Below, piece after piece: positions 1 through 64,000 of a stretch of DNA of 64,000 nt. Within the stretch, counting starts at the first letter, position 1; every line of letters starts with the position of its first letter. Location: positions 1,302,001 through 1,366,000 of the forward strand of contig NZ_CP054141.1 in NCBI RefSeq assembly GCF_013284035.1. Reading direction: 5' to 3'. Source of the stretch: Flavobacterium sp. M31R6. GTDB lineage: Bacteria; Bacteroidota; Bacteroidia; Flavobacteriales; Flavobacteriaceae. The position numbers and the translations under genes were made by a program. A model generated the notes under the pieces. That model worked only from the letters and a program-made list of their open reading frames with translations. It was not told where the DNA came from and searched no databases.

Positions 1-365
1 CGTTCTAATTTTGGGATTTCCCTGTACAGTATATCTTGGTTTTCTTTAGATAACAAAACTACTTCGGCATCTTCTAAAACTTCTATGAACAGGTTGCCCG
101 GCTTTTGCGAAAGCAAACTGTACATATCGCCAATCCACCAACCTTCGCAAGCAAAAGTCAATACATGTTCTACAATATTATCATTAATGTTGAAACTGCG
201 TAAAATACCCGAATTCACAAAGTAAGAATGTTTGCAGATTGCGCCACTATTCAATAAAATGGTTTTGGCTTTGTAATGGTGTATCTCTGTTTTGGATAAG
301 AAAAGCTCCTGCTCCTGTTGAGTAAGCGATACGTGTTGAGCAATGTTTTTGAGTATTAATTCCAT
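1..365 (-). CDS. Crp/Fnr family transcriptional regulator (N-terminal part, runs off the window)
   Basis: The visible 121 codons read as a cyclic-nucleotide-binding-type beta-roll sensor. They include the segments typical of Bacteroidetes Crp/Fnr proteins: an early LTQQEQELF stretch, then NSGAICKHSYFVNSGILRSF, then GWWIGDMYSLL. The C-terminal helix-turn-helix lies beyond base 1 and is not visible. The start codon is the ATG whose complement is at 363-365; it abuts the stop of the upstream DUF6370-like gene, so the two are probably cotranscribed. The effector is unknown, and this Bacteroidetes subgroup often lacks cAMP-binding residues. Family call is firm; target genes cannot be inferred. Confidence 0.85.
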   Translation of the reverse strand, partial: MELILKNIAQHVSLTQQEQELFLSKTEIHHYKAKTILLNSGAICKHSYFVNSGILRSFNINDNIVEHVLTFACEGWWIGDMYSLLSQKPGNLFIEVLEDAEVVLLSKENQDILYREIPKLE

Positions 366-686
366 TTATTTTTGCTCTGGAAGTAAAGTAAAGGAAGTTA
401 CTTTGAAACGATTATTGACAATTGTACCTGCAACCTCCGCTTTTCTGATGGTTTTGCAAAAACCGTCTTTGGCGTCTGCATCTCCGTGGTCGTCAATTTT
501 GGTTCCATCCACAAAATAAGATTTACCGTCGATGCGAACGGCTAAATCACAGCCTTTTCCTTTTAAACCAAATTGGCATTGACCACAAGAAACTTCTACA
601 ATTTGGGATTTTAATAGCTCCTTTTTTTCTTGAGCACCTGATATTAGCGCTATAAACAATAATACGATTGTGAATAGATTTTTCAT
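366..686 (-). CDS. Small secreted protein, DUF6370-like
   Basis: A 106-residue protein with a signal peptide (residues 1-18, ending SGAQ), so it is probably periplasmic. The mature part has four cysteines at about residues 34, 37, 46 and 77, in the pattern CGQC, KGC and GFC. This suggests two disulfides or a metal site. The cysteine pattern resembles the DUF6370 family as I remember it; no function is known. Its stop directly abuts the start of the Crp/Fnr gene, and the DUF983 gene lies 46 bases upstream on the same strand, so the three may form one transcript. Confidence 0.7.
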   Translation of the reverse strand: MKNLFTIVLLFIALISGAQEKKELLKSQIVEVSCGQCQFGLKGKGCDLAVRIDGKSYFVDGTKIDDHGDADAKDGFCKTIRKAEVAGTIVNNRFKVTSFTLLPEQK

Positions 687-732
687 TTAGGACGGATTTG
701 AAAGCCCTAAGTTAAGTATTTTGGTTCTAATT

Positions 733-1095
733 CTAGATGGAATAGTTTTTAAACATGTAAATCCATAGCAATCTTGAAAGACGAATATTGAAAGAAGCCA
801 TTGACAGAATAACTATGGCAATAATGGCAATGATTCTTAAATCGAATCTTTCTGTAAAAAATTGTTGTGCAATTAGGTAAGTGGCAATTCCTTGCGCAAC
901 GGTTAATCCATAGTTTACATACATGGCACCAAAAAAATAGCCAGGCTCTTTTTCGAATTTAAAATGACAATGAGGACAATATTGATTCATTTTTGGAAAA
1001 CCAATATTTAAGAAAATATTTTTTTCGTTGAATACTTTTCCCTCATGACAATGTGGGCAGTCATTATTTAGGATGTGAACAAGTGTGTGTGACAT
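733..1095 (-). CDS. DUF983 family small membrane protein
   Basis: A 120-residue protein with two CPHC motifs (cysteines about 13/16 and 40/43) forming a zinc-ribbon-like N-terminus, followed by two hydrophobic segments at about 57-80 and 87-103. This layout is typical of DUF983. I chose the ATG at 1095: a longer frame opens with TTG at 1113, but that codon overlaps a TAnnTTTG promoter element (1111-1118), so transcription probably begins downstream of it. Function is unknown. The protein is probably in the inner membrane with the ribbon exposed to the cytoplasm. Confidence 0.85.
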   Translation of the reverse strand: MSHTLVHILNNDCPHCHEGKVFNEKNIFLNIGFPKMNQYCPHCHFKFEKEPGYFFGAMYVNYGLTVAQGIATYLIAQQFFTERFDLRIIAIIAIVILSMASFNIRLSRLLWIYMFKNYSI

Positions 1096-1110
1096 TTTTT
1101 TATTTTTTTT

Positions 1111-1118
1111 CAAAGGTA
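1111..1118 (-). promoter_or_regulatory. Probable -7 promoter element of the DUF983 gene
   Basis: The minus strand reads TACCTTTG, matching the Bacteroidetes consensus TAnnTTTG. It ends 16 bases before the chosen ATG at 1095, giving a leader of about 10 bases. Confidence 0.55.
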
Positions 1119-1186
1119 TTTTTTATTCGTGTCACAGCTATTTTCTATATTCGCTAATTATAGGACAATAAAGACATTTAGAAATT

Positions 1187-2050
1187 ATGAGCAAATATCC
1201 AATTTATTCGATTCAGCGATTCAATTGTAATGATGTCAATAGTGATTTCTATATAAACACTTTCAAAAATCACTTGGTCGATCACAGCTTTGTGGAAGAG
1301 CCACATAGACATAATTCGTATGTACTGGTTATTTTTACCAATGGATCAGGAACGCATGATATCGATTTTGATACATTTAAGATTCAGCCCGGAAGTATGT
1401 TTTTTATGCTGCCCGGACAAATACATCATTGGAGTTTGTCTGATGATATTGATGGGTTTGTTGTTTTTTATTCCCAAGAGATGTACAATCTTTATTTTAG
1501 GCAAAAGAGTATAGAGGCTTATCCTTTTTATTCTTCATTGGGGAATTCTCCCGAGATGATATTTGATGACAAAGAATTAAAGTCAATTGAACCTTATTTT
1601 CATAATATGCTAGAGGAGTATCAAGGCAATAAGGTTATGAAGCAGGATAAAATCATGAATTTATTGGATAGTATTCATATTGAAATTGCGAGGAAATATA
1701 ATGAAAGCCATGTTTTGGAAACACATTCCTATAATGTGAAAATCAAAGATTTTGATGCGCTTTTGGAAAAGTATTTTTGGACAGAAAAAGCGCCTTCTTT
1801 TTACGCTTCCCAACTCCATATTACGCTGAAGCATTTGAATAGGATATGTAATGAAATCCTAAAAAAGACGACGACTCAGGTCATTACGGACAGAATTATT
1901 CTCGAAGCAAAAAGAATGCTGATGGATAAAAAAAGAACAGTCAACGAAATTGCAACAGCGTTGGGTTTCGATGACTATTCCTATTTTGTGCGGTTATTTA
2001 AGAAGCATACTGCAATAACGCCGACGGCTTTTCGAGATTCTAAAAAGTAA
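1187..2050 (+). CDS. AraC family transcriptional regulator
   Basis: A 287-residue protein. Residues 30-110 look like an AraC-type cupin ligand-binding domain (SFVEEPHRHNSYVLV with HRH, then PGSMFFMLPGQIHHW). Residues about 190-285 are a double helix-turn-helix domain with the family signature EIATALGFDDYSYFVRLFKK followed by TPTAFR. It probably acts as a ligand-responsive activator in the cytoplasm. It stands alone and is convergent with purT, the two stop codons being directly adjacent (2050/2051). The ligand and targets cannot be told from the sequence. Confidence 0.92.
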   Translation: MSKYPIYSIQRFNCNDVNSDFYINTFKNHLVDHSFVEEPHRHNSYVLVIFTNGSGTHDIDFDTFKIQPGSMFFMLPGQIHHWSLSDDIDGFVVFYSQEMYNLYFRQKSIEAYPFYSSLGNSPEMIFDDKELKSIEPYFHNMLEEYQGNKVMKQDKIMNLLDSIHIEIARKYNESHVLETHSYNVKIKDFDALLEKYFWTEKAPSFYASQLHITLKHLNRICNEILKKTTTQVITDRIILEAKRMLMDKKRTVNEIATALGFDDYSYFVRLFKKHTAITPTAFRDSKK

Positions 2051-3211
2051 TTAAGAATGTACTTTGATTAATCCAGCGGCTTCTTTCGCTTTTTCTACCA
2101 CTTCCTCAATTGTAGAGTCTAAGGTGTCATTGACTAAAGCCACGCCCATTCTGCGATAAGGTCTTGAGGTAGGTTTTCCAAAAAGTCTAAAATCGGTTTT
2201 CGACAAAGCAGCGATTTTTTCTATTCCGGTGAAAGTTGGATTTGCTGAATTTTCGGAAGCCAAAATTACGGCACTCGCTCCTGCTTTTTCTAGAGTAATT
2301 TCGAAAATTGGAAGGCTCAAAATGGCACGTAAATGCAATTCGAATTCATTAAAGTTTTGCGTTCCCGCCAAAGTTACCATTCCGGTGTCGTGTGGCCTTG
2401 GAGATAATTCAGAGAAATAAACACCATCATCGGCTAGGAAAAATTCAACACCAAATAATCCCGCTCCGCCTAGAGCTTCGGTTACTTTTTCGGCCATGTC
2501 TTGTGCTTCGTATAGGTCTTTGTCGGATACTTTTGCGGGTTGCCAGCTTTCTTGATAATCGCCACGTTCTTGTCTGTGACCGATTGGTGCGCAAAATAGA
2601 GTAGGGTTGTTGTTCTGAACTACGGTCAATAATGTGATCTCAGAATTGAATTTTACGAAAGCTTCGACTATGACTTCAACTACATCGCCACGGGAACCTT
2701 CTACGGCATATTGCCAAGCTTTGTCAATATCAGCAGCAGTTTTTATAGTTGATTGTCCTTTTCCAGAGGAAGACATTAAGGGTTTTACTACGCATGGCAT
2801 TCCAACGGCTTCAACACCTTTATGCAATTCTTCGGCTGAAGTGGCATAACGATAATTGGCGGTTCTTAATCCTAGTTCTTTGGCGGCCAAATCGCGAATG
2901 GCTTTTCTGTTCATCGTAAAGTTTGCCGCTTTTGCAGAGGGAACTACGGTTATTCCTTGTTTTTCGTAATCATAGAAACGCTCGGTTCTGATGGCTTCTA
3001 TTTCAGGAACTATGAAATCGGGTTGGTGTTTGGCTACGATTTTGTCCAAAGCGTCTCCATCGAGCATATTGATGACTTCAAAACCATGTGCTACTTGCAT
3101 TGCAGGAGCATTTTCGTAACTGTCTACAGCAATTATGGTTTGCCCGATGCGTTGTGCAGCGATTGTAAATTCTTTTCCTAATTCGCCTGAGCCTAGAAGT
3201 AGTATTTTCAT
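2051..3211 (-). CDS. purT: Formate-dependent phosphoribosylglycinamide formyltransferase (PurT)
   Basis: A 386-residue ATP-grasp enzyme, close to the usual length of about 390. It makes formyl-GAR from GAR, formate and ATP in purine synthesis, independent of folate. The N-terminus [15 protein letters not shown] is the typical nucleotide-fold start. The ATP-grasp region follows, with [13 protein letters not shown] as the phosphate-binding loop (about residue 143), and the metal-binding segment [20 protein letters not shown] (about residue 255) precedes HDTGMVT. It is a single gene, not in a pur operon here, and is convergent with the AraC gene. A TATTTTTG element lies upstream at 3272-3279. 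Confidence 0.95.
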
Positions 3212-3271
3212 TGAAAGAAGTTTATAGGGGTTATGCTGTTTATGGGTTTAGTTTACTGTGTATGATTATAA

Positions 3272-3279
3272 CAAAAATA
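3272..3279 (-). promoter_or_regulatory. Possible -7 promoter element of purT
   Basis: The minus strand reads TATTTTTG (TAnnTTTG consensus), about 60 bases before the purT ATG. No clear -33 TTG box is seen at the usual distance, so this is tentative. Confidence 0.4.
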
Positions 3280-3367
3280 CGTTTTTTGTGTTTAATTTTT
3301 TTAGGAAAGCTTGCTGAGTTTGCGTAATTTCTTTTGAAAATATTTTGGCGACTTATTTAGTCGTTTG

Positions 3368-3482
3368 CCCGCGTGAGGGATAGGAGCAAGCTACCAAAGT
3401 AGCGCGGATAGCCCGACCCCGTTGCATAAAGAGGCGAATAAGCGCAACTATCGGTTAGCCTCTTTATGCAACGGGTACACGC
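3368..3482. repeat. Palindromic intergenic element with an 18-bp perfect hairpin
   Basis: The arms at 3418-3435 and 3458-3475 are a perfect 18-base inverted repeat (CCCGTTGCATAAAGAGGC and its complement) with a 22-base loop. Upstream is GTGAGGGATAGGAGC, a small GCTAC/GTAGC hairpin (about 3390-3403), then GCGGATAGCCCGACCCC. The block is clearly richer in GC than its surroundings. The segment GTGAGGGAT...GCGGATAGCCCGAC resembles a repeated intergenic family I recall in Flavobacterium genomes. It lies downstream of the minus-strand gene at 3513-4085 and could also end its transcript, although no T-run follows. Confidence 0.75.
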
Positions 3483-3512
3483 CCAAAATTGAGTTATAAT
3501 TGTGAATTTTGG

Positions 3513-4085
3513 TTAAAAGCTGTAACCTAGTTTTACCCCGCATCGGAATACGAAATTATCAACGTAGATATTGTCGATGTCTCCTTTTCCTTTTACTTCC
3601 CATTTCCAATTGAATCCCATTGAAGGGTCGATGCTAAAATTTTTTGCGATTTTTATTTTGTATCCAATATCATGATTAATTAAACTCCAGTAAGAATAGT
3701 TGCCTTCGAAATTACCTAAAGAGGTTGTTTCGTTAAAATCGGTGCTCGAGTAAGCCAATAGCCATTGGAGATAAATTCCGGATTTACGGCCTCTTTTTTG
3801 ATAAATTCTTTTGCCGATCTCAACTGCGAAACCATTGCCTTTTACCTTCACCAAATTATTGTCATAATCCAATTGTGAAGCGTAAATGTTTAGAAGGCTT
3901 GAAGTGTATTCATTGAAAAGGAAATAATTACTGTTGCCAAATTCGGCACTTATACCGTATAATGATGGGTCGGAATAACTATAATTTACCGAAATGGTAA
4001 ACGTATTCGGGTCTAGTTTTTGATGTTGTGCAAATGTGGTAGCTGTGAGTAATAGTGTGCTGATTAATAAAATTGACCTCTTCAT
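3513..4085 (-). CDS. Outer-membrane beta-barrel protein, unknown function
   Basis: A 190-residue protein with a signal peptide (about 1-19, ending TFAQ). Alternating hydrophobic and aromatic strands follow, with a terminal segment (FRCGVKLGYSF) ending in Phe, as in small outer-membrane barrels of 8-10 strands. It resembles the DUF3575 or OmpW/TraO-like barrels in general form, but I recognise no specific family. It lies downstream of the aminotransferase gene but is separated from it by a terminator-like hairpin, so it probably has its own promoter. Confidence 0.65.
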   Translation of the reverse strand: MKRSILLISTLLLTATTFAQHQKLDPNTFTISVNYSYSDPSLYGISAEFGNSNYFLFNEYTSSLLNIYASQLDYDNNLVKVKGNGFAVEIGKRIYQKRGRKSGIYLQWLLAYSSTDFNETTSLGNFEGNYSYWSLINHDIGYKIKIAKNFSIDPSMGFNWKWEVKGKGDIDNIYVDNFVFRCGVKLGYSF

Positions 4086-4162
4086 TTTTCTAGCGGTTTA
4101 GGCTCATGAAGTTACGAATTTTTTGTCAATAAATCAGATAGAAGCTGGTTGAGTTTTGCTTA

Positions 4163-4221
4163 AAAAAAATAGTTTAAAGTATAAAGCGATGAAACTTTAA
4201 ACCTTAAACTATTTTAAACTT
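4163..4221 (-). terminator. Probable terminator of the aminotransferase gene
   Basis: On the minus strand, AAAATAGTTTAA and nearby sequence pair with ACTTTAAACTATTTT, followed by a run of eight T before AAGC. It lies just after the aminotransferase stop and before the barrel gene. Confidence 0.65.
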
Positions 4222-4236
4222 TAAACAAATTTTATG

Positions 4237-5442
4237 TTATGCCAGAACTTCAGTAAGCGAAACCGCTTCTTTGATTCTGCGTAATGCTTCTTTTAATAAT
4301 TCTTCGCTAGTTGCGTAAGAGAAACGGATGCAATTTGGGTTTCCAAAAGCGTCACCAGTTACAGTCGCTACACAAGCTTCGGCCAAAAGATACATAGAGA
4401 AATCATTAGCATCTTTGATTAATGTTCCTTTTAATGTTTTTCCGAAGAAAGAAGAAACGTCTGGGAATACATAGAAAGCTCCTTCTGGAACGTTGATTTT
4501 TACACCTGGAATCTCTTTTAATAATCCAACTACTAAATCTCTACGGCTTTGGAAAGCGTCAACCATGTGTTTCAATACAGATGGGTCAGCATCTACAGCA
4601 GTAATAGTAGCACGTTGTGCAATACTGTTGGCGCCACTGGTTACTTGACCTTGAATTTTGATACAGGCTTTAGCAATGAATTCTGGTGCTCCAATATATC
4701 CAATTCTCCATCCTGTCATAGCAAATGCTTTGGCAACTCCATTTACAGTTATGGTTTTTTCTAACATTCCTGGAATAGAAGCTATGCTGCAGAAAGTTCC
4801 TGAGAAATTGATGTGCTCATAAATTTCGTCGGCAACTACATATACGTGTGGGTATTTTTCTAAAACTTTTGCAAGGGCAGTCAATTCTTCTCTGTTGTAA
4901 ACAGATCCACTTGGGTTACAAGGAGAACTGAACCACATCATTTTTGTTTTTGGTGTGATAGCTGCCTCTAATTGTTCTGGAGTGATTTTGAAATCTGTTT
5001 CTACAGAAGTTGGAACTTCTACAGGAACTCCTCCTGATAATTTTACAATTTCGAAGTAAGATACCCAGTAAGGTGCTGGTAAAATTACCTCGTCACCGTC
5101 GTTAAGCATTACTTGTGCAATGTTATATAAAGATTGTTTGGCTCCTGTTGAAACCACAATTTGTGATGGCTTGTAATCTAAATTATTGTCTCTTTTGAAT
5201 TTTCTGCAAATTGCTTCTTTTAATTCCGCATAACCTTCTACTGGAGAATAGGTGCTGTAGTTTTCATCGATAGCGCGTTTTGCAGCTTCTTTGATGAAAT
5301 CTGGGGTATTGAAATCTGGTTCTCCTAAACTTAAACTGATAATGTCTTTTCCTTGTGCTTTTAATTCTCTTGCCAATGCAGCCATAGCTAATGTTTGCGA
5401 TGTGGCTAAATTGTTAATTCTGTCTGAAAGTGGATTGCTCAT
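4237..5442 (-). CDS. Pyridoxal-phosphate-dependent aminotransferase (aspartate aminotransferase type, class I)
   Basis: A 401-residue cytoplasmic fold-type I aminotransferase, subgroup I-gamma like Thermus aspartate aminotransferase. Visible landmarks are SLGEPDFNTP (about 38-47), the cofactor Asn in SSPCNPSG (N176), Asp in VVADEIYEH (D205), and the PLP lysine K238 in NGVAKAFAMTGWRIGY. The C-terminal Arg that binds the alpha-carboxylate lies in CIRFSYA. It interconverts aspartate and oxaloacetate with glutamate and 2-oxoglutarate; relaxed specificity is common in the group. It follows the desaturase gene by 41 bases on the same strand, so cotranscription is possible. Confidence 0.92.
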   Translation of the reverse strand: MSNPLSDRINNLATSQTLAMAALARELKAQGKDIISLSLGEPDFNTPDFIKEAAKRAIDENYSTYSPVEGYAELKEAICRKFKRDNNLDYKPSQIVVSTGAKQSLYNIAQVMLNDGDEVILPAPYWVSYFEIVKLSGGVPVEVPTSVETDFKITPEQLEAAITPKTKMMWFSSPCNPSGSVYNREELTALAKVLEKYPHVYVVADEIYEHINFSGTFCSIASIPGMLEKTITVNGVAKAFAMTGWRIGYIGAPEFIAKACIKIQGQVTSGANSIAQRATITAVDADPSVLKHMVDAFQSRRDLVVGLLKEIPGVKINVPEGAFYVFPDVSSFFGKTLKGTLIKDANDFSMYLLAEACVATVTGDAFGNPNCIRFSYATSEELLKEALRRIKEAVSLTEVLA

Positions 5443-5483
5443 TAAATTGTAATTTTTTGGTTTATTCTTTTTTTAGATAATAA

Positions 5484-6575
5484 TTATAGTGCGGGTTCTA
5501 GTCCCAATGTTCTTAAATGTTTGAAATGGGCAACAACAGCAGCTGTCATTGTTTTGTATTCGTAATATGGTAATTGGCATTCTTTGGCCGTTTCTTTTAC
5601 AATTTTTGCGATTTTACCATAGTGAACATGGCTAATGTGCGGAAAAATATGGTGCTCAATTTGGTGATTTAATCCTCCAGTGTACCAGTTTACAATTTTG
5701 TTTTTTGGTGCGAAATTAACTGTGGTGAACAATTGGTGAATAGCCCAAGTGTTTTCCATTTCCCCAGTTTCGTTTGGTTGTGGATTGGCAGCTTCGTCAA
5801 CTACGTGTGCCAATTGAAATACAATACTTAAGATTAATCCAGCCGTGTAATGCATTACGAAAAATCCAACCAAAACTTTCCACCACGTGATTCCGATAAC
5901 AATTGGTAAAACAATCCAAATGGATAGGTAAATTACTTTTGTGATGATTAATGTTGTCCAAAGCACTTTTGGACTTTTTGGCTCACCATAAGATAATTTT
6001 CTTTTGATATAACTGCTCATTTGTTTAAAATCAGTAGTAATAGCCCAATTGAAAGTCAATAAACCGTATAAAAACACAGCGTAATATTGTTGAAATTTAT
6101 GAAATTTATGCCACTCCGCTTCTTTGGAGAAACGCATAATTCTTCCTGCTTCTAAGTCTTCGTCATGACCTATAATGTTTGTATAAGTATGGTGTAAAAC
6201 GTTGTGTTGTACTTGCCAGTTGTGTACGTTTCCAGCCAATACGTATATGGTTCCTCCCATAAATTTATTAACCCAGCTTTTGGTTGAGTATGATCCGTGG
6301 TTGGCATCGTGCATTACGTTCATTCCGATTCCGGCCATCCCAATTCCCATAACAATGGTTAATAGAAGATGTGCCCAAAATGGCATGTCTAAAGTAAGTA
6401 TCAAAAAATAGGGGACAAGGAAGACGGTAAAAAGAATTACAGTCTTCAAATGGATTTTCCAGTTTCCAGTTTTTTCGATATTATTTTCTTTGAAATAGCT
6501 GTTAACTCGAGAATTAAGAGTTCTAAAAAACTTTAAATTATCTTGTTTTGCAAATGTAGGTGCGGTATTGTTCAT
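5484..6575 (-). CDS. Fatty acid desaturase (acyl-lipid or linoleoyl-CoA desaturase type)
   Basis: A 363-residue integral membrane di-iron desaturase. The three histidine boxes are intact: HDANH at 89-93, HNVLHH at 124-129, and HQIEHH at 304-309. The HQIEHH form is typical of front-end acyl-lipid desaturases without a fused cytochrome b5. Four or so membrane segments lie around 43-62, 68-86 and 195-260. I start at ATG 6575: a longer frame from 6623 would run through a TACCTTTG promoter element (6595-6602). Probable role is introducing double bases into membrane acyl chains, that is, lipid fluidity. It is divergent from rsmG. Confidence 0.93.
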   Translation of the reverse strand: MNNTAPTFAKQDNLKFFRTLNSRVNSYFKENNIEKTGNWKIHLKTVILFTVFLVPYFLILTLDMPFWAHLLLTIVMGIGMAGIGMNVMHDANHGSYSTKSWVNKFMGGTIYVLAGNVHNWQVQHNVLHHTYTNIIGHDEDLEAGRIMRFSKEAEWHKFHKFQQYYAVFLYGLLTFNWAITTDFKQMSSYIKRKLSYGEPKSPKVLWTTLIITKVIYLSIWIVLPIVIGITWWKVLVGFFVMHYTAGLILSIVFQLAHVVDEAANPQPNETGEMENTWAIHQLFTTVNFAPKNKIVNWYTGGLNHQIEHHIFPHISHVHYGKIAKIVKETAKECQLPYYEYKTMTAAVVAHFKHLRTLGLEPAL

Positions 6576-6594
6576 ATAATTTTTTGAATATTTG

Positions 6595-6602
6595 CAAAGG
6601 TA
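6595..6602 (-). promoter_or_regulatory. -7 promoter element of the desaturase gene
   Basis: The minus strand reads TACCTTTG, with a TTG about 15 bases further upstream. It ends 19 bases before the ATG at 6575 and so decides against the upstream start at 6623. Confidence 0.6.
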
Positions 6603-6659
6603 ACCAATATATATTTTCAACATACAATATTGAGTTAAATATTTATAAGCTAAAAGCAG

Positions 6660-6667
6660 TACTTTTG
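6660..6667 (+). promoter_or_regulatory. -7 promoter element of rsmG
   Basis: TACTTTTG, matching TAnnTTTG, ends 15 bases before the rsmG ATG at 6683. It rules out the in-frame opening at 6560, which lies inside the divergent desaturase gene. Confidence 0.55.
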
Positions 6668-6682
6668 TTAAAAATTTTTAAG

Positions 6683-7312
6683 ATGGACGAGATTCTAAAG
6701 TATTTTCCTAACCTATCTGATAGTCAGATAGAAAAGTTTCAAAAATTGGATTTTTTATACCACGATTGGAACGAAAAAATCAACGTTATTTCACGTAAAG
6801 ATATTGATTCGTTATACACTAAACATATATTGCATTCATTGGCCATTGCCAAAGTAAATAAGTTTGAACCCGGAACTTATGTGTTGGATGTGGGAACCGG
6901 TGGTGGATTTCCAGGAATTCCATTGGCTATTCTTTTCCCTGAAACAAGGTTTTTTCTGATTGATATTATTGCCAAAAAAATTAAGGTGGTTCAGGCAGTT
7001 GCAGAAGCATTAGAACTAAAAAATGTCAAAGCCGAACAACTTCGTGCCGAAAATGTGAAAGGTGATTTTGATTTTATAGTAAGTCGTGCTGTGACCAATA
7101 TGCCTGATTTTGTGTCTTGGGTAAAAACCAAAATCAAGAAACAAAGCAAACACGAATTGAAAAACGGTATTCTTTATTTGAAGGGCGGTGATTTGACAGA
7201 AGAACTTAAAGATTTCCCGAAAGCGACAGAATATAATATTTCTGATTTCTTCGAGGATGAGTTTTTCGAGACTAAAAAAGTGGTTCACTTGCCGTTGAAG
7301 TTTGTGGTTTAA
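6683..7312 (+). CDS. rsmG: 16S rRNA (guanine-527-N7)-methyltransferase RsmG
   Basis: A 209-residue SAM-dependent methyltransferase of the usual size for the family (GidB). It methylates N7 of G527 in 16S rRNA. Landmarks are the N-terminal LYHDWNEKINVISRKD, the hallmark KHILHSL, and SAM motif I VLDVGTGGGFPGIPLAI (about 76-92). The later FIVSRAVTNM segment is typical of RsmG. The ATG at 6683 fits the promoter at 6660-6667. It is convergent with pruA, with a strong two-way terminator between them. Confidence 0.95.
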   Translation: MDEILKYFPNLSDSQIEKFQKLDFLYHDWNEKINVISRKDIDSLYTKHILHSLAIAKVNKFEPGTYVLDVGTGGGFPGIPLAILFPETRFFLIDIIAKKIKVVQAVAEALELKNVKAEQLRAENVKGDFDFIVSRAVTNMPDFVSWVKTKIKKQSKHELKNGILYLKGGDLTEELKDFPKATEYNISDFFEDEFFETKKVVHLPLKFVV

Positions 7313-7440
7313 AAAAGTTTCAGGTTTCAAGTTTGTTGGAGCGTATAAAAAGTAATAGCCGAATCTTAAATTAAGATTCGGCTATTTTATTTTCGTCAAA
7401 GATTTTCAAACTTGAAACCTGAAACCTGAAACTTTTTTTT
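7311..7440. repeat. Nested inverted repeat built of 7-base words, enclosing a terminator
   Basis: The left arm (7311-7335) is made of repeated GTTTCAG/GTTTCAA words. The right arm (7407-7440) is its complement, with one extra seven-base unit, so the arms pair over at least 19 bases. The inner terminator hairpin at 7354-7386 sits inside. The word structure recalls other intergenic repeats in the window (40.6, 52.5 and 55.1 kb). Confidence 0.75.
7354..7390. terminator. Bidirectional terminator between rsmG and pruA
   Basis: AATAGCCGAATCTTAA at 7354-7369 is perfectly complementary to 7371-7386. T-rich sequence follows on the plus strand and a looser T-rich run follows on the minus strand. Both genes end here. 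Confidence 0.8.
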
Positions 7441-7444
7441 AAAA

Positions 7445-9073
7445 CTATTCTGCTAAAAAAGGATATCTGTAATCTGTTGGAGTTACGAATGTCTCTTTGA
7501 TCGTTCTTGGAGAAGCCCAACGCAATAAGTTCAATGCAGAACCAGCTTTGTCGTTAGTTCCTGAAGCTCTTGCTCCGCCAAATGGCTGCATTCCTACGAT
7601 AGCTCCAGTTGGTTTGTCATTAATGTAGAAGTTTCCGGCTGCATTTTGTAAAGCTGTTGTTGCTTCTTCAATAGCGTAACGGTCTTGACTGAAAACTGCT
7701 CCAGTTAAAGCATATTCAGATGTAGAATCTACCAATTTTAATGTTTCAGACCATTTAGCGTCTTCATAAACATAAATTGTCATAACAGGTCCGAATAATT
7801 CGGTTTCCATTGTAGAATAATGAGGATCTGTAGTTACTATAATAGTTGGCTCAATAAAGTATCCAACAGATTTGTCATAATTTCCACCAACGATAATTTC
7901 GGCATCAGCATCTTTTTTGGCTTGGTCAATATAACTAGCCAATTTATCAAATGAGCCTTCATGAATAACAGCAGTTATAAAATTGCTGAAATCTTCTGGA
8001 GAACCCATTTTCATTGATTTTGTATCCGTAATTAATTGCTCTTTAATAGCTGGCCATAAGCTTTGTGGTACATAAGCTCTTGAAGCAGCAGAACATTTTT
8101 GTCCTTGAAATTCAAATGCTCCACGAACAATTCCTGTAGCCACTTGTTTTGGGTTGGCACTTGGGTGAGCAATGATAAAATCTTTACCACCAGTTTCTCC
8201 AACAATTCGTGGATATGTTTTGTAATGGTGAATGTTTGTTCCAATTTTTGCCCAGATATCTTTGAATACATGAGTAGAACCAGTAAAGTGGATTCCAGCA
8301 AAATCACGGCTTGCCAAAACAGTGTCTGTAATCATCAATGCATCTCCAAAAACAACGTTGATTACGCCATCAGGAACTCCCGCTTCTTTGAATACATCGA
8401 TAATAACTTTGGCAGAGAATACTTGACTGTCGCTTGGTTTCCAAACTACAACATTCCCCATCATAGCAGCACTTGCAGGCAAGTTGGCAGCAATAGCTGT
8501 AAAGTTGAATGGAGTAATAGCATATACAAAACCTTCAAGCGGTCTGTATTCTAAACGGTTCCACATATCGGATGCCGATTTAGGTTGGTCTGCGTAAATT
8601 TGAGTCATGAATTCAACGTTAAAACGTAAAAAGTCAATTAATTCACAGGCAGCGTCGATTTCGGCTTGATGAATATTTTTGGATTGCCCAATCATCGTTG
8701 CTGCGTTAATTTTTGCTCTGTAAGGACCGGCAATCAATTCAGCTGCTTTTAAGAAAATGGCTGCTCTTTGTTCCCAGGCCATATTTGCCCATGCTGTTCT
8801 GGATTCCAAGGCATTGGCAATAGCTTTTTGTACATGTCCTTTTTCGGCTAAATGATAAGTTCCTACGATATGCTGATGATCGTGTGGAGCGGTCATGTTT
8901 TTAGTGTTTCCTGTTCTAATTTCTTCGCTACCAATATATAATGGAACGTCAATTTTAGTATTCCACATTTCTTTATAAGCTGATAAAACAGCCGCTTTTT
9001 CTGGGGAATTAGGTGCGTATCCTTTTACGGGTTCGTTTACCGCTTTGGGTACATTGAAAAATCCTTTTAGCAT
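7445..9073 (-). CDS. pruA: L-glutamate gamma-semialdehyde (1-pyrroline-5-carboxylate) dehydrogenase
   Basis: A 542-residue single-domain aldehyde dehydrogenase, the usual size for Bacteroidetes PruA. It oxidises glutamate semialdehyde to glutamate with NAD+, the second step of proline breakdown. Catalytic Cys327 is in QGQKCSAASRAYVP, Glu293 in VGETGGKDF, and Asn190 in PFNFTAIAANLPA. FTGST at 263-267 is the NAD-site loop. I start at ATG 9073 because the in-frame codon at 9115 falls within a TACTTTTG promoter element (9113-9120). No proline dehydrogenase gene lies beside it, so the two steps are encoded apart. Confidence 0.96.
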   Translation of the reverse strand: MLKGFFNVPKAVNEPVKGYAPNSPEKAAVLSAYKEMWNTKIDVPLYIGSEEIRTGNTKNMTAPHDHQHIVGTYHLAEKGHVQKAIANALESRTAWANMAWEQRAAIFLKAAELIAGPYRAKINAATMIGQSKNIHQAEIDAACELIDFLRFNVEFMTQIYADQPKSASDMWNRLEYRPLEGFVYAITPFNFTAIAANLPASAAMMGNVVVWKPSDSQVFSAKVIIDVFKEAGVPDGVINVVFGDALMITDTVLASRDFAGIHFTGSTHVFKDIWAKIGTNIHHYKTYPRIVGETGGKDFIIAHPSANPKQVATGIVRGAFEFQGQKCSAASRAYVPQSLWPAIKEQLITDTKSMKMGSPEDFSNFITAVIHEGSFDKLASYIDQAKKDADAEIIVGGNYDKSVGYFIEPTIIVTTDPHYSTMETELFGPVMTIYVYEDAKWSETLKLVDSTSEYALTGAVFSQDRYAIEEATTALQNAAGNFYINDKPTGAIVGMQPFGGARASGTNDKAGSALNLLRWASPRTIKETFVTPTDYRYPFLAE

Positions 9074-9112
9074 ATCTCTATAATTAAATATTAAACGATT
9101 ATAAATTTGATG

Positions 9113-9120
9113 CAAAAGTA
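9113..9120 (-). promoter_or_regulatory. -7 promoter element of pruA
   Basis: The minus strand reads TACTTTTG, about 39 bases before the chosen ATG at 9073. It overlaps an alternative upstream start at 9115 and so argues against that start. Confidence 0.55.
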
Positions 9121-9168
9121 CAAAGGAAAGATTTAAATTATGCTAAAAATGTCATAATTAAAGTCAAA

Positions 9169-9555
9169 TTAATTCAATGCGAAAGGAGCACAAAGTCTGA
9201 ACGTAGGCACGATAACTCTAAAAGATTTGGTAGAAGTAAAGTTAATCATATTGAAATAACCTTTCATGGCTCCGTAAGGAGATGATAATAGACATCCTGA
9301 ACTGTAGGTGTGTTGTTCTCCTGGTTTCAATACTGGTTTTTTGCCAATAACGCCTTCTCCATCCACAAATTCTAAATCATTTAAAGAATCAAAGATTTCC
9401 CAATGGCGCGAAGTCAATTGTACAGAATCTTTACTGTGGTTTTCGATTGTGATCTCATAACTAAAGGCAAAATGAATCTTGTAGTTTTTGAAGTACGTTC
9501 CTTCAAAACTAGTCAATACCGAAATTTTAATGCCTCTTGTTATTTGTGAAACCAT
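9169..9555 (-). CDS. apaG: ApaG-domain protein
   Basis: A 128-residue beta-sandwich protein of the ApaG family, the normal length. Recognised features are the N-terminal ISVLTSFEG followed by YEITIENHSKDSVQLTSRHWEIFD, then GEGVIGKKPVLKPGEQHTYSSGCLLSSPYGAMKG in two halves, which is the family core. The biochemical role is unsettled: it is linked to Co2+/Mg2+ resistance in enterobacteria and has an F-box-partner-like fold in eukaryotes. It lies between the T9SS plug gene upstream (81 bases) and pruA downstream, all on the minus strand. No promoter was recognised. Confidence 0.93.
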   Translation of the reverse strand: MVSQITRGIKISVLTSFEGTYFKNYKIHFAFSYEITIENHSKDSVQLTSRHWEIFDSLNDLEFVDGEGVIGKKPVLKPGEQHTYSSGCLLSSPYGAMKGYFNMINFTSTKSFRVIVPTFRLCAPFALN

Positions 9556-9636
9556 GTTAATGAGCTAATTAAGTGCTGTATGGCAACAAATCTACAAAAA
9601 AAATGAATATTTTAATTAAAAAAAAACTAAAGTTTT

Positions 9637-10887
9637 CTAATTTGTAATGTTTAATGAACTGGCGGTTCCTCGACCAATGACCTTCTCGTATCGATCGCTG
9701 CTTCCTTTGTAATAAACCAATACGTTATATTCGTTTTCGGTTTGATAAAAATTTCCATCGATAGCATGCTCCTGATCGATAATTCCTTTATTGTTTACGG
9801 TCAAATATTGGTAGTTTGTAAATCCTTGTTTGATTAAGATCGCTTTTTCATAAAGACCGTTTTTGGAATTAAAATCCATTTTATTTTCTGGGGTCAAGCT
9901 GTAATTATTGAACATCCCAACTACGTAAATAGACGAACTTGGATTGGCCAAAGGAGAAGAGAGACTGAAGTAGACCCAAGAATAATCCGCCTCAATTGTG
10001 TTGTTTTCACCGTCTAGTTTTCGGATAGAAAAATTTCCGTTAAGGTCTGAGTAGTTTGTGTATGGAAAATTTGCTTTGTCATTATTGGTATATAAATGAG
10101 TGTTGTAAATATCATTGTCTGAGTTGACAAAACTCACATAGTTATTGGCGTTTTTGAGGTCTTTGGAATCAAAATTTAAAAATTCGTTTCCTGCCCAAAA
10201 CTGTGTTTCCTGATCATATTTATAAACAAAATTATTGCTGACTGTGTATTGTGGAGGAACATTTTTTATGGCAGTACTGAATTTTCCGTTTTGAAGCAAA
10301 AGAACCTTTAGGTTTTGCATTGGGTTTTGAAATAAAATTTGATCTCCCGTTTTGATTTCAAAATCTAAATTATGTTTCGTATGAATGTTTTTGACTGTTC
10401 GAGCTTTTCTGATTTTTAAAGGAACTGAAACCAAGTCTTCATATAAAATGAAATACCTTTTCATGACAACTTCTTTGTCCGAATTCAAAATGGTAAGAAC
10501 ATAATTACCACTCAAGAGTATTTTACTGTAGTTATTTGGAAGGGATAATTTATAATGGGTAAAAATCTGCAAAGTATTGAAAGAGTTTACATACTCTTGG
10601 ATTTTTTGACCGTCAAAACCGGAAAGGTATTCGCTTTTTGGAATGTCTGTTGGAACCCAATTGTAATCACAATGTTTGATTTCGTAATAATAGTCGGCTT
10701 CGTTGCCAAATAAATCATCAAATTGGAATTCAAATTGTTCTCCCAGTCTGAATATGGGAATAACGTTTTGATTGCTCTGTACAAAAGAAACCGTTTTGAT
10801 ATTATAGGGAGGGGCTATTTCAGTCTCTACTTGAGCAGTAACAGTTAGACAAAAGAAAGAAAGAAGTAAAACGGCTATTGATTTCAT
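9637..10887 (-). CDS. Type IX secretion system plug protein (DUF5103)
   Basis: A 416-residue protein with a signal peptide (1-18, ending TAQ). The N-terminal stretch with FRLGEQFEFQFDDLFGNEADYYYEIKHCDYNW in parts, and the SEYLSGF segment at about 84-90, are hallmarks of the DUF5103 family. In Flavobacterium johnsoniae a protein of this family was found as the periplasmic plug closing the SprA translocon when PorV is not bound; this is from published structural work on the T9SS. Two Ig-like beta domains are expected (about 20-150 and 150-260), plus a C-terminal domain. With gldB and gldC in this window it points to a gliding, T9SS-bearing organism. Confidence 0.88.
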   Translation of the reverse strand: MKSIAVLLLSFFCLTVTAQVETEIAPPYNIKTVSFVQSNQNVIPIFRLGEQFEFQFDDLFGNEADYYYEIKHCDYNWVPTDIPKSEYLSGFDGQKIQEYVNSFNTLQIFTHYKLSLPNNYSKILLSGNYVLTILNSDKEVVMKRYFILYEDLVSVPLKIRKARTVKNIHTKHNLDFEIKTGDQILFQNPMQNLKVLLLQNGKFSTAIKNVPPQYTVSNNFVYKYDQETQFWAGNEFLNFDSKDLKNANNYVSFVNSDNDIYNTHLYTNNDKANFPYTNYSDLNGNFSIRKLDGENNTIEADYSWVYFSLSSPLANPSSSIYVVGMFNNYSLTPENKMDFNSKNGLYEKAILIKQGFTNYQYLTVNNKGIIDQEHAIDGNFYQTENEYNVLVYYKGSSDRYEKVIGRGTASSLNITN

Positions 10888-11041
10888 TATTGGTTATCGT
10901 TCATGAATTGTAAATATACAAACGATTGTTGATTTTTGATTAACGATTTTTGATTTCAGAAGTATGCACCTCATTAAATCGACAACCTAAATATTTAGCA
11001 AACCAAATCTAAAATCGCTAATCTTCAATCTAAAATCCCTT

Positions 11042-13948
11042 CTACTCCAATATAAATTCTAAATTATCTTCAATCTCTGTGCTAATATAATTTTCGTCCA
11101 GAAGTGAATCAGCCAATAGTTTTTTGCTTTCCTGCAAGCGGATAATTTTTTCTTCAACAGTATTTTTGGCGATAAACCGAATCACGTTTACCTTATTCAA
11201 TTGGCCAATTCTATGTGCACGGCCAATTCCCTGTTTTTCCGAAAAAGGATTCCACCAAGGATCCAAGAAAACGACATAAGAAGCTTTGGTAATATTAAGC
11301 CCAACGCCTCCCGCTTTCAAAGAGATGAAAAACAGTAATGGTTTTTCCTGTTCCTGAAAACGATTGACTTGGTATTCCCTTTCTTTCAAAGGGGTTTCTC
11401 CCGTGAGTTCACAGAAATCGATTTTGTTTTCCTTGCACCAATTTTTATAAAAATCCAAATTGGATACAAACGAACTGAAAATAATTGTTTTTTGGTTGGA
11501 TTGTACCAAAGTTTCTAAATATCGGGTCACGGCGATATATTTCCCCGAATCCATTTCCGATTTGGAATCAATCATTTTGGGGTGATTGCTCAATTGTCTC
11601 AAGCGCATCAATGTGTTGATGATATTGATTTTGTCTATTCCAGAACCATCAGTTTTTAATAACGAGTTTCGGGCTTTGGATTTTTCCTCTTCGTATAATT
11701 TTTCTTGTTCAGGTTCCATTTCACAATAGAAAATCTGCTCGGATAGTTCCGGTAAATCTTTTAAAACCTGTTCTTTGGTGCGTCGTAAAATAAAAGGACT
11801 GATGAGATTTTTTAGTTCCAATAAACTATGTTCGTCTTGCTTTTTCTCGATTGGAAATTTATAATTTTCGGCAAAAAAGGAATAACTCCCCAAGATATTC
11901 GGATTGATAAATTGCATTTGCGACCATAAATCATCAAGTGAATTTTCGATCGGAGTTCCGCTCAGAGATATTTTATGGTTGGCTTTAACTTGATTGATTG
12001 CCTTGAAAATTTTGGAGTTTTTGTTTTTGATGTATTGACTTTCGTCCAAAATCAAATACCTGAAATTGTATTTTTCCAAAATCGAAATGTCTCTAGAAAC
12101 GATCGCGTAACTCGTGAAAATCACATCGTATTTTTCTAATTTTTTAGAAAGGATTTTTCGGTCGTTGCCAATGTATTGCACTCGTCGAAAATGCGGTGTG
12201 AATTTACGTGCTTCATTGTACCAGTTAAAAACCAAAGAGGAAGGCAGAACAATCAATGCTTTTAGATATTCTTTTGGTGTTGCAATTTCGTTCCCGAACA
12301 AATCGAGTTGAACGTTTTCGGCCTTTTCATAATCCAACTGTTCTTGTACGGCTACTAGGGTAGTTAAGGTTTGGAGTGTTTTTCCCAATCCCATATCGTC
12401 GGCTAAGCAAGCTCCCAAGCCATTGTTGTAATGTTCCAATAACCATTTGACCCCTTCAATTTGATAGGGTCTCAATGTAGCTTTCACCAATGTTGAAGGC
12501 TGATACTCGATATCTGCTTTTAAATTTATGGAATATTTAAGCTCTGGAATGTCTTCTAAAACTGCAAAATTGCTTTTTGGTAACGTAAGATTTCCGTTTT
12601 GGATTTTCGCCAATTTGGCCATTGGACCGTAAAGCGTCATCCATTCGATTGGAATTAAAAAGTAGTTGCCATTTGGCAAAAGGAAAAGTCTGTTTCGGTT
12701 CTTTATGTTCGAAACTATTTCGGTGAAATTAAACTCAAATGACTCGCAAACGACTGTCATTTTGATGTCAAACCAATCGCTTTTGACTTCATTCGAGAAG
12801 TGAATACTTACTTTATGAGTGTCGATTTTCTTGCTGTCTATTTTTAAATCTTTAACCGAAAAACCATAAGATTCTAGGGTTTCTTGATTTTCGATTACCC
12901 ATTGAATGGTTAAATAAGGATCTTGTTTTTCTGCTTTTGGCGAAAGTCCAAACAATCCATTTTCGGTTTTAATTAAGCCGATGTCTAATAATTTGTTTTC
13001 AAATGATGCTTCTTCGGCTGTCCTTTTATATTGAATGACTTTGATTTCATCCAAATTGCGGGTGTCAATTTCAGAATGAGTTTTCTTGGTTTTGCTATTG
13101 TCGAAACTAAAACCGTCGTAGTCGAATAAAAGGTTGATAAAATAAGTGTTTTTAAAAAAATCGTGGGCCAGCTGGAGCGAACAGGATGTGACTTTGTCTT
13201 TAAGTTCGACTGCAAATCCGGTAGCTTTTATATCTGCTTTTTTTGCAATATCCTTGATGAATTTTTCAAAATAGTCAGGAACCAATTTTGACGGAATCTC
13301 AACAGATTTTTTAGTTAAAAAAGGAGTGATTTTTTTAGTGTTGATGTCTTTTAAGCGGTGCAGTTTATGATAGGCTACTAACCATCCCGGTTCGTCCAAA
13401 AGAAGAGTAATCGTTGTGTTTGAGGGTGCAAATACTGTAGTGTCGTCCTTTAAAAGTAACGTATAGGAAATTCCGTTTTCGTGTTTGTCAAATAGAAGAC
13501 TGGTTTCTAATGCTGGATTTTTAGGCGCAATTCGACTAATGCGAAAATCTTTTTCTTTTCCCAAATTAAGCGAAATTGGAAGATCATCTTGAGAAACTAA
13601 AGTATAAAACTGGTCTAGATTAGTTTTTATGAATTGGCGAATACCAAATTCCAGCTTACTGTCTTTAAGTAAATCCTCAATGGTTTTGGACGATTTACTG
13701 TTTTTGTTGAATTTCTTGAAAATCACTTCAGGCTTAAGCGCTTCACAAAGTGATAAAACTTTTTTAGTGTTTGTGTCTAAATTTTCGAAAACAACGCCAA
13801 AACTTTGAAGGACTTCGGGACTCGCTTTTTTGTCCAGATAAGTTATAGCTTCGGAATGTCCGACAATATAAGCAGTCGGAATATAGGTGTTTAGCCTTTT
13901 CTCAAAACTAATATCAAAGCAGAACTGAAAGTTATTCTCGGTTTTCAA
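11042..13948 (-). CDS. SNF2-family DEAD/DEAH-box helicase
   Basis: A 968-residue protein with a long N-terminal region of unknown fold (about 1-490), then a Snf2/Rad54-type ATPase. Walker A DDMGLGKT is near residue 515, motif II is DESQ near 634 (ILDESQYIKN), motif III is SGTPIENSLDDLW, and the C-lobe ends with GRAHRIGQ near 912. It is a double-stranded DNA translocase by family. Bacterial versions act in transcription recycling (RapA/HepA) or in defence systems, but no defence partner genes are nearby, so a housekeeping role is more likely. It is followed on the minus strand by the plug gene after about 150 bases. Confidence 0.9.
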   Translation of the reverse strand: MKTENNFQFCFDISFEKRLNTYIPTAYIVGHSEAITYLDKKASPEVLQSFGVVFENLDTNTKKVLSLCEALKPEVIFKKFNKNSKSSKTIEDLLKDSKLEFGIRQFIKTNLDQFYTLVSQDDLPISLNLGKEKDFRISRIAPKNPALETSLLFDKHENGISYTLLLKDDTTVFAPSNTTITLLLDEPGWLVAYHKLHRLKDINTKKITPFLTKKSVEIPSKLVPDYFEKFIKDIAKKADIKATGFAVELKDKVTSCSLQLAHDFFKNTYFINLLFDYDGFSFDNSKTKKTHSEIDTRNLDEIKVIQYKRTAEEASFENKLLDIGLIKTENGLFGLSPKAEKQDPYLTIQWVIENQETLESYGFSVKDLKIDSKKIDTHKVSIHFSNEVKSDWFDIKMTVVCESFEFNFTEIVSNIKNRNRLFLLPNGNYFLIPIEWMTLYGPMAKLAKIQNGNLTLPKSNFAVLEDIPELKYSINLKADIEYQPSTLVKATLRPYQIEGVKWLLEHYNNGLGACLADDMGLGKTLQTLTTLVAVQEQLDYEKAENVQLDLFGNEIATPKEYLKALIVLPSSLVFNWYNEARKFTPHFRRVQYIGNDRKILSKKLEKYDVIFTSYAIVSRDISILEKYNFRYLILDESQYIKNKNSKIFKAINQVKANHKISLSGTPIENSLDDLWSQMQFINPNILGSYSFFAENYKFPIEKKQDEHSLLELKNLISPFILRRTKEQVLKDLPELSEQIFYCEMEPEQEKLYEEEKSKARNSLLKTDGSGIDKINIINTLMRLRQLSNHPKMIDSKSEMDSGKYIAVTRYLETLVQSNQKTIIFSSFVSNLDFYKNWCKENKIDFCELTGETPLKEREYQVNRFQEQEKPLLFFISLKAGGVGLNITKASYVVFLDPWWNPFSEKQGIGRAHRIGQLNKVNVIRFIAKNTVEEKIIRLQESKKLLADSLLDENYISTEIEDNLEFILE

Positions 13949-13961
13949 GTGCGATTATTTA

Positions 13962-14038
13962 AACACGGATTTCACAGATTTACACAGATTATTATCTAAC
14001 CTAATGATATATCTGTGCTAATCTGTGAAATCTGTGTT
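13962..14038. repeat. 28-bp imperfect inverted repeat element (gene-free)
   Basis: The arms at 13962-13989 and 14011-14038 match at 25 of 28 positions when one is inverted, with a 21-base loop. Each arm is three copies of a nine-to-ten-base word (AACACGGAT, TTCACAGAT, TTACACAGAT). The same word pattern, with CGAAT in place of CAGAT, brackets the GxxExxY gene at 14845-15415. It lies between the methyltransferase gene and the helicase gene on the minus strand. Confidence 0.85.
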
Positions 14039-14065
14039 GAATTTTTTAACTAGCAATAATCTCAT

Positions 14066-14830
14066 TTATTTAAAACAAACAGGAATGATTTCGCCTTTTG
14101 CCAAACAATATCTTTCTACCAATTCGGGCGCTATTTTATTGGTGTAATCTTCCTCAATAACAGTAAAACCAATGCTCCTTAGTTTGTCAAAATAATCGCG
14201 GCCATAAATACGTACGTGGTCGTATTGTCCAAATATTTTGGCACGTTCTTTTTGGTCAGTAATCGTATCGTCAGCAAAGGTTACGGCTCTATTCAAATCT
14301 TGTGGAATTTGCAAAATAGCCATTCCGCCCGGTTTCAAAACGCGGTACAATTCCTGCATCGCTTTGGTGTCGTCTGGGATGTGTTCCAATACGTGGTTGC
14401 AGAGAATTACATCATATTGATTGTCTTCGAAAGGCAAATTGCAAATGTCTGCCTTTACATCCGCCAAGGGCGAAAACAAATCGGTTGTCGTATAGTCTAA
14501 ATTTTTTTGCTTGCGGAACATTTTGTAAAAAGCCTGTTCCGGTGCAAAATGCAATACTTTCTTTGGAGCGGTAAAAAAATCGGTTTGCTCGTTTAGGTAT
14601 AGCCACAGTAAACGGTGTCTCTCCAACGAAAGTGTACTTGGCGAAAGCACATTATTGCGTTGCGTTTCGTACCCGTAAGGTAAGAACGATTTGAAGCTTT
14701 TCCCGTCAATTGGATCGGTATAAGTGTCTCCTTTTAATGAAAAAGCGATAAAAGGGCGTGCTACATAACTTAAACGAATAAGAATGGGACGCGGGATTGT
14801 ATTGAGTATAAGTTTAAACACAGATTTCAT
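14066..14830 (-). CDS. Class I SAM-dependent methyltransferase
   Basis: A 254-residue protein. The first 85 residues contain a hydrophobic, basic segment. From about 85 a Methyltransf_11-type domain follows, with KVLHFAPEQAFYKMF as a modified motif I, KADICNLPFEDNQYDVILCNHVLEHIPDD in parts as motifs II-III, and ELYRVLKPGGMAILQIP as the post-motif. Motif I has no glycine-rich loop (HFAPEQ instead of ExGxGxG), common in a Bacteroidetes subgroup related to glycosylation or cell-envelope loci. Substrate unknown. Confidence 0.82.
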   Translation of the reverse strand: MKSVFKLILNTIPRPILIRLSYVARPFIAFSLKGDTYTDPIDGKSFKSFLPYGYETQRNNVLSPSTLSLERHRLLWLYLNEQTDFFTAPKKVLHFAPEQAFYKMFRKQKNLDYTTTDLFSPLADVKADICNLPFEDNQYDVILCNHVLEHIPDDTKAMQELYRVLKPGGMAILQIPQDLNRAVTFADDTITDQKERAKIFGQYDHVRIYGRDYFDKLRSIGFTVIEEDYTNKIAPELVERYCLAKGEIIPVCFK

Positions 14831-14844
14831 TTGATAAAAATTTA

Positions 14845-14903
14845 AACACGAATTTCACGAATTTACACGAATGAATGGTGTGTAAAATAAGAATTTCACG
14901 AAT
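14845..14903. repeat. 28-bp repeat arm 3' of the GxxExxY gene, with a partial second unit
   Basis: 14845-14872 is made of the words AACACGAAT, TTCACGAAT, TTACACGAAT. A shorter GAATTTCACGAAT follows at 14891-14903. It is the inverted partner of the copies at 15324-15351 and 15388-15415 on the other side of the gene. Confidence 0.8.
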
Positions 14904-14915
14904 ATTATGTTATGG

Positions 14916-15290
14916 TTAAAGAATTATTCTTTTGTATTTTAGGCTGTCTTCTCCAAAATTAACTAGTAATCCTAGTCTGTTTTGTGATGCGGCAAGATAG
15001 TTTAATGTTTGTTTTATTTCACTACTGGAAAGTTGTTGAATTGCTTTTATTTCTAAAATAATTTCATCAAAAATTACAAAATCGGCAAAATAATAAGTTG
15101 GCAAGATGATTTCTTTATATTCAATATTGAATTTTGATTCTCTTGAATAGGGAATATTATTTTTCTTAAACTCGTATTCTAAAGCATCTCCATAAACCTT
15201 TTCACTATGTCCTTTTCCAAGAATTTTATGAACCTCCATACAAAGACCAACAATTGTATAAGCTTCTTCTTTTAAATATAAATCGTGCAT
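14916..15290 (-). CDS. GxxExxY family protein (PDDEXK nuclease-like)
   Basis: A 124-residue cytoplasmic protein with the naming motif G27-H-S-E30-K-V-Y33. A later stretch ADFVIFDEIILEIKA gives D70, E80 and K82 in the spacing of a PD-(D/E)xK nuclease core, and E39 can complete it. The family is widespread in Bacteroidetes and I know of no established function; nuclease fold is inference from the motif. The gene is bracketed by inverted 28-bp repeats (14845-14872 on one side, 15324-15351 and 15388-15415 on the other), which suggests gene and repeats form one mobile or self-copying unit. It sits between the map gene and a methyltransferase gene, all on the minus strand. Confidence 0.85.
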   Translation of the reverse strand: MHDLYLKEEAYTIVGLCMEVHKILGKGHSEKVYGDALEYEFKKNNIPYSRESKFNIEYKEIILPTYYFADFVIFDEIILEIKAIQQLSSSEIKQTLNYLAASQNRLGLLVNFGEDSLKYKRIIL

Positions 15291-15298
15291 CTTTTGAT

Positions 15299-15415
15299 GT
15301 TAGTGAAATTTAATAGATTTAGAATTTGTGCCAATTCGTGAAATTAGTGTTTTTCAATTTAGTTAGTGAAATTTAGATAGATTTTGAATTCGTGCTAATT
15401 AGTGAAATTCGTGTT
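15299..15415. repeat. Two tandem repeat units 5' of the GxxExxY gene
   Basis: Two direct copies of about 55 bases start near 15299 (TTAGTGAAATTTAATAGATT) and near 15363 (TTAGTGAAATTTAGATAGAT). Each ends in a 28-base block (15324-15351 and 15388-15415), the inverse of the AACACGAAT-TTCACGAAT-TTACACGAAT block on the other side of the gene. The second unit reaches the first base of the map stop codon. Confidence 0.8.
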
Positions 15416-16233
15416 TATAATACTAAAGGCACTTTTCTAAATTCATCTTCTTCATTGCTCACGATTCCCAATTCTTTATAGATATAGTAGAAAGTCGATA
15501 AAATTTCAGGTTTTCCATCGATGATGGCAACGTCGTGTTCAAAATGTGCAGATGGTTTTCCGTCGGCAGTGGTGATAGTCCAACCGTCTTTATGCTGTTT
15601 GATGTTTTTGGTTCCCATATTAATCATCGGTTCAATTGCAACGACCATTCCTTCGATAAAAAGTTTGCCTCGACCTCTTTTTCCGTAATTGGGCATTTCG
15701 GGATCTTCGTGCATTTTTTGTCCCACACCGTGACCCACTAGTTCTCGAACCACACCATAACCATGTGCTTCGGTATATTTCTGGATCGCATTTCCAACAT
15801 CTTCTACACGGTTACCCAAACGCAATTCGCGGATTCCTACGTATAAAGATTCTTTGGTAACTTGAAGTAGTTTTTTGGTTTCGGGAGCAACATCGCCAAT
15901 TTCAAAAGAGTAGGCGTGGTCTCCGTGAAATCCGTTTTTGAAAGCACCGCAATCAACCGAAATTACATCGCCACTTTCTAATGGTTTGTTGTTCGGAATT
16001 CCGTGTACCACTTGAGAATTTGGACTCATGCACAATGAATTCGGGAATCCATAAAGTCCAAGGAAACTTGGTACTGCACCATGATCCTTGATAAATTCTT
16101 CGGCTCTTTTGTCTAGATATAATGTTGTAACTCCTTCTTTTATTTCAGAAGCTATCATTCCTAATGTTTTTGATACGATCAACGCACTTTCGCGCATTAA
16201 TTCTATTTCCTCACGGGTTTTTTGAATAATCAT
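15415..16233 (-). CDS. map: Methionine aminopeptidase, type I
   Basis: A 272-residue cytoplasmic metallopeptidase that removes the initiator Met from new proteins. All five metal ligands of the family are visible: Asp in SVDCGAFKNGFHGDH (two Asp), His in GHGVGQKMHEDP, Glu in VVAIEPMIN, and Glu in SAHFEHDVAI. The substrate His is in SQVVHGIPN. Length is slightly above the 250-265 common for type Ia; the extra lies at the C-terminus (EEDEFRKVPLVL). It is a single gene, with a TACTTTTG element at 16254-16261. Confidence 0.95.
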   Translation of the reverse strand: MIIQKTREEIELMRESALIVSKTLGMIASEIKEGVTTLYLDKRAEEFIKDHGAVPSFLGLYGFPNSLCMSPNSQVVHGIPNNKPLESGDVISVDCGAFKNGFHGDHAYSFEIGDVAPETKKLLQVTKESLYVGIRELRLGNRVEDVGNAIQKYTEAHGYGVVRELVGHGVGQKMHEDPEMPNYGKRGRGKLFIEGMVVAIEPMINMGTKNIKQHKDGWTITTADGKPSAHFEHDVAIIDGKPEILSTFYYIYKELGIVSNEEDEFRKVPLVL

Positions 16234-16253
16234 ATTTTCGAATTTTCAGTGTG

Positions 16254-16261
16254 CAAAAGTA
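16254..16261 (-). promoter_or_regulatory. -7 promoter element of map
   Basis: The minus strand reads TACTTTTG, 20 bases before the map ATG. Confidence 0.5.
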
Positions 16262-16401
16262 CAATTTTAAAATTATTTCTTTTGTGTTGAGTTTGTTTTA
16301 ATTTTTATACTTAATAGCAAGGATAAGTGAATTTTGCAATTAATTTTTTAAAGTATAGTTTTTTAAATGCTTAAATTAGCTAATAAATCAATTTGTTAAC
16401 T

Positions 16402-17658
16402 ATGGATGCAGTTCTAGAACAGGAAAACAGGAAGAAAGAACAGGATTTGAGTAAGATGAAAAGAAATGCATTGATTCTTTTGGGATTTGCTGTAGTTCTT
16501 TTTGTGTTTGCCAACGTCTATAAATATGATTGGCTGAAAGCTTTTAGCGAAGCTGCCATGGTTGGTGGTATTGCCGATTGGTTTGCTGTTGTGGCGCTGT
16601 TCCGGCATCCGCTTGGAATTCCGATACCCCATACGGCTTTGATTCCTAGTAACAAAGATAAAATAGGGGAGAATCTTGGGGATTTTGTTTCAGAAGAATT
16701 TTTGATAAGAGAAAAATTAGAAGTAAAAATTGATCAATTTAATGTGGCAATGAAAGCTTCTGATTGGTTGATTGATGCGAAAAATGCTAATATAGTTGCT
16801 GGCTTAATTGCTGAAAATGTTATTCCGGGAGTTTTGAAAACGATAGACGATACCGAAGTTCAGCATTTTATACAAACGCAGTTTAGTGGTAAGCTAAGCA
16901 AAGTAAATTTTGCTGAATGGATTGCTCTTGGTTTGGAATCATTGGCCAAAAGCGATAAACAAGAAGAATTGGTAACCAATGTTTTGAAAACACTTATAGT
17001 TGAATTACAAAACAACAAACATCTGATTGAAGAAAAAGTAAAAAGTTCGACTCCGTTTCTTTCTTTTGGTTTGGCCGATAAAAAAATAACAGAAGGAATT
17101 TTCAATGGATTGTATAATTTTCTGGAGCAGGCAAGTCATCAAGACAGTACTATTCGAAAAAAAGTAAACAACTATGTAATAGATTTTATAAACGAGTTGA
17201 AAGAATCTCCTGAAATGCAGCAGAAGGTCAATGATTTGGTTCTTGGTTTTGCTAACAAAAAAGAGGTGCAGGATTATATCAGCGGTATTTGGTTGGAGAT
17301 CAAAACGTCTATTATGAATGATTTGGATCAAAAAGATAAATCAACTATTAAAAAGAGTATTGCCAATATGATACAGAGTTTTGGAAAAGGAATTCAGTCC
17401 GATCAGTTGATGATGGATAAGATTAATAATTTCATCAAGAATGATGTGTTGTCAGTGCTTATCAATAATAAAAAAATGATTGGCGATTTGATATCTTCCA
17501 CCGTAAAAAGTTGGGATACTGATGAGGTTTCCAAAAAGTTGGAACTGGAAATAGGAAGCGATCTTCAGTATATAAGAATTAATGGAACTCTTGTGGGAGG
17601 TTTGGTAGGGCTTTTGATTTACGCAGTAGAATGCGTGTTACAGAGTTTTGTGATGTGA
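16402..17658 (+). CDS. DUF445 family membrane protein
   Basis: A 418-residue protein. One hydrophobic segment lies at about 22-40 and another at the very C-terminus (VGGLVGLLIYAVECVL). The signature AFSEAAMVGGIADWFAVVALFRHPLGIPIPHTALIP, read in parts from about residue 47, is the DUF445 (YjiN/YheB) hallmark. The long middle part is amphipathic and mostly helical. A frame opens at TTG 16393, but ATG 16402 is the better start. Function is unknown; it is probably anchored in the inner membrane at both ends. Confidence 0.9.
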   Translation: MDAVLEQENRKKEQDLSKMKRNALILLGFAVVLFVFANVYKYDWLKAFSEAAMVGGIADWFAVVALFRHPLGIPIPHTALIPSNKDKIGENLGDFVSEEFLIREKLEVKIDQFNVAMKASDWLIDAKNANIVAGLIAENVIPGVLKTIDDTEVQHFIQTQFSGKLSKVNFAEWIALGLESLAKSDKQEELVTNVLKTLIVELQNNKHLIEEKVKSSTPFLSFGLADKKITEGIFNGLYNFLEQASHQDSTIRKKVNNYVIDFINELKESPEMQQKVNDLVLGFANKKEVQDYISGIWLEIKTSIMNDLDQKDKSTIKKSIANMIQSFGKGIQSDQLMMDKINNFIKNDVLSVLINNKKMIGDLISSTVKSWDTDEVSKKLELEIGSDLQYIRINGTLVGGLVGLLIYAVECVLQSFVM

Positions 17659-17669
17659 AATTTTGGAAT

Positions 17670-17700
17670 AAAAAAAACCCCAAATTTTCATTTGAGGTTT
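17670..17700 (-). terminator. Terminator downstream of the tRNA-Gly pair
   Basis: On the minus strand AACCTCAAAT pairs with ATTTGGGGTT (one G-T pair), followed by seven T. It directly follows the CCA end of the nearer tRNA. It may also work for the convergent DUF445 gene. Confidence 0.75.
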
Positions 17701-17776
<76 letters not shown>

Positions 17777-17825
17777 ATTAATCATTAAAATTTACCCTTT
17801 ACAATCAAAATGAATTTGATTTTAG

Positions 17826-17898
<73 letters not shown>

Positions 17899-18028
17899 AT
17901 TACTGAGGTGCAAAGATAAATAATAAAAACAGTTATTTGCAAATTTTTTTTTGAAAAATAAATCGACATTTCTCATTCTTGATTACAACCGTTTTAAAAT
18001 TAAAATGTTATACTTTTATTTTTTTTAA

Positions 18029-18481
18029 ATGACCATGCAAAACATCGAAAAAATAACTGATTTAGAGACCTATTCCGTAAGACATGCTGTTCTTAGAAAA
18101 GGAAAACCAATCGAAACTTGTCAATTTGAAGGTGATGCTTTACCTTCAACTCGTCATTTTGGGTATTTCCTAAATAATGATCTAGTAGGAATTATATCTA
18201 TTTTTAAAAATAATAATGTCATCTTTGCAGCCAATAATCAATATCAAATTCGAGGAATGGCTGTTTTAGAATCGCATCAAAAAAAAGGAATCGGAGAATT
18301 ACTGGTTAAGCATTGTGAAGTGTATTGTAAAAAACTGCAATCCGATTTAATTTGGTTTAATGCCAGAACAGTTGCTGTTGGCTTTTATGAAAAATTGGGC
18401 TACGCCAAAGTTGGAATGGCTTTTGAAATCAAAGATGTTGGCGAGCATTATTTAATGGCAAAAAGTATAAGAAATGAATAA
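18029..18481 (+). CDS. GNAT family N-acetyltransferase
   Basis: A 150-residue cytoplasmic enzyme with the GNAT fold: a beta-bulge strand at QYQIRGMAVLESHQKKGIG (about 70-88) holds the acetyl-CoA pyrophosphate loop QKKGIG, and FYEKLGYAKVG (about 118-128) is motif B. The substrate is unknown. A second ATG at 18035 is possible. Its end overlaps the start of the L,D-transpeptidase gene by eight bases, so the two are translated together. Confidence 0.88.
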   Translation: MTMQNIEKITDLETYSVRHAVLRKGKPIETCQFEGDALPSTRHFGYFLNNDLVGIISIFKNNNVIFAANNQYQIRGMAVLESHQKKGIGELLVKHCEVYCKKLQSDLIWFNARTVAVGFYEKLGYAKVGMAFEIKDVGEHYLMAKSIRNE

Positions 18482-20051
18482 GTTTTATTTGTTTATTGTC
18501 TTTGCAGTTTTAATAAGTTGCAAAAAAGAGCCTATTCTAAATTTGGACTCTTTAAAAATATCTGACCCTACAGACAAAGAAGGAGAGGTTATTGAAATTG
18601 ACACTCTGTTGATTACTCCTTTTAAAAGCAAATCACTCATGGATTTTTATAGATCCAGAGACAATCAAACGGTATGGCAATCTGAAAAAAACAGAAAAAT
18701 CATTCTTAAAATCATCAAAGAATGTGAAAGAGAAGGATTAAATCCATCAGATTATAACATTTCAAAATTAGAAGATCTTGAAAAAAAGTTCAGTGAATTG
18801 GACGAAGAAGAACAGTTAAACTATGATTTGCTACTTACTTATAATTTTGAAAAATACCTGATTCATCTTCATAATGGAAAACTTAACCCAAGAAAACTAT
18901 ACAATAATTGGGACTTACCTGTCGATGAATTGGACATGAATTCTATTTTGAATAATGCTTTGGAAAAAGATTCTCTTATTTGTATAACAGAAAAATTTGA
19001 GCCAAAAGCGTTGACTTACAAAAAAATAATAAAAGCTTTGGAACTTATTAATGGATTTCCGGAGGACAAAACACAGCAGGTAGATACCACAGGGATAATA
19101 AGACGCAATCATAAAAATAGGGCAATAGTCAATATCAAAAAGAAATTGCTTTATTGGAAAGATTTGGACAGTAAAGACAGCATTAATTCTGTGTATGATG
19201 ATAAAACGTTTGAAGCGGTCAAGAAATTTCAAACTCGACATGGTTTGATTTCGGATGGTGTGATTGGCAAAAGCACCATAAAAGCACTTAATTTTACAAA
19301 AGAAGAAAGAAAACATCAAATCATAGTTAATCTGGAACGTTGGAGATGGTTTGCTAAATCATTTGCTCAAAATTATGTTCTGATTAACATTCCTAATTAT
19401 AGCCTAAATGTAGTAGAAGACCAAAACGTTACTATGAGTAAACGTATTGTGGTGGGGAAAAATAAAAGAAGGACTCCGGTATTGACTTCGGTGTTGCAAA
19501 CGATTGTTTTTAATCCTACATGGACGGTTCCTCCGACTATTTTGAAAGAGGATATTATTCCTGAATTAATCAAAAATAGAAACTACTTGAAAAACAAGGG
19601 TATTGGGATATATGACTCTGACACTAATGAAGTAGATCCAAAAAATTGGAATGAAAAGCGCCCCAGAGGATATCGCTATATCCAAAAACCGGGTTATTAT
19701 AATGCTTTGGGAGTTGTCAAAATTAATTTTCCTAATAGGTATAGTGTTTACTTGCATGACACCAATCATCGAGATTTGTTTGAACGAAATTTTCGCTCAC
19801 TAAGTTCAGGATGTGTTCGCATTGAAGAGCCTTTAGAATTGGTGGAGCTTTTACTGGAAAACCCAAAGAAATATTCAAGGGAAAAAATGGACTCTATCAT
19901 TGCGACCAAAAAAACGCTGTTTATTGGTATAACAAAACGCTATGCGATTTACCAATGGTATTGGACGGCATGGAGTGAAAATGATGAATTGATTTTTAGA
20001 GATGATATCTACAATTTGGATACCGATTTATATAATCAACTACGAAATTAG
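18474..20051 (+). CDS. L,D-transpeptidase family lipoprotein (YcbB-like)
   Basis: A 525-residue protein with a lipoprotein signal (VLISC, lipid Cys at 16), so it is anchored to a periplasm-facing membrane. A peptidoglycan-binding domain lies at about 225-275 (FEAVKKFQTRHGLISDG, then IGKSTIKALN). A YkuD catalytic domain lies at about 300-465, with the active-site motif HDT followed by SSGCVRIEEP (Cys near 447). The layout matches the YcbB/LdtD type. It would make 3-3 cross-links or attach proteins to peptidoglycan. It is convergent with, and overlaps by 12 bases, another L,D-transpeptidase gene. Confidence 0.93.
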   Translation: MNKFYLFIVFAVLISCKKEPILNLDSLKISDPTDKEGEVIEIDTLLITPFKSKSLMDFYRSRDNQTVWQSEKNRKIILKIIKECEREGLNPSDYNISKLEDLEKKFSELDEEEQLNYDLLLTYNFEKYLIHLHNGKLNPRKLYNNWDLPVDELDMNSILNNALEKDSLICITEKFEPKALTYKKIIKALELINGFPEDKTQQVDTTGIIRRNHKNRAIVNIKKKLLYWKDLDSKDSINSVYDDKTFEAVKKFQTRHGLISDGVIGKSTIKALNFTKEERKHQIIVNLERWRWFAKSFAQNYVLINIPNYSLNVVEDQNVTMSKRIVVGKNKRRTPVLTSVLQTIVFNPTWTVPPTILKEDIIPELIKNRNYLKNKGIGIYDSDTNEVDPKNWNEKRPRGYRYIQKPGYYNALGVVKINFPNRYSVYLHDTNHRDLFERNFRSLSSGCVRIEEPLELVELLLENPKKYSREKMDSIIATKKTLFIGITKRYAIYQWYWTAWSENDELIFRDDIYNLDTDLYNQLRN

Positions 20052-20762
20052 TTTGAATTGTTTTTGATTATTTATCGAAGGATGATAAATGTACAGACAA
20101 GATTGACCTTTTATCATCGAAATAATTTCTGGAGCAAATTCAAGCGGAACAGCTGGACATCCTTGGCTTCTTCCTAAGCGCTTATGGTATTTTATAAAGG
20201 ATTCTGAAACATAATCGGCGCCGTGAATCACAACAGCTCTTTCGCGTGCATGATCATTTAAACCTTTTTCTAGACCATCAAGTTTTAGCGAAATGCCATG
20301 CTTTCCATTGTAAACTTCTCCTGTGGCATAAAAGCCCAAACTGCTTTTGAAAGATTCTGGTGTGTTGGAAAAATTATTCGCAAATTCGTCACCAGTGTTT
20401 CTTCCATGAGCAACTAAAGATTGAAACAATATTTCATTTGTCGACAAATTAATAATCCAAAGACGCTTGGCATTAGACGATAGACTAAAATCAACCAAGG
20501 TCAATATGTCTTTTTTGATTAGCCCTTTTTCTTTTAATTCATAAAACCCTTTCAATGCTTCAGCAAAACATTCTTCTTTGGGTAATTGAAATTGATTGGC
20601 TTGTAGTGAGTTATAAACTAATTGAATCTTGTTGTCAATACTTGAGATTACATTAGAAACTGTCGTTTTATTTGTGGCTATTTTAGGAGTATTTGTGGTA
20701 TTGCCTTTAAAGGACAATGATACAAACAGATAAAATGTAGAGATAAATATCTTATAAATCAT
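20040..20762 (-). CDS. Murein L,D-transpeptidase catalytic domain protein (YkuD_2 type)
   Basis: A 240-residue protein with a hydrophobic signal at about 1-19. The catalytic part carries H180 in AVVIHGADYVS and C202 in LGRSQGCPAVP, the variant found in the YkuD_2 group rather than the SSGCVR form. LAHGRNTGDE-like sequence (VAHGRNTGDEF, about 118-128) precedes it. Probable periplasmic or envelope enzyme acting on peptidoglycan. A TATATTTG element is at 20799-20806. Its 3' end overlaps the other transpeptidase gene by 12 bases, tail to tail. Confidence 0.9.
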   Translation of the reverse strand: MIYKIFISTFYLFVSLSFKGNTTNTPKIATNKTTVSNVISSIDNKIQLVYNSLQANQFQLPKEECFAEALKGFYELKEKGLIKKDILTLVDFSLSSNAKRLWIINLSTNEILFQSLVAHGRNTGDEFANNFSNTPESFKSSLGFYATGEVYNGKHGISLKLDGLEKGLNDHARERAVVIHGADYVSESFIKYHKRLGRSQGCPAVPLEFAPEIISMIKGQSCLYIYHPSINNQKQFKLIS

Positions 20763-20798
20763 TGTTTTTCATTTGGTTACAAACTAATTCAGGGATTG

Positions 20799-20806
20799 CA
20801 AATATA
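20799..20806 (-). promoter_or_regulatory. -7 promoter element of the YkuD_2 gene
   Basis: The minus strand reads TATATTTG, 36 bases before the ATG at 20762. Confidence 0.5.
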
Positions 20807-20921
20807 CAAACAAATACCACTTGTCAAAATAAAAACGTATTTTAACGGTAAATTTTAACTTTTCATCGATTATTTTTTTAAAAAAAATAACTTATGTCAG
20901 TTTTTTATTAAAATATTGTAT

Positions 20922-20929
20922 TACTTTTG
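20922..20929 (+). promoter_or_regulatory. -7 promoter element of the first DUF5916 gene
   Basis: TACTTTTG, 21 bases before the ATG at 20951. Confidence 0.5.
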
Positions 20930-20950
20930 ATTGTAAATCAATAGTTTTTT

Positions 20951-23344
20951 ATGACCATAATTCGAAATAGTATTTTTTTTATCATAATTATTTGCACAAG
21001 TCTACTGTACGGTCAAAAAAAGACTCTTAATACGAAGTCTATTACAACTAAGATTTCTATTGATGGTAAAATAACAGAAGATGCATGGAATTCGGCCGAA
21101 ATTGCATCCGATTTTGTTATGTATCAGCCAGATAACGGTAAGCCAATAAGTGAAAATAAAAAAACGGAAGTAAAAGTCGTTTACGATAATGATGCTATTT
21201 ATATCGCTGCGACATTATACGATGAAAACCCGAGCAAAATAAAAAAGGAAATCACTAACAGAGACAGTTTTGGGGTAACCGATTACTTTTCTGTTTTTAT
21301 TAATGGGTTTAATGACGGACAGCAGGATTTTAGATTTTATGTGACCGCAGCCGGAGTACAGTTAGATTGCATCGCTACCGAAGATTATAAAGATTTCTCA
21401 TGGGATGCTATTTGGGACAGTAAAGCAGTGATAACTGATAAAGGTTGGGTAGTAGAAATGAAAATTCCTTATGCGGCAATACGTTTTTCAAATTCAAACA
21501 AGCAAACCTGGGGTGTCAATTTCCTTAGAAATATTCAACGGGATGTTCAAGTGTATTCCTGGAACCGAATCGACACTAAAATTGGAGCCGAGCTTACTCA
21601 AAACGGGCTATTGGAAGGAATTGAAAATATCAAGACTCCAACTCGATTATTCTTTATTCCTTACGTTTCATTTTACAATCAAAAAGACAACAGCCAGTCG
21701 GATAATACATTCAAGGGTGGACTCGATATCAAATACGGAATCAATGATGCTTTTACGCTGGATGCGATTTTGGTACCTGATTTTGGTCAAACCAAATTTG
21801 ACAATGCTATTTTAAATCTCGAACCATTTGAACAAAAATTAGATGAAAACAGGCCTTTTTTTACCGAAGGAACCGAGTTGTTTTCTAAAGGAAACCTTTT
21901 TTATTCAAGAAGAATTGGAGGATATCCAAGTTCGGACCCCACGGTTGGAGAAAATGAGGAAATTACAGATTATCCAAGTACCGTTGATTTACTAAATGCA
22001 ATCAAAATATCAGGACGAACGAAAAAAGGTTTGGGAATAGGTTTTTTGAACGCCATTACCGAAAAAACATACGCAACCATAAAAGACACTGTAACTTCGA
22101 CGACCAGAAAAGAAGTCATTGAACCGCTTGCCAATTATAATATAGTTGTTTTGGACCAACGTTTTAATCAAAATTCATCCGTAACTTTTATCAATACCAA
22201 TACTATTCGAAATGGTAGTTTTCGGGACGCCAATGTTTCTGGGCTTTTATTCGATTTGAATACCAAGAAAAACAGCTATAGTTTAAATGGTGATTTTAAA
22301 TGCAGTACTGTAAATACTTTCGAAGATTATGACGGTTATAAAACAGCCTTGAATTTTGAAAAAACAAGCGGGAAAATTCGATATGAAATTTCAGGAAAAT
22401 ACATTTCAGAAGATTATGATGTCAATGATCTGGGGCTTATTTATTACACCAATTATCATGCTGCTTACGCCAATGCAAGTTATAGAATTTTGAATCCGAC
22501 TTCAGTTTTTAATACTTTCAAAGTTCTTCAGGAGGCCAGTTTGGAAATTCAAAATACAACTGGTAAAATACAAGATGACTACTTAAAAACTACCATAGGA
22601 GCAGCTTCTTTAAAAAACAACTATTACGAATTTTCTTTATTTTACACACCTAAAGAAACTTTTGATTTTTATGAGCCACGGGTTTACGGTCGCTATGTGT
22701 ATGTACCGAAAAGGGTATATTCTTATTTTGGATTTGAATTGAATAGAAATCATGCTTTTATTTTGGATGCAACTGTTTCATTCACGAAATATAATGAAGA
22801 AAACAGACAAACTTATGAGATCTACATCAATCCAAAATACCGATTCAATAATCAATTTTCATTAGAATATGCATTAGACTATACCTCCAAAAATAATGAC
22901 AGAGGGCGTGTGGGTTATGACGATTCTGGAATTGTATTTGCCGAAAGAAATAGAGAAATTCTTCAAAACACACTTACTGGAAAATTTGCTATTACCAATA
23001 GAATGGCGCTAAATTTGGATGCCCGTTACTATTGGTCTTATGCAGAGAATCATGAATTCTTTACATTGCAGGAGGATGGTTATTTAACTCCAAATCCTAG
23101 TTACAACCTTAATAAAAACAGAAATTTCAATTCCTGGAACTTAGACTTGTCGTACTCATGGTGGTTTGCTCCCGGAAGCGAAATGATTGTCCTGTACCGA
23201 AATTACGCTTTGGAAGAAACCAGACAAGTAGAGAAAGACCTTTCGTCTAACTTGACCAATATTTTCAATAGCAATTTGACTAGTATTTTTTCGGTTAGCG
23301 TTCGCTATTACATTGACTATAATGTGGTAAAAAATAAATTTTGA
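20951..23344 (+). CDS. DUF5916 outer-membrane protein with N-terminal CBM9-like domain (copy 1)
   Basis: A 797-residue protein with a signal peptide (about 1-21, ending LYGQ). The first part (about 25-220) has the carbohydrate-binding family 9 look: KISIDGKITEDAWNSAE, then VVYDNDAIYIAATLYD and WVVEMKIPYAAIRF. The DUF5916 region follows, with DENRPFFTEGTELFSKGNLFYSRRIGG in parts (about 297-323) and many aromatic beta strands. It ends in YYIDYNVVKNKF, consistent with an outer-membrane barrel. A close homologue follows 132 bases downstream. Function is unknown; binding or passage of a glycan or peptide is a guess from the N-terminal domain. Confidence 0.88.
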   Translation: MTIIRNSIFFIIIICTSLLYGQKKTLNTKSITTKISIDGKITEDAWNSAEIASDFVMYQPDNGKPISENKKTEVKVVYDNDAIYIAATLYDENPSKIKKEITNRDSFGVTDYFSVFINGFNDGQQDFRFYVTAAGVQLDCIATEDYKDFSWDAIWDSKAVITDKGWVVEMKIPYAAIRFSNSNKQTWGVNFLRNIQRDVQVYSWNRIDTKIGAELTQNGLLEGIENIKTPTRLFFIPYVSFYNQKDNSQSDNTFKGGLDIKYGINDAFTLDAILVPDFGQTKFDNAILNLEPFEQKLDENRPFFTEGTELFSKGNLFYSRRIGGYPSSDPTVGENEEITDYPSTVDLLNAIKISGRTKKGLGIGFLNAITEKTYATIKDTVTSTTRKEVIEPLANYNIVVLDQRFNQNSSVTFINTNTIRNGSFRDANVSGLLFDLNTKKNSYSLNGDFKCSTVNTFEDYDGYKTALNFEKTSGKIRYEISGKYISEDYDVNDLGLIYYTNYHAAYANASYRILNPTSVFNTFKVLQEASLEIQNTTGKIQDDYLKTTIGAASLKNNYYEFSLFYTPKETFDFYEPRVYGRYVYVPKRVYSYFGFELNRNHAFILDATVSFTKYNEENRQTYEIYINPKYRFNNQFSLEYALDYTSKNNDRGRVGYDDSGIVFAERNREILQNTLTGKFAITNRMALNLDARYYWSYAENHEFFTLQEDGYLTPNPSYNLNKNRNFNSWNLDLSYSWWFAPGSEMIVLYRNYALEETRQVEKDLSSNLTNIFNSNLTSIFSVSVRYYIDYNVVKNKF

Positions 23345-23476
23345 TCATTTTTTCATAAAACTGTAACATTAACAGTAATCAATAGTCTATTGATGCAACA
23401 GCTTATTAAATCCCAATTTTAGATTTCAATTTAAAATCTGATTTAATATTCTTAAGCATCTAAAATTATTGTTTTC

Positions 23477-25894
23477 ATGAAAAAGTATTATTTCTTTTGT
23501 TTCCTTTTATTCTCAACTTTGATGTATAGTCAGAAGAAATCTTTACAGACAAAATTCATTACTGAAAAAATAAGTTTAGATGGAAAATTAGACGAAGCAA
23601 TTTGGCAATCGGTTCCTATTGCAACTGATTTTGTCATGTTTCAACCTGATAATGGTAAGGCAATTCCAGAAAATAAAAGAACCGAAGTTCGAGTTTTGTA
23701 TGATAACGAGGCTATTTATATTGGAGCCTTGATGTATGACGACGAGCCAAGCAAAATCCTGAGAGAAATAAATAAAAGAGACAATTTTGGAGCAGCTGAT
23801 TTTTTTGGTGTTTTCATTAATGGTTATAATGATGGACAGCAGAATTTTCAGTTTTTTGTAAATGCAGCAGATGGACAAGCCGATTGTTTGGCAACCGACA
23901 GTAATGGGGAAGACTATTCTTGGGATGCCGTTTGGGACAGTAAAGCACTTATTACTTCTTTCGGATGGGTTGTTGAAATGCGAATTCCTTATTCTGCTTT
24001 ACGATTTTCTAGTGAAAGCAAGCAAACTTGGGGTGTTAACTTTTTTAGGGAAATACGTAGAGACCGACAAAAATATTCGTGGAATTTGATCGATAATAAA
24101 ATAGGAACATTTACTCAACAAAATGGGACTGTGGATGGGATCGAAAACATAAAAACACCTACAAGACTTTTCTTTTTGCCGTATGCTTCTTTCTATACGT
24201 ATGCCAATGCCTACCAAAAAACCTACGGAGAATTAAAAGGAGGTTTGGACATTAAGTATGGAATAAATGACGCCTTCACTCTTGATGCAATGCTTATTCC
24301 TGATTTTGGTCAAACCAAATATGATGATCGAATTTTGAATTTGTCTCCCTTTGAGCAACAATTTAATGAAAATCGTGCCTTTTTTACTGAAGGGACTGAC
24401 TTGTTCAGCAAAGGAAATCTTTTTTATTCCAGAAGAATCGGAGGGCCGCCGTCCTATTCTCCAGAGATAAAAACTAATGAAGAAATAATAGAAAAAGCAA
24501 CGACTGTTGATCTTTATAATGCGACAAAAATATCGGGTAGAACAAAAGGAGGTTTAGGAATTGGATATCTAAATGCCGTTACCCAAAAAACATATGCGAC
24601 TATTAAAGATACTATTACACAAGAAACACGTCGTGTTCTAGTGGAACCGTTGACGAATTACAATGTCTTGGTTTTTGACCAGCGTTTTCATAAAAATTCT
24701 TCAGCATCTTTTGTAAATACGAATGTTACAAGAAATGGATCTTTCAGAGATGCGAATGTATCGGCATTGGTTTGGGATTTAAACACAGCTAAAAACACTT
24801 ACAATTTATCTGGAAACTTTGAATATAGTTATGTAAATGATCTTGAAGGTAAAAAAGACGGAATCAACACAACTTTGAATTTTGCAGAGACTAGTGGTAA
24901 ATATCGTTCTAATTTTGGCGGAAATTTGGTAACAAAAGACTTCGATAACAACGATTTGGGTATTATTTTCGAAACTAATTATTATAGCTTTAATGGATTT
25001 ACGAGTTACAGAATTCTTAATCCAACCAAATTATTCAATTCATTCAACACCAATATTAATGGGTATACTCAATTTCAGAAAGAAACAGGCAAAGTACAGG
25101 ATGATCAAATCAATTGGAACGTAAATACCACTACGAAAAAGAACAACTATATTGGATTTGGTTTACAATATCGCCCTGTGGAAATCTACAATTACTATGA
25201 ACCAAGAACCGAAGGACGTTACAGCATTGATCCTACTCGTTTTGGAGGATGGTTTTCACTGTCGACCGATTATAACAAGAAATTTGCTTTTGATTTTAAT
25301 CCTTCATTTGCGGTGTTAAATGAAACGAAAAGAAGATCATATGGTTTTTATTTAAGTCCAAGATACCGTTTCAATGACCATGTGGCATTAAATTATGAAT
25401 TCAACTTTTTTCGCCAAAATAATAACAAAGGATATGTTGACAGTAGTTCCCAAAACGATGCTTTGGCACCCAATACTATAATTTATGCGAACCGAAATGT
25501 TGTCAATTATACCAACAATATAAACGGAAAGTATTCGTTGAACAGTAAAATGAATTTTGATCTTTCTGCCCGTTATTATTGGTCTTATACTGAGAATAAA
25601 GATTTTTATAAACTGGAAGACAACGGAAGATTAAGTCCCTACGTTGGTTATACCGATAACAAAAATCAAAATCTGATTACTTGGAATTTGGATTTGTCGT
25701 ACAATTGGTGGTTTGCCCCCGGAAGTCAATTGACTATTTTGTACCGAAGTAATGCTGCAAAATATGATAATTTAATCAAAAAAGATTTTGGGAACAATTA
25801 TACGGGTATGCTAAACAATGAAGATTTAAGTCATGTGATTTCCATTAGTGTCAAATATTTTATAGACTACAATCAGGTCAAAAACGTTTTCTAG
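23477..25894 (+). CDS. DUF5916 outer-membrane protein with N-terminal CBM9-like domain (copy 2)
   Basis: An 805-residue paralogue of the gene before it, with the same order of parts: signal peptide ending MYSQ, CBM9-like region starting KISLDGKLDEAIWQ, the NENRAFFTEGTDLFSKGNLFYSRRIGG region in parts, and a terminal YFIDYNQVKNVF. The two proteins are alike over their whole length, so this is a tandem duplication that has diverged. Copy 2 has its own leader and may have its own promoter. A terminator-like hairpin follows at 25957-26003. Confidence 0.88.
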   Translation: MKKYYFFCFLLFSTLMYSQKKSLQTKFITEKISLDGKLDEAIWQSVPIATDFVMFQPDNGKAIPENKRTEVRVLYDNEAIYIGALMYDDEPSKILREINKRDNFGAADFFGVFINGYNDGQQNFQFFVNAADGQADCLATDSNGEDYSWDAVWDSKALITSFGWVVEMRIPYSALRFSSESKQTWGVNFFREIRRDRQKYSWNLIDNKIGTFTQQNGTVDGIENIKTPTRLFFLPYASFYTYANAYQKTYGELKGGLDIKYGINDAFTLDAMLIPDFGQTKYDDRILNLSPFEQQFNENRAFFTEGTDLFSKGNLFYSRRIGGPPSYSPEIKTNEEIIEKATTVDLYNATKISGRTKGGLGIGYLNAVTQKTYATIKDTITQETRRVLVEPLTNYNVLVFDQRFHKNSSASFVNTNVTRNGSFRDANVSALVWDLNTAKNTYNLSGNFEYSYVNDLEGKKDGINTTLNFAETSGKYRSNFGGNLVTKDFDNNDLGIIFETNYYSFNGFTSYRILNPTKLFNSFNTNINGYTQFQKETGKVQDDQINWNVNTTTKKNNYIGFGLQYRPVEIYNYYEPRTEGRYSIDPTRFGGWFSLSTDYNKKFAFDFNPSFAVLNETKRRSYGFYLSPRYRFNDHVALNYEFNFFRQNNNKGYVDSSSQNDALAPNTIIYANRNVVNYTNNINGKYSLNSKMNFDLSARYYWSYTENKDFYKLEDNGRLSPYVGYTDNKNQNLITWNLDLSYNWWFAPGSQLTILYRSNAAKYDNLIKKDFGNNYTGMLNNEDLSHVISISVKYFIDYNQVKNVF

Positions 25895-25956
25895 ATTGTG
25901 GCGATCCAAAATAAATTTTCCTGTCAAACGGCGTACCTTTTTATAGGATAAAATTC

Positions 25957-26003
25957 TCCTCAAAATTCTTGTTTTTCAGACTGGAATTTTGAGGATTTTT
26001 TTT
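25957..26003 (+). terminator. Terminator after the DUF5916 pair
   Basis: TCCTCAAAATTC at 25957-25968 pairs perfectly with 25984-25995, followed by eight T. Confidence 0.85.
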
Positions 26004-26095
26004 GCGTTTTTTTTAGAAAAAGCCGCTTTTTGCAACACAATTTTAAGTATTTGTTGTACTTCTCTTTTTTATGTACAATAGTAGTTTTGACGAAC

Positions 26096-26124
26096 TTATA
26101 TTTTTTTGGAAAGCTTTATCTTTG
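26096..26124 (+). promoter_or_regulatory. Promoter of gpmI (-33 TTTG and -7 TATCTTTG)
   Basis: TTTG at 26096-26099 and TATCTTTG at 26117-26124 are 17 bases apart, the best match to the Bacteroidetes consensus in the window. It lies within the upstream extension of the gpmI frame and so fixes the start at 26141. Confidence 0.75.
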
Positions 26125-26140
26125 CAAAAAATTTCATACC

Positions 26141-27658
26141 ATGAACAAAAAAGTAATTTTAATGATTTTAGACGGTTGGGGAAAATCACCTGACCCGAAA
26201 GTTTCTGCAATTGATAATGCAAATGTTCCGTTTATAAATAGTCTCTATACAAAATACCCGAGTGCACAACTTAGGACTGACGGTTTACATGTTGGTCTTC
26301 CTGAGGGACAAATGGGAAACAGCGAAGTAGGGCACATGAACCTTGGAGCTGGAAGAATTGTTTACCAAGATTTGGCCAAAATCAATCTTGCCGTTGAACA
26401 CAAAACTTTGGTGAAAGAACAAGTACTTATCGACGCTTTCGAATATGCCAAACAGAATAATAAAAAAGTACATTTTTTAGGATTGCTTTCTGATGGAGGA
26501 GTTCACTCGCATACTTCTCATTTAAGAGGATTAATCGATGCAACCCAAGATTATGGATTGCAAAATGTATTTGTACATGCTTTTACGGATGGTCGTGACG
26601 TAGATCCTAAATCAGGAAAAAAATATGTGCAAGATCTTGAAGATTACATTGCAAACACTACCGTAAAATTAGCTTCTGTGGTAGGTCGTTATTATGCAAT
26701 GGATCGTGACAAACGTTGGGAAAGAGTAAAACTGGCTTATGATTTACTTGTAAACGGGACAGGAGCTCACTCAACTAATGCCTATGAAACTATAAAAGAA
26801 AGCTACAAAAACCACGTGACAGATGAATTCATCGCTCCTATGGTTATGGTGGACGAAAATGACAAACCTCTTGCCACTATCCAAGAAGACGATGTGGTTA
26901 TTTTCTTCAATTTCAGAACGGACAGAGGACGTGAATTGACCGAAGCGCTTTCGCAAAAAGATTTTCATGAGCAAAACATGCACAAATTGAAATTGTACTA
27001 TGTGACGCTAACCAATTATGACGAAACATACGAGAATGTAAAAGTGGTGTACAACAAAGACAACATCACAGAAACATTAGGTGAAGTTTTGGAAAAGGCC
27101 AATAAAAAACAAATTCGTATCGCCGAAACAGAAAAATATCCACACGTGACATTCTTCTTTTCTGGAGGTCAAGAAACTCCTTTTCATGGCGAAACTAGAA
27201 TTTTAAGAAACTCTCCAAAAGTAGCCACTTACGATTTGCAGCCAGAAATGAGTGCTTACGAATTGAAAGATGCTTTGGTTCCAGAATTAAACAAAGGGGA
27301 AGTTGACTTTGTATGTTTAAATTTTGCAAATGGTGACATGGTTGGGCATACAGGAGTTATGGAAGCAGCAATAAAAGCGTGTGAGGCTGTTGACGCTTGC
27401 GTAAAAGAAGTTGTAGAAGCTGCTCTTGCCAATGATTATACAACCATCATTATTGCAGATCACGGTAATTGTGAAACAATGATTAACCCTGACGGTTCTC
27501 CAAATACTGCTCACACTACCAATCCAGTGCCGATTATTCTTGTGGACAAAGAGTTGAAAACCATTCACGATGGTGTTTTAGGGGATATTGCTCCTACGAT
27601 TCTTGCTTTAATGGGAATTGATCAACCAGCCGCTATGACTTGTGATTCCTTACTATAA
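26141..27658 (+). CDS. gpmI: 2,3-bisphosphoglycerate-independent phosphoglycerate mutase
   Basis: A 505-residue cytoplasmic enzyme of normal length. It interconverts 3- and 2-phosphoglycerate in glycolysis using two manganese ions. Visible sites are LMILDGWGKS (first metal Asp), the phospho-Ser in MGNSEVGHMNLGAGR, HSHTSHLRGL and GRDVDPKSG for substrate binding, DRDKRWERV, and the second metal set NFANGDMVGHTG and IIADHGNCE. The frame is open back to 26030, but the start at ATG 26141 is fixed by a strong promoter just upstream and by homology at MNKKVILMILDGWG. Confidence 0.97.
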   Translation: MNKKVILMILDGWGKSPDPKVSAIDNANVPFINSLYTKYPSAQLRTDGLHVGLPEGQMGNSEVGHMNLGAGRIVYQDLAKINLAVEHKTLVKEQVLIDAFEYAKQNNKKVHFLGLLSDGGVHSHTSHLRGLIDATQDYGLQNVFVHAFTDGRDVDPKSGKKYVQDLEDYIANTTVKLASVVGRYYAMDRDKRWERVKLAYDLLVNGTGAHSTNAYETIKESYKNHVTDEFIAPMVMVDENDKPLATIQEDDVVIFFNFRTDRGRELTEALSQKDFHEQNMHKLKLYYVTLTNYDETYENVKVVYNKDNITETLGEVLEKANKKQIRIAETEKYPHVTFFFSGGQETPFHGETRILRNSPKVATYDLQPEMSAYELKDALVPELNKGEVDFVCLNFANGDMVGHTGVMEAAIKACEAVDACVKEVVEAALANDYTTIIIADHGNCETMINPDGSPNTAHTTNPVPIILVDKELKTIHDGVLGDIAPTILALMGIDQPAAMTCDSLL

Positions 27659-27690
27659 ATAAAAAGCCAATTGGCATTTTTTAATAAGCC

Positions 27691-27730
27691 AAAATGGGCG
27701 TGAATTTAATTTTTCACGCCCATTTTATAT
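27691..27730. terminator. Bidirectional terminator between gpmI and the CoA-transferase gene
   Basis: AAAATGGGCGTGAA at 27691-27704 pairs perfectly with 27713-27726. T-rich sequence lies on both sides, and both convergent genes end beside it. Confidence 0.85.
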
Positions 27731-27745
27731 GTAGCAATTGTATTT

Positions 27746-29020
27746 TTACAATTTGTCCAACAGATAAAAGTACTCCCGCTCAATGCTCTCCTGATGATCC
27801 GAATGAGCAATCCTGACTAGTTCGGCTGCGCGTTGTTTCAATGTTTTGCCGTAAAGATCAGCAATTCCATTTTCGGTAATAACATAATGAATATGTCCTC
27901 TGGTTGTTACCACTCCAGCTCCCTGCTTTAAGAAAGGTACAATTCTGCTTACCCCATTTTTGGTAGTTGACGGCAGGGCAATAATCGCTTTTCCGCCATC
28001 ACTCAATGATGCGCCGCGTATAAAATCCATTTGCCCTCCAACACCCGAATACATTCTTGGTCCAATAGAATCAGCACAAACCTGTCCAGTTAAATCAACT
28101 TCTATAGCCGAATTAATAGCAATCATTTTTGGATTTTTTCTGATTCTGGCGGTGTCATTTACTGTCGAAGATTCCCGCAATTCAATAAACGGATTATCGT
28201 TTACAAAATCATACAAGCGCTTTGAGCCCAACACAAAAGTGGACAGCACTCTTCCTCGTAATGATCCTTTATAGTTGCAGTTTATCACATTGCTTTCAAT
28301 CAGATCAATCACACCGTCCGAAAACATTTCGGTGTGCAATCCTAAATCTTTATGATTTCCCAATTTGCTCAAAGCGGCATTAGGAATCGAACCAATTCCC
28401 ATTTGTAACGTACTTCTGTCCTCTATCAAAGAGGCAATATAATTTCCTATTTTATCTTCCTCGGCGGTAAAAGTTTCCACTTCATGTGAATAAATAGGAA
28501 CATTTACGTCTACTAAATAATTTATTTCTGAAATATGCAGGATTCCGTCACCAAAAGTTCTCGGCATCTGAGGATTTACCTGCGCTATCACAATTTTCGC
28601 ATTCTCAATCGCTGCAACCGAAGCCTCCACTGAAACTCCAAGTGAACAATAGCCGTGGCTGTCAGGCGGTGAAACATGAATAAAAGCAACATCTATCGGC
28701 AACACATTTCTTCGGAAGAGACGCGGCAGTTCACTCAAGAAAACAGGAGTATATGAACCGTTTCCAGCTTTTAAAGTATGCCGGACATTCCCACCAATAA
28801 AAAATGAATTGACATGAAAACTTTCTGCAAGGTCAGGATTAGCATATCGCGCTTCACCTTCCGTATGCAAATGACATATTTCTACATTCCGTAGTTCCGA
28901 AGCTCTTTCGGTTAAAGCATTCGCTAAAATCGTTGGTGCAGCCGCAGCCGCCTGAAGATATACTCTATCTCCTGATTTTACGACTTTGACAGCTTCCTCG
29001 GCAGTTACATATTTTCCCAT
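27746..29020 (-). CDS. Acetyl-CoA hydrolase/transferase family protein (CoA-transferase)
   Basis: A 424-residue enzyme of the acetyl-CoA hydrolase/transferase family, which includes 4-hydroxybutyrate, butyrate and succinate:acetate CoA-transferases. Landmarks are the N-terminal SGDRVYLQAAAAAPTIL, HVSPPDSHGYCSLGVS (about 138-153), LQMGIGSIPNAAL, and LGLHTEMFSDG (about 235), where the Glu is, as I recall, the catalytic residue. GGQMDFIRGA and IVTENGIADLYGKT-like segments complete the C-lobe. I start at ATG 29020 because a TATATTTG element at 29037-29044 lies inside the longer frame. It is divergent from a TetR gene, which may regulate it. Confidence 0.9.
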   Translation of the reverse strand: MGKYVTAEEAVKVVKSGDRVYLQAAAAAPTILANALTERASELRNVEICHLHTEGEARYANPDLAESFHVNSFFIGGNVRHTLKAGNGSYTPVFLSELPRLFRRNVLPIDVAFIHVSPPDSHGYCSLGVSVEASVAAIENAKIVIAQVNPQMPRTFGDGILHISEINYLVDVNVPIYSHEVETFTAEEDKIGNYIASLIEDRSTLQMGIGSIPNAALSKLGNHKDLGLHTEMFSDGVIDLIESNVINCNYKGSLRGRVLSTFVLGSKRLYDFVNDNPFIELRESSTVNDTARIRKNPKMIAINSAIEVDLTGQVCADSIGPRMYSGVGGQMDFIRGASLSDGGKAIIALPSTTKNGVSRIVPFLKQGAGVVTTRGHIHYVITENGIADLYGKTLKQRAAELVRIAHSDHQESIEREYFYLLDKL

Positions 29021-29036
29021 AAACTTGTATTTATCA

Positions 29037-29044
29037 CAAATATA
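29037..29044 (-). promoter_or_regulatory. -7 promoter element of the CoA-transferase gene
   Basis: The minus strand reads TATATTTG, 16 bases before the chosen ATG. Its expected -33 region falls at the palindrome 29064-29083. Confidence 0.55.
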
Positions 29045-29063
29045 TTCATTTAGATAAAACCAA

Positions 29064-29083
29064 AATATGACAACGCTCATATT
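29064..29083. promoter_or_regulatory. Candidate TetR operator: 7-N6-7 palindrome
   Basis: AATATGA-N6-TCATATT, perfect over both 7-base arms. It lies between the divergent CoA-transferase and tetR genes, over the presumed -33 region of the former. Confidence 0.4.
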
Positions 29084-29140
29084 CAAAGTAAAACAATATT
29101 TAAATAAAAGTTAAAATCTCATAGTTAAAAGTATTACTAT

Positions 29141-29160
29141 TATATTTGCAATTAAATATA
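29141..29160 (+). promoter_or_regulatory. -7 element of tetR within a second 7-N6-7 palindrome
   Basis: TATATTTG (29141-29148) matches TAnnTTTG and lies 17 bases before the tetR ATG. The 20 bases form TATATTT-N6-AAATATA, the same geometry as the palindrome at 29064-29083, which would allow autorepression. Confidence 0.45.
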
Positions 29161-29165
29161 TTGTA

Positions 29166-29840
29166 ATGGATCAAATATTAGCAAACATCAAAATTCAGAT
29201 AAACAGCAAGCTCTTTGTAAAGGATCCTGAAACCTCGGCATTGGGCAAAAAAATCATTCAAGAAAGTATTTTGCTCATTGATGAAATTGGCTTTGACGAT
29301 TTTACTTTTAAGAAATTGGGAGAAAAAATAGGATCCAATGAGAGCTCTATTTACCGCTACTTCGAAAACAAACATAAATTGTTAGTATATTTATCTTCCT
29401 GGTATTGGAGTTGGATGGAATACAAATTAGTTTTTTTAACTTCAAATGTTTCGGATTCTCGGGAAAAACTAAAAATAGCCATTACCGTGGTTACCGAAAA
29501 AATAGAAGACGACCATGAAACAATCTACATAAACGAAGCTGTTTTAAATAAAATTATTATTGCTGAATTTACAAAGACCTTTCACAATAAAGAGGTCGAC
29601 CAAGAAAACAAAGAAGGTTTTTATTTCATTTACAAAAGAGTTATCAATAGAATAACGGCCATTATTAGCGAGGTAAACCCAGAATATGCTTATGCCAAAA
29701 GCCTAGCATCGAGCATCGTGGAAGGAGCATTGCATCAGCATTTTTTGAGAGAACACATGAAAACGATTACTAATTGTAATGAAACAATATCGCCAACTGA
29801 TTTTTATTTCAACTTAATTGAAAATGTACTAAAAAAATAA
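29166..29840 (+). CDS. TetR family transcriptional regulator
   Basis: A 224-residue protein. The TetR DNA-binding domain spans about 25-75, with GKKIIQESILLIDEIGFDDFTFKKLGEKIG in parts and the recognition helix followed by SSIYRYFENKHKLLVYL. The rest is a helical ligand domain with no recognisable specificity. It heads a run with an ABC exporter (three bases downstream), HlyD and TolC genes, and is divergent from the CoA-transferase gene. Probable job is repressor of this export operon, with an unknown ligand. Confidence 0.9.
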   Translation: MDQILANIKIQINSKLFVKDPETSALGKKIIQESILLIDEIGFDDFTFKKLGEKIGSNESSIYRYFENKHKLLVYLSSWYWSWMEYKLVFLTSNVSDSREKLKIAITVVTEKIEDDHETIYINEAVLNKIIIAEFTKTFHNKEVDQENKEGFYFIYKRVINRITAIISEVNPEYAYAKSLASSIVEGALHQHFLREHMKTITNCNETISPTDFYFNLIENVLKK

Positions 29841-29843
29841 AAC

Positions 29844-31502
29844 ATGACTTCATTAAAAAGATTATTCAACCTTTTGAAACTGGACAAAAAAGATGTTTCA
29901 CAAATTTTTTTCTACGCTATTTTTGCCGGAATCGTGAGTTTATCCCTTCCATTGGGTATTCAGGCGATTGTAAACTTTATTCAATCCGGTCGAGTAAGTG
30001 CGTCGTGGGTTGTTCTGGTTATACTTGTGGTTATTGGAGTTATCCTTGTAGGTGTCTTATCTCTGATGCAATTAAGAATTACAGAAAATTTACAGCAAAA
30101 AATGTTTGTACGCTCGTCATTCGAATTTGCCTCCAGACTTCCTAAAATAGAATTTAAAGAGCTTTATGGTCATTATCCGCCCGAATTATCCAACCGCTTT
30201 TTTGACACCTTGACGATACAGAAAGGAACATCAAAATTATTGGTTGATTTTTCGGCGGCAATCCTGCAGATAGTTTTCAGCATCATATTATTAACGCTGT
30301 ACCATTCGTTCTTTATGGTATTCGGGCTTTTACTGTTAGGTTTTTTATATGTCATTTTTAAATTTTCATACAATGAAGGAATCTCAACCAGCTTAAAAAC
30401 ATCCAAGAATAAATACAAAGCGGCTGGATGGCTCCAGGAAATTGCCCGAAACAATTTTAGTTTCAGAAATGAACTCAACTATGATTTTGCATTAGAGAAA
30501 AACGATGGAATTATAAAAGATTATTTACACAGCCGTGAAAATCACTTTAATGTCCTCAAAAGACAATTTGGGCATCTTATCATTTTCAAGGTAGTTATTA
30601 CTGCAAGTTTGTTGATTATTGGTGGTTATTTGGTTTTAAGTCAAGAAATGAATATTGGACAATTTGTCGCTGCCGAAATCATTATTTTGTTGGTAATTAA
30701 TTCTGTAGAGAAAATTATTCTTGGACTGGAAACTTTTTATGATGTATTGACTGCAGTCGAGAAGATTGGTCAGGTTACCGACATGGAACTGGAAGAAGAA
30801 TTTAATGTTGAAAGCAAAAGTTGTTACACCAACATCAGCCTTGAAACCAATGATTTGGAATTCAGGCTTCCGGAAAGTAATTCCAGAATTTTAAAGAGGA
30901 TTAATTTAAAAATTGATTCAGGTGAAAAAATCATAATCAATGGTGAAAATGGTTCAGGAAAAACGACTTTAATCCGAGTACTTTCCGGTTTACTGCATCC
31001 TACTTCTGGAAACTTCTTCATCAATGACGATACCTTCAGCAAAATAGACATAAAGCAATACCGTTCTAGAATTGGCAGTATCATACAAGGAGAAACACCT
31101 TTTGAAGGAACAATTCTGGAGAATATAACTTTTAATGATAAAAATATTGATACCGAAACTTTAAAATGGGCGCTCGATGCTGTTCAGCTAACCGACTATA
31201 TAAAAACATTGCCAAAAGGACTAGACACTAAAATATTCCCGGAAGGAAAAGAGCTTTCTTCGTCCAATGCGCAAAAGATTTTATTGGCAAGAAGCATTGT
31301 ACACAAACCTAATATTTTATTTTATGAAGAACCCACAGATAAAATGGACATAAAAGTGGCCAATGAAATCATAGACTTTATTCTTTCTGAAAAAAATAAA
31401 TGGACAGTCATCGTTGTTTCTCAAAATCCACATTGGTTAACCAAATGTACGCGGGAAATCACAATGCAAAAAGGAACTGTTTTATTAGACACTAAAAAAT
31501 AA
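29844..31502 (+). CDS. ABC exporter, fused membrane and ATPase domains, with degenerate ATPase motifs
   Basis: A 552-residue inner-membrane half-transporter. About six membrane segments lie in 20-310, and the ATPase domain in about 330-552. Walker A GENGSGKTT (about 367-375) and the Q-loop (SIIQGETPFEG) are intact. The signature LSGGQ reads LSSSN (about 471-475), Walker B reads ILFYEEPTD with Glu in place of the usual Asp, and the H-loop reads VSQNPHW with Gln in place of His. There is no C39 peptidase domain. The protein probably forms a homodimer and works with the HlyD and TolC proteins encoded next. ATP hydrolysis may be slow or absent. Confidence 0.85.
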   Translation: MTSLKRLFNLLKLDKKDVSQIFFYAIFAGIVSLSLPLGIQAIVNFIQSGRVSASWVVLVILVVIGVILVGVLSLMQLRITENLQQKMFVRSSFEFASRLPKIEFKELYGHYPPELSNRFFDTLTIQKGTSKLLVDFSAAILQIVFSIILLTLYHSFFMVFGLLLLGFLYVIFKFSYNEGISTSLKTSKNKYKAAGWLQEIARNNFSFRNELNYDFALEKNDGIIKDYLHSRENHFNVLKRQFGHLIIFKVVITASLLIIGGYLVLSQEMNIGQFVAAEIIILLVINSVEKIILGLETFYDVLTAVEKIGQVTDMELEEEFNVESKSCYTNISLETNDLEFRLPESNSRILKRINLKIDSGEKIIINGENGSGKTTLIRVLSGLLHPTSGNFFINDDTFSKIDIKQYRSRIGSIIQGETPFEGTILENITFNDKNIDTETLKWALDAVQLTDYIKTLPKGLDTKIFPEGKELSSSNAQKILLARSIVHKPNILFYEEPTDKMDIKVANEIIDFILSEKNKWTVIVVSQNPHWLTKCTREITMQKGTVLLDTKK

Positions 31503-31506
31503 GGTT

Positions 31507-32856
31507 ATGTTAAATATATCTGACAAAAATCCAATAAATAATAAAGCTCTCGAAAAATATTCTACGGTAAAGAATTTGAGCAACCGGCCTCATTATAAAA
31601 TTCTGAACAGAATAATTTTGGCGGTATCGATATTTGTGGTTGTTGTACTTTTCTTTCCCTGGACACAAAACATCTCGGGTTCTGGAGCAGTCACTACATT
31701 GAAACCCAACCAGAGACCACAATCTATTCAATCCGTCATTTCAGGGCGTATTGAAAAATGGTATGTACAGGAGGGAGATTATGTAAATAAAGGAGATACT
31801 ATTCTTTTTATATCTGAAATCAAAGAAGACTATATGGATCCAAATTTGGTTAAAAATACCAAAAATCAGGTGAATGCAAAAAAACAGTCATTAGCTTCTT
31901 ATGGTTCGAAAGTTACAACTCTTAATGTACAAATGCAGGCCATTGAAAAAGAAAAAGGCCTAAAACTCAAACAGTCCCAAAACAAGATAAAACAGGCGCG
32001 TTTGAAAATAAAAAGCGACAGTATGGATCTTGAAGCGGTAAAAACACAATTTAAGATTGCCAACACGCAGTATAACCGTTCGCTACAACTGAACAAAGAA
32101 GGTCTAAAAGCCTTGTCAGATGTAGAAGAAAAACGCTTGAAACTGCAAGAATCAGAGGCTAAAATCATCACTCAGGAGAATAAATTTTACACGAGCCAAA
32201 ATGAATTAATCAATGCAGAAGTAGAAATCAACAGAATCATTGCTGAGTATTCTGAAAAATTATCCAAAGCACAAAGTGACCAATATACTGCAATGAGCAA
32301 TCAATACGACACAGAAGCTCAGGTAAGTAAATTGGAGAATCAGTATGCTAATTACAGTATTCGAAACGGGATGTACTATATCAAAGCCGCACAAAGCGGA
32401 TACATCAACAGAGCTTTGCAGTCGGGAATTGGTGAAACCATAAAAGAAGGAACTCCTATTGCCACAATTATGCCTTCCAAATATGATATAGCGGTAGAAT
32501 CCTTTGTAGATCCAATAGATCTGCCCTTAATAAAGAAAGGAGAAAAAGTAAGAGTTTGGTTTGACGGATGGCCTACAATCGTATTTTCAGGATGGCCGGA
32601 TATGTCGTATGGTACATTTGGCGGTGAAATAGTGGCGATTGAAAACTTTATCAGTGATAATGGCAAATTCAGAATCCTTATTGCACCAGACAAAAGTGAA
32701 ACTCCGTGGCCAAAACAATTGAGTATTGGATCTGGTGCTCAAACTTTAGCATTGTTAAACACTGTGCCGGTTTGGTTTGAAATATGGAGAACACTAAATG
32801 GTTTTCCACCAAATTATTATCAAGGAAAAGAGAAACCTTCAAAAGGAAAAAAATAA
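31507..32856 (+). CDS. HlyD family membrane fusion protein
   Basis: A 449-residue periplasmic adaptor. One membrane anchor lies at about 34-50 (IILAVSIFVVVVLFF). A lipoyl half-motif follows (IQSVISGRIEKWYVQEGDYVNKGD, in parts, about 73-96), then a long coiled coil (about 115-275), the second lipoyl half (YIKAAQSGYINRALQSG), and a beta-barrel domain with VESFVDPIDLPLI. It would link the ABC exporter to TolC. It starts five bases after the ABC gene and shares one base with tolC (TAATG). Confidence 0.93.
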   Translation: MLNISDKNPINNKALEKYSTVKNLSNRPHYKILNRIILAVSIFVVVVLFFPWTQNISGSGAVTTLKPNQRPQSIQSVISGRIEKWYVQEGDYVNKGDTILFISEIKEDYMDPNLVKNTKNQVNAKKQSLASYGSKVTTLNVQMQAIEKEKGLKLKQSQNKIKQARLKIKSDSMDLEAVKTQFKIANTQYNRSLQLNKEGLKALSDVEEKRLKLQESEAKIITQENKFYTSQNELINAEVEINRIIAEYSEKLSKAQSDQYTAMSNQYDTEAQVSKLENQYANYSIRNGMYYIKAAQSGYINRALQSGIGETIKEGTPIATIMPSKYDIAVESFVDPIDLPLIKKGEKVRVWFDGWPTIVFSGWPDMSYGTFGGEIVAIENFISDNGKFRILIAPDKSETPWPKQLSIGSGAQTLALLNTVPVWFEIWRTLNGFPPNYYQGKEKPSKGKK

Positions 32857-34262
32857 TGAAACACCTTCTTGTCATACTTTCATTACTGGGAATGACTATT
32901 TACGGTCAGACCAATAACGGGGAACAGCTCCCGCTACATCTCAAAGAAATGAGTTATAATGAATATTTGGGTTTTGTAAAAAAATATCATCCACTGGTAA
33001 AAAATGCCAATTTGGAAATCAGCAAAGCACAAGCCAATCTGATGATGGCGCGTGGCGGATTTGACCCAAAACTTGAACTGGATTATAACAAAAAACAGTT
33101 TCAGGGTACTGAATATTATTCGGTACTAAACAGCAGTTTCAAAATCCCGACCTGGTTTGGAATTGACATTAAAGCGGGGTTCGAAGAGAACGAGGGGTAT
33201 TATCTTAATCCTCAAAGTAAGACGCCAGCTAATGGTTTAGCATCGCTGGGAATTAGCGTTCCTATTGGACAAGGATTACTAATTAATCAGAGGATGGCCG
33301 ACCTGCAAAAAGCAAAAATCCAAGTCAAATTAAGTCAAGCCGAACAAAAACTTCAAGCCATTGCGGTTTTATACGATGCTTCAGTTGCTTACTTTAATTG
33401 GAAAAAAAACTACGAAGAAAATTTATTATATGAAAGCTACAGCGTTAACGCCCAAAAACGATATGAAGGAATTGAAGCTTTAATCAAGCAAGGTGACAAA
33501 CCTGCTATAGATAGTGTCGAAGCAGGTATTGTGGTCAAAAACAGATTGCTTGCTCTTGAGGATTCAAAATTGAAATTATCAAAAGCTAAATTGGAGCTGT
33601 CAAACTTTCTTTGGATAGAAAACAATATACCGCTAGAACTTGCTGATGCTATTGTTCCGGAGAAAAGCCTTGTAGAAACCATACAGGAAACGCTGAATAT
33701 TAATGATTTGAATCAGGAATTTTCACTGGCCAGTCATCCTAAAATTGAAGCTCTGCAAAGTAAAATTGATTTTTTGACTGTCGAAAAAAAGCTAAAAGCC
33801 AATATGCTTTTGCCCAAAATAGATTTAGGTTACTCTTATTTGGCCCAACCAAATCCAAACATTCCGAACAATTCAGATAATTATAAAGTGGGTGTTGATT
33901 TTTATTTCCCTTTGTTTCTAAGAAAAGAAAGAGGCAGTTTGAAATTAGCTCAATATAAAATTCAGGAGTCCGAATTTACAAGAGATTTAGAAAAAGTGCA
34001 GTTAACGAACAAGATCAATGCCCAAAAAATTGAAATTCAGTCTTTGGTTAAACAACAAAAACTGACCAATAAGCTGGTCATGGATTATGAAACAATGTTA
34101 AAATCTGAAGAGCGATTATTCAATTTAGGAGAGAGTTCGTTATTCCTTATCAACACTCGAGAAAACAGTTTGGTTAGTGCCCGTCTATCGCAGATTGCAT
34201 TAGAAAACCGTTTTTACACTTCCAACTCTGAACTGTATAAAATCATGGCAAATCCCAATTGA
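32856..34262 (+). CDS. TolC family outer-membrane protein
   Basis: A 468-residue protein with a signal peptide (about 1-16, ending IYGQ). The mature part has two OEP repeats with coiled-coil helices; typical landmarks are KNANLEISKAQANLMMARGGFDPKLEL in parts, IGQGLLINQRMADLQKAKIQ, and LNLGESSLFLINTRENSL-like sequence near the C-terminus. The ATG at 32856 overlaps the hlyD stop by one base; the longer frame lies inside hlyD. It would be the outer-membrane exit duct of the TetR-controlled export system. Confidence 0.93.
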   Translation: MKHLLVILSLLGMTIYGQTNNGEQLPLHLKEMSYNEYLGFVKKYHPLVKNANLEISKAQANLMMARGGFDPKLELDYNKKQFQGTEYYSVLNSSFKIPTWFGIDIKAGFEENEGYYLNPQSKTPANGLASLGISVPIGQGLLINQRMADLQKAKIQVKLSQAEQKLQAIAVLYDASVAYFNWKKNYEENLLYESYSVNAQKRYEGIEALIKQGDKPAIDSVEAGIVVKNRLLALEDSKLKLSKAKLELSNFLWIENNIPLELADAIVPEKSLVETIQETLNINDLNQEFSLASHPKIEALQSKIDFLTVEKKLKANMLLPKIDLGYSYLAQPNPNIPNNSDNYKVGVDFYFPLFLRKERGSLKLAQYKIQESEFTRDLEKVQLTNKINAQKIEIQSLVKQQKLTNKLVMDYETMLKSEERLFNLGESSLFLINTRENSLVSARLSQIALENRFYTSNSELYKIMANPN

Positions 34263-34331
34263 TAACAAATCCATTTTTAATACATTGCTTCATTTGTACG
34301 TTGTCACTTTGATGTGAAATTTACTTGTGCT

Positions 34332-35039
34332 TTAATTTAAAAAACTCAAATCACTTCCACTTGCTAATTCTTCAGGTAATTGGTTTTGTCTAAAAAGGCG
34401 TGCTTGCAAATTTCCTTTAAGGGTAATTTTTTCTCCTTTTACGTCTAACCAACTTCCTTCTCGTAATCCCAATACTGGCAAAGAATTAAAAGCGTGGAAT
34501 TCTTTGATTCTCGTTTCTCTCGTTTCTCCCATATGCTTGGATTGGTCATCTGGATCCAAATAATGTGGATTCAAATTGAACGGAATTAATCCTAAAGTTT
34601 GAAAACTAGGCGGATAAATAATAGGCATATCGTTGGTCGTTTGCATCGTCAATCCGCAAATGTTGCTTCCTGCACTGGTGCCCAAATAAGGAGTTCCATT
34701 TTTTACAGTATCAGCAAGAATATTCATGAGATCGTTTTTATATAATTGAGTGACAAGCAGGAAAGTGTTGCCTCCACCAGTAAAAATACCTTCGGCTTTT
34801 TGTATGGCTTCTTTTGGGTTTTCAAATTCATGAATACCTTTTACTGCTATGTTTATTTTGGCGAAAGCCGCAGCAGCTTTAGAAGTGTATTCGTCATGTG
34901 ATATACCGCCTGATCTTGCAAATGGAATAAATAGAATTGTCTTGCAATCCTTAAAATGCAATTGTAATTCGGGTAATAAATACTCAAGGTATTCTCCTTC
35001 GTGCAAGGTTGAAGTACTTGCTATAATACAGTTTTTCAT
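34332..35039 (-). CDS. pepE: Peptidase E (alpha-aspartyl dipeptidase, family S51)
   Basis: A 235-residue cytoplasmic peptidase, close to the usual 229. It releases N-terminal Asp from dipeptides. The nucleophile is S122 in YLGTSAGSNI, after the FTGGGNTFLL loop (about 87-95) that is typical of the family. GLREGSWLDVKG holds a conserved Glu/Asp pair. I start at ATG 35039, the beginning of the family-like MKNCIIASTS; the frame is open to 35120 but that stretch has no family similarity. A related TACCTTTA sequence lies upstream. It stands alone between tolC and the secreted protein cluster. Confidence 0.9.
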   Translation of the reverse strand: MKNCIIASTSTLHEGEYLEYLLPELQLHFKDCKTILFIPFARSGGISHDEYTSKAAAAFAKINIAVKGIHEFENPKEAIQKAEGIFTGGGNTFLLVTQLYKNDLMNILADTVKNGTPYLGTSAGSNICGLTMQTTNDMPIIYPPSFQTLGLIPFNLNPHYLDPDDQSKHMGETRETRIKEFHAFNSLPVLGLREGSWLDVKGEKITLKGNLQARLFRQNQLPEELASGSDLSFLN

Positions 35040-35224
35040 TTTTATGCGCTGTGTGAAATTCTGTGTAAAGGTATAAAATGATTGTTTTTCAATGTATCGA
35101 AGAGCGGTTTTAATTAACAAACTTTTACCAAGTTATTAGTAATTAATTTGGATGGGATTGGGATACTTTTACATTTTGCAAATAAGTTGTGATGAAGATT
35201 TTTTAATCAATTCCAAAATTGCTC

Positions 35225-35998
35225 GTGAAGAATAATTTTACTTTTTTATTTATTTTCTTTTTTATAGTCCAGTTCGCGGTAGCACAAGTGGGTGTCGAGA
35301 AATGGATAAAGGGGCAAGTAAGCTCGGATGGAGTTCCGCTGGAAGGAATCAATATTACGAATGCCTCGACCAAAATAATGGTAGTCTCAGATCAATATGG
35401 TGCTTTTTCGATTCTAGCGAAAGTGGGTGATATTTTGAATTTTTCGGCGGTTAATTATGAGGAATTAAGGAAATACATAAAGATTCAAGAATTCAGAATG
35501 GGGAATATTGTTGTGGATTTAACCCCCAAAAGTATTGAACTGAAAGAAGTGATTATTAACGAACACTCCGAAATAAGTGCTGAGAATCTCGGAATAATCC
35601 CCCGCGATCAAGTCAAACTGACATCTCAAGAAAGGAAATTGCAAACAGCTGGTGATTTTAAGCCAATACACTTATTAGGATTGTTAGGTGGGATGTTGGC
35701 GGTTGACCCTATTTTGAATGCCATAAATGGTAGGACAGCAATGCTCAAAAAAGCTGTAACGGTTGAGAAAAAAGAGGTTTTGATGGCCAAAATGGAGGGT
35801 CTATTTGAAGACAAATATTACATAGAAACTCTAAAAATACCCGAAGAGTACATCAAGGGCTTCCAGTATTATTGTATAGAAGACCAAGATTTTGTTAGGT
35901 CACTAAAAGAAAAAAACAAGACGATGAGTATGTTTTTAATTGTTGGTTTGGCTTCCAGTTTTAATAAAAACAGACAAAGTGATGTCGAAAATAATTAA
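35225..35998 (+). CDS. Secreted carboxypeptidase-regulatory-like domain protein (copy 1)
   Basis: A 257-residue protein with a signal peptide (ending AVAQ). A CarboxypepD_reg-like beta-sandwich lies at about 28-105: KGQVSSDGVPLEGINITNAST, in parts, then FSILAKVGDILNFSAVNYEELRKYI. The next segment (KEVIINEHSEISAENLGIIP) resembles the start of a TonB plug, but no barrel follows. I favour GTG 35225 as start because MKNN matches the next paralogue; TTG 35219 is also open. The C-terminal ~75 residues, with KIPEEYIKGFQYYCIEDQDFVRSL in parts, are conserved in the next gene. Function unknown. Confidence 0.75.
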   Translation: MKNNFTFLFIFFFIVQFAVAQVGVEKWIKGQVSSDGVPLEGINITNASTKIMVVSDQYGAFSILAKVGDILNFSAVNYEELRKYIKIQEFRMGNIVVDLTPKSIELKEVIINEHSEISAENLGIIPRDQVKLTSQERKLQTAGDFKPIHLLGLLGGMLAVDPILNAINGRTAMLKKAVTVEKKEVLMAKMEGLFEDKYYIETLKIPEEYIKGFQYYCIEDQDFVRSLKEKNKTMSMFLIVGLASSFNKNRQSDVENN

Positions 35999-36028
35999 GC
36001 CTAAATTGTTGAATTTTATTTGTTATAA

Positions 36029-36751
36029 ATGAAAAATAGTATAATTGTATTACTTGTTTTATTAGGCCAAAATCAGTTATTGACAGCGCAAACGAATGTT
36101 GAAAAAATCATAATTGGAACAGTTGTATCCGATACAAAAAAATTGGAAGGAATTAGCGTTATTAATTGTATGAACAAAATGATGGCGGTAACTGATAAAG
36201 ATGGTTGTTTTTCGATTCAAGCAAAAGAAGGAGATATTTTGAACTTCTCAGGAATTGATTATAAGTATTTGAAAAAATACGTGTACAAACACGAATACAA
36301 TTCAGGAATGATGGAAGTAGATATGATTTTTAACGCTGTTGAATTGGATGAGGTGATTATTAATAAAGATGCCAATATATCGGCTAAAAACTTAGGGATA
36401 ATTCCTCGGGGACAAGTTAAATTTACGCCACAAGAGCGAAGATTATATTCTAATTCTGGTGGTATTCAAGGGTTATTTAGTTCTATTTCAGGGGATAAAG
36501 AGATTCTTAAAATGAATGTCGAAATAGAAAAGAAAGAATTATTATTAAAAAAATTAGAATATCTTTTTGGAAATAAATATTATACCAAAACCTTAAAAAT
36601 TCCCGAAGAACTCATCAAAGGATTTCAGTATTATTGTGTTGAAGATAAGCGATTTGTTGAATCCTTAAGTCTTAAAGATAAAACGATGAGCATGTTTCTA
36701 ATGGCAAATCTTTCTATTGTTTACAATCAAAAAAGGGTAAGTAAAGAATAA
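36029..36751 (+). CDS. Secreted carboxypeptidase-regulatory-like domain protein (copy 2)
   Basis: A 240-residue paralogue of the gene 30 bases upstream, with a signal peptide ending LTAQ. The same regulatory-like beta-sandwich appears (KLEGISVINCMNKMMAVTD, then FSIQAKEGDILNFSGIDY), the same NISAKNLGIIPRGQVKFTPQERR-type linker in parts, and the C-terminal KIPEELIKGFQYYCVEDKRFVESL in parts. No TonB barrel or T9SS tail is seen. The pair is probably one operon. The middle part, between linker and C-terminal block, is the most divergent. Confidence 0.8.
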   Translation: MKNSIIVLLVLLGQNQLLTAQTNVEKIIIGTVVSDTKKLEGISVINCMNKMMAVTDKDGCFSIQAKEGDILNFSGIDYKYLKKYVYKHEYNSGMMEVDMIFNAVELDEVIINKDANISAKNLGIIPRGQVKFTPQERRLYSNSGGIQGLFSSISGDKEILKMNVEIEKKELLLKKLEYLFGNKYYTKTLKIPEELIKGFQYYCVEDKRFVESLSLKDKTMSMFLMANLSIVYNQKRVSKE

Positions 36752-36986
36752 TCACTATTAAATTGTTTTGTTTTTAATGGTGGAAATATTGTTCGGTATT
36801 GATTCAGGAATCTTTTTCAAAAAAAATGACAATCAAAATTTAAATACTTTTTCAGAAGAAATTATAAAAAATAACAGCAGTAGATATCATTAAGATTAAA
36901 ATAAAGTTGTAATTTTAATAGGCGCAAAGGTATCGTTTTGATACTGAAACTGCTTTTTTAAGTTGTTAAACTTTAAGTAATTACAA

Positions 36987-37745
36987 ATGAGAAATGTATT
37001 AGGAATCTTGGTTTTGTTTTTGAGTTGTCATCTTGCTTTTGGTCAAGTTTTGACCCGTAAAACTGTGCATGGAAAAGTGGTAAATGACTCTATTGCTATT
37101 GAAAATGGTTTGGTTTTTAATATAAATGCAAAAACAGGTTCAATAATTGATACAAAGGGATATTTCAGCATTTTGGCTAAAGTAAAAGACACCTTGGTTT
37201 TTACTAGTTTAGGTTTTAAAAGTAAAAAAGTAGTCCTTTCAGAAAAAGATATTTCTTCTTCTTTTTACAGAATAAAACTTAATGCCGTTGCCAATCAATT
37301 GCTGGCAGTAGTTGTTTATGCTAAAAATGGTCCGCATCCGGAATTTGGGAATACACAAAAAATTGTGGACACTCAGTATTATGATGACCAACAATCCAAT
37401 CCGGATAATATTTTAATGATGCCAACAGGAACGGGAGATCCAAACAATATGGACGTCATTAGAGTCTATAATAAAATTTTCAAAAACTTATTTAAAAACA
37501 ATCCGAATAAATCTGATTTGGTTTCGGATGTTGGTTTTACTACTGTTGCCATGCAAAGTGTCAGTTATTCTTTTTTTACGGATAAGTTAAAATTGAAAGA
37601 CGATCAAGTAGGTTTATTTCTCTTGTTTTGCGAAAATGATCCAAAATCAAAAACTTTTGTCAATACAAATCAAGAATTTGAAATAATGGATTTTTTAATT
37701 GCAAAAAACAATGAGTTCAAAAATATTGCTACTTTTGAAAAATGA
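36987..37745 (+). CDS. Secreted carboxypeptidase-regulatory-like domain protein (copy 3)
   Basis: A 252-residue protein with a signal peptide (ending AFGQ). The N-terminal part (VHGKVVNDSIAIENGLVFN, then FSILAKVKDTLVFTSLGFKSKKVVLS) is the CarboxypepD_reg-like fold. The rest differs from copies 1 and 2, with NPDNILMMPTGTGDPNNMDVIRVYNKIF in parts in the middle. It overlaps the following DUF6702 gene by four bases (ATGA), so they are translated together. No function is recognised. Confidence 0.8.
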   Translation: MRNVLGILVLFLSCHLAFGQVLTRKTVHGKVVNDSIAIENGLVFNINAKTGSIIDTKGYFSILAKVKDTLVFTSLGFKSKKVVLSEKDISSSFYRIKLNAVANQLLAVVVYAKNGPHPEFGNTQKIVDTQYYDDQQSNPDNILMMPTGTGDPNNMDVIRVYNKIFKNLFKNNPNKSDLVSDVGFTTVAMQSVSYSFFTDKLKLKDDQVGLFLLFCENDPKSKTFVNTNQEFEIMDFLIAKNNEFKNIATFEK

Positions 37746-38245
37746 AAAAAGGTATAGTTGTCGCTCTTTTATTGTTTTTTGCATTTTCGATAAGCAGTTT
37801 TGGTGTCCATAAATTTTACATGGCCATTTACCAAATAAATTATGCACCCGAAAAAAAAATGCTCCAAGTTACTTCTCGCATATTTGTTGATGACCTCAAT
37901 AAAACTCTGGAAAAAAAATACAACAGAAAGTTTTTTTTGGGAACTGATAAAGAGACTGTCGAGTCGTTAGATTTATTAAAAAAATACCTAGCCGAAAATT
38001 TTACCATTAAAGTCAATGGACAACCCAAAACAATGAATTTCTTGAGCAAGGAAATGGATGGTGATGTGTTGGTTTGCTATTTAAACGTTAAAGAAATTTC
38101 GAAAATAAATGCTCTCGAAATTTATAATTCCGTATTAATTGATTGTTTTGCCGAACAGCAAAATATAGTCCACGTGACAGCATTTAGTACTAAGAAAAGT
38201 TTTCTTTTTACTGAGAGTTCTACTAAACAAGTGTTAAAATATTGA
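37742..38245 (+). CDS. DUF6702 family protein
   Basis: A 167-residue protein with a signal peptide (about 1-22, ending SSFG). The mature start HKFYMAIYQINYAPEKKMLQVTSRIF, in parts, with a later FVDDLN, is typical of DUF6702, a family of periplasmic proteins found in Bacteroidetes beside M1 peptidases and carboxypeptidase-like proteins. The M1 peptidase gene lies 66 bases downstream here, a conserved pairing as I recall. No catalytic motif is visible. Confidence 0.85.
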   Translation: MKKGIVVALLLFFAFSISSFGVHKFYMAIYQINYAPEKKMLQVTSRIFVDDLNKTLEKKYNRKFFLGTDKETVESLDLLKKYLAENFTIKVNGQPKTMNFLSKEMDGDVLVCYLNVKEISKINALEIYNSVLIDCFAEQQNIVHVTAFSTKKSFLFTESSTKQVLKY

Positions 38246-38311
38246 TGGGAAACAACAATTCTATTTAAAATTGTTATTTTCACCGCCTAAAAACAACTTA
38301 AACGCTAGTTT

Positions 38312-40555
38312 ATGAGAAAATTTTCATTTTTATTTATTCTTCCAACAATTTTATTGGCACAAGAAAAAGCAGTTACACCAGCTGTGAAACAACCTGGTAA
38401 ATATGACACCAATAAATTCAGTCAAATGTATGATTTATTGGCAACTCCAAATATGTTTCGTACTGCAGCAGGAGCTCCGGGACCAGCTTATTATCAACAA
38501 CAGGCTGATTATAAAATTGATGTAGAGCTGGATGATAAAAATGCTAAATTAAGCGGTTCTGAAACCATTACTTACTATAACAATTCACCTGATAATTTAG
38601 AATATCTGTGGGTGCAAATGGATCAAAACCAAGCTGCCAAAAACTCTCAGTCTCCATTGGTTGAAAATGAAAAAATAGAGGCTGTTTTGCCTGTAAATAA
38701 ATTTGCCAATGAATATTTGAAAGAGGGATTGGATCGCGGTTTTAACATTGAATATGTAAAAGATGCTAAAGGAAATCCATTATCCTATACCGTTAATCAA
38801 ACGATGATGCGCATCAATTTGGTTACGCCAATGAAGCCAGGGACTAGCATGACTTTTTCTATAAAATGGTGGTACAATATCAATAATTATCAGCAAGATG
38901 GAGGTCGTTCAGGCTATGAATTATTCGAAAAAGAAGGCAACAGACTCTATGTTATTGCCCAATTTTATCCAAGAATGGCGGTTTACAATGATGTTGAAGG
39001 TTGGCAAAATATGCAATTTTGGGGAGGTGGAGAATTTGCTTTGCCCTTTGGGAATTTTGATGTAAACATTACGGTTCCTGCGGATCATGTTGTTGATGCT
39101 ACTGGGGAGTTAATGAACAGAAGCGAAGTGTTTACGCCAGAACAAGTAAAAAGATATCAATTAGCTCAAAAATCATTTGATAAACCTGTGGTTATTGTGA
39201 CTCAAGCTGAAGCTGAAGCTGCTGAAAAAGGATTCTCGGATCAAAAGAAAACATGGAAATTTAGCGCTAAAAACGTAAGGGATTTTGGAATCGCCACTTC
39301 AAGAAAATTTATTTATGATGCAATGGCGGTGCAATTGGGTGGAAAAGTTGTTATGGCAGAATCACTTTATCCTAAAGAAGCCAATCCGCTTTGGGGAGAA
39401 ACATCAACAAAGATGGTTGCACATACTTTAAAAAGTTATTCTTCTCATACTTTTGATTATCCTTATCCAAAGGCGGTGTCAGTTTCGGCTGAAGATCAAG
39501 GAATGGAATATCCAATGATTTGTTGGAATTTTGGTCGTCCAGATGAGAATGGAGTGACTAGCGAACAAATTAAAAACGGAATGATCGGAGTGGTGATTCA
39601 CGAGGTAGGTCATAATTTTTTTCCAATGATTGTGAATTCTGATGAGCGTCAATGGACATGGATGGACGAAGGATTAAACTCTTTTATGGAATATATGGCT
39701 GAACAGGAATTGGGGACTAATTTCCCTTCCAGACGTGGACCAGCTAAGAATATTGTTCCTTACATGAGTGGTGATCAAAAAATGTTGGAACCTATTATGT
39801 CGAACTCTGAAAACATCATTCAGTTTGGAAATAATGCTTACGGAAAACCAGCTACAGGGCTTAATATTCTTAGAGAAACAATTATGGGGCGTGAGTTGTT
39901 TGATTATGCGTTCAAAGTATATGCTAACAGATGGAAATTTAAACACCCAACACCAGAAGATTTTTTCAGAACAATGGAAGATGCTTCGGCAGTAGATTTG
40001 GATTGGTTCTTTAGAGGTTGGTTTTATTCTACAGACTTTGTAGATATTGGTGTTAGCGATGTAAAACAATATTATGTGACAGAAACTCCAACTGTAGCTT
40101 TGAAAGATGTAAAAGTTAGAAAAGGACGTAGTGGAGTGGAAAAAGGACCATTTGTGTATTTAATTGCTGGAGATAATCCAGAATTGAATCCAGCTTCAAA
40201 GAAGCCATTGCAAATAGAAGAAGTAAGTACTCTTTCAGAATATGTAAATCAAAAACTTACTGCTGAAGAAAAGGCAGCTTTGAAAAACCCAAAATACTTT
40301 TATGAAGTAGAGTTCAATAAGCCTGGTGGAATGCCAATGCCAATTATTGTTCAAATTACTTATGAAGATGGGACGATGGATAATTACAAATATCCAGCTC
40401 AAATTTGGAGAAAAAATAATGAAACAGCCAAAAAAGTGTACGCCACTAACAAAGCTATCAAACAAATTTTAATCGATCCAAAACTGGAAACTGCCGATAT
40501 TGATGTAACTAACAATTCATGGCCAAAAGTGGAAACAAAATCAAAATTTGATTAA
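38312..40555 (+). CDS. M1 family metallopeptidase
   Basis: A 747-residue secreted peptidase with a signal peptide (about 1-15, ending LLAQ). The zinc site HEVGHNFFPM (about 429-438) is followed by the third ligand Glu in WMDEGLNSFMEYMAEQE (about 451-467). A GAMEN-like exopeptidase motif is seen as DQGMEYPM (about 394-401). The N-terminal region (about 66-250) is the beta-sandwich of M1 enzymes. No T9SS C-terminal tail is visible, so it is probably periplasmic. It would remove N-terminal residues from peptides. It follows DUF6702. Confidence 0.92.
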   Translation: MRKFSFLFILPTILLAQEKAVTPAVKQPGKYDTNKFSQMYDLLATPNMFRTAAGAPGPAYYQQQADYKIDVELDDKNAKLSGSETITYYNNSPDNLEYLWVQMDQNQAAKNSQSPLVENEKIEAVLPVNKFANEYLKEGLDRGFNIEYVKDAKGNPLSYTVNQTMMRINLVTPMKPGTSMTFSIKWWYNINNYQQDGGRSGYELFEKEGNRLYVIAQFYPRMAVYNDVEGWQNMQFWGGGEFALPFGNFDVNITVPADHVVDATGELMNRSEVFTPEQVKRYQLAQKSFDKPVVIVTQAEAEAAEKGFSDQKKTWKFSAKNVRDFGIATSRKFIYDAMAVQLGGKVVMAESLYPKEANPLWGETSTKMVAHTLKSYSSHTFDYPYPKAVSVSAEDQGMEYPMICWNFGRPDENGVTSEQIKNGMIGVVIHEVGHNFFPMIVNSDERQWTWMDEGLNSFMEYMAEQELGTNFPSRRGPAKNIVPYMSGDQKMLEPIMSNSENIIQFGNNAYGKPATGLNILRETIMGRELFDYAFKVYANRWKFKHPTPEDFFRTMEDASAVDLDWFFRGWFYSTDFVDIGVSDVKQYYVTETPTVALKDVKVRKGRSGVEKGPFVYLIAGDNPELNPASKKPLQIEEVSTLSEYVNQKLTAEEKAALKNPKYFYEVEFNKPGGMPMPIIVQITYEDGTMDNYKYPAQIWRKNNETAKKVYATNKAIKQILIDPKLETADIDVTNNSWPKVETKSKFD

Positions 40556-40571
40556 TTGCAAAAGAGCTACT

Positions 40572-40659
40572 AAGGTGCTAAGGTACTGAGAGGCTAAGAT
40601 TTTTCAAGGGTAATTAAATCCTTAGAGTCTTAGAAACTTAGCATCTTAGCACCTTTTTT
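40572..40659 (+). terminator. Terminator-like inverted repeat of 8-base words after the M1 peptidase gene
   Basis: AAGGTGCTAAG at 40572-40582 pairs with CTTAGCACCTT at 40645-40655, followed by six T. The space between is filled by further degenerate copies of the word GGTGCTAA or its complement, so longer imperfect pairing is possible. Confidence 0.65.
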
Positions 40660-40694
40660 ATGAAATAATTAAAACACAAAGTTTTAAATTTTAA

Positions 40695-40702
40695 TATCTT
40701 TG
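40695..40702 (+). promoter_or_regulatory. -7 promoter element of the tatA-like gene
   Basis: TATCTTTG, 19 bases before the ATG at 40722. Confidence 0.55.
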
Positions 40703-40721
40703 CTCATTAAATACAAAAATT

Positions 40722-41120
40722 ATGTTTGGAATAGGAGGAGGCGAATTAGTTTTTATTATGTTTATCGTATTGATGCTTTTTGGATCCGATAAAGTGCCAG
40801 AAATCGCAAGGACTATGGGTAAAGCAATGGCACAGCTTAAAAACGCAACCAACGATATTAAAAGCGAAATCCAAAAAGGTGCCGAAGCTAATGGTTTTGA
40901 TCAAAAGACCTTGGATAGTTTAACTGGTGGTATCAATTCTGAAATCAATAAAGTAAAGACAAATCTTTTGGGAGAAACATCCAATACATTAAACGGAATT
41001 ACCGAAACATTCAGTACTGAAGTTAACAAGACAAAAGACAGTGTGCTAAGTGGTACCAAAAATCCTGATGGGACAACCGTTTTAGATGATCTGACAGGAC
41101 CTATAAAGCGACAAATGTAA
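40722..41120 (+). CDS. tatA: Sec-independent translocase subunit, TatA/TatB-like
   Basis: A 132-residue protein. The N-terminal membrane helix MFGIGGGELVFIMFIVLMLFG (read in parts), ending in the hinge FGSDKVPEIAR, followed by the amphipathic helix TMGKAMAQLKNATNDIKSEI, is the Tat signature. It is longer than a minimal TatA (about 60-90), with a polar C-tail of about 80 residues, so it could serve as TatA or TatB. It would form the twin-arginine pore or receptor in the inner membrane. It shares one base (TAATG) with the PAP2 gene. No tatC is in the window. Confidence 0.88.
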   Translation: MFGIGGGELVFIMFIVLMLFGSDKVPEIARTMGKAMAQLKNATNDIKSEIQKGAEANGFDQKTLDSLTGGINSEINKVKTNLLGETSNTLNGITETFSTEVNKTKDSVLSGTKNPDGTTVLDDLTGPIKRQM

Positions 41121-41680
41121 TGCTAGAAAAAATACTTGCCCTAGATACCCAATTATTTATTTACCTCAACGGTTTAGGTTCCGAAACCTATGATGGACTT
41201 TGGCTTATCATTACCAAACAAGTTAATTGGATTCCCTTTTTTTTATTGTTATTCTATTTTATTTATAAAAAAATCGGAATAAAGCAAACAGGTTATTTGT
41301 TGCTTTTTATTGCTTTTTTGCTGTTGGCCACTGACCAAATAACCAATCTGTTTAAATATACTTTTCAAAGAGCAAGACCTTGTAATAATCCCGAAATTAA
41401 TACTATTATCAGAGTAGTTCAAGTTCGAACTTCTTTTAGTTTTTTCTCTGGGCATGCTGCCAATACCATGGCTGTGGCTACTTTTTTGTACCTTATTTTC
41501 AAGAAAAATTTCAAGTTTTTTGGTTTCTTGTTTCTATGGCCGTTAATCTTTGCTTATAGTCGAATTTATTTGGGATTGCATTATCCATTTGACATTCTTG
41601 CCGGATATTTGTGCGGACTAATTACGGGATATCTGATGTATAAAGCATACCAGTGGGCACTAAAAACTGGAAAGATTTAA
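41120..41680 (+). CDS. PAP2-family membrane phosphatase
   Basis: A 186-residue inner-membrane protein with about five or six hydrophobic segments. The three phosphatase motifs are intact: KYTFQRARP (about 78-86), SFFSGHAAN (about 107-115), and SRIYLGLHYPFDI (about 149-161), giving the catalytic His pair. Family members remove phosphate from lipid phosphates, including undecaprenyl diphosphate and phosphatidylglycerol phosphate; the substrate here is not known. It is translationally coupled to the tatA-like gene and ends before a strong hairpin. Confidence 0.92.
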   Translation: MLEKILALDTQLFIYLNGLGSETYDGLWLIITKQVNWIPFFLLLFYFIYKKIGIKQTGYLLLFIAFLLLATDQITNLFKYTFQRARPCNNPEINTIIRVVQVRTSFSFFSGHAANTMAVATFLYLIFKKNFKFFGFLFLWPLIFAYSRIYLGLHYPFDILAGYLCGLITGYLMYKAYQWALKTGKI

Positions 41681-41745
41681 ATTTCTGAAAGATATTGATA
41701 GCAGGATATAGAATACAGTTAGCATAAAACAGACAGAGGTTTAGT

Positions 41746-41787
41746 AAAAAAATCCCATTCGCTCACGAACGAATGGGATTTTTTATG
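41746..41787. terminator. Bidirectional terminator between the PAP2 and O-methyltransferase genes
   Basis: AATCCCATTCG pairs with CGAATGGGATT (41751-41761 and 41770-41780), with A-run before and T-run after, so it works in both directions for these convergent genes. Confidence 0.9.
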
Positions 41788-41804
41788 AATCTGCAATCTA
41801 AAAT

Positions 41805-42446
41805 TTAAAGCACCCGACTCACCGTCAATCCATCGCGTATAGGCAATAAAACAGTTTCTACCCTTGGATCATCCTTAAGCAATTGATTGTATTCCACAAG
41901 TATTTTGGTACTGATATCATTGGGATGTATCGGTTCAAGAACTTTACCGCTCCATAACACATTATCGGATAAAATGATGCCGCCTTTATTCATTTTTGGC
42001 AAAATCATTTCAAAATAATTCAAGTAATTTTCTTTGTCGGCATCAATGAAAACCAAGTCAAATTTCAAATCCAGATTTGGTATGATATCTACAGCTTCAC
42101 CTAAATGTTGTACAATTTGCTTGCCCCAAGGCGACTTGTCAAAATGCTTCCGCTGAAAATCAACCAATTCTTCCTTGATATCAATGGTGTGCAATTGTCC
42201 GTTTTCCTGCATGCCTTCGCACAAACACAAAGCCGAGTAGCCCGTGTAAGTTCCAATTTCGAGAATGTTTACAGGACGAATTAATTTAGAAAGCATACTT
42301 AAAACCCGTCCCTGAAAATGACCACTGAGCATTCTGGGCAATAATATTTTTTGGTAGGTTTCCTTGTTAAGTGCTGCCAGTAATTCAGGTTCTTTTTCAG
42401 AATGTTGCTCTATATAATCTTCTAAATCTTGGGAAATGAAATGCAT
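41805..42446 (-). CDS. O-methyltransferase (class I SAM-dependent, catechol-type)
   Basis: A 213-residue cytoplasmic enzyme of the Methyltransf_3 family. Landmarks are VNILEIGTYTGYSALCLCEG (SAM motif I, about 57-76), HTIDIKEE, DLVFIDADKENYLNYFE (metal-binding Asp, about 130-146), and GGIILSDNVLWSGKV. It uses a divalent metal to methylate a hydroxyl on a small molecule, often catechol-like; the substrate is unknown. It is a single gene that ends before a two-way terminator. Confidence 0.92.
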   Translation of the reverse strand: MHFISQDLEDYIEQHSEKEPELLAALNKETYQKILLPRMLSGHFQGRVLSMLSKLIRPVNILEIGTYTGYSALCLCEGMQENGQLHTIDIKEELVDFQRKHFDKSPWGKQIVQHLGEAVDIIPNLDLKFDLVFIDADKENYLNYFEMILPKMNKGGIILSDNVLWSGKVLEPIHPNDISTKILVEYNQLLKDDPRVETVLLPIRDGLTVSRVL

Positions 42447-42645
42447 TTTGCGCGTTGTTGAAATTTGTTGTAAAGTTATTCATTTAACATTTATAAAAAA
42501 GGAGTTGATTTGATTTTGTAAACGGTTTAATGATTTGGCTTTAAATTAAAAGCAATGAGAAAGCTTTTTTTTTGCCTATTATAAAAACGAAAAAATTTAA
42601 CTGCGCATCTGTTTTTAGTAAGTAGAAGTAAAAAAGAAATTAATT

Positions 42646-43203
42646 TTATAATTTATGCAAGTTAAAATGAATCACGAATTCATCTTTTACTTTTATGATA
42701 CCTCCCATTTTTGTTGGTGGTTCTAGACCAATATCTGAAAATTTTATAGCTACAATTCCTTCAAGAGATTCTTTGGTGTTTTTTAAAACTAAGTTTTGGT
42801 ATGAAAGAGTTTTGTCTGTTATGTGAAAATTCAAACTGCATTTATAATTGGTTCCGGAAGGTTTTATATTGGTAATGGTAACGGTACTTTTTGGGAACTT
42901 GGTTGCCTTAACAGTGGTTTTAAGGTCTTTGTTCATAATTCTGTTCCCACATTCAAAATTGTTCATAGAGATTTCTGATTTCAAACTGTTTTTAACGTTT
43001 GAGTTTAGATAAATAGTATCCCTATATGCGAGTGAGTTGGCGCAATTGTATTTACCCACAGTGGAATTTCCTAAAATTTCGATTTCCAGTTTGTCGATAA
43101 CTATGATGTTTGGTTCAGCATTAAGTAAGGAAATGGGTTTAGCTTTTCCCAGTAAAAAGAAAAGAACTAAACCCATAATTGTAAATAATATTCTTTGTTT
43201 CAT
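42646..43203 (-). CDS. Secreted YceI-like protein (cassette B, gene 3)
   Basis: A 185-residue protein with a signal-like N-terminus (about 1-22). The mature part is all-beta, with KATKFPKSTVTITNIKP, in parts, then LSYQNLVLKNTKESLEGIVAIKFSDIGLEPPTKMGG in parts, and the ending VKDEFVIHFNLHKL. This order parallels YceI (xNITLKNIKxxG, xFGIxxP, GDExxIxF), so I call it YceI-like, but the lipid-pocket residues are hard to place. Gene 3 of the cassette; it starts one base after the porin stop. A paralogue is at 46051-46605. Confidence 0.65.
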   Translation of the reverse strand: MKQRILFTIMGLVLFFLLGKAKPISLLNAEPNIIVIDKLEIEILGNSTVGKYNCANSLAYRDTIYLNSNVKNSLKSEISMNNFECGNRIMNKDLKTTVKATKFPKSTVTITNIKPSGTNYKCSLNFHITDKTLSYQNLVLKNTKESLEGIVAIKFSDIGLEPPTKMGGIIKVKDEFVIHFNLHKL

Positions 43204-43204
43204 A

Positions 43205-44611
43205 TTAGAAAGTTATAGCCGCTTCAAACATAATTCCGTTAAAACTACCTCCGTAAAGATCGTTTAAACTGTTTCCGCTGTATTGGGAATAGTCTGAATA
43301 GTTTTGATTTGTGTAGGCTAATTTAGCAATAATATTTTTAGTCATGAACCATCCAGCAGAAGCTTCGAATCTATCTACATTAACTTTGTCAGAAGCGTTA
43401 GATAATTTTCCTGAAACGATATTGTATCTTCCGCCAACATAGAATTGTTCTGTATTTCCAAATCGGTAAACTAAATCGGCTGCGTATTGATCTACTTTTC
43501 GAGTGTCATCACTTCCTTTTCTGTCTCCACCACTTGTGAATTCTAAAGTTCCAAAGAACTCCAATCCTTTGTATTTGATAAATGGATTAATCATGAATGC
43601 GGTGTACCAGTTTGAATATCCAGGGCTGAATCTTCCGGTGGTGGCATTAGAAGCTGGGTCAAAGTTATTTGCTACAGGAGTTGTATTATACGAATAAGCT
43701 TGGTGTGACATCACCCCAAAATAGCGGCTACCGGCTCTGTCTGACCCCCATGGGTTTGAACTCATGTTGGCATTATGATTGTAGGATCCTGTGATTCTTA
43801 CTCTTAAATCGTCGTCCAATTGTTTGTCATATCCCAATTTAGCTAAAACAGTTGGACTTACCGTAGTGTTTGGATCTGGAGCAGTTGGAGTTGCAGAACC
43901 TGGAATAAACTCGGCAACACCTTGGTTTAATTTGCCATTTGTAACTCCCAACATACTTACCAAACCGTCCCTGATGTAGTATACTTCCATTCCCATATCC
44001 GTTTGAAAGGAATCCATGATATTGGCTTCAATAAAAGGATTCAAGAGAGCATTACCATTGTCAGTTCTTCTAAAGTGGGAATCACCGTAGTTATTCTCCA
44101 TTTGACCGATTTTTATGCAGGTGTATTTCATTAAATCTTCCAATAACCCTTTCTTGATGAAATCCAATTTGTCAATTTGTAAATAGCCACCTTTTACCCA
44201 AGTTTCGTTATGGTGTCTGGATGCAAGGTAGACATCTAAATTTACACGTACTCCATCAGCTAATTGAGCTCCAAAAGTCAAATTGGCTGCAGGTAAATTG
44301 AAGTTATTTTCTAAACCGTTTAATCTGTAACCCGTAGTTCCGGCATTTCCAGAAATCAAAGCCCCATTGGGAGCTGGATATGTGCCTTCTTGTTGGTCGT
44401 TAAAGGATTTTAGTCCTTGAAATTGCATAGCAAAAGCACCACCTAGATCTACACTCATACCGTCATAAGGAACGTCATCTTTCTTGACATCAAATACGTT
44501 CAATCCCTCTTTGCTCCGAGGAATCATGTTTTGCATTTTTCTAAAAGAAACCTGCGCATTAACGGCGGTCAGGGAAAATATACCGGCTGCAAAAAAGATA
44601 ATTTTTCTCAT
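43205..44611 (-). CDS. Outer-membrane porin-like beta-barrel protein (cassette B, gene 2)
   Basis: A 468-residue protein with a signal peptide (about 1-20, ending AVNAQ). The remainder is a porin-like barrel: long amphipathic strands, RVNLDVYLASRHHNETWVKGGYLQ in parts, IGQMENNYGDSHFRRTDNG in parts, and a C-terminal strand IMFEAAITF ending in Phe. It resembles Bacteroidetes porins of the phosphate-selective (OprO/P-like) general type. It lies six bases after the YceI gene and one base before the YceI-like gene. A diverged second copy is at 46607-48001. Substrate unknown. Confidence 0.8.
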   Translation of the reverse strand: MRKIIFFAAGIFSLTAVNAQVSFRKMQNMIPRSKEGLNVFDVKKDDVPYDGMSVDLGGAFAMQFQGLKSFNDQQEGTYPAPNGALISGNAGTTGYRLNGLENNFNLPAANLTFGAQLADGVRVNLDVYLASRHHNETWVKGGYLQIDKLDFIKKGLLEDLMKYTCIKIGQMENNYGDSHFRRTDNGNALLNPFIEANIMDSFQTDMGMEVYYIRDGLVSMLGVTNGKLNQGVAEFIPGSATPTAPDPNTTVSPTVLAKLGYDKQLDDDLRVRITGSYNHNANMSSNPWGSDRAGSRYFGVMSHQAYSYNTTPVANNFDPASNATTGRFSPGYSNWYTAFMINPFIKYKGLEFFGTLEFTSGGDRKGSDDTRKVDQYAADLVYRFGNTEQFYVGGRYNIVSGKLSNASDKVNVDRFEASAGWFMTKNIIAKLAYTNQNYSDYSQYSGNSLNDLYGGSFNGIMFEAAITF

Positions 44612-44617
44612 AGTCTT

Positions 44618-45181
44618 TTATTTAAAGTTAATGTTGAATTTTATTGTCAAATCTTCTCCAGTTTTTATTGTGCCAAGCATAGCAGTTGGGGATTTCATAC
44701 CAAACTCTTTGAAAGTTATTTTGTTTGATCCTTGTAAATTAACAATTCCATTGGTAACTGATGTTTTAACTTGGGTTTTATGTTCTTTACTCACACCGGC
44801 TATAGTGTAAGTCCCTGTTAAGTTCCAAGTTGTTTCATTTACTTTTTCAGCAGATTTTAAAACATATTTGATGTTTTTGTTTTTGTCTGATTTTAAAGTT
44901 TCATAGGCAATTTTATCCATTTTGGTTTTCTCGCTTTTTATCGTCTCTACGGGTAGGGTTATGTCAATGCTGGTGATGGCTGTTAGTTTTGAGTTAGCGA
45001 CGGTTAAATTTGCGGTTCCAGTTTTTGAAGCTGATTTCATTTCCCAATCATGCAATGTTGAGGTTCCAAATACCGAAAAATTTGTTTTAGCATCCAACGT
45101 ATAATTCTTTTGGGCATTTGCGGACATTACAATCATAAATAATGTCAAGGTTGTAGAAATTTTTTTAAGAATTGTTTTCAT
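44618..45181 (-). CDS. YceI family protein (cassette B, gene 1)
   Basis: A 187-residue periplasmic protein with a signal peptide (about 1-23, ending ANAQ). The YceI fold (lipocalin-like, binds polyisoprenoids in known members) covers about 25-187: FGTSTLHDWEMKS, then SIDITLPVETIKSEKTKMDK, TWNLTGTYTIAGVSKEHKT and FKEFGMKSPTAMLGTIKTG, in parts, then DLTIKFNINFK. First gene of cassette B, so its leader carries the operon promoter, which I could not locate with confidence. Its paralogue is at 48013-48576. Confidence 0.92.
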   Translation of the reverse strand: MKTILKKISTTLTLFMIVMSANAQKNYTLDAKTNFSVFGTSTLHDWEMKSASKTGTANLTVANSKLTAITSIDITLPVETIKSEKTKMDKIAYETLKSDKNKNIKYVLKSAEKVNETTWNLTGTYTIAGVSKEHKTQVKTSVTNGIVNLQGSNKITFKEFGMKSPTAMLGTIKTGEDLTIKFNINFK

Positions 45182-46050
45182 GACTTTTGTGAAAATTAGT
45201 TAGTAATCGTGTTTGAAAAATATTTTTAGTTTTTAATTAATTCGTCTTGAAAGCATTAGATTAACTGAGATTATTAGATAAAATGTGTGAGATAAAATTA
45301 ATTTCAAATACAATGTTATTATTATTCTTGTTAATATAAAATGTAAAAGCTGTAATTTTATAAATGTTGATTCTTCAAACGATAATTATGTCTTTTTTTT
45401 GAAAATAATAATTTTTGCTCTATTTAAAGAAAAATGAAAATGTAAGTGTTTTTTTTTGTTAAAATATAATTATGTTGTTTTTGGGACTATTTAACATAAT
45501 TTTTTTATTTCTGCCTTTTATCAAAACCTACCAAAACTCTTTTTTGGTAAGAGTATTATTTTAACTAAATTAATCCAGAAAGTATGTTTTTAGTTTTGGA
45601 TTATGACAAATTTAATAAAACAAAAGTTATAAAAAACATATGGCATTAAATTAGTTGCTTGATTTTTATTGTTTTAACGATTTTGTTTTTTTGTGCTCTA
45701 TTAGAAATTGAGATTAAGTTCTGGCCAAGTAACGGAAAAAAACTTTGGCTTTCTGAAAAATGCTCTTAAAAATTGTTTATGTAATTAAAGTTTTTTAGTC
45801 AATGTCTTTCATGAATTTTTTTAATAAAATTTCCCAGAGCTTCTTTTTTTGAGGATTTTAGAAATGTGATGAAATTTGTTAACCCCGATGCAGAAGAAAG
45901 TGTCATCGTACAACGTTAAGAGATAGTCTACAGTTCGAAGTTTTATTTTTTAAAAAGTATTGGGAAGGTTTTTAGAACCCATTATAAAATAAAAAATCCT
46001 AATAAAAACAATTGTTTTAATTAGGAACTGGGATGAAGGAAGTAATGGAA
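45182..46050. other. Intergenic spacer of 869 bases between the two cassettes
   Basis: Very AT-rich. It holds the terminator of cassette A (45983-46025) and must hold the leader of cassette B. No open reading frame with coding character and no tRNA is seen. No clear TAnnTTTG promoter was found near 45182. Confidence 0.75.
45983..46025 (-). terminator. Terminator of cassette A
   Basis: On the minus strand CCTAATTAAAACAA is followed directly by TTGTTTTTATTAGG (one mismatch) and then ATTTTTTATTTT. Confidence 0.8.
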
Positions 46051-46605
46051 TTATTGTTTGTACAAGTTGAAATGAATCACGAATTCATCTTTTACTTTTA
46101 TGAGGCCTCCCATTTTTGTTGGTGGTTCAAGAGCAATGTCTGAAAAATTTACTGCTACAACACCTTCAAGTGATTCTTTTGTGGTTTTTAAAACCATGTT
46201 CTGGTATGAAAGGGTTTTGTCAGTTATGCGAAAAGTCAAACTGCATTTGTAATTGGCTCCAAAAGGTTTTATATTGGTAATGGTGACGGTACTTTTGGGA
46301 AATTTAGTTGCTTTAACAGTACTTTTTACGTCTTTGTTCATAATTCTGTTTCCACATTCAAAATTGTTCATTGAGATCTCAGACTTTAAACTGTTTTTAG
46401 TGTTTGAGTTTAAATAAATGGTGTCTCTGTATGCAAGGGAGTTGGAACAATTGTATCGGCCAACAGTCGAATTTCCTACGATTTCTATTTCCAGTCTTTC
46501 AATGATGATAATATTGGAGTCAATTAATAAAGAAATGGGTTTAGCACTTCCAAGTATGAAGAAAAGTGCCAAACCCATAACTATTAATGATAACCTTTGA
46601 AACAT
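46051..46605 (-). CDS. Secreted YceI-like protein (cassette A, gene 3)
   Basis: A 184-residue paralogue of the protein at 42646-43203, alike along its whole length, including NSTVGRYNCSNSLAYRDTIY in parts, MNNFECGNRIMNKD, and the end VKDEFVIHFNLYKQ. The two conserved Cys (in YNC and FEC) are kept in both copies and may form a disulfide. I start at ATG 46605, one base after the porin stop, as in cassette B; the frame is open further upstream, inside the porin gene. Confidence 0.65.
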   Translation of the reverse strand: MFQRLSLIVMGLALFFILGSAKPISLLIDSNIIIIERLEIEIVGNSTVGRYNCSNSLAYRDTIYLNSNTKNSLKSEISMNNFECGNRIMNKDVKSTVKATKFPKSTVTITNIKPFGANYKCSLTFRITDKTLSYQNMVLKTTKESLEGVVAVNFSDIALEPPTKMGGLIKVKDEFVIHFNLYKQ

Positions 46606-46606
46606 A

Positions 46607-48001
46607 TTAGAATGAAATTGCTGCTTCAAATACAAGACCGTTGAATTTACCACCATAAAAATTGTTGGCATTTCCAGTAGGCACGTTTCCTACAAATTGT
46701 GTATAATTTCTGTAGTTTTGACTTACATAATCTAATTTTGCCACTATGTTTCTAGTCATGAACCAACCAATACTTGATTCAAATCTGTCTACAGTAACTT
46801 TTTTGGCATCAGCATTAGATATTTTTCCAGATACTGTATTGTATTTTCCGGCGATATAGAATTGTTCAGTTTTTCCAAATCTGTAAACAATGTCTCCGGC
46901 ATATTGGTCAGCAGTACGTTTGTTGTCGACCCCTGCTTTATCTCCTCCTGAAGCTAATTCGATAGTTCCAAAGAATTCAAAACCTTTGTATTTTACAAAT
47001 GGGTTAATCATATAGGAAGTAGCCCAGTTTTTGAAATTAGGGTTGAAAGTTGCTTCCGGAGTGGAAGTTGAATTAAAATTACTAGCAACATCAACACCGT
47101 TATTTTTATAAGCGTTATTGTTCAATACACCCCAAAAACCAAATCCTGATCTAGAAGAAGCATATAAGTTTGAATTACCCAAGTTTGCATTATGGTAGTA
47201 AGAACCTGTAAGTCTTACTCTCAAATCTTCGTTGAGTTGTTTGTCATAACCAAATTTGGCCAAGATTGTTGGGCTAACAGCTGTATTTGCATCTGGAGTA
47301 GCAGGAGAAAGAGTAGGATAAGCCACTTCTTGAGTACTTTGATTTAAATTTCCATTTGTGGCACCTAACATGCTTACCCATCCGTTTCTGTTGTAATATA
47401 CTTCGATACCCATCTCAGTAGTGAATGCATTCATGATATTATTTCCAACGAATGCATTTCTAAGCGTGCTACCGTTGTCTGAACTTTTAAAGTGAGCATC
47501 ACCATAGTTGTTCTCCATTTGTCCGATTTTAATGGTTGCGTATTTCATTATATCAGCCAAAAAGTCTTTTTTGATGAAGTCTAGCTTGTCAATTTGTAAA
47601 TATCCACCTCTTGCATAAGTGTCATTGTGGTGTCTTGAAGCTAAATAAATATCTAAATTTACTCTTACACCATCAAACAATTGAGCTCCAATAGTCATAT
47701 CGGCAGCAGGAAGAACGAAATTATTTTCAGTATTCATTAATCGATATCCAGTAATTTTTGAAGGTGCAGGAAAATTTGCTGGTTGATCATTGAACGAATT
47801 TATTGCTTGGAAATCCATATTGAATGCGCCTCCTAAGTCAACACTTAGTCCTTTGAATTCCTTGTCGTCTTTTTGTACGTCAAAAACGTTAATTCCATCT
47901 TTGCTTCTTGAAATTTGATTTTGCATTTGCCCAAATGATACTTGAGCGTTTGCAGCGGCCATTGATAATAGCCCTACTGCTAAGAAATAAATTCTTCTCA
48001 T
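46607..48001 (-). CDS. Outer-membrane porin-like beta-barrel protein (cassette A, gene 2)
   Basis: A 464-residue paralogue of the protein at 43205-44611, with signal peptide ending AANAQ. Shared blocks include VDLGGAFNMDFQ, RVNLDIYLASRHHND, KIGQMENNYGDAHFKSSDNG in parts, LAKFGYDKQLNEDLRVRLTGSYYHNAN in parts, and VKYKGFEFFGTIE. Differences cluster in loops, as expected if extracellular loops diverge. It ends with LVFEAAISF. It follows the YceI gene by 11 bases. Confidence 0.8.
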   Translation of the reverse strand: MRRIYFLAVGLLSMAAANAQVSFGQMQNQISRSKDGINVFDVQKDDKEFKGLSVDLGGAFNMDFQAINSFNDQPANFPAPSKITGYRLMNTENNFVLPAADMTIGAQLFDGVRVNLDIYLASRHHNDTYARGGYLQIDKLDFIKKDFLADIMKYATIKIGQMENNYGDAHFKSSDNGSTLRNAFVGNNIMNAFTTEMGIEVYYNRNGWVSMLGATNGNLNQSTQEVAYPTLSPATPDANTAVSPTILAKFGYDKQLNEDLRVRLTGSYYHNANLGNSNLYASSRSGFGFWGVLNNNAYKNNGVDVASNFNSTSTPEATFNPNFKNWATSYMINPFVKYKGFEFFGTIELASGGDKAGVDNKRTADQYAGDIVYRFGKTEQFYIAGKYNTVSGKISNADAKKVTVDRFESSIGWFMTRNIVAKLDYVSQNYRNYTQFVGNVPTGNANNFYGGKFNGLVFEAAISF

Positions 48002-48012
48002 GATTATGGTAT

Positions 48013-48576
48013 TTAGTTAAAGTTTAAATTGAATTTTATTGTTAAGTCTTCTCCTGTTTTTATTGCTCCAAACATGGCCGTAGGAGATTTCATGCCAAAC
48101 TCGGTGAATGTTATTTTATTGGATCCTTGTATGTTTACTACTCCATTTGTTACTGTGGTTTTTACTTGTGTTTTTAGGACTTTAGAAACTCCTGCGATGG
48201 TATAGGTACCGGTAAGGTTCCAAGTAGTTTCGTTTACTTTGTCAGCGGATTTTAAAACATATTTAATGTTTTTGAATTTGTCTGTTTTTAAAGTTTCGTA
48301 AGCTACCTTATCCATGCTCTTTTTTTCGCTTTTAATGCTTTCAGCAGGAAGAGTAATGTCAATACTATTAATGTCAGTTATTTTTGAATCGGTTACCGTA
48401 AGATTGGCTGTTCCTGTTCTTGAAGGTGATTTCATTTCCCAATCATGCAATGTAGAGGTGCCGAATACAGAAAAATTTGTTTTTGCATCTAAATTGTAGG
48501 CTTTTTGTGCGTTTACAGTTAAGGTCATTGTAAACAAAACCATTGAGGTGATAATTGTTTTAATTTTTAAATTCAT
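48013..48576 (-). CDS. YceI family protein (cassette A, gene 1)
   Basis: A 187-residue protein, the same length as its paralogue at 44618-45181, with signal peptide ending VNAQ. The mature parts are nearly the same along their length: LDAKTNFSVFGTSTLHDWEM is identical in both, as are TWNLTGTYTIAGVSK and IKTGEDLTIKFN. The signal peptides differ. It heads cassette A. A TAAATTTG sequence at 48676-48683 could be its -7 element, with a leader near 95 bases. Confidence 0.92.
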   Translation of the reverse strand: MNLKIKTIITSMVLFTMTLTVNAQKAYNLDAKTNFSVFGTSTLHDWEMKSPSRTGTANLTVTDSKITDINSIDITLPAESIKSEKKSMDKVAYETLKTDKFKNIKYVLKSADKVNETTWNLTGTYTIAGVSKVLKTQVKTTVTNGVVNIQGSNKITFTEFGMKSPTAMFGAIKTGEDLTIKFNLNFN

Positions 48577-48675
48577 GACTTTTTATTTAAATTGATTGTA
48601 ATTAAACTTTAGTTAGAGCAGTAAGATTTCGTTCTAATTTTTCATTTAAAATCTTTTTTACTTGCTTAACTGGTA

Positions 48676-48683
48676 CAAATTTA
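48676..48683 (-). promoter_or_regulatory. Possible -7 element of cassette A
   Basis: The minus strand reads TAAATTTG, about 100 bases before the ATG at 48576. No -33 TTG at the usual spacing, so tentative. Confidence 0.3.
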
Positions 48684-49173
48684 GGACGGAAGTCAAAATG
48701 GGAATATGATATAAATCATGTTAAGAAAAATATAAAAACTGTATTTTATTTAACAATATGATTAAATTGTTAACTATATCGTTTTTTGCTGCTATTTTTC
48801 GTAAAGTTTATTTAATATAAAAATAGCTAAATGCCTTTGTGTATGGGACTTAAGGGTCTTTTTGTAAGGTTGTTATAAAGGATGATTTTCTCCTTTATAT
48901 AGTTTTATTTTTATTTGCTTTTTTGAAATTTTGCACCTAAAAAATACTGTATTTCCTCCAATTTATTTGTTAATGCGATGAAAAAATGTGATTTTAACAT
49001 TTTTAAATAATTCAGAAACTTGTTTTTTAGATGTCTTTAGTAAAGAATGAAATGGATTTGTTTAAATTGAATGAATATTTTTTTTTGATGTAGTTGCAGA
49101 AGATAATATTGAGTTTTTAAAAGCTGAAAGTATTCGTTAAAATGAATATTATTTGAGTGTCATTTATTTAAAA

Positions 49174-49204
49174 TTGTACTATCAACAAATTGTCATTAAA
49201 TTTG
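49174..49204 (+). promoter_or_regulatory. rlmN promoter abutting its start codon
   Basis: TTG at 49174-49176 and TAAATTTG at 49197-49204 are 20 bases apart. The ATG begins only five bases after the -7 element, so the transcript may be leaderless. Confidence 0.55.
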
Positions 49205-49208
49205 CACC

Positions 49209-50252
49209 ATGCAAATTGAGAAAAAAGACATACGGGCACTATCCAAAGACCAACTAAGAGATTTTTTTGTAACCAATGGTGATAAAGCTTTTCGAGGCAA
49301 TCAAGTCTACGAATGGTTGTGGAGTAAAGGTGCGCATAGCTTTGAGGATATGACTAATGTCGCCAAGAGCACTCGTGCCATGCTGGAAGATAATTTTGTT
49401 ATCAATCACATCAAAGTGGATACGATGCAACGAAGTGAAGACGGAACTGTTAAAAATGCGGTTAGGTTGCATGATGGATTGGTAGTAGAAAGTGTTTTGA
49501 TTCCAACGCAAACCAGAACAACTGCTTGTGTGTCGAGTCAAGTGGGGTGTAGTCTGGATTGTAATTTTTGTGCTACTGCAAGATTGAAACGTATGCGTAA
49601 TCTGGAACCGGCCGAAATTTACGATCAAGTAATTGCGATTGATAGAGAAAGCAGGCTGTATCACAATCATCCACTTTCGAATATTGTTTTTATGGGAATG
49701 GGTGAGCCACTTATGAATTATAATAATGTTTTGAAAGCGATTGAAATGATCACTTCTCCAGAAGGACTGGGAATGTCTCCAAAACGTATTATGGTTTCTA
49801 CTTCAGGGATTCCCAAAATGATTAAGAAATTGGCAGATGATGATGTGAAATTCAAATTGGCGGTTTCATTGCACTCCGCTATTGATGAAATCCGATCCCG
49901 TATCATGCCTTTTAGTGAAAATTTCCCTTTGGCAGATCTAAGAGAATCACTTGAATATTGGTATCGAAAAACAAAGTGCAAAGTATCCTATGAATATGTG
50001 GTTTGGAAAGGAATTAATGATGATAAAGCTTCGATAGATGCCCTGGTGAAATTCTGTAAATATGTCCCTTGTAAAGTAAACTTGATTGAATACAATCCAA
50101 TTGATGATGGGGAATTTCAACAAGCTTCCGAAGAATCTATAAATGCCTATATAAAAGCACTTGAGAACACTGGAATTGTGGTAAAAGTAAGAAGAAGCCG
50201 TGGAAAGGATATTGATGCAGCTTGTGGGCAATTAGCCAATAAAGAAGCTTAA
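49209..50252 (+). CDS. rlmN: Dual-specificity rRNA/tRNA methyltransferase RlmN
   Basis: A 347-residue radical SAM enzyme of normal length. It methylates C2 of A2503 in 23S rRNA and A37 in some tRNAs. The cluster-binding CxxxCxxC is in VGCSLDCNFCATA (about 114-126), the methyl-carrying Cys of the C-terminus is in DIDAACGQLA (near 339), and GMGEPLMNY, SVSTSGIPKMI-like and KLAVSLH segments are the usual radical SAM strands. It has a promoter right against its ATG. A strong hairpin lies after it. Confidence 0.95.
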   Translation: MQIEKKDIRALSKDQLRDFFVTNGDKAFRGNQVYEWLWSKGAHSFEDMTNVAKSTRAMLEDNFVINHIKVDTMQRSEDGTVKNAVRLHDGLVVESVLIPTQTRTTACVSSQVGCSLDCNFCATARLKRMRNLEPAEIYDQVIAIDRESRLYHNHPLSNIVFMGMGEPLMNYNNVLKAIEMITSPEGLGMSPKRIMVSTSGIPKMIKKLADDDVKFKLAVSLHSAIDEIRSRIMPFSENFPLADLRESLEYWYRKTKCKVSYEYVVWKGINDDKASIDALVKFCKYVPCKVNLIEYNPIDDGEFQQASEESINAYIKALENTGIVVKVRRSRGKDIDAACGQLANKEA

Positions 50253-50271
50253 ATATCAAACTAAGAGAAAT

Positions 50272-50320
50272 AAAAAAAGCATTAAAAAGAACAGTTAGGC
50301 TCATTTTAATGCTTTTTTTC
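50272..50320. terminator. Bidirectional terminator between rlmN and a lipoprotein gene
   Basis: AAAAAAAGCATTAAAA at 50272-50287 pairs perfectly with 50304-50319. A-run and T-run flank it on both sides, serving the two convergent genes. Confidence 0.85.
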
Positions 50321-50339
50321 TTTTAAGAAAGTTGTTGTT

Positions 50340-51200
50340 TTATTTTTTTAATTCTATAGTAGTAGTCACACCTCCAGTAGTAACAGAGGCTAGATTGTCG
50401 CATTCTCCAGTTCCATAATCGACCAATGTTTCAACGCCATTTTTAACTTTTGAAACAGTACCAGAAACAGGGAATGGTTTTTTGCAGGCCATTTCATAAC
50501 GTAACGGTGTTTTAATAGTACTTGAACTAGTGTCTCCATTTGGCCAGGCTGTGGTTTCACTTCCCGTTACCAAGAAAACATTATCACTCCAATTGCCTTT
50601 TGTGTCATAACCTTCGACCATTTCTTTTATTCTATTTCCTGTTCTAGTATAAACAGATCCATCTTCAAAAGTTATAGTCATGTCAACGGTACAAGTGAAT
50701 ACAGGATGCACTGCTGCAAGTAATTCGGTGCTTTTGAGAGTTCTTATAATGGTTTTGCTACCTTGAATTTTGTTGCCGTTGTGATAAAATTGATCAAAGG
50801 AATAAGTAATCGTTTGCTCTGGAGTCATGAAATTTCCTGAGAAAGAAAGAGTGATTTTTCCTTTTAATACATTTCCGTTTTCAAGAGTACAGCCTTCAGT
50901 TCCAAAATCAATTGTGCCAGTAAATGTTCCGTCTACATATGTCCATGTTGTAACAGCACAGGCTGGCAAAAAACTTTTTACCGTTTCAGATGACTTAGCT
51001 GTACCGCTTTGTTTCATAGAAAATTGATCTTCCGCTATATTTGAAACGTCTTCAATGGAAGCGTCAATTTTGTTGTCTACAGCTATCTGGCTGGTTGGAG
51101 AAGTTGGATTCGTGTTATCAGAACTATTGTTTGAATTGTCACAACTAATAAATAAGGCTATTGCTATGAACGAAGCAATGAAAAAAATCTTTGTTTTCAT
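50340..51200 (-). CDS. Putative lipoprotein, unknown function
   Basis: A 286-residue protein with a lipoprotein signal (ALFISC, lipid Cys at 20), then a low-complexity Asn/Ser/Pro linker (about 21-42). The remainder is beta-rich, with WTYVDGTFTGTIDFGTEGCTLENGNVLKGKITL in parts, and three later Cys. No family is recognised. It would be anchored in the outer or inner membrane on the periplasmic side. It is a single gene. Similar unnamed lipoproteins are common in flavobacteria. Confidence 0.7.
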   Translation of the reverse strand: MKTKIFFIASFIAIALFISCDNSNNSSDNTNPTSPTSQIAVDNKIDASIEDVSNIAEDQFSMKQSGTAKSSETVKSFLPACAVTTWTYVDGTFTGTIDFGTEGCTLENGNVLKGKITLSFSGNFMTPEQTITYSFDQFYHNGNKIQGSKTIIRTLKSTELLAAVHPVFTCTVDMTITFEDGSVYTRTGNRIKEMVEGYDTKGNWSDNVFLVTGSETTAWPNGDTSSSTIKTPLRYEMACKKPFPVSGTVSKVKNGVETLVDYGTGECDNLASVTTGGVTTTIELKK

Positions 51201-51547
51201 AATTAATAGATTTAAGGTTTATTATAAGATGTTTAATTTTCAAAAAAGAAATTCAGTCTAAAGACTTTATTTTCTTTTTGAAAATAATAAAAGAATAATT
51301 CCTTTTAAGGGGAATCAATATTTTCAGGATTTTTTTGAGTAATGTTATTTGTGTTCCAGTAATGGAGTTACTATAAAACACTATTTTTTATAAAGTTATA
51401 ATCATACTTAAAACCGTTTTGCAAGAAACTTATAGCGTAAAAGAATCAATGAATATAATTACTAATATAAAATCACAAAATAATTATTTACACTTAACAT
51501 ATTATGACTAACGTTTTTTTATTTAAAATAGTATATTTGACATCTAA
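51201..51547. other. Intergenic region of 347 bases between divergent genes
   Basis: AT-rich gap between the lipoprotein gene and the polyprenyl synthase gene. A TATATTTG element at 51532-51539 serves the latter. Nothing else is recognised. Confidence 0.75.
51532..51539 (+). promoter_or_regulatory. -7 promoter element of the polyprenyl synthase gene
   Basis: TATATTTG ends eight bases before the ATG at 51548, leaving a leader of only a few bases. Confidence 0.55.
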
Positions 51548-52525
51548 ATGAATATTACTACACAAATAAAGCAGCCAATAGTTTACGAAATGGAACTTTT
51601 TGAAAAAAAGTTCTATGAATCAATGACCTCCAAAGTGGCACTTTTAAATCGCATTACGTACTATATTGTCAACAGAAAAGGAAAGCAAATGCGACCTATG
51701 TTTGTTTTCTTGATGGCCAAAATGGTATCCAAAGGTTCTGTCAACGAGCGAACTTATAGAGGAGCTTGTGTAATTGAATTAATTCATACGGCAACATTGG
51801 TTCATGACGATGTGGTGGATGATAGTAATCGTCGCAGAGGTTTTTTCTCCATTAATGCGCTTTGGAAAAATAAAATTGCTGTTTTGGTAGGGGATTATTT
51901 GTTGTCCAAAGGATTGTTACTTTCTATCGATCATGGAGACTTTGATTTACTCAAAATTATTTCTGTTGCTGTTCGAGAGATGAGCGAAGGTGAATTACTT
52001 CAAATAGAAAAAGCCAGAAGGCTCGATATTACCGAAGCTGTTTATTACGAAATTATCCGAAAAAAGACGGCTACACTTATTGCAGCCTGTTGTGCTCTTG
52101 GTGCTAGATCGGTTGTCGAGGATGAGATTCAGGTTGAGAACATGAGAAAGTTTGGAGAACTCATCGGAATGGCTTTCCAAATCAAAGATGATTTATTCGA
52201 TTATTCTGAAGAAGCTATTGGAAAACCAACAGGAATCGACATCAAAGAGCAAAAAATGACTTTGCCATTAATTCATGTTCTTAATAATTGTACTTCAAAA
52301 GAGAAAAGTTGGCTTATCAACTCTATAAAAAACCACAATAAGGATAAAAAAAGAGTCAAAGAAGTGATTGCTTTTGTAAAAGACAATCATGGTTTGACTT
52401 ATGCCGAAAATAAAATGGTGGAATTTCAGCAAGAAGCACTACAACTGCTGAACGATTATCCAGAATCCGATTATAAAGCAGCACTTATTCTGATGGTGAA
52501 TTACGTTATCGAAAGAAAGAAATAG
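51548..52525 (+). CDS. Polyprenyl diphosphate synthase (long-chain, IspB-like)
   Basis: A 325-residue cytoplasmic prenyltransferase. The two Asp-rich motifs are intact: LVHDDVVDDSNRRRG (D87, D88, D91) and QIKDDLFDYSE (near 213). KGKQMRPMFVF is the substrate-binding Lys/Arg region. The length and the residues before the first motif (no Phe-Tyr pair as in farnesyl synthases; AT and LV instead) suggest a long-chain product, for example a menaquinone side chain of C30-C35, but this cannot be fixed by eye. It stands alone. Confidence 0.9.
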   Translation: MNITTQIKQPIVYEMELFEKKFYESMTSKVALLNRITYYIVNRKGKQMRPMFVFLMAKMVSKGSVNERTYRGACVIELIHTATLVHDDVVDDSNRRRGFFSINALWKNKIAVLVGDYLLSKGLLLSIDHGDFDLLKIISVAVREMSEGELLQIEKARRLDITEAVYYEIIRKKTATLIAACCALGARSVVEDEIQVENMRKFGELIGMAFQIKDDLFDYSEEAIGKPTGIDIKEQKMTLPLIHVLNNCTSKEKSWLINSIKNHNKDKKRVKEVIAFVKDNHGLTYAENKMVEFQQEALQLLNDYPESDYKAALILMVNYVIERKK

Positions 52526-52633
52526 TTTTCAATATCAATATCAATTTCAAAAATCAATGGCAATTTCAAAAGTAATTGCTATTGATTTTTACATTGTTAT
52601 TGTCATTGATTTTTGAAATTGATATTTTTTTTT
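52526..52633. repeat. Inverted repeat with perfect 23-bp arms after the polyprenyl synthase gene
   Basis: The arms at 52537-52559 and 52604-52626 are perfect complements. They are built of the words CAATAT, CAATTT and CAAAAAT. A run of T follows on the plus strand, so it may double as a terminator. Additional words of the same type lie in the loop. Confidence 0.8.
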
Positions 52634-52698
52634 AAACCCATGCAACCTTTTTGCATTAATTCTCGTCTATACATATAGAACCACTTTTTTAAACCACT

Positions 52699-53256
52699 TT
52701 GAAAGTAATTAATTTACATCAGGAAGAAAATGAAATAATTGCTTTGGCTGTCAAAAACAACCGACAGGCACAACAATGTATTTATTCCAAATATTCGTCA
52801 AAAATGTTAAGTGTTTGCCGGCAGTATATAAAAGACTTGCAATTGGCCGAAGATGTAATGATTACTGCTTTCATGAAAGTGTTTGTCAACTTAGGACGAT
52901 TTGAAAACAAAGGAAGTTTTGAAGGCTGGATTAGGAGAACGATGATTAATGAATGTATTTCATTTATCAGGGTTCAAAAAAAGGTTCATTTTATAGAAGA
53001 TTCCGTAGGTTTTGAAGAAGTGGATAGTGAAGCCGATATTCAGTTTTCTATAGAAGATATTCAAAGTTTGATAGACAGTTTGCCGGATGGTTATAAAATC
53101 ATCTTTAATTTATTTGTTATAGAAGGGTATAAGCACAAAGAAATAGCAAGTATGTTGGGAATTAATGAAGGTACTTCCAAATCCCAATTTGCACATGCTC
53201 GAAGAATTTTGAAAAATCAAATAAATATTTTGAAAAATAAAGAGAAGTATTCTTGA
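52699..53256 (+). CDS. RNA polymerase sigma factor, ECF subfamily
   Basis: A 185-residue cytoplasmic sigma factor. Region 2 is at about 20-95 (YSKYSSKMLSVCRQYIKDLQLAEDVMITAFMKVF in parts, then GSFEGWIRRTMINECISF). Region 4 is at about 120-175 (LIDSLPDGYKIIFNLFVIEGYKHKEIASMLGINEGTSKSQFAHAR in parts). The start is TTG (52699); the next Met is residue 35, too late for region 2. The following gene, 16 bases downstream, is a likely anti-sigma factor. Confidence 0.92.
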   Translation: MKVINLHQEENEIIALAVKNNRQAQQCIYSKYSSKMLSVCRQYIKDLQLAEDVMITAFMKVFVNLGRFENKGSFEGWIRRTMINECISFIRVQKKVHFIEDSVGFEEVDSEADIQFSIEDIQSLIDSLPDGYKIIFNLFVIEGYKHKEIASMLGINEGTSKSQFAHARRILKNQINILKNKEKYS

Positions 53257-53271
53257 GTAAAAAATAATAGG

Positions 53272-53970
53272 ATGAAAAAGAGTGTTATAGAAAATCAATT
53301 TAAAGAAAAGATTAATGCAAGGGAGATTACCCCCTCAAAAGCTTCTTGGGATAGGTTAGATGCTATGCTTACTGTTGCCGAAAAACCAAAACGCAGCTTT
53401 AAGTGGATGTATATTGCTGCCAGTATTCTAGGTTTTTTGCTAATAGGTACTTTGTATTTTAATCAAAATAAAAATGAGACTGTTATTAATAAGGATAAAA
53501 TTGTAGTTAATGAATCGAAAGTTATTCCTGAAATAAAAACTGTGCCAGAAAAAATAAATTTGCCTAAAAGAGTTGAAGCAACAAAAAATATTGAAAAGCA
53601 ATTAGCATCAACAGAAACAAAATCGAAAGTTGGTTCTGACAGTGTTTTGTCAAATTCAGGAATTCAAGTTGCAGAAAAAGAAATTGTTCAAGAACAACAA
53701 ATAGTAATCATCAATCAAGAAGCGGAACAGAAAGTAGTTCCAACAAAACCAAAGTATGTTAATGCTGACGAGCTATTAGCATCGGTAGATAATGCCTCTC
53801 CAAGAAAGAGTTCTGCGGTAGCCAAATCGAATGTTAAAGTTAATTCGAACGAATTGCTTACTCAAGTCGATGGTGAACTAGATCTTACTTTTAGAGAAAA
53901 AGCAATTAAAACTGTAAATCAAAATTTTAAAGCAGTGAAATTGGCTTTGAGCAATCGAAATTCAGAATAA
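53272..53970 (+). CDS. Probable anti-sigma factor, single-pass membrane protein
   Basis: A 232-residue protein with a charged N-terminus (about 1-43, with ITPSKASWDRLDAMLTVAEK), one membrane segment at about 45-63 (WMYIAASILGFLLIGTLYF), and a long Lys/Glu-rich, low-complexity periplasmic part. The short cytoplasmic head with TPSKASWDRLD is common in Bacteroidetes anti-sigma factors and the gene follows an ECF sigma factor. The cytoplasmic part lacks the zinc-binding ZAS motif, so the call rests on topology and context. Near its end it has NELLTQVDGELDLTFREKA, which resembles the earlier ADELLASVDNAS: an internal repeat. Confidence 0.7.
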   Translation: MKKSVIENQFKEKINAREITPSKASWDRLDAMLTVAEKPKRSFKWMYIAASILGFLLIGTLYFNQNKNETVINKDKIVVNESKVIPEIKTVPEKINLPKRVEATKNIEKQLASTETKSKVGSDSVLSNSGIQVAEKEIVQEQQIVIINQEAEQKVVPTKPKYVNADELLASVDNASPRKSSAVAKSNVKVNSNELLTQVDGELDLTFREKAIKTVNQNFKAVKLALSNRNSE

Positions 53971-54000
53971 ATCATCAATCACATTTAAAAACAAACAAAC

Positions 54001-55041
54001 ATGAGGAATTTTAAAATTTACTTAGTAGTATTCGTATGCCTTTTCGGAAGTAAAATGAGAGCTCAAGAATCATTTGAAGGCAAGGCAAAAGACATCGCTT
54101 CGAGGATAGAAACCATTGTAAAAGAAGAAAAAAATGAATTGAAAGTAGAAGTCGAAGCAGTTAATGAACAATTAGCCCAAGGCAAAATCACGAATGAAGA
54201 AGCTGATGAAAAAAAGAAAGCTTTGGCCGAAGCGCGTGCGAAAACAATAGAAGAGAAAGTAGCTAAGCTGGAGGAAGAACTACATGTTTTGGTTCAGGAT
54301 AAAGTGGATGGAAAAATAAAAGTCGTAGATACTTCCAAAACGATTACGATTCATTTTAGTAAAGATTATTTCTCTCACCACGATAAGTGTAGTAATGGAG
54401 AAAAAAGAACTACTTCCCAGTTTGTATTTGCTCTTGGGGCAAATAATTTGGTTACAGACAGGCAAGTTGCCAATTCGGATTTTAAATATTGGAAATCTCA
54501 CTTTTATGAATGGGGATTGACCTACAATACAAGAATTCTAAAAGAAGATAATCTATTGCATTTTAAGTACGGAATGTCTTTGATGTATAATAATCTGCGC
54601 GCAACTGATGATCGTTACTTTGTGAAAAACGGTGCGCAAACCGATTTGGTAACCAGTTCAGTGCATTTAGATGAATCCAGATTTAGAAATGTGTATATCA
54701 TGGTGCCTTTGCATCTGGAATTTGATTTTACTAAGAAAGAAATACGGGATGATGCTAATTATTTTAGAACCCATAAAAGCATGCGAGTTGGTTTGGGGGG
54801 ATATGCTGGATTTAGGGTGAAATCCAAACAAATTCTTTGTTATGATGATGCTGTTGGGAATGATGTGGAGCAAAAAACGGAAGGCAATTATAATGTAAAT
54901 GATTTCAATTATGGTCTTAGCACATACGTAGGTTATAAAGCAACCAGTATATATTTAAAATATGATTTGCAGCCTTTATTTGAAAACAATGCTGTTGATC
55001 AAAATAATATTTCGTTAGGACTTCGTTTCGATTTTAATTAA
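54001..55041 (+). CDS. Outer-membrane beta-barrel protein with N-terminal coiled coil
   Basis: A 346-residue protein with a signal peptide (about 1-21, ending MRAQ). A charged helical region (about 22-105) rich in Glu and Lys follows, with KADEKKKALAEARAKTIEEKVAK-like sequence that should form a coiled coil. The C-terminal half (about 125-346) is a predicted barrel ending ISLGLRFDFN. It is the third gene after the ECF sigma factor, 30 bases after the anti-sigma gene, so probably in the same regulon. Function unknown. Confidence 0.7.
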   Translation: MRNFKIYLVVFVCLFGSKMRAQESFEGKAKDIASRIETIVKEEKNELKVEVEAVNEQLAQGKITNEEADEKKKALAEARAKTIEEKVAKLEEELHVLVQDKVDGKIKVVDTSKTITIHFSKDYFSHHDKCSNGEKRTTSQFVFALGANNLVTDRQVANSDFKYWKSHFYEWGLTYNTRILKEDNLLHFKYGMSLMYNNLRATDDRYFVKNGAQTDLVTSSVHLDESRFRNVYIMVPLHLEFDFTKKEIRDDANYFRTHKSMRVGLGGYAGFRVKSKQILCYDDAVGNDVEQKTEGNYNVNDFNYGLSTYVGYKATSIYLKYDLQPLFENNAVDQNNISLGLRFDFN

Positions 55042-55065
55042 AAAAGTTATAGTTAGTTTTTTAAG

Positions 55066-55098
55066 AACCCTTTCTGAGTTTCAAACTCTGAAAGGGTT
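55066..55098 (+). terminator. Terminator-like hairpin after the sigma/anti-sigma/barrel operon
   Basis: AACCCTTTCTGAGT at 55066-55079 pairs with 55085-55098 (one mismatch). The sequence after it is not a clean T-run. Confidence 0.55.
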
Positions 55099-55149
55099 AA
55101 TATTTTCAAAAACTTAGTAACTTAGCGACTTAGTAACTTAGCAACTTAA
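55099..55149. repeat. Tandem 8-base word repeat upstream of dnaG
   Basis: About four to five imperfect direct copies of AACTTAGT/AACTTAGC run from about 55112 to 55146, ending 11 bases before the dnaG start. The same word in inverted form appears at 40560-40655. Confidence 0.65.
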
Positions 55150-55156
55150 AAATAAA

Positions 55157-57133
55157 TTGATATCACAAGCAACGATAGATACTGTTTTTGAAACCGCTCG
55201 AGTAGAGGAGGTTATTGGAGATTTTGTACAGTTAAAAAGAGCGGGAAGTAATTTCAAAGGGCTGAGTCCGTTTTCGGATGAGCGTTCCCCTTCCTTTATG
55301 GTTTCGCCAGCAAAAGGAATTTGGAAAGATTTTAGCTCTGGCAAAGGTGGGAACTCCGTTGCTTTCCTAATGGAACACTCGCATTTTACGTATCCGGAAG
55401 CCATTCGGTATTTAGCTAAAAAATACAATATTGAGATTGAAGAGACGGAACAATCAGAAGAAGAAAAATTAAATACTGATGTTCGCGAAAGTATGTATTT
55501 GGTTTCTGAATTTGCCAAGACCTATTTTCATACTACACTTTTAAATTCTGAAGAAGGAAAGGCTATTGGACTCTCATATTTTAAAGAACGTGGTTTTACC
55601 AATGAGACCATCAAGAAATTTGCCTTGGGATATTCTCCTGAAACTTGGGATGCTTTTACAAAAGAAGCTCTAGGAAAAGGCTATAAAATGGAATTTTTGG
55701 AAAGTACAGGATTGACCATTGCTAGGGAAGATCGCCCTTTTGACCGATTCAAAGGCAGGGTGATGTTTCCTATTCAGAGTATGTCTGGAAGGGTGCTTGG
55801 TTTCGGAGGTCGGATTTTGACCAATGACAAGAAAGCTGCCAAATATTTAAACTCGCCAGAGAGTGATCTTTACCATAAAAGTAAAGTACTGTATGGTATT
55901 TTTCAAGCCAAACAATCAATAGCAAAACTTAATAATTGTTTTTTGGTTGAAGGCTACACTGATGTTATTCAGTTTAATCAAGCGGGAATTGAAAATGTTG
56001 TTGCTTCCTCGGGAACTGCGCTTACTCCAGATCAAATTCGATTAATTAATAGACTTACTAAAAATATTACTGTTCTGTTTGATGGTGATGCTGCGGGACT
56101 TCGCGCTTCTGTTCGCGGAATCGATTTGATTCTTGAGGAAGGAATGAACGTAAAAGTTTGTGCATTTCCTGATGGAGAAGATCCTGATAGTTTTGCCAGA
56201 AAAACGTCCTATGAAGATTTAGTTGCCTATTTAGAAAATAATGCCAAGGATTTTATTCAGTTCAAAGCATCCCTTTTGATGAATGATGCCAAAAATGATC
56301 CCGTTAAGAAAGCCGATTTGATTCGGGATATGGTTGCCAGTATTTCAAAAATTCCGGATAGAATCCAGCGCGAGATTTACATTCAGGAATGTTCCAGAAT
56401 AATGGATATTTCCGAGCAGGTTTTGACAAGCACTTTGGCACAATTGGTTCAAAAGGATGTTACCGAAGTAGGGAAAAAAGCAAAACAGGAACAAAAAGCT
56501 TTTGAAATTGTAAAAAATGAAAATCCTGTTCAAGCTGCAAAAGTGGATGTATTGTATCGTTTGGAGCGCAAAATAATTGAGATTCTTTTGTTGTATGGTA
56601 ACAAAACAGAAGAATTTGAAGATGTTTACCTCAGAACAAATGAATCGGGTGAAATCGAAAATGTAACCGAAAAGAAAGAGTATAAAGTTTATCAAAGGAT
56701 TTATCTTAGTTTGCAGGAAGATGAGGTGGAACTTGCCAATCCTTTATTCCGTGATATTTTCAATGACTTAATCCAATATTTTCTGCAGAATGAAAATTTA
56801 GAATTTGAAAAATATTTAATGCATTTAAATTCCGATTTTGCTCAAGAAGTGACCGATATATTAATGGAAGATGAGCGTTTGGTATTGCACAATTGGGAAG
56901 GACAGAACATTATTCCTAAAACCAAAAACGAGACTATTAGTCAATATGTATCCGAAACTATTTTGACGATGCGTTGGTACTTGGTAGACAAAATTATAGA
57001 GGAATTAAAAAACTCTGTATCAAATGAACCAGGTTCAGATAATACAGAGTCTATGTCTATGGCAATGGACTACTACAAACTAATTAATTCCTTTTCGAAA
57101 AAACTAGGAAGAGTCATGTCGCGATACAGTTAA
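55157..57133 (+). CDS. dnaG: DNA primase, lacking zinc-finger ligands
   Basis: A 658-residue cytoplasmic primase that makes RNA primers for replication. The TOPRIM core is intact (FLVEGYTDVIQF with the Glu near 271, and VLFDGDAAGLRAS with Asp residues near 315). The N-terminal CHC2-type region is present as a fold (residues about 30-70), but the four metal ligands are replaced: CPFH reads SPFS (S37, S40) and CFGC reads DFSS (D58, S61). The C-terminal DnaB-binding domain spans about 470-658. The start is TTG (55157), with no ATG nearby. Its end overlaps the convergent response-regulator gene by four bases. Confidence 0.94.
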   Translation: MISQATIDTVFETARVEEVIGDFVQLKRAGSNFKGLSPFSDERSPSFMVSPAKGIWKDFSSGKGGNSVAFLMEHSHFTYPEAIRYLAKKYNIEIEETEQSEEEKLNTDVRESMYLVSEFAKTYFHTTLLNSEEGKAIGLSYFKERGFTNETIKKFALGYSPETWDAFTKEALGKGYKMEFLESTGLTIAREDRPFDRFKGRVMFPIQSMSGRVLGFGGRILTNDKKAAKYLNSPESDLYHKSKVLYGIFQAKQSIAKLNNCFLVEGYTDVIQFNQAGIENVVASSGTALTPDQIRLINRLTKNITVLFDGDAAGLRASVRGIDLILEEGMNVKVCAFPDGEDPDSFARKTSYEDLVAYLENNAKDFIQFKASLLMNDAKNDPVKKADLIRDMVASISKIPDRIQREIYIQECSRIMDISEQVLTSTLAQLVQKDVTEVGKKAKQEQKAFEIVKNENPVQAAKVDVLYRLERKIIEILLLYGNKTEEFEDVYLRTNESGEIENVTEKKEYKVYQRIYLSLQEDEVELANPLFRDIFNDLIQYFLQNENLEFEKYLMHLNSDFAQEVTDILMEDERLVLHNWEGQNIIPKTKNETISQYVSETILTMRWYLVDKIIEELKNSVSNEPGSDNTESMSMAMDYYKLINSFSKKLGRVMSRYS

Positions 57134-57759
57134 ACGATTTCTAAAGTTTTAGCTTTATTTACTAAATCTACTAGATTCGTAACATTTAATTTAGTTAACA
57201 ATCGTAATTTATAAGTACTGATTGTTTTTTCGTTGAGCGATAAAATCTCAGCGATTTCGTGGTTTTTCTTACCGTCGCTTAAATAACGCAATACTTCAAC
57301 TTCACGATTGGAAAGTTTTCTGTACAAACGCTCGCTTTTACTTTGTTTTGCAATCAAAGCAATGTTTTTCATGACAGCTTCATTCATGATGATTTTGCCT
57401 TGATTTACTTTGATGATCGATTGACCTAAAGTTTCCAGTTTTTCAGTTTTGTGAACAAATCCAGAAACTCCTGCTTTAATAGCATTTGGAGCGTAAATCT
57501 GTTCTGAAAGACCGCTGTAAAAAATAATTTTTGTTTTTGGAAAATTTTTCAAAACCGATTTGATTTCGAAAATACTTGATAGGCCTTCAAGTTCTAGGTC
57601 CAATACAAGCACATCTATTTCTTTGGTAAGAAGGATGTCTTTTACCATTGCAAAATTGCCAACGTTAGCAACGATGGAAATGTCCGAATGGTCTTTGAAG
57701 TACGATTTTATTCCAAAATGTACTACAGGATAGTTATCTGCTAAACAAACTTTAATCAT
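57130..57759 (-). CDS. Response regulator, NarL/FixJ (LuxR) type
   Basis: A 209-residue cytoplasmic protein. The receiver domain (about 1-120) has the phospho-acceptor D54 in VLVLDLELEG and the Lys in HKTE (near 105); the first acidic pair is reduced to DN (D8, N9) in LADNYPVV. The LuxR DNA-binding domain (about 142-205) is intact: LSNREVEVLRYLSDGKKNHEIAEILSLNEKTISTYKLRL in parts. No sensor kinase gene lies nearby, so the partner is encoded elsewhere. It overlaps the 3' end of dnaG by four bases. Confidence 0.9.
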   Translation of the reverse strand: MIKVCLADNYPVVHFGIKSYFKDHSDISIVANVGNFAMVKDILLTKEIDVLVLDLELEGLSSIFEIKSVLKNFPKTKIIFYSGLSEQIYAPNAIKAGVSGFVHKTEKLETLGQSIIKVNQGKIIMNEAVMKNIALIAKQSKSERLYRKLSNREVEVLRYLSDGKKNHEIAEILSLNEKTISTYKLRLLTKLNVTNLVDLVNKAKTLEIV

Positions 57760-57847
57760 GGTATTTAGTTTTAGGATTGTTTTTGAAGATATAAAATTAA
57801 AAAAATATTTTCATATAAGTCTAATTTTTCGGACAAATTATTTTTTT

Positions 57848-58645
57848 TTAACAGTTTATTGTACAAACTGGTATCGGATTCATTTTGTGTTGATTGTTTT
57901 GATTGAGTTTTTTATAAATTTTTAAAACTTCTTTTTCACGTTCAGAAAAAGTGTTTGTGGTTATTTCTGACTCAGTTAGAAGCATTGCCCATTCCAATTC
58001 ATCATAACTCGCTCCTATTTGGTCTTCATCTGTTCGTTCGTCTCCAAATAATCCATCGGTAGGAGCTGCATTTAAAATTGAATTCGGGATTTTTAGATAA
58101 GCACCTAGTTCATAGACTTCGGATTTCATTAAATCAGCAATCGGACTCAAATCGACTCCACCATCACCATATTTGGTAAAGAACCCAACACCAAAATCTT
58201 CTACTTTGTTTCCAGTTCCAGCGACCAATAATCCGTGAATACCTGCAAAATAATATAAAGTCGTCATTCTTAGTCGGGAACGGGTATTGGCAAGCGACAA
58301 ATGAAGTTTGTGTTCATCACTTGTTTCTGGAACCTGCTTTTTGAAATCTTCAAAAACCGAAGTCAAGTCCGCTTCAATACTGCTTACATTTGAATATTGT
58401 TTTTTTAATTGTTCAATATGTTCGCGTCCACGAGTAACATGGCTATGCGCCTGATGAATTGGCATTTCAACACACAATACTTTTAAACCTGTTTGGGCAC
58501 AGAGTGTTGAGGTTACTGCTGAATCTACTCCGCCGGATATTCCAATTACAAATCCATTAACTTTTGAATTTTCAGCATAGCTTTTTAGCCATTCTACGAT
58601 ATGAGTGTTTACTTTTTCGATTTGGAGGGTTCTTTTTTTAGTCAT
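57848..58645 (-). CDS. nadE: NAD+ synthase (ammonia-dependent)
   Basis: A 265-residue cytoplasmic amidating enzyme of the N-type ATP pyrophosphatase family, ending in the usual MNPIPVC region. It makes NAD+ from deamido-NAD+, ATP and ammonia. The P-loop ISGGVDSAV (about 36-44), the substrate segment ANTRSRLRMTTLYYFA, GTGNKVEDFGVGFFTKYGDGGVDLSPIADL in parts, and PTDGLFGDERTDEDQIGASYDELE in parts are seen. No glutaminase domain is fused, so ammonia must come from elsewhere. It is upstream of the response-regulator gene on the same strand, 88 bases apart. Confidence 0.95.
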   Translation of the reverse strand: MTKKRTLQIEKVNTHIVEWLKSYAENSKVNGFVIGISGGVDSAVTSTLCAQTGLKVLCVEMPIHQAHSHVTRGREHIEQLKKQYSNVSSIEADLTSVFEDFKKQVPETSDEHKLHLSLANTRSRLRMTTLYYFAGIHGLLVAGTGNKVEDFGVGFFTKYGDGGVDLSPIADLMKSEVYELGAYLKIPNSILNAAPTDGLFGDERTDEDQIGASYDELEWAMLLTESEITTNTFSEREKEVLKIYKKLNQNNQHKMNPIPVCTINC

Positions 58646-58844
58646 AATAGTTTAAGTTTTAAAAAGCAGGGATGTATATTTGCAAAAAAAATATGTGTAT
58701 TGTTTTTCGGAATTCCTTTTGAAACAAATTTAAATAAAATTATACAATTAGATAGAGGATGTTTGGTTTAGGTTGAAAAATCCTATGAAGATTTATGAAT
58801 TATTCTTTAAACCAGTCGAGAAACTGATAAATAAATAAAATAAC

Positions 58845-59804
58845 ATGAAATTATTTCTCTTAACGATAGTTTGCAGTTTACTTTTGTTGTCTTGTGACCA
58901 AAAAAGTAAAGTTGAAAAAGCTATTGAAGAAACAACAGTGGATAAAATTAAAGTGGAACGTTTTGATAAGCAGTTCTTTGAAACTTCTCCAAACGATCTT
59001 GCAAAATTAAAAAAGCAATATCCTTATTTTTTCTCACCAGCTATTAATGATAGCGTTTGGATAAATAAAATGACGGCTCCAATTTGGAGAGAAGTATACA
59101 CGGAAGTAGAGAAAAAGTATGCCTCAACTGATGGAATACAAAATGAGGTGGAAACTTTGGTTCAGCATATGAAATATTATTTTCCTAAGACTAAAACGCC
59201 TAAACTGATTACGCTAATTTCGGATATGGATTATGCGAATAAAGCAATTTATGCAGATTCGTTGATTATAATTTCATTAGAATTGTATTTGGGAAAAGAG
59301 CATAAGTTTTATACTTTTCCGAAATATCTGAAGCAAAATTTTGAAGAAAGACAAATGATGCCAGATGTAGTGAAGAGTTTTTCATTAGGAAAAATTGCTC
59401 CTCCAACGGATAAAAATTTGTTGTCTCAAATGATTTATTTTGGAAAGCAACTCTATTTAAAGGATCTTTTGCTTCCGGAATACAGCGATGCCGAAAAAAT
59501 GGGATACACTCCAGAGCAAATTGTTTGGTGCCAAGAAAATGAAAGTTATATATGGCGCTATTTTATTGAAAGAGAAATGCTTTTTAGTGATGAACAAAAA
59601 TTGACCTCTCGTTTTATTGATCCAGCTCCTTTTTCAAAATTTTATTTAGAAATAGATAATGATTCTCCAGGGCAAGTAGGTTCTTGGATAGGTTGGCAAA
59701 TTGTTAGGTCTTTTATGATAAATAATGATGTTACGGTAGATCAGTTATTAAAAACGGATGCCAAAGAAATTTTCGAAAAATCAAAATACAAACCCAAGAA
59801 ATAA
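58845..59804 (+). CDS. gldB: Gliding motility lipoprotein GldB
   Basis: A 319-residue protein with a lipoprotein signal (LLLLSC, lipid Cys at 17). The mature part shows the family features ERFDKQFFETSPNDLAKLKKQYPYFF in parts, then the astacin-like but HExxH-free body with VWCQENESYIWRYFIE and a GSWIGWQIVRSFM segment near the end. In Flavobacterium johnsoniae GldB is essential for gliding and chitin use, as published; the mechanism is unclear. It is in the same order as there, followed by gldC with one base shared (TAATG). Confidence 0.93.
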   Translation: MKLFLLTIVCSLLLLSCDQKSKVEKAIEETTVDKIKVERFDKQFFETSPNDLAKLKKQYPYFFSPAINDSVWINKMTAPIWREVYTEVEKKYASTDGIQNEVETLVQHMKYYFPKTKTPKLITLISDMDYANKAIYADSLIIISLELYLGKEHKFYTFPKYLKQNFEERQMMPDVVKSFSLGKIAPPTDKNLLSQMIYFGKQLYLKDLLLPEYSDAEKMGYTPEQIVWCQENESYIWRYFIEREMLFSDEQKLTSRFIDPAPFSKFYLEIDNDSPGQVGSWIGWQIVRSFMINNDVTVDQLLKTDAKEIFEKSKYKPKK

Positions 59805-60139
59805 TGTCAAATAAAAATACCTCAGAAATTAAATTTTTAGTCGAATTGGATGAAAACCGCGTTCCGGAAAAGCTTTTTTGGACTGCAAAGGATGGAGGAG
59901 TGGAGCTATCAGAATCAAAAGCAATCATGCTTAATGTTTGGGATAGCAAAGCCAAGGAAAGCATGCGCATCGATTTGTGGACTAAAGAAATGCCTGTTGA
60001 TGAAATGAAAATTTTCTTTCATCAAACATTAGTGGCTATGGCGGATACTTTCAAAAGAGCCACAAATGATGAGAAAATGTCAGATACAATGTTGGACTTC
60101 TGTGATTATTTTGCAGAGAAACTAGAATTAAAAAAATAG
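59804..60139 (+). CDS. gldC: Gliding motility protein GldC
   Basis: A 111-residue cytoplasmic protein, the normal length of the family. Landmarks are IKFLVELDENRVPEKLFWTA and ESKAIMLNVWDSKAKESMRIDLWTK, in parts, then MPVDEMKIFFHQTLVAMADTF in parts. It is translationally coupled to gldB. It is known to improve gliding in Flavobacterium johnsoniae without being essential. A hairpin terminator follows at 60162. Confidence 0.93.
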   Translation: MSNKNTSEIKFLVELDENRVPEKLFWTAKDGGVELSESKAIMLNVWDSKAKESMRIDLWTKEMPVDEMKIFFHQTLVAMADTFKRATNDEKMSDTMLDFCDYFAEKLELKK

Positions 60140-60161
60140 TTCATTGTAGACAAGTCAGAAA

Positions 60162-60210
60162 AAATCCCAAAACTGAATTTTTAATTTCAGATTTGGGATT
60201 TATTTTTTCT
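60162..60210. terminator. Bidirectional terminator between gldC and engB
   Basis: AAATCCCAAAACTGAA at 60162-60177 pairs with TTTCAGATTTGGGATTT at 60185-60201, with few mismatches. A-run and T-run flank it; both convergent genes end here. Confidence 0.8.
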
Positions 60211-60223
60211 AAGTACAAAGGTT

Positions 60224-60844
60224 TTAAAACTCCGAATTATTTTTGAATACTTCTTGATTTACTTCGTCTATATATCCTAATAATTCTTCTTTACCTGTTG
60301 ATTCTGTTGCCGAAGTGACAAAGTATTTTGGCATTTCAGCCCAGTTATTGGCAAACATTTGTTTTTTGTAAGCTGCAATATGGGAATCTATTTTGACTTT
60401 ACTGATTTTATCGGCCTTAGTGAAAATAATGCAAAATGGAATTTCACTTTCTCCCATGTACGACATGAATTCAATATCGATTGTCTGTGCTTCATGACGG
60501 ATGTCAATTAAAACAAAAGCACAAACTAACTGCTCTCTTGTCTCGAAATAATCGGTGATGAATTCTTGAAATATGGATTTTGTTTTTTTGGAAACTTTGG
60601 CATAACCATAACCAGGTAAATCTACAAGAAACCAATTGTTATTAATCAGAAAGTGATTGATTAGTTGTGTTTTTCCGGGTCTTCCAGATGTTTTGGCCAA
60701 TTTTTTTTGATTGGTCAACATATTGATTAATGATGACTTTCCTACATTGGAACGACCAATAAAAGCATATTCCGGCAAAAAGTCCTTTGGACATTTGCTT
60801 ACATCTGAGTTACTTATTACGAATTCGGCAGTATTAATTTTCAT
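60224..60844 (-). CDS. engB: Ribosome biogenesis GTPase EngB (YihA/YsxC)
   Basis: A 206-residue cytoplasmic TRAFAC GTPase of typical length. All G motifs are present: GRSNVGKSSLIN (G1, about 31-42), GKTQLINHF (G2), DLPGYGYAKVS (G3, about 75-85), FTKADK (G4), and TSATESTGKEE (G5). It takes part in large-subunit assembly. It follows the alpha/beta hydrolase gene by 29 bases on the same strand and is probably cotranscribed with it. Confidence 0.96.
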   Translation of the reverse strand: MKINTAEFVISNSDVSKCPKDFLPEYAFIGRSNVGKSSLINMLTNQKKLAKTSGRPGKTQLINHFLINNNWFLVDLPGYGYAKVSKKTKSIFQEFITDYFETREQLVCAFVLIDIRHEAQTIDIEFMSYMGESEIPFCIIFTKADKISKVKIDSHIAAYKKQMFANNWAEMPKYFVTSATESTGKEELLGYIDEVNQEVFKNNSEF

Positions 60845-60873
60845 GATTTTGAGTGTAAAATTCTCCTTTTCGA

Positions 60874-61647
60874 TTAGTGTTCTCTAAGATGAGTGTGGGT
60901 AAGCCAGTCTTCAAGATGCTTGTTAAATTCTTCTGGTTGTTCCATCATGGCTGCATGACCACATTTGTCAATCCAGTACAAAGTGGAATTAGGTAATAAC
61001 CTGTGGAATTCATCCGCTACATCGGGAGGGGTAACTTGATCGTTTTTTCCCCAAATAATACAGGTTTGCACATGCATTTTTGGTAAATCTTTGGCCATAT
61101 TATGACGAATGGCACTTTTGGCAATAGTCAAGGTCTTGATTAATTTTATACGATCATTTACTGTGGCATATACTTCGTCAATGAGTTCTGGTGTTGCAAT
61201 TTTTGGGTCGTAAAATACATCTTCGGCTTTTTTCTTAATGTATTCGTAGTCGCCTCTTTTTGGATAACTGTCTCCCATGGCGCTTTCGTATAGTCCAGAA
61301 CTTCCGGTAATTACCAGTCCTGATACTTTTTCAGGAAACATTTTAGTATGATATAATGCAATATGTCCTCCAAGTGAATTCCCTAAAAGAATGACTCTGT
61401 CTAATTTTTTGTAAGTAATGAAGTTTTTTACATAGACAGCAAAACTCTTCACGTTTGTTTTTAATATGTTTTGAGTGTAAATAGGTAAATCGGGGATGAT
61501 GATTCTGTACCCTTTGTTAGAAAAGTAACTAGCCACAGCGTCAAAATTGCTAAGTCCCCCCATTAAACCATGTAAGATGACAATCGGAATTCCTTCTCCT
61601 GCTTCGTAATATCCGTATTTGCCTTCTTTTTTATAGTATTTTTCCAT
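60874..61647 (-). CDS. Alpha/beta hydrolase
   Basis: A 257-residue cytoplasmic hydrolase with the nucleophile S91 in LLGNSLGGHIAL, an oxyanion segment ILHGLMGGLSNFD (about 24-36), and a catalytic His near 236 in IDKCGHAAMMEQPEEF; the Asp is probably in IIWGKNDQVTPPD. The substrate is unknown. It is conserved next to engB in flavobacteria as far as I recall. It is divergent from the mraZ cluster. Confidence 0.9.
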   Translation of the reverse strand: MEKYYKKEGKYGYYEAGEGIPIVILHGLMGGLSNFDAVASYFSNKGYRIIIPDLPIYTQNILKTNVKSFAVYVKNFITYKKLDRVILLGNSLGGHIALYHTKMFPEKVSGLVITGSSGLYESAMGDSYPKRGDYEYIKKKAEDVFYDPKIATPELIDEVYATVNDRIKLIKTLTIAKSAIRHNMAKDLPKMHVQTCIIWGKNDQVTPPDVADEFHRLLPNSTLYWIDKCGHAAMMEQPEEFNKHLEDWLTHTHLREH

Positions 61648-61933
61648 GTTTTAAATGACAATTTTCAATTTTTCACAAATATAGGGTTTATAAAATTAAA
61701 AAGAATTTTAGTGGCTATTTTTTAACCTTTTATTGTCTCTCCTGAAAAGAAAGGTTTTGACTGGGTATTTCGTTAGTTTTTTAACTAATAATTGATGGAT
61801 TTTTTAGGCTTTTAAGAGTGTGTTTTGATAATCAAAAATGCAGGCTTTTAAACAAAACACAATCTTTCTTACAAATAATCGGTGTATTGGCTAACGTTCT
61901 GATTGTCTATAAACTAAGCGTTTTCGAGTAAAA

Positions 61934-61980
61934 GTGGTTAAACTTATTAACAAAGTGGTATATAGTGGTAAATTGTGGTA
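61934..61980 (+). promoter_or_regulatory. MraZ-box: GTGG repeats with 10-base spacing
   Basis: GTGGTA begins at 61955, 61965 and 61975, and a further GTGGTT at 61934, two helical turns upstream. MraZ is known to bind short direct repeats of this type in front of its own gene. They lie just upstream of the -7 element at 61991, so bound MraZ would block the -33 region. Confidence 0.7.
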
Positions 61981-61990
61981 AAATTTTATA

Positions 61991-61998
61991 TATTTTTG
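61991..61998 (+). promoter_or_regulatory. -7 promoter element of the mraZ operon
   Basis: TATTTTTG, matching TAnnTTTG, 24 bases before the TTG start of mraZ at 62023. Confidence 0.55.
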
Positions 61999-62022
61999 CT
62001 TTATACAATTAACACTATTCAC

Positions 62023-62496
62023 TTGGACACAATTATAGGAACATATGAGTGTAAAGTCGATGCAAAAGGACGGGTTTTATTACCTTCCCCCTTAAAAAAG
62101 CAATTGGCTTCCTCGCTTCAAAACGGTTTTGTTTTGAAGCGTTCTGTATTTCAGCCCTGTTTGGAATTGTATCCTATGGAAGAGTGGGACTTGATGATGA
62201 AAAAAATCAACAAACTTAATCGTTTCGTAAAAAAAAACAATGACTTTATCCGTCGTTTTACGGCTGGTGTAAAAGTGGTAGAAATTGATGCATTGGGTAG
62301 GTTGTTGGTTCCTAAAGATTTAGTGGTTTTTGCCAGTATTGATAAAGATGTGGTTTTTTCTTCTGCAGTTAATATTGTAGAAATTTGGGATAAGGATTTG
62401 TATGAGAAATCAATAGACGGTGCAGATGTTGATTTTGCGGATTTAGCCGAGGAAGTAATGGGTAATTTAAATGACGACGACAATGGAATATCATAA
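62023..62496 (+). CDS. mraZ: Transcriptional regulator MraZ
   Basis: A 157-residue cytoplasmic DNA-binding protein of the AbrB-like fold with two SpoVT-like halves: IIGTYECKVDAKGRVLLPSP (about 4-23) and VVEIDALGRLLVPKDL (about 84-99), in parts. It binds repeats upstream of its own gene and represses the division and cell-wall cluster. I choose the TTG at 62023: the frame is open to 61975, but that codon lies inside the GTGG repeats and upstream of the promoter. It overlaps the rsmH start by 26 bases. Confidence 0.92.
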   Translation: MDTIIGTYECKVDAKGRVLLPSPLKKQLASSLQNGFVLKRSVFQPCLELYPMEEWDLMMKKINKLNRFVKKNNDFIRRFTAGVKVVEIDALGRLLVPKDLVVFASIDKDVVFSSAVNIVEIWDKDLYEKSIDGADVDFADLAEEVMGNLNDDDNGIS

Positions 62497-63379
62497 TCCA
62501 GTATTGCTACATGCTTCGGTAGATGGCTTGAATATAAACCCAGACGGAGTTTATGTGGATGTAACTTTTGGAGGAGGTGGTCATTCAAAGGAAATATTGA
62601 GTAGGCTGGGGCCAAATGGTAAATTGTTTGCCTTTGACCAAGATGAAGATGCTTTAGCAAATGCTTTGCCTGATGAAAGATTTACGCTTATTAACGAAAA
62701 TTTTAGATTTATAAAAAGGTTTTTGCGTTTTTATGGTATAAAAGAAGTCGATGGTATTTTGGGAGATTTGGGAGTTTCTTCTCATCAGTTTGATGTGCCT
62801 GAAAGAGGTTTTTCGACTCGATTTGATGCCGGACTGGATATGAGAATGAGTCAAAAAAATGATTTGAATGCCTATCGAGTAGTAAATGAATATGATGATG
62901 CCAACTTGAGAAGAGTGTTTTTGGATTATGGAGAGTTGAAAAATGCACCAGCTTTGGCCAGAACAATTATAGAAGCTAGAGAGCATCAATTAATCAAAAC
63001 TACAGATGAATTGAAAGAAGTCTTGGCGAAATATTTGCCTGAAAGAGTTCGAAATAAAATATTGGCTCAAATCTATCAGGCGATTCGTATTGAGGTAAAT
63101 CAAGAAATGGATGTTTTGAAAGAGTTTTTGGAACAATCCCTTGAAATTTTGAAACCAGGAGGAAGATTGAGTGTGATTTCTTATCATTCATTAGAAGATA
63201 GATTGGTAAAAAGATTCATAAAAAATGGAATGTTCGAAGGAGAGCCTGAGCGCGATTTTTATGGAAATTTTTCGGTTCCTTTTAAAACTATCGGAAAATT
63301 AATTGTTCCTGATAACGAAGAAATCAAAATAAACAATAGAGCCAGAAGTGCTAAGTTGAGAATTGCTGAGAAAAAGTAA
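62471..63379 (+). CDS. rsmH: 16S rRNA (cytosine-1402-N4)-methyltransferase RsmH
   Basis: A 302-residue cytoplasmic enzyme of normal length. Landmarks are EYHNPVLLHASVDGL, DVTFGGGGHSKEIL (SAM motif I, about 31-44), AFDQDEDAL, ILGDLGVSSHQFD, ERGFSTRFDAGLDMRM, NKILAQIYQAIRIEVNQEM and ISYHSLEDRLVKRFI, all seen in parts. ATG 62471 gives MTTTMEYHNP; ATG 62483 is also possible. It overlaps mraZ by 26 bases, typical of this cluster. The ftsL-like gene follows five bases later. Confidence 0.95.
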   Translation: MTTTMEYHNPVLLHASVDGLNINPDGVYVDVTFGGGGHSKEILSRLGPNGKLFAFDQDEDALANALPDERFTLINENFRFIKRFLRFYGIKEVDGILGDLGVSSHQFDVPERGFSTRFDAGLDMRMSQKNDLNAYRVVNEYDDANLRRVFLDYGELKNAPALARTIIEAREHQLIKTTDELKEVLAKYLPERVRNKILAQIYQAIRIEVNQEMDVLKEFLEQSLEILKPGGRLSVISYHSLEDRLVKRFIKNGMFEGEPERDFYGNFSVPFKTIGKLIVPDNEEIKINNRARSAKLRIAEKK

Positions 63380-63383
63380 TAAA

Positions 63384-63731
63384 ATGAAAGGTGGAATTTA
63401 TAACATATTAAAAGCACAGTTTCTTATAGATGATAACGCAGTCAAAAATTGGCGCTTTATTGTCTTTGTGATTTTACTTGCTATAATAATGATTGCCAAT
63501 ACACAGCGTTACGAACAAAAAGTATTTAAGATTGTTGAATTGACCAATAAAGTAAAAGAGTTGCGTTCTGAATTTGTAGACAGACGTTCTGAGTTGATGA
63601 AACTCAAAATGGAATCTACGGTTTCGGCTAAGATGGAAGAAAAACAAATTTTCCCATCAACCGTTCCTCCAGTTAAAATAGAAGTTGAAGAACCTAAAGA
63701 GAAAAATTTCTTAGAAAGAATATGGCAGTAG
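63384..63731 (+). CDS. ftsL: Cell division protein FtsL-like (single-pass membrane protein)
   Basis: A 115-residue protein with a short cytoplasmic head, one membrane segment at about 24-39 (RFIVFVILLAIIMIAN), and a periplasmic coiled-coil helix rich in charged residues (about 44-78). Size, topology and position between rsmH and ftsI identify it as the Bacteroidetes FtsL, which links FtsQ and FtsB to FtsW/FtsI. Start at ATG 63384; the longer frame lies inside rsmH. The next gene starts ten bases before its end. Confidence 0.85.
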   Translation: MKGGIYNILKAQFLIDDNAVKNWRFIVFVILLAIIMIANTQRYEQKVFKIVELTNKVKELRSEFVDRRSELMKLKMESTVSAKMEEKQIFPSTVPPVKIEVEEPKEKNFLERIWQ

Positions 63732-64000
63732 AAGATAAATATATATCCTATAGAACCTACTTGGTTGCCGTTTTCATCTTTTTGATGGCAATTGCTATTG
63801 CTGTTAAGTTAACTAATATTCAATGGGTTGATGGAGATCATTACCGAGAATTAGCTAAAGAAAGAACAGTTAGAAATTTTGTTATTCCTGCAAATAAAGG
63901 TAATATCTATTCAGCTGATGGAAGCCTTTTGGCAACCTCAATTCCTAATTATGCAATTCGTTTTGATGCTGTTGCACCAAAAACAGAAGTTTTTGAGAAA
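63722..64000 (+). CDS. ftsI: Peptidoglycan transpeptidase FtsI (PBP3), N-terminal part, runs off the window
   Basis: The visible 93 codons show a short cytoplasmic part, one membrane anchor at about 12-30 (LVAVFIFLMAIAIAVKL), and then KERTVRNFVIPANKGNIYSADGSLLATSIPNYAIRFD in parts, the start of the class B PBP pedestal domain (the RGNIYDRNG-like motif). The SxxK transpeptidase domain lies beyond base 64000. It overlaps the ftsL-like gene by ten bases, in the usual order mraZ-rsmH-ftsL-ftsI. Confidence 0.9.
   Translation, partial: MAVEDKYISYRTYLVAVFIFLMAIAIAVKLTNIQWVDGDHYRELAKERTVRNFVIPANKGNIYSADGSLLATSIPNYAIRFDAVAPKTEVFEK

Follow-up and report, generated by a model that had tools for sequence, protein, structure and literature searches.

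A GxxExxY nuclease-like gene flanked by palindromic word arrays: a candidate minimal mobile element in Flavobacterium

Palindromes with a dedicated gene

In REPtrons, small intergenic palindromes flank one dedicated gene and are also scattered without it; the available part of the source proposes that the scattered palindromes are non-autonomous copies (PMC3733652). The Coxiella 23S IVS, as described in the accessible sections of PMC4990558, is 428 nt in length and has one ORF and terminal inverted repeats that pair into a stem of 28 bp, and it is excised by RNase III. In the Nostoc trnL intron, the P6b stem consists of degenerate 7-nt repeats (TDNGATT and NNTGAGT), whose origin is called unknown in the accessible text of PMC4476775. 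GxxExxY proteins are abundant, yet they are rarely named in the open-access literature. PMC8934634 names them, and its available sections draw no link to repeats; the available extract of the RepRanger table (PMC12306157) has rows for two Flavobacterium genomes. In open-access full text, which leaves most subscription papers and all preprints outside, no description of GxxExxY/PDDEXK_3 genes paired with word arrays was found.

I analyzed a window (the whole stretch of 64,000 nucleotides of Flavobacterium DNA) in which a GxxExxY gene is surrounded by inverted repeats. As in REPtrons, the palindromes flank the gene and also occur elsewhere without it. However, RAYTs are HUH tyrosine transposases, whereas the GxxExxY enzyme has a PD-(D/E)XK fold, and REPs are GTAG-tagged, whereas the arms around the GxxExxY gene are arrays of ~7-nt words. 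Instead of the GTAG/CGTC of REPtrons, the arm and hairpin ends as read begin with AACAC, GACAC, or ACCRC. Thus, the analogy to RAYTs and REPs drawn in a first-pass annotation of this DNA holds for the arrangement of the parts but not for the enzyme. With the 23S rRNA IVS, the element shares a layout in which a single small ORF is enclosed by terminal inverted repeats. In contrast, the IVS lies in rRNA and its S23/four-helix-bundle ORF belongs to a different family, while the window element lies between two protein genes and encodes a nuclease fold. The Nostoc P6b stems, as far as the accessible text describes them, resemble the GxxExxY arms in having degenerate short words of two classes, with class switching between relatives. 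Their period is 7, however, and no protein is linked to them there, which places them closer to the four-helix-bundle arrays described at the end of this paper. Unlike the PD-(D/E)XK nucleases of the Cas4, lambda-exonuclease, and RecB types, the GxxExxY protein is a stand-alone protein of ~125 residues, and the neighbors of the window gene do not resemble CRISPR or recombination partners.

The GxxExxY gene and the repeats of the window

The gene lies between two genes on the same strand (Table 1), which I take to encode a methionine aminopeptidase-like protein (map) and a methyltransferase-like protein (MT). Its product matches TIGR04256 (GxxExxY) with an E-value of 3.7e-38 and 130.5 bits, above the curated cut-off of 35, and PF13366 (PDDEXK_3; E 1.6e-33) was the sole family in a Pfam scan. 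An alignment of 53 sequences shows no variation at G27, E30, Y33, D70, or E80 and at least 90% conservation of K82. The motif and the PDDEXK-like core that had been read by eye from the 124-residue sequence were thus borne out. The fold and the conserved D...E-x-K core place the protein in the PD-(D/E)XK superfamily as a putative nuclease. No solved structure matched it in sequence; in a Foldseek list for the fold, DNA nucleases were closest and tRNA-splicing endonucleases came further down. There were 2563 matches to the window protein, the closest named homologues being from Flavobacterium, and in a profile search at least 7996 of 7997 scored candidates matched. Of 36 AT-clade pairs, 10 have pS below 0.6, and in these the dN/dS ratio was 0.04-0.17 (dS mostly around 1), which indicates that the genes of this clade are under purifying selection. 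Carriage as phage or plasmid cargo was rejected: with the L018 protein as a query, 0 of 50,697 phage and 8 of 72,556 plasmid records matched. In viral contigs, no relative of the window protein was confirmed.

Table 1. Positions of the gene, its borders, and the repeats in the window
Feature	Positions	Strand	Description
Gene-free hairpin	13959..14041	.	Arms 13959-13989 and 14011-14041, 21-nt loop
MT-like gene	14066..14830	-	Border of the polymorphic site opposite to map
Arm downstream of the gene	14843..14872	+	Three CACGAAT words facing the gene
GxxExxY (TIGR04256 / PDDEXK_3) gene	14916..15290	-	124 aa, AT-word clade
Inner inverse copy	15324..15349	-	CACTAAT / CACGAAT / CACAAAT
Outer arm upstream of the gene	15388..15417	-	Inverse CACGAAT / CACTAAT / CACGAAT; shares positions with the stop codon of map
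map-like gene	15415..16233	-	One border of the polymorphic site

The best inverted repeat between the two flanks of the gene scores 45. The maximum among 2000 dinucleotide-shuffled sequences was 31; none reached the observed score, and a chance origin of the arms was ruled out. The words fit CACNRAT, reading CACGAATTTCACGAATTTACACGAAT at 14847-14872 and, in inverse orientation, CACGAATTTCACTAATTAGCACGAAT at 15388-15413 and CACTAATTTCACGAATTGGCACAAAT at 15324-15349. The 28-nt block reported beside the gene (AACACGAAT, TTCACGAAT, and TTACACGAAT) is present at 14845-14872. It has two inverse copies, one at 15388-15417 (30 nt, 90% complementary) and a weaker one at 15324-15372 (49 nt, 73%). The two copies had also been assigned to tandem 55-base units, but these were not recovered, since the copies start 64 nt apart (15324 and 15388) and Tandem Repeats Finder detected no array. 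The gene-free hairpin exists as well and is slightly longer than first described (87% complementary). Its words are CAGAT three times on the right and CGGAT/CAGAT/CAGAT on the left, so that the outermost left word departs from the CAGAT assigned to the whole hairpin. Throughout the 64-kb window, runs of three or more CRCNRAT/CRCNRAG words were found only in the three gene-side arms and in the two arms of the hairpin. No known RNA family of the Rfam type matched any of six loci, including the window gene with its arms (L005).

Word arrays at other GxxExxY genes and away from them

The window genome (4.46 Mb) has five GxxExxY genes. Four of them lie within clear inverted repeats, each of which uses a different word (CACGAAT in the window, CACAGATTAAAAAGATT, ATTAAG, and TATAAG), while the fifth has an internal stop and weak inverted repeats only. 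Is this common? A GxxExxY gene is present in 32 of 149 genomes of the family, and 55 loci were read, of which 48 with an intact motif were kept and 7 were dropped (L002 is a duplicate). At 21 of 48 loci (20 of 47 without the duplicate), the flanks contain inverted repeats that score above the 99th percentile of shuffled flank pairs (31), whereas none of 30 RBFA control loci scores above 31 (maximum 30). The enrichment proposed as a check in the first-pass annotation is therefore present, with 27 of the 48 loci below the threshold, and at L272, L282, and L285 no array was recognizable around the gene. With shorter flanks, 17 of 47 loci exceed the threshold; the corresponding RBFA control was set aside because its shuffled threshold (212) was inflated. 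A wider set of loci, named by record title, spans Bacteroidota, cyanobacteria, archaea, acidobacteria, planctomycetes, and further groups. These are the best 80 of 587 confirmed loci, 4 of which were dropped; because many lie on contigs of MAGs, the organism names may be wrong in some cases. Flank repeats exceed a stricter shuffled threshold of their own (43) at 16 of 74 of these named loci. The mean periodicity of the flanks peaks at 9-10 nt in the 47 family loci; the 76 named loci share this peak and have a further one at 21-22 nt. In 123 GxxExxY loci there are 817 words, compared with 18 in the 30 RBFA loci. Words facing the gene form the majority in 91 loci and words facing away in 17, with a tie in 15 (604 words toward the gene and 213 away). 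In sequence, each arm is thus a series of ~7-nt words that recur every 8-12 nt and mostly face the gene.

Word class tracks protein clade. By word class, the 123 loci comprise 87 AG, 21 AT, 14 other, and one mixed locus. All 87 AG loci encode a GPG-type protein, and the 12 GKG, GSG, and GYG proteins all have AT words; the remaining GPG proteins (104 in total) have AT (7), other (9), or mixed (1) words, and the seven GNG proteins have AT (2) or other (5) words. On the protein tree (126 columns, 58 of 120 inner forks open), AG/AT changes only 4 times over 108 loci, compared with 15-21 times in 300 shuffles. The named loci are biased to AG words because the patterns used to collect them came from GPG-type proteins. 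The Flavobacteriaceae-level set, which is free of this bias, requires 2 changes over 37 loci (shuffles 7-16). Word composition correlates with protein distance (Mantel r 0.45 for 102 loci, 0.28 within AG, and 0.48 within AT), and none of 2000 permutations reached the observed value overall or within either class. Vertical descent of the element together with its gene could yield part of this signal. In the first-pass annotation, CGAAT and CAGAT had been read as two specificities. This was abandoned because both words occur within single hairpins and single genomes; the clear specificity-like split is that between words ending in AT and in AG, which matches a deep split of the protein tree. Three GNG-type loci (L057, L058, and L063) have another style of word (GAACTATGATT / GAACCATGATT) outside both classes.

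The gap between map and MT offers a better control than the RBFA loci, since RBFA flanks are mostly coding. The MT gene was found in 143 genomes of the family, and the gap was read in 90 and readable in 89; the known carriers G069 and G125 are outside this survey, and the locus L215, which has no map gene, was dropped. By similarity to the window gene, 9 gaps contain a GxxExxY gene, 2 a decayed one, and 78 none. Three or more words were found in all 9 gene-bearing gaps and in 6 of the 78 gene-less gaps, although the latter are often very short or contain other genes (41 of the gaps are 50 nt or less). Within the genus, MT was detected in 80 of 81 genomes. Among the best-scoring 30 of these 80 loci there are 9 AT elements, 8 AG elements, an AG element with an internally deleted gene, 8 gaps of only 0-30 nt, and 4 other cases. 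The 8 short gaps are the empty alleles that had been proposed as a check. The proteins of the AT elements are 69-100% identical to that of the window and those of the AG elements 34-39%. Thus, the site is empty, AT, or AG in relatives, and at this one position a switch of enzyme clade goes along with a switch of words. No target-site duplication, such as would mark a MITE or an IS with a DDE transposase, was recognized on comparison by eye of the empty and filled sites. On average, the two arms of one element fit each other better than mispaired arms do, both in AT (9 elements; mean 45.2 versus 34.0; 2 of 5000 permutations) and in AG (12 elements; 31.1 versus 25.2; 23 of 5000), and cross-class pairs score lowest (16-18); L357 and L205 were lost to the motif filter in these arm analyses. 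Row by row, however, the own partner is the highest-scoring arm for no more than 3 of the 9 AT and 2 of the 12 AG elements. An average advantage of this kind would result if the two arms changed in concert, but relatedness contributes to it.

Arrays also occur away from the gene. In the window genome, TTCACGAATTNACACGAAT and TTCACAGATTNACACAGAT occur once each as exact sequences, while the relaxed AT pair CACNRATTTCACNRATT has 21 matches (0 for the reversed pattern). Of these, 17 are more than 600 bp from any GxxExxY gene and fall at 13 sites, namely the window hairpin and 12 others that were read. Hairpins scoring at least 25 with word arms exist at 8 of the 12; L340 and L341 are weak hairpins, L344 has a single AT arm, and at L347 the hairpin is masked by a stronger unrelated repeat, with its words facing inward. 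The gene-free hairpins lie mainly between long open frames, with frames of 79 and 82 codons overlapping L341 and the AG site L350. Folded as RNA, the window hairpin has an energy of -36.4 kcal/mol (z -9.6), and four hairpins gave z values of -6.9 to -10.0. Terminators or ordinary REPs were rejected as an identity for them: no long T-run directly follows the stem on the strand folded in these four, and hairpins were found between convergent (L339 and L346) as well as codirectional genes. Another gene-free hairpin of the same genome (L010:2142-2200) has TTTCAGG / TTTCAAG words at a shorter spacing.

Across the 149 genomes, arrays more than 1.5 kb from any GxxExxY gene were counted as gene-free. 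All 7 genomes with gene-free AG arrays and 11 of 16 with gene-free AT arrays have a GxxExxY gene, compared with 32 of 149 overall (p 1.2e-5 and 1.9e-5, respectively). The AT pattern has 126 matches in 16 genomes and its reversed control 17 in 7 (G134 5, G068 4, and G132 4); the reversed AG control has 1 match. With gene-side matches included, at least four AT matches were found in 6 of 6 genomes with a GKG-type or near gene and in 4 of the 143 others. One of the six, G135, is counted by identity only (58-59% to the AT clade versus 37%), its gene being absent from the tree. Some genomes have arrays without a gene of the matching clade: G023 has nine AT matches and no GxxExxY gene, G084 has 18 AT matches and an AG-clade gene as its only GxxExxY gene, and the window genome has four AG sites and no AG-clade gene. 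These arrays could reflect lost genes or cross-action. At one orthologous site the hairpin is present in none of 12 relatives (two long inserts were read at their ends only), at a second in 3 of 12, one of them partial, and at two further sites also in the relative G178. Gene-free hairpins thus appear to come and go at orthologous sites. The word number of the arms also differs between relatives (L336 versus L439). At L353 (G084:C23:344900-345900), an AT hairpin is nested in an AG palindrome (by eye; the inner arms score 20), as though one element had entered another. Regular tandem arrays of AT pairs exist at G069:C1:131693-132573 (~212-220 nt apart) and G134:C23:210639-211028 (~93 nt apart).

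A putative element and the alternatives

Four observations now strongly support the conjecture of the first-pass annotation that gene and repeats are linked: the repeat enrichment, the word class on the protein tree, the concentration of gene-free arrays in carrier genomes, and the swapping at one site. Probably (about 0.6), the gene and its arms form one palindromic element of ~400-600 bp, with the PD-(D/E)XK nuclease as its dedicated enzyme. The match between word type and nuclease type across species suggests that the nuclease and its palindromes make up a very small mobile DNA element of a sort that is little known. The protein may bind the word array as a hairpin, a cruciform, or a single strand, and since there is about one word per helical turn, it may do so as an oligomer along one face of the DNA. 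It would then cut near the end of the element, and host repair would copy, move, or homogenize the element. Hairpins without a gene would be non-autonomous copies of it, comparable to the REPs that accompany RAYTs.

Alternatively, the element may be an IVS-like RNA element whose arms form a transcript stem cut by RNase III, so that the insert is tolerated between cotranscribed genes. Its protein would be an RNA-binding or RNA-cutting passenger, and spread would occur by reverse transcription or recombination. The position between codirectional genes, the strong RNA folding, the shared layout of the Coxiella IVS (PMC4990558, accessible sections), and the analogous arrays around four-helix-bundle genes of the IVS-protein family fit this explanation. 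However, the fold is nearest to DNA nucleases and the gene-free hairpins also lie between convergent genes, and for these reasons DNA is favored over RNA as the probable substrate. RNA folding alone does not account for the word class tracking the protein clade either, and an RNA element is unlikely. It is still less likely that the arrays are operators or other regulatory sites of the GxxExxY protein, serving autoregulation or defense, with the gene-free arrays as further sites or decoys and without any movement. The agreement of word class and clade and the purifying selection on the gene would be expected, but the presence or absence of the whole element at one site, the nested hairpin, and the hairpins missing from orthologous sites look like turnover. 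Least likely, the gene is passive cargo of palindromic arrays that grow or homogenize by replication slippage or template switching, which suits the varying word number and the arrays of the gene-less G023 but predicts neither the word class following the protein clade nor the joint swap of protein and words at the map-MT site.

If a mobile element with a dedicated nuclease is the correct reading, a broader proposal can be made tentatively: such elements may form a widespread class of mobile palindromes of minimal size. A PD-(D/E)XK nuclease of ~125 residues would read words on its own hairpin arms, spaced at about one per helical turn, and enzyme and words would co-diversify into a clade-specific DNA code, with the four-helix-bundle (IVS-protein) elements and their 7-nt code as a parallel second class. 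Such a second class, if real, would explain where the 23S IVSs and the heptad stems of the Nostoc trnL intron came from. The link of GxxExxY proteins to arrays offers a testable substrate and a natural set of enzyme/word pairs, and possibly a shared explanation for many unexplained intergenic hairpins.

Palindromic word arrays also surround genes for the four-helix-bundle 23S IVS protein (PF05635/TIGR02436; L012, L014, L015, and L126-L155). At 8 of 33 of these loci (one gene being counted twice, as L012 and L130), the inverted repeats of the flanks score above the shuffled threshold. The period is sharply 7 nt, with lags 7, 14, and 21 at about 5% each compared with 0.2-1.7% elsewhere (32 loci). 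At a spacing of 7 nt, TGAG recurs in 4 and GATT in 2 of the 33 loci (L135, L014, and others), and such heptads were found in none of the 30 RBFA and 48 GxxExxY loci. Some of them resemble the NNTGAGT and TDNGATT repeats of the Nostoc trnL P6b stem, as given in the accessible text of PMC4476775.
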